From an uncultured Methylococcaceae bacterium (GTDB lineage Bacteria; Pseudomonadota; Gammaproteobacteria; Methylococcales; Methylomonadaceae), in NCBI GenBank assembly GCA_903927955.1, contig CAIYOW010000028.1:1-47274 (forward strand): DNA of 47,274 nucleotides. Reading direction: 5' to 3'. Numbering within the stretch: the stretch's first letter is position 1; the number at the start of each line of letters is the position of its first letter. Shown here piece after piece: positions 1 through 47,274 of the stretch. The translations under genes were made by a program, and so were the position numbers. Below the pieces are notes generated by a model. The model searched no databases and was not told the origin of the DNA. It saw only the letters and a program-made list of their open reading frames with translations.

Positions 1-135
1 CTGATGTTACGAAGCCTGTTGATCGCGGGCATGGCCTGTTCCTACAGCACTTGCCTTTGTGCAACATCAGCCACTGGGCAGAAGCATAACATAGTGGGGA
101 TACCAATGGCTATGGCAGGCTCAACCAGTGCTGTC

Positions 136-177
136 CGGCATAAAAAAAGCAGCCTTAAGCTGCTTTTTTTTATGCCG
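136..177. terminator. Bidirectional intrinsic terminator-like hairpin
   Basis: CGGCATAAAAAAAGCAGC..ttaa..GCTGCTTTTTTTTATGCCG; symmetrical stem with T/A tracts, just 3' of rplS. Confidence 0.8.
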
Positions 178-189
178 TAACCGAAAAAC

Positions 190-531
190 TTACAGTTTTT
201 CTTTGATACGTGCGGCCTTACCGGTCAAGTTGCGCAGGTAATACAATTTGGCGCGACGGACGGCACCACGGCGTTTGACTACAATTTCGCTGATCATCGG
301 GCTGTGTGTTTGGAACACACGTTCCACACCCGTGCCATGGGAAATTTTTCTGACTGTGAACGCAGAATTTAAGCCACGGTTACGAATGGCGATCACGATG
401 CCTTCAAAAGCCTGGATCCTTTCGCGTTCGCCTTCTTTTACCCTAACTTGCACAACCACAGTATCGCCTGGGTTAAACTTAGGAATTTGCTTCAGTTGAA
501 GTGCTTCCAATTCATCAATTATATTACTCAT
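190..531 (-). CDS. rplS: 50S ribosomal protein L19
   Basis: [53 protein letters not shown]; start set at MSNII rather than the longer track ORF. Confidence 0.97.
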
Positions 532-1321
532 CACTACACCCTTTAACATCAAGTTCATTTTTAAATTGTTGCAGCAGATTTTCTTGTTCTGCATCCAATT
601 GTTTATTTTTTAACAAATCTGGTCTTTTTTGCCAGGTTCTTCCCAGTGCCTGTTTTAATCGCCAACGGGTTATGTCGGCATGGTTGCCACCAGTCAGCAC
701 CTTGGGCACTGCCCCCCCTGCCAAGTGTTCCGGACGGGTAAAATGCGGGTATTCCAACAAGCCTTCGTTGTACGAATCTTGGTTTGCTGACTGGTCATCA
801 CCCAATACATTGGGCAGCAGGCGGGTGATGCCATCCATAACCACCAGTGCCGCCAATTCGCCGCCACTAATGACATAATCGCCGATTGACCACTCTTCGT
901 CGCAATCCCATTGGATAAAGCGCTCATCAACACCTTCGTACCGCCCCGCCACCAAAACCAATTGCGAAAGCTGCGCCGCCTCACTGAATAAGGCTTGATT
1001 GACAGGCTTGCCTTGGGGACTTAAATAAACGACTTTTACGCCACCCCTTTTTGCGTCATCGGTATTGACGCATTCCGTGCCGCTTTGTTTGGCATCCATC
1101 AACGCATCATGCAGCGGTTGGTATTTCATCACCATGCCCGGACCACCTCCATAAGGGCGATCATCCACCGTCCTATGCCGGTCTTGGGTGTAATCGCGGG
1201 GATTCCATACCGACAATTGCACCAAACCCCGTTCCAGCGCTTTACCCGTCACGCCGTAAGCAACGGCTGCCTTGACCATTTCAGGAAATAACGTGACTAC
1301 ATCAAAGCGCATACGAGCCAA
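524..1321 (-). CDS. trmD: tRNA (guanine-N1)-methyltransferase TrmD
   Basis: [10 protein letters not shown]..., [42 protein letters not shown]; conserved operon context. Confidence 0.97.
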
Positions 1322-1828
1322 TCAAAATTCTGGGTCCCAATCGACTATCATTGTGCCGACCGCAAGATCAATGCTTAGTATAGTCTGGCCTTGCAAAAAG
1401 GGAATGGCACGCTCCCGATCGCCGCTTACAATCACCACATCGTTGGCGCCGGTTTCCAACAAGTCTTCAACAACACCTAGCTTAACGCCTTGGCTAGTCT
1501 GGACATTTAGGCCAATCAAATCAGACCAATAATATTCACCTTGCGCTGGTTTGGGCAATTGCTCCTGACGGATAAAAATGTCCCAGCCTACCAAGGCTTC
1601 TGCTTCCGTCCTGCTGTTTATGCCTTTTAACAAAGCTATCAGCACTTTTCCTTGCAATGCCCCGTCAAGCACTTCAACCGACTGGCTACCATCAGCTTTA
1701 CACAACAACCACGGTGAATAACGGATGATGTCTTCGCGGATATCGGTAAAAGAGTAGACTTTAATCCAGCCTTTGATGCCGAACACACCGGAAATTTTTC
1801 CGGCTTTGATAAGCCCTTGTGTTGGCAA
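1322..1828 (-). CDS. rimM: Ribosome maturation factor RimM
   Basis: GKISGVFGIKGWIKVYSFTD..., operon position between rpsP and trmD. Confidence 0.96.
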   Translation of the reverse strand: MPTQGLIKAGKISGVFGIKGWIKVYSFTDIREDIIRYSPWLLCKADGSQSVEVLDGALQGKVLIALLKGINSRTEAEALVGWDIFIRQEQLPKPAQGEYYWSDLIGLNVQTSQGVKLGVVEDLLETGANDVVIVSGDRERAIPFLQGQTILSIDLAVGTMIVDWDPEF

Positions 1829-1834
1829 AACAGC

Positions 1835-2086
1835 TTAAGCGGCTGCCTTTAAGGAATCTTTGATCAATTTGGCGACGCGTTCGGAAGGTTGGGCACCTTG
1901 CGATTGCCAGTACTGGATGCGCTCGTTGTCCAAACGCAAGCGTTCTTCGTTGCCACGCGCCAGTGGGTTAAAAAATCCTACGCGTTCGATATAGCGGCCA
2001 TCACGGCTGCTGCGGCTGTCAGTGACAACAACTTGGTAAAAAGGGCGATTTTTTGCACCACCTCTGGAAAGACGAATGGTTACCAT
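1835..2086 (-). CDS. rpsP: 30S ribosomal protein S16
   Basis: [41 protein letters not shown]. Confidence 0.97.
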
Positions 2087-2203
2087 CTATGATCCTCAAA
2101 AACTTTCAATAATTATTAATCCGCCTATTCTACGCGAAATTTCTGATATGTGAAGAAATATTGCATAAAAAACCTGCTGTAGGGCATTAGGCTCAAATGC
2201 ACA

Positions 2204-2233
2204 AAACCCCGCTAAGCCTTGTGGCTTGCGGGG
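2204..2233 (-). terminator. Intrinsic terminator downstream of glnA
   Basis: ccccgc-t-aagcc-ttgt-ggctt-gcgggg stem; minus-strand reading is followed by TTTTG. Confidence 0.65.
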
Positions 2234-2277
2234 TCTTGATAACCAGCCCGCGCCTGCGCCTGGGGCAGGCTTAAGCC

Positions 2278-3687
2278 TTACAGGCTGTAGTACATATCGT
2301 ATTCAACCGGATGGGTGCTCATACGCAGACGGGTCACTTCTTCCATTTTGAGGGCAATATAGCCATCAATCACGTCATCAGTGAACACGCCGCCACGGGT
2401 CAAGAAGTCACGGTCTTTATCCAAAGCTTCCAGAGCTTGGTCAAGAGCGTGGCAGACTTGTGGAATGGCTTTTTCTTCTTCTGGCGGCAAATCATACAAA
2501 TCTTTGTCCATCGCTTCGCCTGGATGGATTTTGTTTTGGATGCCGTCCAAACCGGCCATTAACATGGCTGAGAAGGCCAAGTAAGGGTTGGCGGTTGAAT
2601 CCGGGAAACGCACTTCAATACGACGGCCTTTAGGGTTGTTGACAAAAGGAATACGGATTGAAGCGGAACGGTTACGCGCGGAATAAGCCAACATAACAGG
2701 GGCTTCGAAGCCGGGCACCAGACGTTTGTAGCTGTTGGTCGAAGCATTGGTGAAGGCGTTGATGGCTTTGGCGTGCTTGATGATACCACCGATATAGTAC
2801 AAAGCCGTTTCGGACAAGCCGCCGTACAGGTCGCCGGTGAACAGGTTGGCGCCGTCTTTAGCCAATGATTGGTGTACGTGCATACCGCTGCCGTTGTCGC
2901 CAACCATCGGTTTTGGCATAAAAGTGGCGGTTTTGCCATAAGCATGGGCAATGTTGGCGACTACATACTTAAGTGTCAACACTTCGTCAGCTTTTTTTAC
3001 CAAGGTGTTGAACCTAACGCCAATTTCACACTGACCGGCAGTCGCCACTTCATGGTGGTGGACTTCGGTTTGCATGCCCATTTGTTCCAGTGTCAAGCAC
3101 ATGGCGGAACGCATGTCTTGCAGTGAATCAACCGGCGGTACGGGGAAGTAGCCGCCTTTTACGCCAGGACGGTGACCAATGTTGCCGTCTTCATAGACTT
3201 TTTCTGAGTTCCAGCCCGCTTCTTCAGAATCTATTTTATAGAAGCTGCCGCTCATATCGACACCCCAACGGATGTCGTCAAAAATGAAAAATTCGTTTTC
3301 TGGGCCAAAAAATGCAGTGTCGGCAAGGCCGGTTGATTGCAGGTAGGCTTCGGCACGTTTTGCCAAGGAACGCGGGTCACGCTCGTAGCCTTGCATGTTT
3401 TTGGGTTCGATGATGTCGCAGCGGATAATCAGGGTGTTTTCATCATAGAAAGGGTCCATGACGGCGGTGTCTGGATCAGGCATCAAGATCATGTCGGATT
3501 CGTTGATGTGCTTCCAACCGGCAATTGAAGAACCGTCAAACATGTTGCCTTCTTCAAAGGTGTCTTCATCAATGGTGTGGGCGGGAAAAGTGACGTGCTG
3601 CTCTTTGCCACGGGTATCGCAAAAACGGAAATCGACGAATTTTACATCGTTTTCTTCAATCATTCTTAGTACGTTTTCAACTGACAT
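2278..3687 (-). CDS. glnA: Type I glutamine synthetase
   Basis: 469 aa, [52 protein letters not shown]. Confidence 0.97.
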
Positions 3688-3800
3688 TGTTATTATCTCC
3701 TGTTTTTTTAAAAGTCAATGTTATGTCCAACACCCGTAACGATACATTTTTTTGTGGCGTTAGCCAATAAAAAATCTTCGCCGCACCTGGTATATTTTTA

Positions 3801-3817
3801 AGCCATTGCCGTGCCAC
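3801..3817 (-). promoter_or_regulatory. Candidate sigma54 (-24/-12) promoter for glnA
   Basis: Minus strand GTGGCACGGCAATGGCT versus YTGGCACGNNNNTTGCW (one mismatch in the -12 block), about 115 bp upstream of the glnA start. Confidence 0.6.
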
Positions 3818-3972
3818 AAAGAACATTGGGGGTAAAATAGCCTAACCCTCGAACCCTCTAAATTTAGGCGGACATCGAGCCAAGCGGACTTAGACCACGC
3901 CTGTTAAGGCATCTGGCACGTTGCCGATACGCAACAGCGCTTGCACCCATTTAAGCAGGTATCCCCATAAAA

Positions 3973-3989
3973 TGCACCATACCAGTGCA
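3973..3989. promoter_or_regulatory. Candidate NtrC-binding site between glnA and the porin gene
   Basis: TGCACCATACCAGTGCA versus TGCACC-N5-GGTGCA (one mismatch); a second half-site (TGCACC) lies 31 bp upstream at 3942. Confidence 0.6.
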
Positions 3990-4169
3990 GACCAACATTG
4001 CCGCACAGCCACAATAAAATAACAAACTATTGTTTTATATTGTTTTTAATAATTGGTACAATTTATGCATACTCAGTTGTAGTTGTTTTTAAAGCCATCT
4101 GGCACATTTTTTACATGGTTGTATTTTAACAACACACACTATTCAATCCTAAGCAAGGGGAACCTGAAA

Positions 4170-5531
4170 ATGAAAATTAACGCAACACGCAAAAGCCATC
4201 TTTTAAAAGTGGCCGTCGGAAGCATCCTATTTACAGGTATGGCAACTAACGCCAGTGCAGACGGTTTTTTCAAACAAGCTGAAAATGTGTTTGACCATTA
4301 TGGCGTTGTAGTCGGCGGCTGGGCCAATGCCGGTATCACTTACAACGGCAACCAACCCTCAAACAATTTTAACGGGCCGGTGACTTTTGGTGACCGTTCC
4401 AGTGAGTTTCAGGTCAACCAGTTAAACTTGTATGTGCAAAAAGCGGTTGCTACTGAGGGCAAAGCATGGGATTTCGGCGGTCGCTTTGACTTTATGTACG
4501 GCTCTGACTCCATTTTCACCCAAGCTTATGGTGTACCTTCTTACGATGTCAACACTGGCGCTTCCATGCAACGCAACAACTGGGACTTAAACTTCCTGGG
4601 CAGTGGTAGCAACCGTTTTTACGATATTGCTTTGCCGCAAGCGTATTTAGAAACCTACGTGCCAATTGGCACGGGCTTAAACCTAAAAGTGGGCCATTTT
4701 TATACACCCATCGGTTATGAATCTGTACCCGCGCCGGACAACTTCTTCTACACCCATGCTTATACCATGCAATACGGTGAGCCTTTCACACACACCGGTA
4801 TCTTAGGTAACTATAATATCAATAGTAACTGGGCTGCAATGGGCGGCTTGTTGACCGGCAGCGGCACGGGTGGCTGGGATGGTGGTTTTGACAGACAAAT
4901 GGGCAACTGGTCCGGGATAATGGGTGCCACTTACACCACTACCGATAAAGCGACCTCTCTGAATATCGCCGGCACCTACGGCGACAGCACCGAATCCAGC
5001 AAATACACCAAGCCATCTCCTTGGGCAATGTATAGTATTGTATTAAAACACAATATCGGCACAAAAACCCATTTGATCTTACAACATGACCATGGTTTTG
5101 CTGACAATGCATTAGTCGCTGCTGGCGTTAGGGATGCTGAATGGTATGGCATCAACTCACATTTGTACTATGATGTCAATGATAAACTGACCGCCGGTAT
5201 CCGTGCCGAGTGGTTCCGCGACCAAAATGGCTTAAGGGTATGTTCACCAGGTCGCGTGGGCGCCGCCGCTGATAATTCAGGCGGCAACTATGCCACTAAC
5301 AACACTTTTGGTGCCACATGCGGTTCAGGCGCAACCTATTATGAATTTACCGCTGGGATAACTTGGAAACCATTGCCTTGGCTAAGACTGCGCCCTAACG
5401 TCCGCTACGATATCGTTGGCGATGCCCATGGATACTCACCTTTTGTCATCCATGGCAACTCTACTGCGACAGGCGCCAGCACAGTTAACGATCAAATCAC
5501 CTTCTCAAACGATTTCACGGTAACTTTCTAA
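4170..5531 (+). CDS. Outer-membrane beta-barrel porin (BBP2/OmpL-like family)
   Basis: Signal peptide MKINATRKSHLLKVAVGSILFTGMATNASA; GWANAGITYNGNQ...GDRSSEFQVNQLNLYVQKA; aromatic-rich strands ending ...NDFTVTF. Start at 4170 with AAGGGGA upstream. Confidence 0.82.
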   Translation: MKINATRKSHLLKVAVGSILFTGMATNASADGFFKQAENVFDHYGVVVGGWANAGITYNGNQPSNNFNGPVTFGDRSSEFQVNQLNLYVQKAVATEGKAWDFGGRFDFMYGSDSIFTQAYGVPSYDVNTGASMQRNNWDLNFLGSGSNRFYDIALPQAYLETYVPIGTGLNLKVGHFYTPIGYESVPAPDNFFYTHAYTMQYGEPFTHTGILGNYNINSNWAAMGGLLTGSGTGGWDGGFDRQMGNWSGIMGATYTTTDKATSLNIAGTYGDSTESSKYTKPSPWAMYSIVLKHNIGTKTHLILQHDHGFADNALVAAGVRDAEWYGINSHLYYDVNDKLTAGIRAEWFRDQNGLRVCSPGRVGAAADNSGGNYATNNTFGATCGSGATYYEFTAGITWKPLPWLRLRPNVRYDIVGDAHGYSPFVIHGNSTATGASTVNDQITFSNDFTVTF

Positions 5532-5575
5532 GCCATCCATCACAAGCCAAGGATTTCCCCTTGGCTTGCACAAAC

Positions 5576-5613
5576 CAAAAATGCGCCTCTCTAACACGGG
5601 CGCATTTTTTTTG
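5576..5613 (+). terminator. Intrinsic terminator after the porin
   Basis: aaatgcgcc...ggcgcatttttttt hairpin with T-tract. Confidence 0.8.
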
Positions 5614-5627
5614 CCCGCCGCCCAGTA

Positions 5628-5945
5628 CTAAGCATCGCATCTGAATGCCTTGGCTATCACCATGCCATTAAACGCCCCAACACCCTGCAACTGCACGACA
5701 ACCACATGCGTAGCCGCAAGCTCATGCGCCTTGATTAACACTGCATGATGGGCTATCACCCGACAATCTGTGTTTTTTCCGTAGCCAGAATCTGCCTGTA
5801 TATCGGCAACAAATTTGCAAGTCACCACCTCGTGCGCGTCGGCAATGACAGGCTGAGCGTTGGCTGAAAATGGCAGCCAGCAAGCCAGTACACAAAGCCA
5901 GGTAAATCCGCACCCAGCTAATTTTTTCCTCTTGATAGCAATCAT
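5628..5945 (-). CDS. Small secreted hypothetical protein (DUF4156/RcsF-like cysteine pattern)
   Basis: Signal peptide ...LACWLPFSANA; TCKFVADIQADSGYG...DCRVIAHHAVLIKAHELAATHVVVVQLQG. Confidence 0.55.
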   Translation of the reverse strand: MIAIKRKKLAGCGFTWLCVLACWLPFSANAQPVIADAHEVVTCKFVADIQADSGYGKNTDCRVIAHHAVLIKAHELAATHVVVVQLQGVGAFNGMVIAKAFRCDA

Positions 5946-6131
5946 AACCTCACCTCACAAACAATAAGCCAAAAAACACCGCTAGCATAATAATTTGTTT
6001 CGATTCGAAAGTAAATATAAATGCACCATAACAGAGCGACAATGGCACTATCAATTCACTATTGGTGCGGGCAAAAACAAACCAAGCCGCTTTTATGGGG
6101 TCAGTGAAAGCTAATAGGCGCTGAATAAATA

Positions 6132-6148
6132 TTGGCACACTCCATGCT
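6132..6148 (+). promoter_or_regulatory. Candidate sigma54 promoter for glnK-amtB
   Basis: TTGGCACACTCCATGCT; near match to YTGGCACGNNNNTTGCW, 40 bp upstream of the glnK ATG. Confidence 0.75.
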
Positions 6149-6170
6149 TGATTTTTCTTTGAGTCATTAA

Positions 6171-6527
<357 letters not shown>

Positions 6528-6544
6528 TCATTCAGGGGGACTTC

Positions 6545-8002
6545 ATGAAACAACTTATAACTATTTTCGCACTGACTACCTTATTGTGTTTTTCCGGTGT
6601 TTCGTCGGCTGAAGAAACAGTCACTACAGTGACAGAAACAGTTACTGCCGTAACCGCACCTGCGGCGGAAGCGCCTGCCGCTGCCCCCGTCATGACTATG
6701 AACAAAGGTGACATGGCTTGGATGATCGTCGCCACTGTTCTGGTCATCCTGATGGTAATTCCTGGCTTGGCACTGTTTTACGGCGGCATGGTGCGCAGCA
6801 AAAACATGCTGTCCATTTTAATGCAAGTGTTTGTCATCTTCTCAATGATGGCGGTGCTATGGGCGGTTTATGGTTATAGCGTGGCATTTACTGAAGGCAC
6901 GCCATTCTTTGGTGGTTTCAGCAAGCTGTTCTTGGCGGGCATTACGCCTGATTCGCTTGCCACCACGTTCAGCAAAGGCGCTTATATACCCGAATACATG
7001 TATGTGGCTTTCCAATTGACCTTTGCCGCCATTACACCAGCATTAATCATTGGTTCTTTTGCGGAACGGGTCAAATTCTCAGCCATTCTATTGTTTATGC
7101 TGATTTGGTTCACTTTTGCTTACTTGCCTATGGCGCACATGGTCTGGTACTGGGCCGGCCCTGACGCTTACACCGATGCGGCGGCTGGCGAAAAAGCCTT
7201 GGCTACGGCTGGCTTCTTGTTCCAAAAAGGCGCGTTGGATTTTGCCGGTGGGACAGTGGTACATATCAACGCCGGTATTGCCGGTTTGATTGGCTGTTTG
7301 ATGGTTGGTAAACGTATTGGCTTCAACAAAGAATCGTTGGCACCACACAGCGTCACCATGACCATGATCGGTGCGTCTTTGCTATGGGTGGGCTGGTTCG
7401 GCTTTAATGTTGGCTCCAATTTGGAAGCCAACGGCTTGGCGGCATTGGTTTTCGTCAACACTTTATTGGCTAGTGCTGCGGCAACCTTATCTTGGATGGG
7501 TGCCGAATGGCTGATACGCGGCAAACCTAGTATGTTGGGCGCTGCTTCTGGTGCCATTGCTGGTTTGGTTGCCATTACCCCTGCTTGCGGTTGGGCCGGC
7601 CCTATGGGTTCTATTTTCTTAGGCTTAGTGGTCGGCGCGGTGTGTTTCTGGTCGGTGACTGGCCTGAAAAGCCTGTTGGGTTACGATGACTCTTTGGATG
7701 CTTTTGGCGTGCATGGTGTAGGCGGTATTATCGGTGCGTTGGGCACTGCAGTGGTTGCCAACCCTGCCTTGGGCGGCACCGGTGTTTGGGATTATGTGAC
7801 CAACAGCGTGGCTGAATATAACTTTGTCGCCCAATTGACTAGCCAAGCATGGGGGGTAGCGGTGGCTCTAGTTTGGTCGGGGCTGATTTCATTCATTGCC
7901 TTTAAACTGGTCGATATGCTGATTGGGCTGCGTGTGCCTGAAGATGCTGAACGCGAAGGTTTGGATATTGCCGAGCATGGCGAATCGGCTTACCATTATT
8001 GA
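6545..8002 (+). CDS. amtB: Ammonium transporter AmtB
   Basis: NKGDMAWMIVATVLVILMVIPGLALFYGGMVRSKNMLSILMQ, DFAGGTVVHINAGIAGLIG, FGVHGVGGIIGALGTAV; signal peptide. Confidence 0.96.
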   Translation: MKQLITIFALTTLLCFSGVSSAEETVTTVTETVTAVTAPAAEAPAAAPVMTMNKGDMAWMIVATVLVILMVIPGLALFYGGMVRSKNMLSILMQVFVIFSMMAVLWAVYGYSVAFTEGTPFFGGFSKLFLAGITPDSLATTFSKGAYIPEYMYVAFQLTFAAITPALIIGSFAERVKFSAILLFMLIWFTFAYLPMAHMVWYWAGPDAYTDAAAGEKALATAGFLFQKGALDFAGGTVVHINAGIAGLIGCLMVGKRIGFNKESLAPHSVTMTMIGASLLWVGWFGFNVGSNLEANGLAALVFVNTLLASAAATLSWMGAEWLIRGKPSMLGAASGAIAGLVAITPACGWAGPMGSIFLGLVVGAVCFWSVTGLKSLLGYDDSLDAFGVHGVGGIIGALGTAVVANPALGGTGVWDYVTNSVAEYNFVAQLTSQAWGVAVALVWSGLISFIAFKLVDMLIGLRVPEDAEREGLDIAEHGESAYHY

Positions 8003-8134
8003 TTGGGGCTAATTATTGGGCTTAGCGCAATGCAAGGCTTTGTTGCTACTTCGTAGCGCTTTCACATAGGGTCGGTAACGACTGCCAAAAGCACGGGAAA
8101 GCCATTCCGCCTGCTCTTATTGTGACACCTCACT

Positions 8135-8165
8135 AAAAAACGGATGCCTTGCGCATCCGTTTTTC
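8135..8165 (+). terminator. Intrinsic terminator
   Basis: aaaaaacggatgccttgcgcatccgtttttc. Confidence 0.8.
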
Positions 8166-8247
8166 TTTCTGCCCTGCTTACGGAAAGCCGATAGGGTGGC
8201 CTGTAAGGAAATGCATTATAATTGAACCATTTCAATCTTATTAATGG

Positions 8248-8829
8248 ATGCCCATGTTACATAAACCCGCCAACACTAGCGTTGAGATTAATCAATTGAT
8301 GCAAACGCGTTGGAGTCCACGCGCTTTTGACCCTGATAAAGCGATTGATCAGGATGATCTGACTGCGTTGCTGGAAGCCGCCCGCTGGACACCTTCGTGT
8401 TTTAATGACCAGCCTTGGCGTTTTGTGGTCTGCGCCAAAGAGACTGATACTTTAAATTGGCAGCAAGCGTTTTCTATCCTTGCAGAAAAAAATCAGCAAT
8501 GGGCAAAAAATGCCCCTATACTGATAGTGGCTTCTGCAATGGACAATTTTACCCACAACGGCAATCCGAATCGTCATGCCCAATACGATACTGGCGCGGC
8601 CTGTTTAAGCATTAGCTTGCAAGCCACCGCATTAGGCTTGGTGGTGCATCAGATGGGTGGTTTTGATACCGACAAGGCAAAGGAGCTTTTTTTGCTACCG
8701 GCTGACTGCACGCCGATGAGTGTATTGGCGGTGGGTTATCAGGCAGACCCAAGCACGCTGGGCGATGACTTTATTCAAGCAGAATTGGCGGTGCGCTCGC
8801 GTAAGGCATTGGAGCAAATAGCAAGGTAG
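8248..8829 (+). CDS. Nitroreductase family protein
   Basis: QTRWSPRAFDPDKAIDQDDLTALLEAARWTPSCFNDQPWRFVV. Confidence 0.88.
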   Translation: MPMLHKPANTSVEINQLMQTRWSPRAFDPDKAIDQDDLTALLEAARWTPSCFNDQPWRFVVCAKETDTLNWQQAFSILAEKNQQWAKNAPILIVASAMDNFTHNGNPNRHAQYDTGAACLSISLQATALGLVVHQMGGFDTDKAKELFLLPADCTPMSVLAVGYQADPSTLGDDFIQAELAVRSRKALEQIAR

Positions 8830-8966
8830 CCTTGATGAAGCATGGCGGAATCTGGGGCTTAGCTGCACAGTTGCCACCGTTACGTCACGCTACGCAACAA
8901 TCAGGCTTCGACTACGCCCAGCCAATGTGTCGTGTAATGTTAGCCAGTAAATATTGGCCTGCCAAA

Positions 8967-9779
8967 TCACCAAATATAAGCGCTGGTCTTTTTACCTAAT
9001 ATTTCAAAAGCAAACACCTGCTTTGCTGCCGCGCCCGCGGCACCGTAACAGACATGGAGCGGCAGTAGGTGTTCGGCGCGGGGATGGCAGTAATCTGCCG
9101 CTGGTGCGTTACGCCAATTGAGCAAGCGTTGTGTGCGTTCGCTTTCGGTCAGCAGGGAACTGCTGCATGTCTCTATCAGCCATTGTTCAAAAGCTTCATT
9201 CATCGCTTTTGTTGCCGATGTTGACTGCGCAAAAAAGGCGTTGATGTTATGAAACGATAAGCCAGAGCCAATAATTAGCACCCGCTCCTTTTTCAAACCT
9301 GCAATAGCCTTGCCCAACTGGATATGCAGTTCTGGCTGTAGACTATTGACTAAAGACAGCTGCACACAGGGGATGTTGGCTTGTGGGTACATCAGTTTTA
9401 GCGGCACAAACACGCCGTGGTCAAAGCCGCGCTGATTATCTAGCTGAGCGGTGATGCCGGCGTTTTCTACGCACTTAAAAATTTTCTCCGCCCATGCGGG
9501 GGCGCCCTGTACTGGATATTGGATGTGGTAGGCGGCCTCAGGAAAACCGTAGTAATCATAAATCAGGGCGGGGGAGGCAGCACTGGTGATGGTGGGCTGA
9601 CGGCATTCCCAATGTGCGCTTATCACAACGATTGCTGTAGGCTGGATGAGCAGGGGCACTGCGGCTTTAATAAAATCCAACAGGCCCTGATGGTTTGGAT
9701 CGCTGAGCAAGGGCAACGGGCCACCGCCGTGGGATAGGTAAATAACGCTGCCGGATGGGTTGCTTGTATCGCTGTTCAT
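8967..9779 (-). CDS. Extradiol ring-opening dioxygenase, DODA type (YgiD-like)
   Basis: VIYLSHGGGPLPLLSDP, VVISAHWECRQPTITSA, QRGFDHGVFVPLKLMYPQANIPCVQLSL. Confidence 0.88.
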   Translation of the reverse strand: MNSDTSNPSGSVIYLSHGGGPLPLLSDPNHQGLLDFIKAAVPLLIQPTAIVVISAHWECRQPTITSAASPALIYDYYGFPEAAYHIQYPVQGAPAWAEKIFKCVENAGITAQLDNQRGFDHGVFVPLKLMYPQANIPCVQLSLVNSLQPELHIQLGKAIAGLKKERVLIIGSGLSFHNINAFFAQSTSATKAMNEAFEQWLIETCSSSLLTESERTQRLLNWRNAPAADYCHPRAEHLLPLHVCYGAAGAAAKQVFAFEILGKKTSAYIW

Positions 9780-9849
9780 AGTGAACTTTGGTGGGTGGGT
9801 AAGGTGGTTTGCAAGCGCGAAACCACCTTACCGCTGAGGTGATGGGTTG

Positions 9850-10416
9850 TTATTCTTTGACCGCTTCAACGGCAATGGACAAAATCACGTCATCGCCCAC
9901 ATGGGGGGCGTATTTGCCCATGTTGAAATCAGTCCGCTTAACGGTTGCGGTCGCATTGGCCCCACAGGCATCTTTCTTCAACATCGGATGCGGCATACAC
10001 TGGAAAGAAGTGACTGTTAACGTGACTGGTTTGCTGATGCCTTTAAGGGTTAGCACGCCTTCGACAGAGCCCACTTTATCGCCAGCAAAGTTGATTCTGT
10101 CAGAAATGAAGGTGGCTGTGGGATATTTGGCGGTGTCCAAAAAATCTGCGCCTTGGATATGCTCATTGAACAGGGCGTGACCGGTGTCAACCGATGGGGT
10201 GTCGATGGTGACATTAACAGAACCGGTTTTCGCGGCACGGTCTAGGGTGATGCTGCCGGACGTTTTGTCGAAACGGCTTAATTGTGTCGAAAAGCCAAAA
10301 TGGCTGTAAGAGAAACGCGGATAGGTGTGGCTGTTATCTATCACATAGGTTTCTGGTGCTGCAAAGACAGATGCGGATATAAGCATGGTTAGGGTCAATA
10401 ATAGTGTGCGTTTCAT
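9850..10416 (-). CDS. YceI family periplasmic protein
   Basis: Signal peptide; YVIDNSHTYPRFSYSHFGFSTQLSRFDKTSGSITLD, FISDRINFAGDKVGSVEGVLTLKGISKPVTL. Confidence 0.92.
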   Translation of the reverse strand: MKRTLLLTLTMLISASVFAAPETYVIDNSHTYPRFSYSHFGFSTQLSRFDKTSGSITLDRAAKTGSVNVTIDTPSVDTGHALFNEHIQGADFLDTAKYPTATFISDRINFAGDKVGSVEGVLTLKGISKPVTLTVTSFQCMPHPMLKKDACGANATATVKRTDFNMGKYAPHVGDDVILSIAVEAVKE

Positions 10417-10466
10417 GGTAATGTTCCTTTGGTTGGGGGATAAATGTTAGGGTGACGGTCTCTTTG

Positions 10467-11069
10467 TTAAGCTACCAACTCGATAAGCCGTTGTGTAGCT
10501 TCGGCCAAGCCGGTTGCTTTGGCGGTATCGCCCATATTAAGCCCTTCTGCATAGACGAATTCCACTTGGGTGATGCCCAGAAATGCCAAGAAATCGCGTA
10601 CATATTGGGTCTGGCTATCCAAAGGCGTTCCGGCATATAAACCACCCCGTGTTGCAAAAACATAGGCTTGTTTGCCGGTCAGCAGCCCTTCCGGGCCATT
10701 TTCGGTATAGCGGAAAGTCAGCCCCGCACGGGCAATCTGGTCAAAATACGCTTTTAATGTTGAAGGGATACCAAAGTTATACATCGGCAAGCCCAATACT
10801 ATAGTATTGGCTTGCTTTAGCTCTGCAATCAAAGCATCCGATTCATCAACCAAGGCTTGTTGTTCTGTTGTGCGCGTTTCTGGTGGCGCAAAGAACGCCA
10901 TTACCCGCTGAGCATCCAAATGTGGCAAAGGATTTTGAGCCAAATCTTTGCTGATCACCTGTGCATCTGGATTCTTTTTGCGCCAAGCGGCGACAAATTG
11001 GTCGGCAAGCTGGCTGGACTGCCCGCCTGAGGAGAAAATACTGGTGTTTAATTGGAGTAAAGTTGTCAT
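10467..11069 (-). CDS. azoR: FMN-dependent NADH-azoreductase
   Basis: LQLNTSIFSSGGQSSQLADQFVAAW, VLGLPMYNFGIPSTLKAYFDQIARAGLTFRYTENGPEGLLTGK. Confidence 0.92.
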   Translation of the reverse strand: MTTLLQLNTSIFSSGGQSSQLADQFVAAWRKKNPDAQVISKDLAQNPLPHLDAQRVMAFFAPPETRTTEQQALVDESDALIAELKQANTIVLGLPMYNFGIPSTLKAYFDQIARAGLTFRYTENGPEGLLTGKQAYVFATRGGLYAGTPLDSQTQYVRDFLAFLGITQVEFVYAEGLNMGDTAKATGLAEATQRLIELVA

Positions 11070-11177
11070 GGTCTAGCCTTTGGTTGCTGGAAATTGGCTT
11101 TATTAAACTATTTATTTTTAAGATTAAAAAGTACAATAATCTGCTACTTATAATATAAATTTTAGATAGGTTGGCTT

Positions 11178-12086
11178 ATGCCGCACATAACCCTTGAACA
11201 GTGGCGGTCATTAATTGCTGTGGTGGATGCGGGGGGCTATGCCCAAGCCGCCGTGCTACTGCACAAGAGCCAATCGGCAGTCACTTATGCGGTGCAAAAA
11301 ATTGAATCCCAATTAGGCATCAATGCATTCGACATCCAAGGACGCAAAGCGGTGCTGACACCGACTGGGCAAATGCTCTACCGACGGGCGCAGGCCTTAT
11401 TGGACGAGGCCAATAAGCTGGAACGTGCCGCCCATGCGTTGTCGGCAGGTTGGGAGGCGGAGATTAACGTTGTTGCCGAGGTGCTGTTCCCGTCGCGCTT
11501 GTTGTTGGCCGGTATGGAGCGGTTCGGACAAGAAAGCCCCGGCACACGCGTGGAATTGGTTGAATCGGTGCTGGGTGGCACTGCCGATGCGTTGTTGCAG
11601 CAACAGGTTGATATTGTCATATCGCCGCAGTTGCCGGTGGGTTTTTTGGGTGATCTGTTGATGCGGATACGGTTACTGGCGGTGGCCCATTGCGATCATC
11701 CGCTGCATCATTTGGGACGGGAGCTAAGCCATGCTGATTTACGCGCTTACCGTCATGTGGTGGTGCGTGATTCCGGCAGCAACCGCGATCGGCGTTCCGT
11801 TTCGGTCGAAGTTGACCAGCGTTGGACGGTCAGCCAGCTAGCCACGTCCATCCAGGCAGTCTGTACAGGCTATGGCTTTGCTTGGCTGCCTGAAGGGCAT
11901 ATCTACGAAGAATTACAATCCGGTTTGCTTCGGCAACTGCCCTTACGCGAAGGTGGTATGCGCGAAGTGCCGCTTTACCTAATATTGACCGATGCCGATT
12001 GCGCTGGCCCGGGTGTGAAGCGATTGGCTAATATTATACGCGAATCCGTGCAGCGGGATGATTTTACTGACAAGCTATCGGCTTGA
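11178..12086 (+). CDS. LysR-family transcriptional regulator
   Basis: N-terminal HTH TLEQWRSLIAVVDAGGYAQAAVLLHKSQSAVTYAVQKIESQLG; divergent from azoR. Confidence 0.92.
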   Translation: MPHITLEQWRSLIAVVDAGGYAQAAVLLHKSQSAVTYAVQKIESQLGINAFDIQGRKAVLTPTGQMLYRRAQALLDEANKLERAAHALSAGWEAEINVVAEVLFPSRLLLAGMERFGQESPGTRVELVESVLGGTADALLQQQVDIVISPQLPVGFLGDLLMRIRLLAVAHCDHPLHHLGRELSHADLRAYRHVVVRDSGSNRDRRSVSVEVDQRWTVSQLATSIQAVCTGYGFAWLPEGHIYEELQSGLLRQLPLREGGMREVPLYLILTDADCAGPGVKRLANIIRESVQRDDFTDKLSA

Positions 12087-12199
12087 CACGCAATTTACGG
12101 TACTATTCTGTCTTTGGCTGCACTCGCTGTGTTGCTGCAACCTGCCAAATTTTACATTGTTTGCCAATATCCACAGCCGCCTTACTGAGAGTTTGATCT

Positions 12200-13729
12200 A
12201 TGCCTATTCACTATCTAACTGCCAACAGCCAGTTACGCTTGCTGACAACAGTGCTGCCATTATTGTCTATTATCTTGTCGGGCACGCTACTACCGGCTTG
12301 CAGCAATGCCACTCGCTTGGACACACCAGACCCCCTCGGTAAAATTGAACATATCATTGTGATCTATGCGGAGAACCGTAGTTTTGACAACCTCTATGGC
12401 TTGTTCCCCCATGCCAATGGCATAAACCAAGCCTTGCCCGAGCAAACTACCCAGCTTGACCATGACGGCAAGCCGTTCCGCGTTCTACCGCCGATTGCCG
12501 CTAAAGGCACTAGCCCTGCTGTTGATGCGGTGTTGCCTAACCGACCGTTCCGGCTTGATGCGCCGCCAGTCAACTTGCCGCTATCGACTCCCTCGCGTGA
12601 TTTGGTGCATAGCTTTTATCAAAACCAAGAACAAATCAACGGCGGCAAAAACAATAAGTTTGCCGCCATTTCTGATGCGGGCGGCTTGACTATGGGCTAT
12701 TACGACGGTTCTAAGCTGCCTCTATGGCAACTGGCTAAAGAGTATGTATTGGCAGATAATTTTTTTATGGCGGCCTATGGGGGTTCTTATATCAACCACC
12801 AATGGCTGGTTTGCGCCTGTACCTTGCAGGACAACCAAGCACCAGCAGATTTGAGGGCGCAAACCGATGCCAATGGCCTGTTAAAACGAAAAACCAACTC
12901 GCCTACCTCGGCAATGCAAGGACCACCACAATTGCTTGATGGCCCTTTTACACCGGATGGTTACGCCGTCAATACGCGCCAGCCGCCTTTCCAGCCATCG
13001 GGCATCAAACCGGCGTTGACGGGCGACCGGCACTTGGCAGACCCGGCACTACATCCACTGCCCGCGCAAACGGCTAAAACCATCGGTGATACTTTGTCGG
13101 AAAAAAACATCACTTGGGGCTGGTACGCAGAAGGCTGGAATGCGGCCAATGCAGACGGCAACCAAGCGCCCGCACTCAAGCGGACGGTCATTTACAATAG
13201 CAACGACGATGCCATTAATTTTCAGGCACATCACCAACCGTTCAATTATTACCAACGGTTCGCCCCAGGCACTGCTGACCGCGCACGCCATTTATTGGAT
13301 GGCGATGCTTTTTTACAAGGTCTTGACAAGGGTGAGCTGCCTCAAGTGGCTTTCTATAAGCCTGCCGGTAACGTCAACGAACACCCGGGCTATACTGATG
13401 TGCTATCAGGTGATGCCCATATTGCCAAACTGGTTGAACGCATTAAGCACAGCCCTGTGTGGGCAAGCACTGCCATTATCGTCACTTATGATGAAAATGG
13501 TGGTTTTTGGGATCATGCCGCGCCACCTAAAGGCGACCGTTGGGGCCCTGGCAGCCGTATTCCTGCCTTAGTCATCTCGCCATTTGCCAAACGAGGCTAT
13601 GTTGACCACACAGCTTATGACACTACCTCAATCATTAAGTTTATTACGCGCCGTTTTGGCTTGAATGCACTACCCGGTGTTCGGGAGCAAGCAGGCGATT
13701 TGTACAATGCATTTGATTTAGGCTCTTGA
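12200..13729 (+). CDS. Phosphoesterase-family protein (AcpA acid phosphatase/phospholipase C-like)
   Basis: GKIEHIIVIYAENRSFDNLYGLFPHANG, VTYDENGGFWDHAAPPKGDRWGPGSRIPALVISPFAKRGYVDHTAYDTTSIIKFITRRFGL. Confidence 0.9.
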   Translation: MPIHYLTANSQLRLLTTVLPLLSIILSGTLLPACSNATRLDTPDPLGKIEHIIVIYAENRSFDNLYGLFPHANGINQALPEQTTQLDHDGKPFRVLPPIAAKGTSPAVDAVLPNRPFRLDAPPVNLPLSTPSRDLVHSFYQNQEQINGGKNNKFAAISDAGGLTMGYYDGSKLPLWQLAKEYVLADNFFMAAYGGSYINHQWLVCACTLQDNQAPADLRAQTDANGLLKRKTNSPTSAMQGPPQLLDGPFTPDGYAVNTRQPPFQPSGIKPALTGDRHLADPALHPLPAQTAKTIGDTLSEKNITWGWYAEGWNAANADGNQAPALKRTVIYNSNDDAINFQAHHQPFNYYQRFAPGTADRARHLLDGDAFLQGLDKGELPQVAFYKPAGNVNEHPGYTDVLSGDAHIAKLVERIKHSPVWASTAIIVTYDENGGFWDHAAPPKGDRWGPGSRIPALVISPFAKRGYVDHTAYDTTSIIKFITRRFGLNALPGVREQAGDLYNAFDLGS

Positions 13730-13764
13730 CCTTCCCGTTAGCCAAGCACTGTAGGCGTGTTGCC

Positions 13765-15459
13765 ATGACCATCAGAAAACACCCGTATCTGTTCATTTTG
13801 TTATGGTTTTGGCATTCTGTGCCGTTTGCCCAAAATGTCAAAGTGGCCATTGCCAGCGCCCATCCGTTGGCTACCCAAGCTGGGCTGGAAATCATTAAAC
13901 AAGGTGGCAATGTTTACGATGCGGCTGTTGCTGTCACTGCCGCGTTAGCGGTGGTCGAACCATCCGGTTCCGGGCTGGGTGGTGGTGGTTATTGGTTGTT
14001 GCGTGGCATCACGCCCAATCCCCATAGCCAAGGTGCTTTTGAAACCCTGCTAGATGGGCGGGAAACCGCCCCATTATTGGCCCATGCCAATATGTACCTT
14101 GATAATAAAGGCAACAACAACCCGCAATTATCCCTCAATGGCGCTTTGGCAGCCGCTATTCCGGGGCTGCCTGCCGCTTTGGTGCATTTATCCGCCCATT
14201 ATGGCTTGCTACCGTTGGCGCAAAGCCTTGCCCCCGCCATACGCTATGCCAAGTTTGGTTTTGCCATTAACAACCATTACTTGAAACAATTACAACAACG
14301 TGCCGAGGTCATTAGCCGTTATCCGGCTAGCGCGCGTATTTTTTTGAACGGTCAAAATATCCCGCCTGACCGTTTCAGCATTTTAAAACAAGCTGATTTG
14401 GCCGATACCTTAGTGCGCTTGGCTACTTCAGGCCACGATGGTTTTTATAAAGGCAAAACTGCCGAGCTATTATTAAAAAGCGTTGCCGACAATGGCGGTA
14501 TCTGGACACAACAAGATTTGGACAGCTACCATATTATTGAGCACCAACCTATCCACGGCAGCTATCACGGCATTACCATCACCAGTGCCGCACCCTCTTC
14601 TTCTGGCGGCGTGGTTTTGATGGAAACCCTTAACATCCTTGCGGGCTATGATTTAACCAAAGTTTCTTCGGTTGTGCGTAAGCATCTCATCATTGAGGCT
14701 ATGCGCCGTGCCTATCATGACCGTGCGCTGTATTTGGGCGACCCTGCCTTTAATGCCTTGCCAGTCAGCCGGTTGCTGAATGCCGATTATGCAGCGGGAT
14801 TGCGCGCCAGCTTAAATATCAATTCTGCTTTGCCCAGCCGTCTGTTGTCTGGTGAAAACCAAGCTCAGCCAGAAGGCAACAACACTAGCCACTTCTCTAT
14901 CATTGACGATCATGGCAATGCTGTGGCGGCAACACTGAGCATTAACCAAGCTTTTGGTTCTGGCTTAGTGGCGCAAGGCACGGGGGTTTTGTTAAATGAT
15001 GAAATGGATGATTTTTCTAGCCAACCGGGGGTGATGAACGGCTATGGCCTAGTGGGGGGACAGGCCAATGCGATTACCCCGGGCAAACGCCCGTTGTCGA
15101 GCATGACCCCAACTTTTGTGGAAACACCCGAACAACTGGCCGCTTTGGGCACACCTGGGGGCAGCCGAATTATTTCTATGGTGTTATTGGCTATACTGGA
15201 CTTTGCCGAAGGACACAATCCCGATACTTGGGTAAGTGTGCCGCGCTTTCATCATCAATTTATGCCAGATGTTGTCGACTATGAAAAAGCGGCATTGACG
15301 GCTGAAGAAATTAGCCAATTGACGGCAATGGGGCATTTACTAAAAGAAACCCCTGCCCTGTATGGCAATATGCAAGCGGTGTTATGGCAAAAGTCTATGG
15401 GGCGTTTATTTGCCGCCAGCGACCCTAGGGGCGAAGGATATGCTGTCGTTACCCCTTGA
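13765..15459 (+). CDS. ggt: Gamma-glutamyltransferase
   Basis: ASAHPLATQAGLEIIKQGGNVYDAAVAVTAALAVVEPSGSGLGGGGYWLL; nucleophile region NNTSHFSIIDDHGNAVAATLSINQAFGSG. Confidence 0.93.
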   Translation: MTIRKHPYLFILLWFWHSVPFAQNVKVAIASAHPLATQAGLEIIKQGGNVYDAAVAVTAALAVVEPSGSGLGGGGYWLLRGITPNPHSQGAFETLLDGRETAPLLAHANMYLDNKGNNNPQLSLNGALAAAIPGLPAALVHLSAHYGLLPLAQSLAPAIRYAKFGFAINNHYLKQLQQRAEVISRYPASARIFLNGQNIPPDRFSILKQADLADTLVRLATSGHDGFYKGKTAELLLKSVADNGGIWTQQDLDSYHIIEHQPIHGSYHGITITSAAPSSSGGVVLMETLNILAGYDLTKVSSVVRKHLIIEAMRRAYHDRALYLGDPAFNALPVSRLLNADYAAGLRASLNINSALPSRLLSGENQAQPEGNNTSHFSIIDDHGNAVAATLSINQAFGSGLVAQGTGVLLNDEMDDFSSQPGVMNGYGLVGGQANAITPGKRPLSSMTPTFVETPEQLAALGTPGGSRIISMVLLAILDFAEGHNPDTWVSVPRFHHQFMPDVVDYEKAALTAEEISQLTAMGHLLKETPALYGNMQAVLWQKSMGRLFAASDPRGEGYAVVTP

Positions 15460-16144
15460 TAGTGAATCCTTGCACATTTGGCACGCTGAAATTGACATAG
15501 AAATTGCTTCCGGGTCTATGTTGGATTTTAGGGCTTTACTTGATGCCAGCGAATTGGCCAAAGTTGGGCAGCTAGCAGAACCCCGAAAAAGCCACTACTT
15601 GGCATCACAAAGTCGGTTAAGGCAAGTGTTGTCTTATTATTTGAATGAACCGCCAGCACATATCATTATCAAACGCCACGCCTATGGCAAACCCTATTTG
15701 GCGGATCACCCTAATCTGGCTTTTAATATTTCCCATTCGGGTAGCCAGTGGGTTATGGCCGTTAGTCGTGCGGAGCTTTTGGGTGTGGATATTGAATATT
15801 GCCGACCTCGAAATAACTTTACTGCGCTGGTCAACCGGTGTTTTGCTGAAGAGGAGCGGCTTTATTGGCACAATCTGTCTGAGGATGAAAAGCTGGCTGG
15901 ATTTTATGGGTTATGGACAAAAAAAGAGGCTTTTGTAAAAGCCACGGGGCGGGGAATTGGCTTGGGTTTGGCACGGTGTGTGGTTGATACTGGAGAAGGC
16001 TGTGGTTTTTTGAGAATACCCTGTGAATTTGGCGACGCTTCACAATGGTCTGTTGCAATGCCGTTTATAGGCAGTGGCTATTGCTGTGCGGTTGTGCTAA
16101 ACCGCCCCATAGCAGCGCTTAGCATCTATGGGATGAATAATTAA
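15440..16144 (+). CDS. 4'-phosphopantetheinyl transferase (Sfp-type)
   Basis: FNISHSGSQWVMAVSRAELLGVDIEYCRP, FYGLWTKKEAFVKATGRGIGLGL; start MLSLPL overlaps ggt by 20 bp. Confidence 0.9.
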   Translation: MLSLPLDSESLHIWHAEIDIEIASGSMLDFRALLDASELAKVGQLAEPRKSHYLASQSRLRQVLSYYLNEPPAHIIIKRHAYGKPYLADHPNLAFNISHSGSQWVMAVSRAELLGVDIEYCRPRNNFTALVNRCFAEEERLYWHNLSEDEKLAGFYGLWTKKEAFVKATGRGIGLGLARCVVDTGEGCGFLRIPCEFGDASQWSVAMPFIGSGYCCAVVLNRPIAALSIYGMNN

Positions 16145-16239
16145 CCAGTAACCACCGACGTGTAGCTATACAGTTTTACTGGTTACCAGTTCAATTGCAA
16201 CAGGCATGTACACTATTAATCGTTTCTATTGGTGCAATA

Positions 16240-16926
16240 TCAATCTCCACCACAACCGCTGTCACCGCCATCAAAATCAAAATCTATATCTGAATTTAAC
16301 TTGGACTTGGACTTGGACTTGGACTTGGACTTGGACTTCTTAGATTGTATGTTGAGTAAAATTAATAGCGAAATGGTAAGAGCAACTGCCTGTTTGCTTT
16401 CATATCCAATTAAAGTGTTTGCCCCCAAAAGAAAACCAGCTAAAAGAACAATAATATAATGTGATGCTTTCTTTAAGGTTTCAATGGTTCTTGGTTGACG
16501 GCGAAATCTTTCATTCACATCTGGCCAGATATCGGAAGGTGGTTTTTCACTAAACCATGTTTCATAACTGGTCAGCGTGTTGCTATACCAATGGCGGAAC
16601 TTTTTGGCTTCATCATCTCCACCTTTTGTTGGCTCGTGGTGCAATGGCCTACCTAAAATATTAGGACAAAAGTCTTGCCAATAGGATTGGCTGTAGGTGA
16701 GATGCAAATGCCAAACGGCATCGACTTGCTGGGAGGGTGTAACAGGATGTCCTGCAACCATGGCGAGGAAGGTAAATTTTTTGTATTCGTCGATTGCCCG
16801 TGATGTGAACAATTCGGACCAATTGTTATCTCTTGCTAAACGCTGGCTGAATGTTAGCTGCACACCCGCCACATCCAAGTTAAAATTATCGATACGGCTG
16901 TAGAGTGCTGCTTGTAAGGTGTCCAT
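16240..16926 (-). CDS. Hypothetical membrane protein, glycine-rich-domain/TIGR04222-like
   Basis: VDAVWHLHLTYSQSYWQDFCPNILGRPLHHEPTKGG, TM segments, (KS)n tail and GGDSGCGGD terminus; start set at MDTLQ. Confidence 0.55.
   Translation of the reverse strand: MDTLQAALYSRIDNFNLDVAGVQLTFSQRLARDNNWSELFTSRAIDEYKKFTFLAMVAGHPVTPSQQVDAVWHLHLTYSQSYWQDFCPNILGRPLHHEPTKGGDDEAKKFRHWYSNTLTSYETWFSEKPPSDIWPDVNERFRRQPRTIETLKKASHYIIVLLAGFLLGANTLIGYESKQAVALTISLLILLNIQSKKSKSKSKSKSKSKLNSDIDFDFDGGDSGCGGD
16299..16338. repeat. Hexanucleotide microsatellite (ACTTGG)6+
   Basis: Six full acttgg units plus a partial one; encodes SKSKSKSKSKSK on the minus strand. Confidence 0.95.
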
Positions 16927-17090
16927 AGTATGCTCAAATAAATTGAAACGCGTTAATGGCAAATGACCTACATAAAACAGTATTTTTCTACACGTACCTC
17001 CCAATTTTGACTTCAGCACCACAGGGTTGCCAAACACCTAAGCTGTTTGAGTGTTATTTTTAGTCTTGAACTTTTCACCTATCAAAAAGT

Positions 17091-17116
17091 CATGGGCTAT
17101 TAAATAATAACCCATG
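17091..17116 (-). terminator. Hairpin 3' of the RuMP cluster (weak T-tract)
   Basis: catgggctatta-aa-taataacccatg near-perfect inverted repeat just after the fba stop. Confidence 0.4.
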
Positions 17117-17132
17117 AATCAATAACTATTTC

Positions 17133-18212
17133 TTACAGCGTATTCAATGCATTCAGCTCTTTAAAGGCTTGCTCCAAACGGACAACCATGCCTAACTCAC
17201 CAGCCCGTTGCCAGACGCGTGGGTCATAGAATTTTTTGTTCGGTTTGTCGTCGCCTTCGGGGTTGCCGATTTGGCCTTGCAAGTAGCCTTCATTAGCTTT
17301 GTAGTAGTTCATGATGCCTTCCCATGTTGCCCATTGGGTGTCGGTATCAATGTTCATTTTGATGACGCCATAGCTGATGGATTCTTCAATTTCTTCCGCG
17401 CTAGAACCTGAACCGCCGTGGAATACAAAGTTTAAGCTGTTGGCTGGCACACCGTATTTTTCTGATACGTATTTTTGTGAATTGTCCAAAATGCTTGGGG
17501 TCAATTTAACGTTGCCTGGTTTGTAAACTCCGTGGACGTTGCCAAACGAGGCGGCTATGGTGAACCGTGGGCTGATTTTAATCAGTTCTTCATAAGCATA
17601 AGCAACATCTTCTGGTTGGGTATACAACATGGAATGATCCATGTGGCTGTTGTCCACACCATCTTCTTCACCGCCGGTCACGCCCAATTCAATCTCCAAC
17701 GTCATATCCATTTTGGACATGCGCTGTAAATAGTGGCCACAAATTTCGATGTTTTCTTTCAGGCTTTCTTCTGAAAGGTCAAGCATGTGCGAGCTGAACA
17801 GTGGCTTTCCGGTAGCGGCAAAGCGTTTTTCACCTTCGTCCAACAAACCATCTATCCAAGGCAACAAATTTTTGGCGGCATGGTCGGTATGCAGAATAAC
17901 AGGCACGCCATAATATTCGGCGACTGCATGGACGTGCTGGGCACCTGAAATGGCACCTAAGATAGCCGTTTTTTGGCCTTCCAATTTTAAGCCTTTACCG
18001 GCAACGTATTGCGCGCCACCATTTGAAAATTGTACGATAACAGCAGATTTTGCTTTGGCAGCGGCTTCTAATACGCCATTGATTGAGCCTGTGCTGATAA
18101 CGTTGACGGCTGGTAGAGCGAATTTATTTTCTTTACAGATAGCAAATATTTTTTGTACATCGTCGCCAGTTACTACACCCGGTTTGACGACATCTAAAAT
18201 TTTTTGTGACAT
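17133..18212 (-). CDS. fba: Class II fructose-bisphosphate aldolase
   Basis: 359 aa; VILHTDHAAKNLLPWIDGLL, LEIELGVTGGEEDGVDNS, NFVFHGGSGSSAEEIEESISYGVIKMNIDTDTQWA. Confidence 0.95.
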   Translation of the reverse strand: MSQKILDVVKPGVVTGDDVQKIFAICKENKFALPAVNVISTGSINGVLEAAAKAKSAVIVQFSNGGAQYVAGKGLKLEGQKTAILGAISGAQHVHAVAEYYGVPVILHTDHAAKNLLPWIDGLLDEGEKRFAATGKPLFSSHMLDLSEESLKENIEICGHYLQRMSKMDMTLEIELGVTGGEEDGVDNSHMDHSMLYTQPEDVAYAYEELIKISPRFTIAASFGNVHGVYKPGNVKLTPSILDNSQKYVSEKYGVPANSLNFVFHGGSGSSAEEIEESISYGVIKMNIDTDTQWATWEGIMNYYKANEGYLQGQIGNPEGDDKPNKKFYDPRVWQRAGELGMVVRLEQAFKELNALNTL

Positions 18213-18288
18213 TGATAGACCTAATTAATGTTAATTGCGAGGTTAGCGGGGGTCGTTCGTCCCTGAACGCAGATACATCCTGGCTTGA

Positions 18289-19275
18289 TTAAGCTTCTAA
18301 ACTCGCCAATCTTGCTGCCAATAATTCTTCCAGAGACTCCAACGCCTTAGCGAAACCTGAAATACCTTCAGCCAACTTGTCAGTGGCCATACGGTTTTCT
18401 TCGTGCATACGGTCAAAAGTCGCTTTATCTATCGATATTTTTTCAATTTCCAAGCCCGCTGCCGTTGCAGGGTCTAATTTTCTTGGCAATTCGCCTTCAG
18501 TAGCTTGCAGTTCAGCCAATAATGACGGGGCAATGGTCAACAGGTCAGAACCTGCCAATTCGGAAATTTCACCGACATTACGGAAGCTAGCACCCATAAC
18601 TTCAGTTTTATAACCAAATTTTTTGTAGTAGTTATAAATTTCTGTCACTGATACAACACCTGGGTCTTCTGCTGGCTCGTAAGAATCACGTCCGGTGTCT
18701 TTTTTATACCAGTCAAGAATCCGTCCTACGAAAGGAGAAATCAAGGTGATACCATTCTCAGCACAGGCAATCGCTTGGTGGATACCAAACAACAAGGTCA
18801 AATTACAGTGGATGCCTTCTTTTTCCAGTACCGCCGCTGCTTGGATACCTTCCCAAGTCGCTGCGATTTTGATTAACACCCGCTCACGGTTTACATTTTG
18901 AGCTTCATACTGGGCAATCAGTTCACGACCTTTAGCTACGGTTGCCTCTGTGTCGAAAGACAAACGTGCATCCACTTCTGTGGAAACCCGTCCTGGGATA
19001 ATTTCTAAAATCTTAAGTCCAAAGGACACTGCCAACCGGTCAAATGCCAGGGATACGACATCTGCCGCTGAAGCTGAATCGCCTAGTGTCGCTCTTGCAC
19101 CTTTAAGGGTATCGTCAACAATACCTTGGTATTGTGGCATTTGTGCCGCTGCGGTAATCAAAGAAGGATTGGTTGTTGCATCACGGGGTGTAAATTTTTC
19201 AATCGCTTCAATATCACCCGTATCTGCCACAACAATCGTGACTTCTTTAAGTTGCTCCAATAAATTTTTACTCAT
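18289..19275 (-). CDS. tal: Transaldolase
   Basis: [74 protein letters not shown]. Confidence 0.95.
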
Positions 19276-19319
19276 GAGTGTTACCTTTTGTTTTCTGTAA
19301 TATAAATTTTTAATGTTTT

Positions 19320-20258
19320 TTAACCAAACTGGCGTACGTATTTATCAACGCCTGTTTCGTTTAAGACAACTTGTTGTTTGGCAACTGCCAGTGTTTGTCT
19401 GGCCACATAACGGCTCACGCGGCTTACCTTAGGCAGCGCATCCTGCTGTTGCAAATATTTGGCAACACCAGTCACTTTTGCAACAGGGGTTTCTTTTGCC
19501 ACTATTGCCGATAAGGCCGATTGTTTGGCTAAGTAGCGGGCAACCCGACTAGGCTGCGGCAGGCTCTCTTGTACCGAAAGGTATTTTGCCACGCCGGTCA
19601 ATTTTTTTTCTGGTGCTTTCTGCTTGTCCTGCAACAATTCCAACGCCGCTTGCTTGGCGAGATACTTGGCAACCCTTGATGGTTTAGGTTGGTTTTCTTG
19701 GTTCAGAAGATATTTGGCAACACCGGTGACTTCAAACTTAGTTTCAGTAGCCGCTGGCTGCTGGATGTTGTATTTTGCCAATATGGCTTGTCTGGCCAAA
19801 TATTGCTCAACTTTGCTCGGTTTGGGCAAGCTGTCTTGATGCTTTAAATATTTAGCCACTCCTGTCACTTTGGCAAGGGGTTTTACATTTTTTAAATATT
19901 TTTCCACACCGGTCAGCTGATCCATGACAATTTCTTGTGTTTTTTGCTTTTCTACGAGTGACTGCCTGAGCAAATATTTGCTTACCCCGCTAATTTTATG
20001 TTGCTCAGCTTTTTCAAGGTATTTGGCAACACCTGTGGAAATTGGTGTAGAAGCGTCATCTTCGAGCAGTGCTTGTTGTTCGTTGGTAACAACAATTTGA
20101 CTTTGCAAATATCTCGCTACACCTGTCAGCCCTGATGTGTGCGGTTGGTACACCACAGCTGCAACAGGTTCTATCTCCTCAATTTTTGGCCGTTTCATGA
20201 AAAAGAACAAACCTGCTACTGCAGGCATAAAAAAAACACCCGAATTGTCATGGCTCAT
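19320..20258 (-). CDS. Hypothetical multivalent repeat protein, 13 copies of a [TS]GVxKYL-type motif
   Basis: 312 aa; short hydrophobic N-terminus then [28 protein letters not shown] and four tandem TGVAKYL-x9[15 protein letters not shown] modules, ending [20 protein letters not shown]; starts 3 bp after the upstream stop. Confidence 0.85.
19323..20126 (-). repeat. Degenerate protein-level repeat array (13 motifs)
   Basis: Aligned by eye from the translation of 19320..20258. Confidence 0.85.
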
Positions 20259-20261
20259 TCA

Positions 20262-20990
20262 TTACCCCCGATCGCGCATGTATTTTTCAACCCCAGTCGT
20301 TTTTGTTTGCGCTGTTGTTGTTTTTGCGGCCACAACCTGCTTGGCCACATATTTGGCTACGCCGGTAACAGGTGTGCTAGTTTTTACTTTTTGTTCCAAA
20401 TAGCGGGATACGCCGGTACCTGACACTTTGTTCAAATATCTGGCAACACCGGTATTGGCAATTTTAGTGGTTGCAGACGCAACCCTTGCGCTAGTTGCCA
20501 CTTTTTTAGCTGAACCACAACCGCCTTGTTTTTTGAACAAAAAGCCACCTACTGCAACCAAACCTACCAAACCTAAAATGTAGTTAAGTGAGGTGTCTTC
20601 ATTTTTGGCTGTTTCGCCTGTGGCAGCAACATCAGCAGTTTCAGTTTCTACAGTTTTGGCCACTTTCTCTTCAGTCACTTTAGTGGCTGTGGCTTTTACT
20701 GTTTCACTGGGCTTGTAATTGTCGTCATGATAAATCACTTGGGGCTGAAAATCAGCAGCAGGGTACTTGGAATCGACGGCTGTCGCTTCAACTGCCTTAG
20801 TGGCTGGCTTTGCCGCAGCGGGTGCTGCTTCCGCTTTGCCTTCTTTTGCAATCAAGTCTTTATCTTGATATACAACTTCAGGTTGAAAATCCGCTGCCGG
20901 ATATTTTGAATCTGCATTAACTAGAGGACTAGCTAACAGCACTGCTACCAATAAACTGTTCGTCAAATGTTTGTTTTTCACGTTGTTCAC
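20262..20990 (-). CDS. Hypothetical exported/membrane protein with two DSKYPAADFQP repeats, one TM segment and four TGVxKYL motifs
   Basis: Signal peptide MNNVKNKHLTNSLLVAVLLASPLVNA; DSKYPAADFQPEVVY and DSKYPAADFQPQVIY; TM LNYILGLVGLVAVGGFLF; TGVARYL, TGVSRYL, TGVAKYV, TGVEKYM. Confidence 0.85.
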   Translation of the reverse strand: MNNVKNKHLTNSLLVAVLLASPLVNADSKYPAADFQPEVVYQDKDLIAKEGKAEAAPAAAKPATKAVEATAVDSKYPAADFQPQVIYHDDNYKPSETVKATATKVTEEKVAKTVETETADVAATGETAKNEDTSLNYILGLVGLVAVGGFLFKKQGGCGSAKKVATSARVASATTKIANTGVARYLNKVSGTGVSRYLEQKVKTSTPVTGVAKYVAKQVVAAKTTTAQTKTTGVEKYMRDRG

Positions 20991-21085
20991 CTATGAGTCG
21001 GACGAAGTGGATAAAAGCCTCTGTAACGGTTTGTTTTGTTTATTATCTTTACCGCCACAGAAACTTTGACCGAATTGCTTTAGAA

Positions 21086-23080
21086 TTAAAATAATGCTTC
21101 TACGTTCTTCACTACGTTGTCAACAGTGAAGCCGAACTCCTTGAATAACTCGCCCGCTGGCGCTGATTCGCCAAAGCGGTCGAGACCCAATATCCTTCCA
21201 TTTGTACCCACATACTTCCACCAACCATCGGTGACACCCGCTTCAACAGCTAAGCGTCTTGTTATGGCCTTAGGCAATACCGATTCTTTGTAGGCTTCAT
21301 CTTGGGCATCAAACACGTTAGTTGACGGCATTGACACCACGCGCACTTTTTTACCGCTTTCAGCAAGCTGTGCCGCCGCTTTCAATGCCAAATCAATTTC
21401 GGAGCCAGTAGCGATAATAATGGCATCAGCCACACCGTCACAATCGCCCAATACATAACCACCCTTGGCAACTAATGCCAGCTGTTCGCTGGTACGGGGG
21501 ATATGCGGCAAGTTCTGGCGCGAGAAAACCAATACTGATGGGCCGTCTTGACGCTCCAATGCCAACTGCCAAGAAATGGCTGTTTCAACAGCATCACAAG
21601 GACGCCAAACATTCATACCTGGAATCATCCGCAATGTTGCGGTTTGTTCAATCGGCTGATGGGTCGGACCATCTTCACCAAGACCAATTGAATCGTGGGT
21701 ATAGACGAAGATCGAACGGATTTTCATCAATGACGCCATACGCACGGCATTTCTTGCGTATTCAGAGAACATCAGGAATGTCGCGCCAAACGGAATGAAA
21801 CCACCGTGCAATGCGATACCATTCATGATGGCTGACATACCAAATTCACGCACGCCGTAGTTGACGTAGTTCGCATCGGGCTTGTCATGGCGCATGGGCT
21901 TATAACCTGACCATTCAGTCATGTTTGAGCAACCCAAATCGGCAGAACCGCCAAATATTTCTGGCAATATTTTGGCGAAGCCTTCAATTGATGCCAATGA
22001 AGAAAGCCTTGTTGCAGTGGTTTTGGCTTCCGCATCTACGCTGGCAACAAAACCGGCAGCTTGCTCTGACCAATCAGCAGGCAATTCGCCGGACATACGT
22101 CTTGCAAATTCACTCGCCAATTCTGGATGGGCAGCCTGGTAGGCGGCAAATTTTTCATTCCACGCAGCTTCCGCAGCGACACCTTTGGCTTTGGCATCCC
22201 AGCCCGCATAAACATTGGCAGGAATTTCAAACGAGCCGTAATCCCAACCTAGCGCCGCTTTGGTCAGGTTGATTTCTGCATCACCTAATGGCGCACCATG
22301 ACAAGCATGGCTACCGGCTTTATTGGGTGAGCCAAAACCTATGGTGGTTTTGCAGCAAACCAAGGTTGGTTTGTCCGTAACGGCTTTTGCCATTTGGATG
22401 GCATTGGCTATTTCTTCAGCATTATGCCCATCAACATCGGCAATGACATGCCAGCCGTAGGCCTCAAAACGTTTAGGCGTATTATCAGTAAACCAGCCTT
22501 CAACATGACCATCGATGGAGATACCATTGTCATCCCAGAATGCTATCAAGTTGCCCAAGCCTAATGTGCCGGCCAGTGAACATGCTTCATGGGAAATCCC
22601 TTCCATTAAGCAACCATCACCCAAGAACACATAGGTGTGGTGATCAACAATCTTATGTCCATCCCTGTTAAATTGTGCAGCCAATGCTTTTTCGGCTATA
22701 GCCATGCCGACGGCGTTGGTAATGCCTTGTCCCAAAGGCCCTGTAGTGGTCTCTACGCCAGGCGCATAGCCATATTCAGGGTGACCCGGGGTTTTGGAAT
22801 GAAGTTGGCGGAATTTTTGTAATTCTTCAATAGGAAGATCATAGCCTGTCAGATGCAATAGGGAATAGATGAGCATCGACCCATGACCATTCGATAATAC
22901 GAAGCGATCGCGGTTAGGCCATTTTGGATTGGTGGGGTTATGGGTCATGTAATCATTCCATAACACCTCAGCAATATCCGCCATCCCCATTGGGGCTCCT
23001 GGATGACCAGAATTTGCCTTTTGCACAGCATCCATGCTTAAAGCGCGTATGGCATTCGCTAGTTCACGGCGCGAAGTCAT
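21086..23080 (-). CDS. tkt: Transketolase
   Basis: 664 aa; [95 protein letters not shown]. Confidence 0.97.
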
Positions 23081-23223
23081 TTTATTCTCCTTTAACCTAT
23101 TATATTGATTCTTAGTGTTTTTTATTAATAGCCCTTGTAAACCGACAAGCCTACTCAGCCAATGCGATTAAATCTGGTGCAATATCAGAACGAGTGACGA
23201 TTAACCACCCGTTCTTAATAGTC

Positions 23224-23757
23224 TTACTCTAAATTGGCGTGTCTTTCACGCATCACTTCTTCGGGAATGCCTTTCTCATGTATGACATGGGATATGGTCG
23301 ATTCCAAAAATAGCAATGTTGATAATTCAAAGACTGTTCCCATTGGCATACCAAACACTTTTGCGTATTGTTCGGCACGGCCAATTTGGAAAACGGCTTC
23401 AGCCATGTCGCCAATGGTTGACTCAGCCTTAGCTGATATCAACACGATACTGGCACCAATTTTCTTGGCGCTTTTAGTAAAGGCTATGAGCTGTTCCGTT
23501 TCGCCAGAGCCAGAGATAATAATCAGCAGGTCGCCGCTTTTGATGCTAGGCGTTACGATTTCACCTACGACGCTGACATCATAACCGGCGTGTACCAGTC
23601 TCATTGCAAAGAAGTTGCCCACCAACTTGGAGCGGCCTGCACCTGCTATGAAAATGCGCTTGGCATTATCCAGCAGGGCAGTCAACTTTACATCGTACGA
23701 GTCGTCTGTTGCTTCAAGGATGCTTGAAATTTTTTCTATGACAAGCTGCTGATGCAT
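23224..23757 (-). CDS. phi: 6-phospho-3-hexuloisomerase
   Basis: 177 aa SIS domain: RIFIAGAGRSKLVGNFFAMRLVHAGYDVSVVGEIVTPSIKSGDLLIIISGSGET; immediately downstream of hps. Confidence 0.94.
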   Translation of the reverse strand: MHQQLVIEKISSILEATDDSYDVKLTALLDNAKRIFIAGAGRSKLVGNFFAMRLVHAGYDVSVVGEIVTPSIKSGDLLIIISGSGETEQLIAFTKSAKKIGASIVLISAKAESTIGDMAEAVFQIGRAEQYAKVFGMPMGTVFELSTLLFLESTISHVIHEKGIPEEVMRERHANLE

Positions 23758-23760
23758 TAC

Positions 23761-24408
23761 TTATACCTCAGTTGCGTCAACCAACTCACGAATTTCACGA
23801 GCCGCTTCAGCTGGGCATGGTGCGCCATAAATTGCTGCACCAACAACAATGATGTTCGCGCCTGCGCGTACCACGTCTTGGACAGTTGCGGCTTTAATGC
23901 CACCTGCAACAGAAATTCTGACTGGCAAGCCTAAAGCGGCAATGTCGTTCAAATCTGAGAAAGGTGTGTGGCCAGCGGCTTGGGCATCAAGACCAGTGTG
24001 GATACCCATGACGTGGGCACCTGCTTCAGCAGTTGCAAGGGCACATGCCACTTTATCTTCTACGTTGATCAAGTCGATTTGTGCTTCTGCACCGTGTGCA
24101 TTGGCTGCTTTGATGACGCCTACACAAGTGGCCAAACCAGAAACACCCAACACTGTACAAATATCTGCGCCAGCGGCGTAGAAAGGAGTCGCTTCGTATT
24201 CGCCAGCGTCCATAGTTTTCAGGTCAACCAAGATCAGTTTGTCTGGGAATTTAGCTCTCAGTTCTTTTACCAGATTAACACCATTGTGTTTGATGCATGG
24301 AGTTCCAATTTCAAAAATATCAACAAAAGGAGCTACTTGCGTAGCCAATCCTACTGTTGCGTCAAAATCCAATGAGTCTAATGCCATTTGAATTAATGGT
24401 TTTGCCAT
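23761..24408 (-). CDS. hps: 3-hexulose-6-phosphate synthase
   Basis: 215 aa; QMALDSLDF, FVDIFEIGTPCIKHNGVNLVKELRAKFPDKLILVDLKTMDAGEYEATPFYAAGADICTVLG, ISVAGGIK. Confidence 0.95.
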   Translation of the reverse strand: MAKPLIQMALDSLDFDATVGLATQVAPFVDIFEIGTPCIKHNGVNLVKELRAKFPDKLILVDLKTMDAGEYEATPFYAAGADICTVLGVSGLATCVGVIKAANAHGAEAQIDLINVEDKVACALATAEAGAHVMGIHTGLDAQAAGHTPFSDLNDIAALGLPVRISVAGGIKAATVQDVVRAGANIIVVGAAIYGAPCPAEAAREIRELVDATEV

Positions 24409-24801
24409 GATATTTGCTCCGAAGGGTTATATATAGTATTTATTGTTTGTACATAATTGTTTTGCGGTGATAACTGTAAAGAGAAAGCTCGCGGATGTCA
24501 ATGCCCAATGCTTATTGCACCCCATCACGCGTGCATGGTCTGCACCAAGGCAAGTGTGCCGCCTTATCGACCTGCTCTTTTATGTCAATTTTTTCATAAT
24601 TTTGTTGCATTATTGTGGCATCCTTATTACCAAATGCAGACAGCCATACCCTAGCCATTTTTATGCAGGCAATGCCCGCTTCCGCAGCGATAGCTTTGGC
24701 AAGCGCTGATGTCAACTTGTCCGCACCGATTGTCATGCCGTTGCCAAACCCTGTTTAGTGACGGCACACTGAATCTGATTACCTTACATAGGACTGTAAA
24801 C

Positions 24802-25611
24802 ATGCCAAACCTAAGTGATATGAAGGCTTTTATTATTGATATGGACGGGGTTTTATGGCTCGGTTCCAAGCCCTTGCCGGGTCTGGTAGAATTTTTTGAC
24901 ACCTTGCACCAGCTGGGCGCAACTTACGTTTTGGCGACCAACAACGCCAGTGCCACTGCCGGGCAATACGTCACCAAGTTGGCCAACATGGGTGTTTCGG
25001 TAGCGGCAGGGCAGATACTCACGTCCGGTATGGCGACCGCGCATTACCTTGCCCAACACTACCCGCCAGCCGACACAAAAGTGTTTGTGGTGGGTGAAGA
25101 CGGGGCCACCCAGCCATTGCTCGCCCATGGCTTCACACTCACTGGCCTCTATGAAAAAGACGCCGACATTGTGGTGTGCGGTAAAGATGCCACGCTAACA
25201 TGGGATAAGCTAGCCACGGCATCCATCAATATCAGGGAAGGAGCAAAGTTTTTCGGGACTAATGCGGATACCTCCTTGCCTACTGAACGCGGCGTTATCC
25301 TCGGTAACGGTGCCATTTTAAAAGCGCTGGAAGTGGCTACCGGCGTTAGCCCTATCGTGATAGGCAAACCAGAACCTGTTTTCTACCAGCAGGCAATGGC
25401 CTTGCTTAATGCCAAACCGGAACATACGCTTGCCATTGGCGACCGCCTCGAAACAGACATCTTAGGGGCTGTCCGGACAGGTATCAGTAGCTTGATGGTA
25501 TTGACCGGCATTTCTACTGAAAAGGATTTGGCCTGCTCGACTTATCAACCCACTTGGGTTGAGCGCGATCTTTACGCTGTCACCGCCGCATTACTGGCAA
25601 GCCAGCTTTAA
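24802..25611 (+). CDS. HAD-IIA family hydrolase (NagD-like sugar/nucleotide phosphatase)
   Basis: IDMDGVLWLGSKPLPGLVEFFDTLHQLGATYVLATNNAS, IGKPEPVFYQQAM, LAIGDRLETDILGAVRTGISSLMVLTG; start set at MPNLSD. Confidence 0.9.
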   Translation: MPNLSDMKAFIIDMDGVLWLGSKPLPGLVEFFDTLHQLGATYVLATNNASATAGQYVTKLANMGVSVAAGQILTSGMATAHYLAQHYPPADTKVFVVGEDGATQPLLAHGFTLTGLYEKDADIVVCGKDATLTWDKLATASINIREGAKFFGTNADTSLPTERGVILGNGAILKALEVATGVSPIVIGKPEPVFYQQAMALLNAKPEHTLAIGDRLETDILGAVRTGISSLMVLTGISTEKDLACSTYQPTWVERDLYAVTAALLASQL

Positions 25612-25809
25612 TCCACTGACCATCGCCCCATTACGCCATGAAAAAATCCCTTGATGACTGGTGACTTCGGCTACGCTTAGCCAAGGTGCTGCGTAACAGT
25701 TATCATATTTAATCGCCCATCAATATACTACAATACCAAGGTAATTTGACCCCAACGGGCTAGCCCCGTTGCCCTCCCCTATGCCCTATAACCCCACTAC
25801 CAATAAACT

Positions 25810-27138
25810 ATGAGCAAAACCCCCACCGTAGGCTTTATTAGCCTAGGCTGCCCCAAAGCCCTTGTTGACAGCGAACGGATACTGACCAAGCTGCGCGCCG
25901 AAGGCTACACCATATCGCCCAGTTACCATAATTCCGACTTGGTGGTCGTCAACACTTGTGGCTTTATTGATGCCGCCGTGGAAGAATCATTGGACAGTAT
26001 TGGTGAAGCATTGGCAGAAAATGGCAAGGTGATTGTCACAGGCTGCCTGGGAGCCCGCGAAGCAGAAATACGCGCCCGCCACCCGCAAGTTTTAAAAGTG
26101 ACCGGCGCCCATGCCATTGACGAAGTGGTCGCTTCCGTCCATGAGCATTTGCCGCCCCGTCACGACCCGTTCACTAGCTTGGTGCCGCCGCAAGGGGTTA
26201 AATTGACACCTAGCCATTATGCTTACCTTAAAATTTCTGAGGGTTGCAACCACCGCTGCACTTTTTGCATTATCCCCTCCATGCGCGGCGACTTGGTTAG
26301 CCGACCTATAGACGATGTGTTGCTGGAAGCGGAGCGTTTGGCAAATGCCGGCGTTAAAGAGCTATTAGTGGTCTCTCAAGACACCAGTGCTTATGGCTTG
26401 GATTTGAAGTATCAGGCCCGTGAATGGCGGCATCGGCTAATCCAAACACGTTTTTACGATTTGGCGGAAGCCTTAGGCGATTTGGGCATCTGGGTGCGGA
26501 TGCACTATATTTACCCTTATCCGCATGTGGATGAGGTCATCCCCTTAATGGCTGATGGCAAAATCTTGCCCTATCTGGACATTCCTTTCCAACATGCCAA
26601 CAGCCGCATTTTAAAATTAATGAAAAGGCCAGCCGCCAGCCAAAACAATTTGGAACGGATACGGGCATGGCGGAGCATTTGCCCCGATATAACCTTACGC
26701 AGTACCTTTATTGTCGGTTTTCCGGGCGAAACAGAAAGTGACTTTGAGGAATTATTGGATTTTTTAAGTGAAGCACAGTTGGATAGGGTGGGCTGTTTTG
26801 CTTATTCCCCTGTGAAAGGTGCAGCCGCCAACAGTTTGCCGGACTTAGTCCCAGAGCCGCTAAAACAAGAGCGCTTGGCGCGTTTCATGGCACATCAAGC
26901 TGGCATCAGCGCGGAACGCCTGCAACACCGTATCGGCAAAATCGAGCGGGTATTGGTTGATGAGGTGGTTGAAGAAGGGGCGGTGGCGAGAAGCCGTGCC
27001 GACGCACCGGAAATAGACGGGCAAGTTTTTATTGATGGGGCAACCCACCTGAAAGTAGGCGAGTTTGTGGATGTGGAAATGGAAGAAGCGGATGAATACG
27101 ATTTATGGGGGCATCTGATAGACCCCGTAGACCATTAG
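25810..27138 (+). CDS. rimO: Ribosomal protein S12 methylthiotransferase
   Basis: [27 protein letters not shown], radical [15 protein letters not shown]-terminal TRAM-like region. Confidence 0.96.
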
Positions 27139-27165
27139 GCAATCTGTTGGCGCAAGCCCAACAAC

Positions 27166-27196
27166 AAAAAACCCAGCATAAAGCTGGGTTTTTTGT
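27166..27196. terminator. Intrinsic terminator between rimO and a convergent small lipoprotein gene
   Basis: aaaaaacccagcataaagctgggttttttg. Confidence 0.85.
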
Positions 27197-27210
27197 TCCT
27201 ACAAAAACTT

Positions 27211-27327
27211 TACTTACAGTTCGATTGAACTTGAAACTTTTTGTTTTGAACCATCTGGGTTGTCCAAACAGCCAGACAAACCAACAACCATCAATGCCAT
27301 AGCCAAAAGTGCTAAGATTTTTTTCAT
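27211..27327 (-). CDS. Small putative lipoprotein (38 aa; not in the supplied ORF track)
   Basis: MKKILALLAMALMVVGLSGCLDNPDGSKQKFQVQSNCK; lipobox LSGC; GGAGGATATT RBS. Confidence 0.7.
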
Positions 27328-27453
27328 AATAATATCCTCCAAACGATTTAAATTATTTTATTTATTGTGCGCCAATTTGTAAAAGCACGGGCAATTTATA
27401 TCATGACTCGTTTGATGATGCAATAATAAAAAGCGGTTTCCGCTCCAGCAGCG

Positions 27454-29364
27454 TCACAACGAATTGATATTTTCAGGCAAATCAAACGAAATCACTTTGT
27501 TGGTCCATTTGACTGAACCGATCGTTGCCCACTCAGCAGCAAAATTTTTATGCAGTTGGTCGTGCACCCAAGTGACGGGCGCGTCAATTTTCTTCATTTT
27601 TATAATAAACTTTGCATTATCAAGGTCTAAACCTTCTTTTTGCCCCCAAAATGCAGTCACTTTCATGATAAATTTTTGCAGCCGGACGTTGTTGATGGTG
27701 GGTGTCACCGCAATATTCGCCCACATCGACTGTACCCGCCCCCAATTGGGTGCCAACAACCGTCCCTGTTGATTGACAAAAGGCAACCAATGCTCGTTGC
27801 CTTGCCCGTCCAAGTAAGTGATTGCTAAGATATGGTCATAACCGGCAAAATGATCGTGCAGATACAGGGCATGGGGGGCAATGCCCCAAAAGGTTTGCGA
27901 AACTTCCAATAGTGCATTGCTGGCCTTGTTTAAGGTGTCTGTCAGCGCATTCTGTTTGTTGTCCAGATGTAGCCGATAGGCGATGCCGTAATGGAGCGTA
28001 CTGTTGAGTTGCAACAATAAAAAAACCATCGCTATTTTCGCCAGTTTGAGCGACAAGGCCTTTGGTTTTACATTGCCATAGCCTTCAAATAGCTTATGGT
28101 ACAGCGTATCGTCCACGGCAGTGGGTGCGGTTGGGGGTAGGCAGGCCAGGTCACAAGCCAAGCGGGTACGGCTATCTGCAATGGCACGGTATTTATGGGC
28201 GGCCAGCTGGTAAATGCCGGGTAAGGACAACAATCCTGCAAAAACAGATAAATATCTTATCTTATGAAGTATTTGGATATAAGTGTCCAAGCCTTTATAA
28301 ACCGTGCCTTGGGCATCTAAGGCATACAAGTCTTGCAGCAACCTGTCGGCACTGACGTGCTGTAATGCCGGGTAATGTTGGGCATATTGTTGGGCACTTT
28401 TAAAATCCACACTTTTGGACACGTCAAAGTGGCTCATTATCAATACTGCGCGGTTGCACAACGGGCATTGCTGGTCATAAAACACCGTCAATGTTGACTG
28501 TTTGGCGGTGAGCAGACGGCCTAGCACACTCCACCAGGCAAATGGCACTATGAGCAGATAGAACGCCAGCATGGCCATGCCAAAAGGGTAAATGTTTAAA
28601 GATAGGCTTATGCCTAAATGCAAGCCCATTCCCACCAACAGGTAAAAAATTTGCCAATTGCGTTTAGTAAAGAAAAATATAAACGTGAACTGAAAAACCA
28701 AGATGGTGTAGCCAATGATTTTTTCCAGTACTTCATTATTCAACATGACCGACATGTCGATTGCTGAAACGTAATAGGGTTGGGTGGCAGGCAGCCAAGA
28801 GCCTAAGCCATTACGCCAATGCTCGGCAAATAGCTTGTGGACGGCAGAATCGAAATACAAAAAACCCAAGCATATCAAAACCGGCAAATAATACGCCAAT
28901 GCTGAAACCGTAGCGGGCTGATAAGTGCTGTAGTGCTTAAACGGAAAGTTAAGTTTGTATCTGAGGCTATCAATTGAGATAGCCCGGTCGCCCGGCATAA
29001 ACAACAGAAAAAAACCAGCCCCGACCATAAACAGATCAAAGCCGCCATCAAAATCGCGCTGCATCGAGGTGAAATTGACAAAAACAATCCAAAAGGCATA
29101 ATTACAGTAAACAGCAAACTGATAACGGTAGCCGACCACTATAAAACCGGCAATGATCGCCCAAAGACCTAAAAATAAAGGGATGCTCGGAAATTCGACA
29201 TCTATGAAAGGGATGGGGTCAAAGATCAGGTGGCTGAAGTAAAAGAGAAAAGCTATCTCTTGCAGCGTTATAAGCCCGTACAAGATACGGAACAAGCCTA
29301 TACCGGTGGCAGGTACTTTTAAGGCAATGGCTTGGTTTATTTTGTCGATGATGAATTTATACAT
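27454..29364 (-). CDS. HTTM/VKGC-like membrane domain fused to a DCC-type thiol-disulfide oxidoreductase (DUF393)
   Basis: N-terminal multi-TM region with HTTM features (FVNFTSMQRDFDGGFDLFMVGAGFFLLFMPGDRAIS), then LTVFYDQQCPLCNRAVLIMSHFD. Confidence 0.75.
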   Translation of the reverse strand: MYKFIIDKINQAIALKVPATGIGLFRILYGLITLQEIAFLFYFSHLIFDPIPFIDVEFPSIPLFLGLWAIIAGFIVVGYRYQFAVYCNYAFWIVFVNFTSMQRDFDGGFDLFMVGAGFFLLFMPGDRAISIDSLRYKLNFPFKHYSTYQPATVSALAYYLPVLICLGFLYFDSAVHKLFAEHWRNGLGSWLPATQPYYVSAIDMSVMLNNEVLEKIIGYTILVFQFTFIFFFTKRNWQIFYLLVGMGLHLGISLSLNIYPFGMAMLAFYLLIVPFAWWSVLGRLLTAKQSTLTVFYDQQCPLCNRAVLIMSHFDVSKSVDFKSAQQYAQHYPALQHVSADRLLQDLYALDAQGTVYKGLDTYIQILHKIRYLSVFAGLLSLPGIYQLAAHKYRAIADSRTRLACDLACLPPTAPTAVDDTLYHKLFEGYGNVKPKALSLKLAKIAMVFLLLQLNSTLHYGIAYRLHLDNKQNALTDTLNKASNALLEVSQTFWGIAPHALYLHDHFAGYDHILAITYLDGQGNEHWLPFVNQQGRLLAPNWGRVQSMWANIAVTPTINNVRLQKFIMKVTAFWGQKEGLDLDNAKFIIKMKKIDAPVTWVHDQLHKNFAAEWATIGSVKWTNKVISFDLPENINSL

Positions 29365-29487
29365 TTAGAAACAAAATGTATAAATTATAGAAGAAACTAA
29401 AAATTTAAACAGGGGAAATTGGCTTTTTATAAGGTCGCTACCAATATTGCATTGGTAGCAGCCTTGAACATGACGTGCGTGTACTGC

Positions 29488-29619
29488 TTATTTTTTGTCG
29501 TCTGGATGCTCAGCAAATACCCATTTTACTAAAGCATACACAGCAGCAATTACAACAACCGCGCCGACCATGCCAGCTGGTTCTTTTAACATTGAAGTCA
29601 GATCTAAGATGAACCCCAT
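29488..29619 (-). CDS. Small single-TM protein (43 aa; not in the supplied ORF track)
   Basis: MGFILDLTSMLKEPAGMVGAVVVIAAVYALVKWVFAEHPDDKK. Confidence 0.5.
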   Translation of the reverse strand: MGFILDLTSMLKEPAGMVGAVVVIAAVYALVKWVFAEHPDDKK

Positions 29620-29902
29620 GGATGTTCCTACCTATTATTTGTATTTTGAAAATCGCTAAATTCATAGCTTGTGGAACTTACATGATACTTTAGCGGCAAT
29701 GAATGTCAATACCTGCCGCTCATTTTTTGAATATCACCACACAAAAAACAATGGCTAAAGACACCCTTTCATCATGCTAGCCCGCATTATCCGCAACCAG
29801 AAAACCATCGGCATCCTGCCACAAAAATTAAAGCTCGATAGCGGGCAAGGGATGGTTTAAACTTAAACTTCACTAAATAGTCAGGCACGGGGCGAGAATA
29901 TA

Positions 29903-30289
29903 ATGAAAAATTGCGTTAAACTATTGCTGTTAGCAGCAGCTTTCCAGTCACTTACTGCAAGCGCTGACATCCCACTCAAGGATAATTCTGAATTGATAGG
30001 AAAATGGAACCTTTATGCAGAGGCCGCTAAAGTTGACGGCGAAAAAAAAGCTGTTAAGGTGGAATGGGAGTTCCAAAAAGACGGGACACTGGTGACGACT
30101 GCAACTGACTCAGTGGGTCGTACCAAGGAAATGAAAATAGCCATTAAGTATGCTGTTGAAAATGGCGAACTAAAAAAACAAGCAACCCCAGGACGCGAAA
30201 AGTACGAATCATGTAAAGTCGTCGAAAAAGAAGGCTCTAACATGGTGTTAAAATGTACATATCTTTACTTTTTTCTAACAAAACTATAA
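29903..30289 (+). CDS. Secreted hypothetical protein, lipocalin-like
   Basis: Signal peptide MKNCVKLLLLAAAFQSLTASA; LIGKWNLYAE...VEWEFQKDGTLVTT pattern. Confidence 0.6.
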   Translation: MKNCVKLLLLAAAFQSLTASADIPLKDNSELIGKWNLYAEAAKVDGEKKAVKVEWEFQKDGTLVTTATDSVGRTKEMKIAIKYAVENGELKKQATPGREKYESCKVVEKEGSNMVLKCTYLYFFLTKL

Positions 30290-30310
30290 TAAAATTATAA
30301 AGGTACAACT

Positions 30311-30754
30311 ATGATTGGTGCAATGGTAATGATTTTTGTAGCTATCTGGATTTATCAGTCGGCTATAAAAAACAACACGGGCAATGCTGTAATGTGGGCA
30401 TGTATCGCCGCTGGCGTATTTATGGCTTCGCAATTGTTATTGGTGAATTTCCAAGTTTTTCTTCTGGAAGAATTTAGATCCGACAAAGGCGGCGAAAATT
30501 ACGAAAGGGATTTGACCAGCATTGGCGACAGAAAAAATGAAGGCGGGTTTCAATCAGGCGGCGGTGTGTTCTTGTCGCTGCTTTTAGAATTTATGCCACC
30601 TGTCGTCGGCCTGTTGCTTGCCGCTGTTATCCGCGCTGTATTTATGCTAAAACAAGGCATATCTATCAATACTTTGTTTGGTGGTATCGTAGAGATGTTC
30701 ACCGAGACGTTTGCTAGCATTGTTAATTCTTTTAAAGAAGGCTTAAAAAAATAA
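30311..30754 (+). CDS. Hypothetical membrane protein
   Basis: 147 aa, several TM segments; 21 bp after the preceding ORF. Confidence 0.6.
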   Translation: MIGAMVMIFVAIWIYQSAIKNNTGNAVMWACIAAGVFMASQLLLVNFQVFLLEEFRSDKGGENYERDLTSIGDRKNEGGFQSGGGVFLSLLLEFMPPVVGLLLAAVIRAVFMLKQGISINTLFGGIVEMFTETFASIVNSFKEGLKK

Positions 30755-30776
30755 GCCCTCCGCAATGCCCGAACAG

Positions 30777-30808
30777 TAAAAAAGCCCAAGCATGCTTGGG
30801 CTTTTTTA
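30777..30808. terminator. Intrinsic terminator
   Basis: aaaaaagcccaagcatgcttgggcttttttat. Confidence 0.85.
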
Positions 30809-30855
30809 TGTTTTTTTGGATCAGTTAAGTGAGTTCCATTGGCTTGACCGCAAGC

Positions 30856-31044
30856 CTACCCCAAAACGATTGACACCAATGTCACTATTGCCGCAATAAA
30901 AATAACAGTAAACACAATACCTGCTATCAGGTAGGTTTTTAGTGAGCCTTGTTCGAAATCCCTTTTTCTGTTCTCTTCACTTTGCACGCCCATAAATGCC
31001 GCGAGCACACTTTTGAATACCTGTATGATGGTTGGTTTTGACAT
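30856..31044 (-). CDS. DUF2970-like small membrane protein
   Basis: MSKPTIIQVFKSVLAAFMGVQSEENRKRDFEQGSLKTYLIAGIVFTVIFIAAIVTLV. Confidence 0.8.
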   Translation of the reverse strand: MSKPTIIQVFKSVLAAFMGVQSEENRKRDFEQGSLKTYLIAGIVFTVIFIAAIVTLVSIVLG

Positions 31045-31136
31045 AGTAGTCTCCATTAAAAACAGCTGAAAATAATAATCTTTGGCGTTATATTAAGCAA
31101 CCGCAAACCGATTTCATCCCTAATAAACCGACTGCC

Positions 31137-34100
31137 ATGAACAACACAGCCCTTTTAACACAACACCTGTCCCAACGCATCCTGTTTTTGGACGGTGCAA
31201 TGGGAACAATGATCCAAAGCTACAAGCTGGAAGAGAAAGACTATCGCGGCAGCCGCTTTGCCAATTGGCAGATGGATTTAAAAGGCAACAATGACTTATT
31301 GACGCTGACCCAACCGGATATTATCAAAGCTATCCACTGCGCCTATTTTGCCGCCGGCACCGATATTGTCGAGACCAACACCTTCAACTCCAATAGCATT
31401 GGCATGGCTGATTATGGCATGGAGCAACTGGTGTACGAACTGAATGTGGCGGGCGCCACGTTAGCCCGGCAAGCCGCCGATGAGTATACCGCCAAAAACC
31501 CCGACAAGCCGCGCTTTGTCGCCGGTGTATTGGGACCCACCAGCCGCACCGCATCGATGTCGCCGGATGTCAACGACCCTGGCTTCCGCAACATATCCTT
31601 TGATGAATTGGTGGTCACCTACACTGAGGCCACTCGCGGGCTGGTTGACGGGGGAGCTGACATTATCTTGATTGAGACTATTTTCGACACGCTCAACGCC
31701 AAGGCCGCTGCGTTTGCTGTCGCCAATGTCTTTGACAGGATGGGTTATCAACTGCCTGTAATGATCTCAGGCACTATTACCGATGCCTCAGGGCGCACCC
31801 TATCTGGGCAGACCGTTGCCGCATTTTGGCATTCGCTTAAACATGTACAACCTATTTCTTTTGGCTTTAACTGTGCATTAGGGGCGAAAGAGCTGCGCCA
31901 ATATATTGCCGAATTATCGGCAATTGCGGACACCCATGTTTCCGCCCATCCCAACGCCGGATTACCCAATGAGTTTGGCGAATACGACGAATCGCCCGAA
32001 GCGATGGCACAAGAAATTGCCGAATGGGCAGCCAGCGGTTATTTGAACATTATCGGCGGCTGTTGTGGCACAAGCCCCGCACACATACAAGCCATAGCCG
32101 AAGCGGTACAAAAGTACCCGCCCCGCGCTGTGCCCGACTTGCCCAAACAATGCCGCTTGTCGGGCTTGGAAGCCATGTCCATTGCCGCCGACAGCTTGTT
32201 TGTCAACGTTGGCGAGCGCACGAATATCACCGGATCGGCAGCATTCAAGCGCCTGATCATTGAAGGGGATTATGAAACCGCTTTAGATGTGGCCCGGCAA
32301 CAAGTGGAAAACGGCGCGCAAATCATCGATATTAATATGGATGAAGGGATGCTGGACTCCAAAACCGCTATGGTCAGGTTTTTATTGTTGATCGCGTCAG
32401 AACCTGATATTGCCAAAATCCCCATTATGCTGGACTCTTCCAAATGGGATATTCTGGAAGCCGGTTTAAAATGCATCCAAGGCAAAGGGATCGTCAATTC
32501 AATTTCTATGAAAGAAGGTGAAGCCGCGTTCATACACCAAGCACGCTTGGTGAAACGCTACGGTGCCGCCGTCATTGTCATGGCTTTTGATGAAGAAGGG
32601 CAAGCGGACACGCAAGCCCGCAAAGTCGAAATTTGTCAACGCGCCTATAAAATATTAGTCGAACAGGTGGGCTTTCCGCCAGAAGACATTATTTTTGACC
32701 CTAATATCTTCGCCATTGCCACCGGCATCGACGAACATAATAATTATGGTGTGGATTTTATTGAGGCTACCCGCACTATCAAACAGACCCTGCCTTACGC
32801 GCTGATATCCGGCGGCGTTTCTAACGTGTCTTTTTCATTCCGTGGCAACAATCTGATGCGCGAAGCCATTCACGCGGTCTTTTTGTACCATGCCGTTCGG
32901 GCCGGCATGTCCATGGGCATTGTCAATGCCGGACAATTGGCCATTTATGAAGACATACCCACCGAGTTACGCGATGCGGTCGAAGCTGTGATTTTGAACC
33001 GTAATGCCGCTGCAACGGAAACATTGTTGGGGCTTGCCGAAAAATACCGGGATGATGGCACTCATGATGCCAAACCTGAAGAGCAGGCGTGGCGCAGTTG
33101 GCCGGTTGCCCAGCGTTTGGAATATGCATTGGTCAAAGGCATCACCGACTTTATCGACGAAGACACCGAAGCGGCGCGGCTAGAAGCCGCCCGCCCGTTG
33201 CACGTCATTGAAGGGCCGCTGATGGCAGGTATGAACGTGGTGGGCGACTTGTTCGGCGCGGGCAAAATGTTTCTGCCGCAAGTCGTCAAATCAGCTCGGG
33301 TGATGAAAAAATCAGTGGCTTATCTGATGCCATTCATGGAAGCCGATAAAGTGGCCGGTGACCGTCAGACCAATGGCAAAATTTTAATGGCGACGGTCAA
33401 AGGCGATGTCCATGACATTGGCAAGAACATCGTCGGCGTAGTGTTGCAATGCAATAATTACGAAGTGATTGACTTAGGCGTGATGGTGGCGGCGGAAAAA
33501 ATACTGCAGACTGCCCGCTTGGAAAATGTTGATATTATTGGCCTGAGCGGACTTATCACGCCGTCGCTGGACGAAATGGTGCATGTTGCCAAAGAGATGC
33601 AACGGCAAGGTTTCACCATTCCGCTGATGATCGGCGGGGCCACCACCTCGCGCGCCCATACCGCCGTTAAAATCGAACCGAATTATACCGGCACCACGGT
33701 TTATGTCAGTGATGCTTCACGCGCGGTCGGTGTGGCAGGCAATTTGTTAAGCGCCGAAGCACTAGCCGATTATGCCGCCCAGTTACGCAATGAATATGCC
33801 GAGGTGCGTGAACGCCACAAAGGTAAACAAGCACAAACCAAACAACATCCGTTGGCGAAAGCCAGGGACAACAAATACCAATGGCTTGCACACGAGCCGG
33901 TCAAGCCCAAATTTTTAGGCGTGAGAGTCATTGATGATGTCAGTCCGGCCATATTGGCCGACTACATCGACTGGTCACCTTTTTTCCAAACATGGGAAAT
34001 GGCGGGCAGCTATCCGAAAATTCTCGATGATGTGGTCATTGGCAGTGAGGCGCGCAAATTGTTTCATGACGCGCAAGCCATGTTGCAACAGCTGATTGCC

Positions 34101-34811
34101 GAAAACTGGCTAGGAGTGCGTGCCGTGGTTGGTTTTTTCCCTGCCCACAGCGATGGTGACGATGTGTTGTTGTACAGCGATGAAACACGTTCTGAAATTA
34201 GGGCAACCCTGCACCATTTGCGCCAGCAAAACATCAAGGCCCCGGGCCGCCCCAACTATTGTCTGGCGGATTTTATTGCCCCAAAAGACAGTGGTGTAGC
34301 CGATTATATCGGTGGCTTTGCTGTAACTACGGGCATTGGCATTGAAACCAAGCTGGCGGAATTTGAACAACACCACGATGACTATAGTGCCATTATGCTG
34401 AAAGCGCTCGCCGACCGCCTCGCTGAAGCATTTGCCGAATACCTGCATCTGTTGGTCAGGAAAGACTATTGGGGCTATGCTGAACAAGAAGCACACGACT
34501 ATGAGCAGCTGATTAATGAGGCTTATCAAGGTATCCGCCCTGCCCCCGGTTATCCCGCCTGCCCTGACCACACCGAAAAAGAAAAACTGTTCGCGCTGTT
34601 GGATGTCACTGCCAACACCAGCATCATGCTGACTGAAAGCTATGCCATGTACCCTGCCTCTGCGGTAAGCGGCTGGTATTTTGCCCATGCTGACGCGCAA
34701 TACTTCAACGTCGGCAAGATTGACAGCGACCAGCTTAGCGATTATGCCCAACGCAAAGTCATTACAGAAGAAGTGGCGGCACGTTGGCTGGCGGCGCATT
34801 TGCATCATTAA
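31137..34811 (+). CDS. metH: Cobalamin-dependent methionine synthase
   Basis: 1224 aa; [67 protein letters not shown]-terminal activation domain. Confidence 0.97.
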
Positions 34812-35021
34812 CTGACCGACATCCAAATAGGGGCGGGGCTTAGACAACTGGCTTGCTGGCGCGACATTATGCTGCTGGCTGTTCACCATCAGCATTTAAT
34901 TTGACAGCGTGGGCACAAACAGCGTGCCCACCTTACGGGAACTACGGGCTGTCACACAGCACACCCTGGCAAAAAAATCGCCCGCTTCGCGGGAAAAGCA
35001 AATAGTTAAAGGGTTAAATAG

Positions 35022-35999
35022 TTAAAAAGCCCGAACAGCGCGCACTGCCAGCGCGTAGTTCTTATTGCCGTTGCCCTGGTAGCCACCGCCAAAGCTCTGA
35101 CCCCACGCGTAGCTGTAGTCGTACTCACTCGAACTCCAGTAATTGTTACTGGCAAAACCACCCACAACGGCTTGGTTCAGGTACAGTTGGTTCAGCTCGT
35201 CCTTGGACGGCAAGTACCAGTCGCTATAACCGCCCAGCACCAGGTCGTCACACAGTTTGGCGGCATAGCTGCCTGCCCCTTGGGCTTTGACGATGGCGGT
35301 GGTGTTGGCCTGGCCCGTGCCGATGGCGGTGCCGGTCGCGCCGGTGGTGGAGAAACTGCCATTCCACCATCGCATGACTGCACTTTGGTCGGTTGGTGCG
35401 GCAATCAGGCCGTGCTGCTTGCTGCTGTCAATGTAAAATATCTTGCCGCCTTGGTAGCTTTGGCCAATGGAGAACACGGGCGGCGGGGTGACGGTGCTTT
35501 GGTAGACAAGCTTGGCAATACCCAGTTGGTGGGTGTTGCTGATGTTGCTGGCGTTGATGCTGACATAACCGGATGGGGTAAATGTCCAGCTGGTGGCCGC
35601 TTGGTTGTTGAGCATCAGCTGCACCCAGCTGTTGGCGGTGATGGATTGGTCAACCACAACTTGATAACAGGGGTAAGTAGGATCGGTGCTGGAGCAGGCA
35701 GTGTTGCCCACTGCATTGCCTTTAGGGTAAAGGGTGTAAGTGGCGCGGACGGCGTTGCTGTTGGCGGGTATTTGCGCCCAGAGTTTATAAGTGCCTGCTG
35801 CGGGGGCTGTCCAAGTGACGTTTTCAGTGCTGCCGCCAACCAGCTCAATGGCTTGGGTGTTGCTGACGGCGGGATAAATTTGGGTGCCGGCAGGCGGGGC
35901 GGGCGTTGCCGCCACTGCGGCGGTCAGGTTAAAAACCACCAGCAACAACGCGGCGGCTAACTGGCTAATGGGGTTTAATCGGGCGGTGCTTTGCTGCAT
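35022..35999 (-). CDS. Secreted protein with C-terminal DUF1566 (Lcl-like) domain
   Basis: Signal peptide; GGKIFYIDSSKQHGLIAAPTDQS, CDDLVLGGYSDWYLPSKDELNQLY, NNYWSSSEYDYSYAW...NYALAVRAVRAF. Confidence 0.82.
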   Translation of the reverse strand: MQQSTARLNPISQLAAALLLVVFNLTAAVAATPAPPAGTQIYPAVSNTQAIELVGGSTENVTWTAPAAGTYKLWAQIPANSNAVRATYTLYPKGNAVGNTACSSTDPTYPCYQVVVDQSITANSWVQLMLNNQAATSWTFTPSGYVSINASNISNTHQLGIAKLVYQSTVTPPPVFSIGQSYQGGKIFYIDSSKQHGLIAAPTDQSAVMRWWNGSFSTTGATGTAIGTGQANTTAIVKAQGAGSYAAKLCDDLVLGGYSDWYLPSKDELNQLYLNQAVVGGFASNNYWSSSEYDYSYAWGQSFGGGYQGNGNKNYALAVRAVRAF

Positions 36000-36294
36000 A
36001 ATGTGGCCTCAAAGATATTGTAAAGACAGTAGGTTTGCCCTAACTGGCAGGCTATTTATAAACGATGCCATTACCCTGTGCAAGTTTTTTTGTCGGACGA
36101 CACTATCTAAACAAGCTTTCGCAAAAATAGCGATTCCCCGCGATGTTGAAAAAATAACCCGCATGTGGCGTGGCACAATCCGGATACTTTGCTGTTTTGT
36201 TGGACAGATAACGTGAACATATAAATTGTGTTGTTGGGGTTCGTTCCTCACCCCAACCTACGAGCTAATCTTGGGCATGGCCCGCTGCCACACT

Positions 36295-36329
36295 ATGCGC
36301 CTAACTGCAATACAGACCCAAGCCATCCG
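36295..36329 (+). pseudogene. 5' fragment of a MntA-type nucleotidyltransferase antitoxin, interrupted by the IS
   Basis: ATGCGCCTAACTGCAATACAGACCCAAGCCATCCG = MRLTAIQTQAI(R); joins in frame with 37586.. after removing the IS and one direct-repeat copy. Confidence 0.85.
36320..36329 (+). repeat. Left target-site duplication AAGCCATCCG
   Basis: Identical to 37576..37585. Confidence 0.92.
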
Positions 36330-37575
36330 TAGGGCAATCGCATTAAAACACTATTGACAAAAGCGTTAAAATAGTCAATTTCCTACGAATGCCAATGCAA
36401 CCAACTACAACGACAGCCTCAATCGTTAAGCATTTTTCTTCAATTAAAGATCCGCGTATCAATCGGAAAAAACTTCACAAACTGGATGATATTTTTTTTA
36501 TCACTCTCTGCGCGGTCATTTGTGGTGCTAATGATTGGGTATCCATAGAAATGTTTGGCAATGCCAAAAAGGCCTGGTTTACCGAAGTTTTAGGATTGGA
36601 ACATGGTATCCCATCGCACGATACATTTGGTAATGTATTTGCGATGATTGATACAGAGCAGTTTAGCCAATGTTTCAGTAACTGGTCAGCCGATTTGGCT
36701 AATCTAAGTGGGGGAGAAATCATAGCGATTGATGGTAAGTGTCTTCGTCGCAGCATGGACACAGCCTCCAAAAAAGCAGCTATTTACATGGTTAGCGCAT
36801 GGGCTAGCGAAAATCAGTTAGTGTTGGGGCAACAAAAAGTAGATGAAAAGTCTAATGAAATTACAGCTATCCCCAAGCTGTTGATGCGATTAGACATGAC
36901 AGGGGCAGTAGTGACGATGGATGCGATGGGATGCCAAACCAAAGTGGCCGAACAAATCATGACTCAAGGCGGTGATTACATGCTCAGCCTAAAGGGTAAT
37001 CAAGGTAATTTGCATAAAGATGTAAAATTGTTTTTTGAATCAGAAAATACATGTCCTGCTATAGGACATGAAAGTTATGATGGTGGACATGGCCGGATTG
37101 AGACCCGTACGGTACGGGCATCAGCGGATATTGATTGGCTAAAAAGATTACACCCTCAATGGCTTGGTCTCAAAAGTATTGTGGCCGTGACAGCCAAACG
37201 CGAATGCCCGGGAAATACAACAGAAGAAACGCGTTACTTCATCAGTAGTCTGGACGCGACTAACCCCAAAAGACTTGGACAAGTGATTCGCGCACACTGG
37301 GGAATTGAAAATAACTTACATTGGGTTTTGGACTATGCATTTGATGAAGATTCGCAACGGACAAGGGCCGGTCACAGTGACGCCAACATGGCGATTATCA
37401 GACATGTCGCCCTCAACTTGGTCAAAGCTGAAACAACCGCTAAAGTCGGCATCAAAAATAAGCGTCTCAAAGCGGGGTGGGATGAGCATTATTTATTGAA
37501 AGTCATGCTCGGCGGCGGCAACTAAAGTTTATGCCGATGATTTATATCGCATTAAATTTTAATGCGATTACCCTG
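36330..37575 (+). mobile_element. ISAs1-family insertion sequence
   Basis: TIRs AGGGCAATCGCATTAAAA (36331-36348) and reverse complement AGGGTAATCGCATTAAAA (37557-37574), flanked by a perfect 10-bp direct repeat. Confidence 0.92.
36389..37525 (+). CDS. ISAs1-family transposase
   Basis: 378 aa; FSSIKDPRINRKKLHKLDDIFFITLCAVICGANDWVSIEMFG, IPSHDTFGNVFAMID, IAIDGKCLRRSMD, HWGIENNLHWVLDYAFDEDSQRTRAGHSDANMAIIRHVALNL. Confidence 0.96.
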   Translation: MPMQPTTTTASIVKHFSSIKDPRINRKKLHKLDDIFFITLCAVICGANDWVSIEMFGNAKKAWFTEVLGLEHGIPSHDTFGNVFAMIDTEQFSQCFSNWSADLANLSGGEIIAIDGKCLRRSMDTASKKAAIYMVSAWASENQLVLGQQKVDEKSNEITAIPKLLMRLDMTGAVVTMDAMGCQTKVAEQIMTQGGDYMLSLKGNQGNLHKDVKLFFESENTCPAIGHESYDGGHGRIETRTVRASADIDWLKRLHPQWLGLKSIVAVTAKRECPGNTTEETRYFISSLDATNPKRLGQVIRAHWGIENNLHWVLDYAFDEDSQRTRAGHSDANMAIIRHVALNLVKAETTAKVGIKNKRLKAGWDEHYLLKVMLGGGN

Positions 37576-37585
37576 AAGCCATCCG
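37576..37585 (+). repeat. Right target-site duplication AAGCCATCCG
   Basis: Identical to 36320..36329. Confidence 0.92.
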
Positions 37586-37859
37586 CGAAACCGCCCAAGC
37601 CTGTTTTGGTGCAGGTGTGCATGTCTGGTTATTTGGCTCCAGAGTGGACGACTACGCTAAGGGCGGCGATATTGACTTGTACATAGAACCCCAGATGGAC
37701 AATGCAGTCGACTTGATTACCGCGAAGTTGCTTTTTTTGCGTGACCTGCATAAAAAAATCGGCCAGCAAAAAATTGACGTGGTGTTAAAACGACCTAATA
37801 GCACAATTGATTTACCGGTCTACCAGATTGCCAAACAAACAGGTATACAGTTGCAATGA
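37576..37859 (+). pseudogene. 3' part of the MntA-type nucleotidyltransferase antitoxin gene
   Basis: ...ETAQACFGAGVHVWLFGSRVDDYAKGGDIDLYIE (GSx9DxD); a truncated reading frame from GTG 37617 remains open. Confidence 0.85.
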
Positions 37860-38324
37860 CCGACATCTTAAGATGAAATAGAAAAAAACTGTAACCGCCA
37901 TGCCGACCGCCTAAGCTGGGCCATGACCCAGCTACAGCCACATTGGCCGTTTTCGGCTACCTCTTTAAACCAATTGTCTGATATGGATTTGGCCATACTT
38001 GATCAATTTGCAAGCCGTTTTGGCAAGTTGCAGGATGTAATGGGGGCAAAGTTATTTCCGGCGGTATTGGAACTGACTAAAGAACCGGGCGATTTAAAAG
38101 CCTTTATCGACAAGCTGTACCGCCTAGAAAAGATAGGGGCTATTGCATCGGCCGATAATTGGCTATTAATGAGAGAAATCAGCAATGTCTTTTCACATGA
38201 CTATACCGATGACCCCCATTTACAAGCAGAAATGCTGAATAAAGCATACCAACTGGCAGGGCAACTGTTGGTTGTGTTGACCACCCTAATGGCATTTGTC
38301 GCGCCGTATAGAGAAAAACGGTAA
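37856..38324 (+). pseudogene. HepT-type HEPN toxin gene, apparently frameshifted near its 5' end
   Basis: ATGA overlap with the mntA stop; ATG ACC GAC ATC TTA AGA TGA stops after six codons. Removing one A at 37870/37871 gives MTDILDEIEKNCNRHADRLSWAMTQLQPHWPF..., continuous with the 133-aa ORF 37923..38324. Confidence 0.7.
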
Positions 38325-38415
38325 TAGCAGCAGTTTTTGCCGCTTAAAGGAACTGACATTACCGCACCGCTTGCAATTCTCGCGTATTTCCTTTAACTTA
38401 GACAGACATCCGTAA

Positions 38416-40413
<1,998 letters not shown>

Positions 40414-40484
40414 CGGTTAAGCCCTAGTGCTTGTGCGGCAAGCCGGCCGCACAAGCACCACCTTTGAATGATGCCAGGCCATCA

Positions 40485-42056
40485 TTATCTGACCATCAAA
40501 TGGCTGGGGCGTAGGCCCGTTAACCATAACGCCGCACTGTAAACCACTCCTCCCAGCACTATCCATTTCAGCAGGTTTAGCACCCGCGCCAGCGATCCCC
40601 ACTGTTGCCACCAATTAACATCAACCAGACAATACAAGACAGCGAACAGGGCTGCATTAGCCAATAACAGGCGGCCCGCAAACAACAGCCATCCGCTAGA
40701 CGGCTGATAGACCTTGTGGTCAATCAATATTTTCAACAGCCACACGCCATTTAAAAGTGCCCCCAGTGAGGTTGCCAATGCCAAACCGGCATGAGCCAGT
40801 GGAAACACCAGCAGCGCATTTAATGCCAAACTGACCAACATGGCGTACATGCCAATCCGCATAGGGATTTGATACTCATGACGGGCGCTAAAACCCGGCA
40901 CCAGCACTTTTATCATCAGATAACCCAATAAGCCAATAGCATAAGCTTTTAAGCTTTCGCCAGAACGATGCACATCGTCAAGGCTAAAGTCGTGGTACTG
41001 GAACAATGTTGACAACATGGGTTCCGCCAGCACCATCAGGCCAATAGTGGCGGGAAGCCCCACCAGCAGTGCCAGACGCAAACTCCAGTCAATGGCATTG
41101 GAAAATCCGGCTGGATTTTCGTCGGCATGATGTTTGGCAAGCACAGGTAGCGTTACCGTACCCAACGCCAGCCCTAAAATACCTAGGGGAAATTCCACCA
41201 GCCGGTCAGAATAATACAACCAAGAAACGCTGCCCACGCTTAAAAATGAGGCTACCAAGGTATCTAGCAACAAATTGATTTGCGTAACCGAAACGCTAAA
41301 AATAGCAGGCAATATTTGTTTGATTATGCGTTGCACGGCACTATCCTGAAAATCGAATTGCAAACGCGGCAATAAGCCCAGTCGGGCCAACGCGGGCAAC
41401 TGGAACAGCAATTGCACCACGCCCCCTGCCAACACGCCCCAAGCCAATGCCGTCACCGGCACTGCCAGCTTTGGGGCCAGCCAGACTGCGGTGGCGATCA
41501 TACTGAGATTAAGAAAAACTGGCGTGAGTGCCGGCACCAAAAACTGGCCGTGGGCGTTCAATATACCGCCCATAAAAGCGACCAGAACGATAAATAATAG
41601 GTAGGGGAAAGTGATCTGTAACATTTGCACCGACAAGGCGTGTTGCTCACCTTGCCAAGCAAATCCGGGTGCCAGCAGCCAAACCAGCAAGGGCGCAAGC
41701 AGGCATCCCACTACTGTCAACAATAGCAGCCACAGGCTTAATGTGCCGGTGGTTTTATTGATCAATTGCCGTAAGGCATGGGAGTCATCCTGTTGTTTGG
41801 CTTCGGCAATGATCGGCACAAAGACATGGGCGAACGCCCCTTCGGTGAACAAACGGCGCAAAAAGTTGGCTATTTTAAAGGCGACAAAAAATGCATCGGT
41901 AGCCACATCAACGCCAAACAGCCGAGCAATCAAGGTGTCGCGGACAAAGCCTAACAGCCTTGATATTAAGGTCATGGCACTGACCACCGCCGTCGATTTA
42001 AAAAGCTGTTTGCCCAAAACTAACCCCGCCAGTTGATTATAAAAATTGACAATCAT
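40485..42056 (-). CDS. murJ: Lipid II flippase MurJ (MviN)
   Basis: 523 aa; STAVVSAMTLISRLLGFVRDTLIARLFGVDVATDAFFVAFKIANFLRRLFTEGAFAHVFVPI. Confidence 0.95.
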   Translation of the reverse strand: MIVNFYNQLAGLVLGKQLFKSTAVVSAMTLISRLLGFVRDTLIARLFGVDVATDAFFVAFKIANFLRRLFTEGAFAHVFVPIIAEAKQQDDSHALRQLINKTTGTLSLWLLLLTVVGCLLAPLLVWLLAPGFAWQGEQHALSVQMLQITFPYLLFIVLVAFMGGILNAHGQFLVPALTPVFLNLSMIATAVWLAPKLAVPVTALAWGVLAGGVVQLLFQLPALARLGLLPRLQFDFQDSAVQRIIKQILPAIFSVSVTQINLLLDTLVASFLSVGSVSWLYYSDRLVEFPLGILGLALGTVTLPVLAKHHADENPAGFSNAIDWSLRLALLVGLPATIGLMVLAEPMLSTLFQYHDFSLDDVHRSGESLKAYAIGLLGYLMIKVLVPGFSARHEYQIPMRIGMYAMLVSLALNALLVFPLAHAGLALATSLGALLNGVWLLKILIDHKVYQPSSGWLLFAGRLLLANAALFAVLYCLVDVNWWQQWGSLARVLNLLKWIVLGGVVYSAALWLTGLRPSHLMVR

Positions 42057-42110
42057 AGCATTTAAAACGATAATATTGGGCTAGTTAACTTTACCAAGAT
42101 TCGAGACACT

Positions 42111-42374
42111 ATGGCTAATACAGCACAAGCTAAGAAACGTGCGAAACAAGCGGAAAAAAGCCGTGTTCGCAATGCAGGACAACGCAGCAATTTGCGTACA
42201 TTCGTTAAAAAGGTGATTGTTGCCGTTAATTCTGGCGACAAGGAAAAAGCTCAAGCAGCTTTTAAAATTGCCATGCCTATTATCGATTCTGCGGTAAACA
42301 AAGGCATCATCCACAAGAATAAAGCGGCTCGTGGCAAAAGCAGATTGAACGCCAAAGTCAAAGCTATGGCTTAA
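42111..42374 (+). CDS. rpsT: 30S ribosomal protein S20
   Basis: MANTAQAKKRAKQAEKSRVRNAGQRSNLRTFVKKV. Confidence 0.96.
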   Translation: MANTAQAKKRAKQAEKSRVRNAGQRSNLRTFVKKVIVAVNSGDKEKAQAAFKIAMPIIDSAVNKGIIHKNKAARGKSRLNAKVKAMA

Positions 42375-42407
42375 GGCTAGCTTTAACAAAGTAACTTGCC
42401 AGACGCT

Positions 42408-42443
42408 AAAAAGGCCACAACAAATAGTGTTGTGGCCTTTTTT
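42408..42443. terminator. Intrinsic terminator between rpsT and the convergent aminotransferase gene
   Basis: aaaaaggccacaacaaatagtgttgtggccttttttg. Confidence 0.85.
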
Positions 42444-42501
42444 GTTGTCCGCAAAAAATGTCACCATAACCGTCCCGTTTGAGACGGTTATGGTGGAACA
42501 T

Positions 42502-43686
42502 TCAGATCACTTGGTCTTTTTTCATCATCATGCGGATACCGCGGATAGCTTGGCGGGTGCGGTGTTCGTTTTCTATCAGACCAAAGCGCACATGGTCATC
42601 ACCATACTGGCCAAAACCGATACCTGGCGCCACCGCCACCTTAGCTTCCAACAGCAGTTTTTTAGAAAATTCCAAAGACCCCATAGCCAGATAGGCATCG
42701 GGAATTTTTGCCCAAACAAACATGGTGGCCTTGGGCTTTTCCACTGGCCAGCCTGTGGCGTTCAAGCCATCACACAAGACATCACGGCGCTTGCGGTACA
42801 TCTCGGCAATTTCAACAACACAATCTTGCGGCCCTTCCAAGGCGGCAATAGCGGCAATTTGTATCGGCGTGAACGTGCCGTAGTCCAAATAGGATTTAAT
42901 CCGCGCCAACGCCGACACTAATTGCTTGTTGCCGCACATGAAGCCTACCCGCCAGCCAGGCATGTTGTAACTTTTGGACATGGAGAAAAATTCTACGGCA
43001 ATGTCTTTGGCCCCCTCGATTTGCAGGATAGACGGCGGTTTGTAGCCGTCAAAGGCAATATCAACGTAAGCAATGTCATGCACCACCCAGATATTATGAG
43101 TTTTGGCCAGGTCAATGATCTTCTGGAAGAAATCTAATTCCACACATTGCGCGGTAGGGTTGCCGGGAAAATTGATGATCAACATCTTCGGTTTAGGCCA
43201 ACATTCCGCTATCGCCTTATGCAGCTCGTCAAAAAAATCCACGCCGGGCACCAGTGGCACATGGCGCAAATCGGCACCGGCAATAACAACGCCATAGGGA
43301 TGGATAGGATAAGCAGGATTAGGCACTAGCACCACATCACCCGGCCCCAGTGTGGCCAGTGCCAAATGCGCCAAACCTTCTTTGGAGCCTATGGTGACAA
43401 TGGCTTCAGTTTCCGGATCCAAATCCACATCAAAGCGGGTTTTATACCAGTCACAAATAGCCTTTCTGAGCCTAGGTATGCCTTTGGACATGGAATAACG
43501 GTGCGTGTCCTCGCGCTGGCTGGCCTCGATCATTTTATTGACGATATGCTTGGGGGTCGGCTGGTCTGGATTGCCCATACCAAAATCGATGATATCCTCG
43601 CCTTCCGCCCGTGCTTTGGCCTTCAACTCGTTGACGATATTGAAAACATACGGGGGTAAACGGCTTATTCTTTGAAATTGTTCCAT
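42502..43686 (-). CDS. alaC: Class I aminotransferase, AlaC-like
   Basis: 394 aa; [65 protein letters not shown]. Confidence 0.88.
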
Positions 43687-44020
43687 TAATGGCTCTTAAG
43701 CTAGCAGGTGTTGATGCGGGCGGTTATAAATTGTTTACAGTACTGATGTATCGGCATTCTGTCAAATACTGCTGGCCAAAAAACATTATGGCATCATTAT
43801 TTTTCGCGCTGTACGGACACCAACAATGAACCAACCAATCCACAAAAATAGTGCGCCCCGACACCATACGCATGACTGATTAAACAAGTTTCTGTATAAT
43901 AAGTGCTATTGCCTTGCAAAAAATATAGCGTCACTGGCTTTATCTGGCTGACAAAGATTGCCTTCGCCCAACCCGTTTAATTACCCCCCCTACCCAACTC
44001 ATCATTTAGAGAAGATTCAC

Positions 44021-47000
44021 ATGACCACGCCCGTTACTTTGTCTGTTGCCAACGCCCTAGCTTATGCCAAAACCTCCGGCAACCCTATCGCCGTAGTGGA
44101 CTATGGCATCTATATCTTTCTTAACGCGGACGCATTAGCGGCTTTGGGCAAGCAACTGGTATCGATACAAGACACCAGCGACACCCCACCGTTCCCTTGG
44201 AGCATCAGCATAGCAGATGTGCTAGTGCTTGCCCCTAAAATGACTAACGGTTCAGGCAAGCCCGAAACCTTCAACTCCATTAGTGACAGTGCTGCCAATA
44301 TCGCCGCCAATGCTACGCAATTGCTCGCACTCGGTTCACAAATTGTACAGGGCGGTATCCAAGTCTATGACACCGCGGCGAATGTCATCGCCAAAGCCAG
44401 CGTACTAGCCACCTTAGGCACTGAATTGACCCTTATCATTAATGATACAGCTGCAAATGTAGCAGCTAATGTCAGCCAACTACTGGCGATGGGCACGCAA
44501 CAAATAGCTGCCGGTGCCATTAATGTCACCGACACAGCCGCCAATGTCACGGCTAACGCAACGGCTCTGGCAAAGCTTGGTGCCGAGCTTACTTTATGGG
44601 TTAATGACACCGCCGCCCATGTAGTCGCCTATAAGGCCCAACTACTTGCAATAGCACCACAATTAAGCAACGGCGGCATTAATGTCACCGACAGCGTAAG
44701 CAACATCCTTAGCAATGCCACCAACCTGACCCAGATGGGTGTCAGCCTGCCGGTGAGCGTAACACCAACAGGCTCACTCGCCATTATCAGTAACAACATC
44801 ACCAAGCTAATGGCATTGGGTAACGAATTTACTGGCTTTACCTTATCAAACGGCACCAGCGTTAGCTTCTTATCCAACGATGGCAAGTCGCTAACTATGG
44901 ATATGGCTGATGCCAGCACTTTCTACGGCTTAAAACTAAGCACACCCATCCGTGTTATTGATGACGGTAGCAATTTCGACCTTAATGCACTGGTGTCGAT
45001 GGGCAATCAGCTGCTATCTGTGCAGGACTCCACGGCAGGGGACAACCCCTTCTCTTCAGCCATCACGGTGGCACAGATGCTGGCACTTGCCCCCAAGATG
45101 ACCGACTCCTTGGGCAAGGCAGAAACGTTCAGCAATGTTACCGACACCGCTGCCAACATTAACGCTAACCAAGCCAAGTGGCTGCCATTAGGTAACGCTA
45201 TCAGTGGCTTTACCCTGCCCGACGGCACATCCATTAGCCTGTTGTCCTCGGACGGCAAATCGCTGACACTAGATTCCGCTGATGCGGTCAGCTTCTTCAA
45301 AGAAAAATTGACTGCGCCCCTCCATGTTATTGATGACGGCAGCAACTTCGACCTTAATACACTGGCAACCATGGGCAGCCAGTTGTTGTCCTTACAAGAC
45401 ACCACGGTAGGGGACAACCCCTTCTCTTCAGCCATCACGGTGGCACAGCTGCTGGCACTTGCCCCCAAAATGACCGATTCCTTGGGTAAGGCCGAAACGT
45501 TCAACAACATCTCCGACACGGCAGCTAATATCGTCGCCAACGCCACTTCACTGCTGGCACTGGTGGGTACACAAATCACCACCCGTAGCATCAACATTAC
45601 TGACAGCGTCGCCAACATCAACGCCAACCAAGCCAAGTGGTTGCTATTGGGAAGCGCCATTGGTAGCTTTACCGTGCCCAACAACAGCACCATCAGTATA
45701 TTGGCCTCGGATGGCAAATCCCTGACGATGGACATGACCGATGCCAGCAGTTTCTACAGTTTAAAACTCAGCGCCCCTATCCATGTTATAGATGACGGCA
45801 GTAGCTTAGACCTTAATGCACTGGTAACCATGGGCAGTCAGCTGTTGTCTGTGCAGGACTCCACGACAGGGGACAACCCCTTCTCTTCAGCCATCACGGT
45901 GGCACAGCTACTGGCACTTGCCCCCAAGATGACCGATTCTTTGGGCAAAGCAGAAACGTTCAGCAATATTACCGACAGCGTTGCCAACATTAACGCCAAC
46001 CAAGCCAAGTGGCTGCCGTTAGGTAACGCCATAGGCGGCTTTACCCTGCCCGACGGCACATCCATTAGCCTGTTGTCCGCGGACGGCAAATCGCTGACAC
46101 TAGATTCCGCTGATGCGGTCAGCTTCTTCAATGAAAAGTTGACTGCGCCCCTCCATGTGATTGATGACGGCAGCAACTTCGACCTTAATACACTGGCAAC
46201 CATGGGCAGCCAGTTGTTGTCCGTGCAGGACACCACGGTAGGGGACAACCCCTTCTCTTCAGCCATCACGGTGGCACAGCTGCTGGCACTTGCCGCCAAG
46301 ATGACCGATAGTGCAGGCAATGCTGAAACTTTCAGTTACATCACTGACTCATTGGCAAATGTCACCAGCAACGCTTCTAAGCTGCTCGCGTTGGGGTCGC
46401 AAGTAGCTGCTGGTGGCATTCTGATTACAGATAATCTGGCCAATATTGCCAACAACTCAACAGCACTCTCTAGCTTAGGCAACCGGCTTGCTCTAACTGT
46501 CACCGATACGGCAGCCAATGTGCTGGTCAAGCTGGATTACTTACAAAGTATTGCTGGGCAAGTCAATGGCATTTTCCTAACGGACGTAACAACTCCCAAC
46601 TTATCACTAACAGCCGCACAGCTCAGCAACGACCTGGCAATACTCAACACCATTGCCAGTAAATATACCTTCACCGTCAGTGGGGTAAGTGCTGCAAACT
46701 CGGTCAGCGTATTAGCAACCCTAGTAGGCAGCCAGCACGTTAAAACCAGTTCCATTGCAATAGTGGACACTGCAGCCAATCTTGGTGCGAAATTGGATAC
46801 CCTCCAAGCCTATGCAGCCAAAATATCCGGCATTGGCCTGACCGATGGGGGCACACCTTCATTGGCGGTTTCCGCCGCGCAGCTGACCAACGATGCAGGC
46901 ATATTGGGAAAAATATCAGGTGCTTACAATCTCTCGATCAGCGGTGTGTCCGTGGCCGGCTTGGCCGCAGTGCTGGCCAATAGCCATGTGCAGTCCGTGA

Positions 47001-47274
47001 CCGTGTCCGACACCGGCAGCCATATTGCCGCAGTGCTGGACTCTTTGCAGTCTGGTGCGGCAAAAATCACCGCCATCACCCTGACCGATGCGGCAACCCC
47101 GACGCTGACCGTCACTGCCACGCAGCTGGCCAACGATGCAGGTATATTGGGCAAAATATCAGGTGCTTACAATCTGTCGGTCAGCGGTGTGGCTGTGGCC
47201 AACTTGGCCGCAGTGCTGACCAATAGCCATGTGCAGTCCGTGACCGTGTCCGACACCGGCAGCCATATTGCCGC
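44021..47274 (+). CDS. Giant repeat protein (5' part; runs off window), DTAANV/DSVANI-type repeats; adhesin/RTX-like
   Basis: Open reading frame from ATG 44021 (MTTPVTLSVANALAYAKTSGNPIAVVDYGIYIFLNADALAALGKQ...) with no stop found when translated by hand over the parts checked; missing from the supplied track, probably because it has no stop in the window. Confidence 0.85.
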   Translation, partial: MTTPVTLSVANALAYAKTSGNPIAVVDYGIYIFLNADALAALGKQLVSIQDTSDTPPFPWSISIADVLVLAPKMTNGSGKPETFNSISDSAANIAANATQLLALGSQIVQGGIQVYDTAANVIAKASVLATLGTELTLIINDTAANVAANVSQLLAMGTQQIAAGAINVTDTAANVTANATALAKLGAELTLWVNDTAAHVVAYKAQLLAIAPQLSNGGINVTDSVSNILSNATNLTQMGVSLPVSVTPTGSLAIISNNITKLMALGNEFTGFTLSNGTSVSFLSNDGKSLTMDMADASTFYGLKLSTPIRVIDDGSNFDLNALVSMGNQLLSVQDSTAGDNPFSSAITVAQMLALAPKMTDSLGKAETFSNVTDTAANINANQAKWLPLGNAISGFTLPDGTSISLLSSDGKSLTLDSADAVSFFKEKLTAPLHVIDDGSNFDLNTLATMGSQLLSLQDTTVGDNPFSSAITVAQLLALAPKMTDSLGKAETFNNISDTAANIVANATSLLALVGTQITTRSINITDSVANINANQAKWLLLGSAIGSFTVPNNSTISILASDGKSLTMDMTDASSFYSLKLSAPIHVIDDGSSLDLNALVTMGSQLLSVQDSTTGDNPFSSAITVAQLLALAPKMTDSLGKAETFSNITDSVANINANQAKWLPLGNAIGGFTLPDGTSISLLSADGKSLTLDSADAVSFFNEKLTAPLHVIDDGSNFDLNTLATMGSQLLSVQDTTVGDNPFSSAITVAQLLALAAKMTDSAGNAETFSYITDSLANVTSNASKLLALGSQVAAGGILITDNLANIANNSTALSSLGNRLALTVTDTAANVLVKLDYLQSIAGQVNGIFLTDVTTPNLSLTAAQLSNDLAILNTIASKYTFTVSGVSAANSVSVLATLVGSQHVKTSSIAIVDTAANLGAKLDTLQAYAAKISGIGLTDGGTPSLAVSAAQLTNDAGILGKISGAYNLSISGVSVAGLAAVLANSHVQSVTVSDTGSHIAAVLDSLQSGAAKITAITLTDAATPTLTVTATQLANDAGILGKISGAYNLSVSGVAVANLAAVLTNSHVQSVTVSDTGSHIA
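45038..46310 (+). repeat. Long near-identical DNA repeats inside the giant ORF
   Basis: GGGGACAACCCCTTCTCTTCAGCCATCACGGTGGCACAG at 45038, 45410, 45869 and 46241; spacing 372, 459, 372 bp, all multiples of 3. Confidence 0.92.
46891..47274 (+). repeat. 243-bp (81-aa) period repeat inside the giant ORF
   Basis: cgatgcagg(c/t)atattggg...aaaatatcaggtgcttacaat...gtgcagtccgtgaccgtgtccgacaccggcagccatattgccgc at 46891 and again at 47134. Confidence 0.9.

Follow-up and report, generated by a model that had tools for sequence, protein, structure and literature searches.

What do two proteins that carry copies of a short motif contribute to an operon of RuMP genes? The question is raised by hps-phi-tkt-P242-P312-tal-fba, seven genes on the minus strand of a contig from an uncultured, Methylovulum-type methanotroph (CAIYOW010000028.1). 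The window referred to throughout is the whole stretch of DNA analysed, 47,274 nucleotides long. A preliminary description, made from the sequence of the window, had proposed that the products of the two ORFs between tkt and tal recruit RuMP enzymes into a condensate or metabolon.

The operon and its two motif proteins

The intergenic gaps from hps to fba are, in order, 3 (hps-phi), 143, 95, 3 (P242-P312), 44 and 76 bp. The layout agrees with the preliminary description in full: both ORFs begin and end exactly where it placed them, the run from hps to fba lies on one strand with gaps of 3–143 bp, and the identities of the flanking genes were confirmed (Table 1). A consensus scan found a good −35/−10 pair (TTGACA-17-TACAGT) 5' of hps, and a strong hairpin-plus-T signal lies 3' of fba at 17090–17117.

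Table 1. Position of the operon genes and of the segments of P242 and P312 in the window
Feature	Position	Strand	Details or basis
hps, 3-hexulose-6-phosphate synthase	23761..24408	-	TIGR03128, 238 bits
phi, 6-phospho-3-hexuloisomerase	23224..23757	-	TIGR03127
tkt, transketolase	21086..23080	-	Family match
P242	20262..20990	-	242 aa, GTG start; predicted modular transmembrane adaptor
P242, signal-peptide-like N-terminus, residues 1-26	20913..20990	-	A26 invariant in alignment
P242, predicted periplasmic motif copy 1, SKYPAADFQPEVVYQD, residues 28-43	20862..20909	-	Alignment
P242, predicted periplasmic motif copy 2, SKYPAADFQPQVIYHD, residues 74-89	20724..20771	-	Alignment
P242, transmembrane segment, residues 134-152, SLNYILGLVGLVAVGGFLF, then KK	20535..20591	-	Kyte-Doolittle 1.91; conserved in alignment
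P242, predicted cytosolic tail, residues 180-238, four TGVx[KR]Y[LVM]	20277..20453	-	Motif count, alignment
P312	19320..20258	-	312 aa, ATG start, 13 motif copies; homologues in syntenic position with 4-17 copies
P312, N-terminal hydrophobic segment, residues 8-21, KR after	20196..20237	-	Hydrophobicity/moment
P312, array, residues 45-308, 13 motifs	19335..20126	-	Motif count
tal, transaldolase	18289..19275	-	Family match
fba, class II fructose-bisphosphate aldolase, last operon gene	17133..18212	-	Family match

Two further genes flank the operon. Directly upstream of hps and divergent from it, 24709–25611 on the plus strand encodes what looks by eye like a NagD-like HAD phosphatase, possibly a housekeeping enzyme for RuMP sugar phosphates; a NagD-like HAD gene is also divergent upstream of hps in the second family described below (L249:7112-8008, L251:5084-5935 and L253:10892-11734). 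The product of the gene after the operon (16240–17037, minus strand) shows a weak GRDP-like match, contains a KSKSKSK stretch and has a C-terminus rich in Gly and Cys; searches of Pfam/NCBIfam-type families gave no confident family for it.

P312 contains nine copies of [T/S]GVx[K/R]Y[L/V/M] and four of the variant S[R/K]Vx[R/K/Q]Y[L/V]A[R/K]Q, and P242 contains four TGVxKYL-type copies; the counts of 13 and 4 given earlier are exact. They lie far above those of 2000 composition-preserving shuffles, which averaged 0.017 copies per protein for P312 and 0.008 for P242, with a maximum of 1. Across the host genome, a loose DNA pattern of the motif clusters only at P242/P312 and elsewhere stays at the level of a reversed-pattern control; genome-wide motif counts were based on pattern and profile searches. 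Among 299 distinct Methylococcales copies, anchored on V..Y, the consensus reads T/S, mostly G, V, A/S/E, K/R, Y and mostly L, with a Q often four residues past the tyrosine. The motif recurs between variable, low-complexity spacers, in 2–17 copies in homologues, and the P242 alignment preserves both motif types and the transmembrane segment.

Neither ORF has a credible Pfam/NCBIfam domain, in keeping with the earlier remark that no enzymatic domain could be recognised, and P312 has no solved relative in the PDB. The only Pfam match of P312 above the cut-off, to U1snRNP70_N (PF12220), reaches 35 bits in total and covers positions 4–47 of 92 in low-complexity sequence; since no individual stretch passes, we treat it as compositional. 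Matches to DPC2 (diatom pyrenoid) and ATP_synth_reg were likewise judged to be chance or compositional. No Pfam/NCBIfam match places P242 or P312 in the CsoS2 or EPYC1 families.

From N- to C-terminus, P242 comprises a signal peptide, two YPAADFxPxVxYxD copies, a variable stretch, a single transmembrane span, lysines and the four TGVxKYL motifs. The fuller form of this motif is SKYPAADFQPxV[VI]YxD. In the first periplasmic copy, P31 and P37 are invariant in the P242 alignment, and Y30, F35 and D43 are conserved in at least 90% of the sequences; several homologues have lost the second copy or keep a single one. Hydropathy and conservation together give P242 the marks of a bitopic membrane protein, with an N-terminal signal sequence, a span of about 19 aa and positive residues on the cytosolic side. 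Because of the positive-inside rule, the YPAADF motif is predicted to face the periplasm or the intracytoplasmic-membrane lumen, with TGVxKYL on the cytosolic side, a topology read from hydropathy alone. P312 homologues carry amphipathic N-terminal segments, such as NLFEQFISMFG or GLFASICGFFKSLF, as judged by hydrophobicity and moment. With the signal and transmembrane segments of P242 and the hydrophobic or amphipathic N-termini of the P312 type, both proteins look membrane-targeted. This two-sided architecture, with a second motif across the membrane, is absent from the preliminary description.

The periplasmic motif also occurs in small secreted proteins that are almost nothing other than two to three KYPAADFxPxVIYxD copies, one of them in the host genome (G000:C129:5107-5445, locus L090) and others at L092:8182-8484, L094:4725-4997 and L108:3050-3466. 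An SsuABC/TauABC-like ABC transporter operon adjoins these genes in L090, L094 and apparently L108.

Distribution and linkage with RuMP genes

The presence of P242, Hps and the pMMO family was scored in 251 Methylococcales genomes, and outliers were examined again with the profile. P242 homologues were found in 214 of the 251, syntenic with hps-phi-tkt/tal/fba. A scan of an 84,980-species collection gave 149 P242 relatives, the best 80 of which belong nearly all to methanotrophs (Methylovulum, Methylobacter, Methylomicrobium, Methylomonas, Methylotuvimicrobium, Methyloprofundus, Crenothrix and others), a few of these 80 being labelled only 'Gammaproteobacteria bacterium' or 'bacterium'. The same scan places the genus of the window as Methylovulum-like. 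The genome of Methylotuvimicrobium buryatense 5G has an operon of the P242/P312 type.

The preliminary description had pointed to conserved linkage with hps, phi, tkt, tal and fba as a check on its proposal, and the five genes behave differently. Of 47 loci, 46 have both hps and phi close by on the same strand and the remaining one is cut by a contig end, so that linkage to this pair holds in every uninterrupted locus. For tal it holds in most, on the same strand and, in most families, adjacent. There is no general linkage to tkt and fba, neither of which is present in any of the 16 second-family loci; in family f4, fba is missing from 8 of 9 loci and tkt and fba are mostly not close. The constant partners over the 47 loci are therefore Hps and Phi. 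Family f4 is of the Methylococcaceae type with a rearranged operon, in which the P242 motif array lies 91–384 bp upstream of hps, and its duplicated RuMP loci resemble that of Methylococcus (PMC517821, PMC8527097). At L122 and L124, P312 is placed between duplicated hps-phi cassettes. Extra P312-like motif proteins are encoded away from the RuMP operon (L112:9462-10358, L096:7442-8272 and L098:8980-9663), and among such genes one is near a dxs-like gene and one near a gene for a small heat-shock-like protein.

Genetic association with the proposed client enzyme is conserved not only as linkage to hps and phi but also as co-occurrence beyond the order. Applied to 369 Gammaproteobacteria, the P242 profile matched exactly the six genomes in which the Hps model scored above its cut-off and none of the other 363. 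The chance of this coincidence is 3e-13 if the genomes are taken as independent, and phylogenetically they represent only two clades; the evidence is therefore one of strong linkage in two lineages and not of hundreds of independent events. An order-level Fisher test made with rounded counts is given no weight here. A phylum sample added 328 other genomes, again without the motif. Motif proteins occurring across taxa without RuMP genes, which the preliminary description had named as evidence against its proposal, were thus sought in both samples and did not appear. Within Methylococcales, every tail-positive, Hps-negative genome examined is interrupted by a contig end at hps or close to it: the contigs stop at phi, P242 or P312.

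Separable modules and a second family

The two ends of P242 are distributed differently. Families f7 and f8, which have no Hps but have pMMO-family genes in many members, have neither module. The pmoA-positive, hps-negative f2 (G009) has the signal peptide, two periplasmic motifs and transmembrane segment, with no TGVxKYL tail. In the Hps-positive f6, the periplasmic and transmembrane part is joined to a different conserved tail, an acidic stretch ending NRQRANKTKRSRRR (L316, L320, L324, L325); in two genomes related to the f6 cases, a P242-like gene lies near mutS (L100, L109). From these patterns it follows that the cytosolic motif goes with hps, and that the periplasmic motif occurs also without it. 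Conversely, hps-positive lineages that lack the tail include f6 and eight f4 genomes (G025, G033, G045, G052, G061, G081, G093 and G099), and since there are several such lineages, the TGVxKYL tail is not essential to RuMP.

Three of the six hps-positive genomes in the class sample belong to the second family, f10, probably Methylophagaceae. Here the gene between hps and tal, in the order hps-[motif]-tal-hps-phi, encodes a motif protein of 97–187 aa that combines TGVERYI-type repeats with an amphipathic N-terminus. The repeats match in 54 of 57 f10 members, and none of six genomes of the sister family has the motif. Only this short motif protein is encoded in f10; the periplasmic module was not detectable.

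The f10 genomes also encode a giant CheA (PilL/ChpA-like, with Hpt domains; 1827–2035 aa) whose linkers carry two to six TSVDRYI/TGVERYL copies (L250:5745-11852 and L284–L289), at positions that differ between species. With the motif present in CheA too, its direct partner may be something other than a RuMP enzyme, or not a RuMP enzyme alone. CheA could share the RuMP enzyme on which the motif proteins would dock, or the receptor could be another molecule altogether.

Structure prediction and sequence comparison were also used to look for a docking site. In a natural in-frame read-through chain of hps and motif protein (L298), AlphaFold folded Hps well and gave the motif helices a pLDDT of about 30–55, with no confident docking. 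For the control, a read-through chain of motif protein and tal at the same locus, the Tal alignment was too shallow for a judgement. The motif segments of both chains were predicted as isolated helices. When Hps, Phi, Tal and Tkt were compared between loci with and without the motif, only isolated positions stood out (e.g. Hps A142 and E201), with no clustered candidate site.

A candidate membrane-anchored scaffold

We propose, with about even confidence, that P242 and P312 together make a multivalent scaffold, anchored in the membrane and built on short linear motifs, that serves formaldehyde fixation in the RuMP cycle. The proposal builds on what was observed: their architecture and conservation, their linkage, the co-occurrence with hps and the way the two modules separate. 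A scaffold or recruiter is the best reading of motif proteins that are multivalent and largely spacer-like, and that are conserved and tied to RuMP genes. P242 would be exported by its signal peptide and stay in the inner membrane, including the intracytoplasmic membranes, with its YPAADFxPxVxYxD repeats exposed in the periplasm or membrane lumen and its four helical TGVxKYL motifs in the cytosol. P312 would be cytosolic, contacting the membrane by its N-terminal segment and adding its 13 motifs. The TGVxKYL motifs may then dock on an oligomeric RuMP enzyme, for which Hps is the most likely predicted client and Phi or Tal are the alternatives. A dense layer of Hps and Phi at the membrane could trap the formaldehyde that methanol dehydrogenase releases in the periplasm before it can spread, and the periplasmic motif might have its partner in methane/methanol oxidation. 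More tentatively, P242 may physically link methane/methanol oxidation in the periplasm with the enzyme that fixes formaldehyde in the cytosol, with P312 extending the layer, and the f10 motif may tie CheA to RuMP enzymes so that motility reads formaldehyde assimilation.

Other explanations account for parts of these data. The motif could be a helix for docking or self-association in general, with a receptor outside RuMP, for example a hub protein or the motif itself; the proteins would then shape structures at the membrane or pole, owe their place in the RuMP operon to co-regulation and share their hub with CheA. The shifting motif positions in the CheA linkers, the prediction of isolated helices and the motif proteins away from RuMP genes (L096, L098, L112) would all fit. 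However, a generic hub motif should be more widespread, and there are no motif arrays in the hps-negative genomes of the class and phylum samples or in the f10 sister family; we regard this explanation as unlikely. That P242 is a transmembrane relay or regulator, its periplasmic motif reporting on methane/methanol oxidation and its tail modulating Hps activity without any scaffolding, would suit the two-sided architecture, the separable modules and the swapped tails. P242 has no folded sensor domain, though, the f10 motif protein lacks the periplasmic module, and a P312 copy number that is high and variable (up to 17) fits multivalency rather than signalling; we consider a relay improbable.

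Still less should be expected of the literal form of the preliminary proposal, a soluble condensate or metabolon gathering Hps, Phi, Tkt, Tal and Fba, which we consider quite improbable. All five genes are indeed in the operon of the window's family, but tkt and fba show no linkage in f10, and in f4 they mostly do not lie nearby, which removes Tkt and Fba as general partners and with them the idea of a whole-cycle scaffold; and the signal peptide and transmembrane segment of P242, like the hydrophobic or amphipathic N-termini of the P312 type, argue against a soluble one. What stands of that proposal is its direction, a conserved, RuMP-linked and multivalent scaffold for RuMP enzymes. An organiser of intracytoplasmic membranes or of pMMO, merely co-expressed with the RuMP genes, would be in line with P242 being a predicted membrane protein of methanotrophs and with the periplasmic module recurring in small secreted paralogues. 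Yet the cytosolic motif is absent from pMMO-family-positive, hps-negative families and present in f10, a probably non-methanotrophic family; given this second family, the pMMO/membrane reading of the motif was set aside as very improbable.

As a membrane-anchored scaffold, P242 and P312 would have both parallels and differences among known systems. EPYC1 of the pyrenoid and CsoS2 of the alpha-carboxysome are disordered repeat-motif scaffolds whose short helical motifs bind and condense an enzyme. P242 and P312 resemble them as low-complexity proteins with many short helical motif copies, encoded or expressed with a carbon-fixing enzyme, and by analogy multivalent client binding is probable. 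Unlike EPYC1 and CsoS2, to which no sequence relation was found, they have a RuMP enzyme and not Rubisco as proposed client, are predicted to be membrane-anchored without a shell and, in P242, span the membrane with a second motif on the opposite side. Engineered Mdh-Hps-Phi assemblies and Hps-Phi fusions limit the escape of formaldehyde (PMC9214030, reviewing Orita 2007 and Price 2016). The proposed purpose of P242 and P312, co-localised production and capture of formaldehyde, is the same; those assemblies are man-made, through SH3-ligand pairs or fusion, and P242/P312 would be a natural, motif-based counterpart. A natural fused Hps-Phi (NF041755 type), an open frame of about 390–400 aa at a separate locus in the same genomes (host genome C86), also brings Hps and Phi together and is not a motif scaffold. 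In the open-access literature searched, no RuMP scaffold, metabolon or condensate is described, nor is the motif itself, and the P242/P312 pair is previously undescribed there.

In periplasmic methanol oxidation, formaldehyde is made on one side of the membrane and fixed on the other. To our knowledge, how such methylotrophs escape formaldehyde self-poisoning is not settled, and a conserved, membrane-anchored Hps recruiter would, if confirmed, be a concrete answer. In the 1970s, the Hps of Methylococcus capsulatus was reportedly associated with the particulate fraction; a recruiter of this kind could explain those old reports. Synthetic methylotrophy, in which the co-localisation of Mdh, Hps and Phi has had to be engineered (PMC9214030), would also gain a natural component from it.
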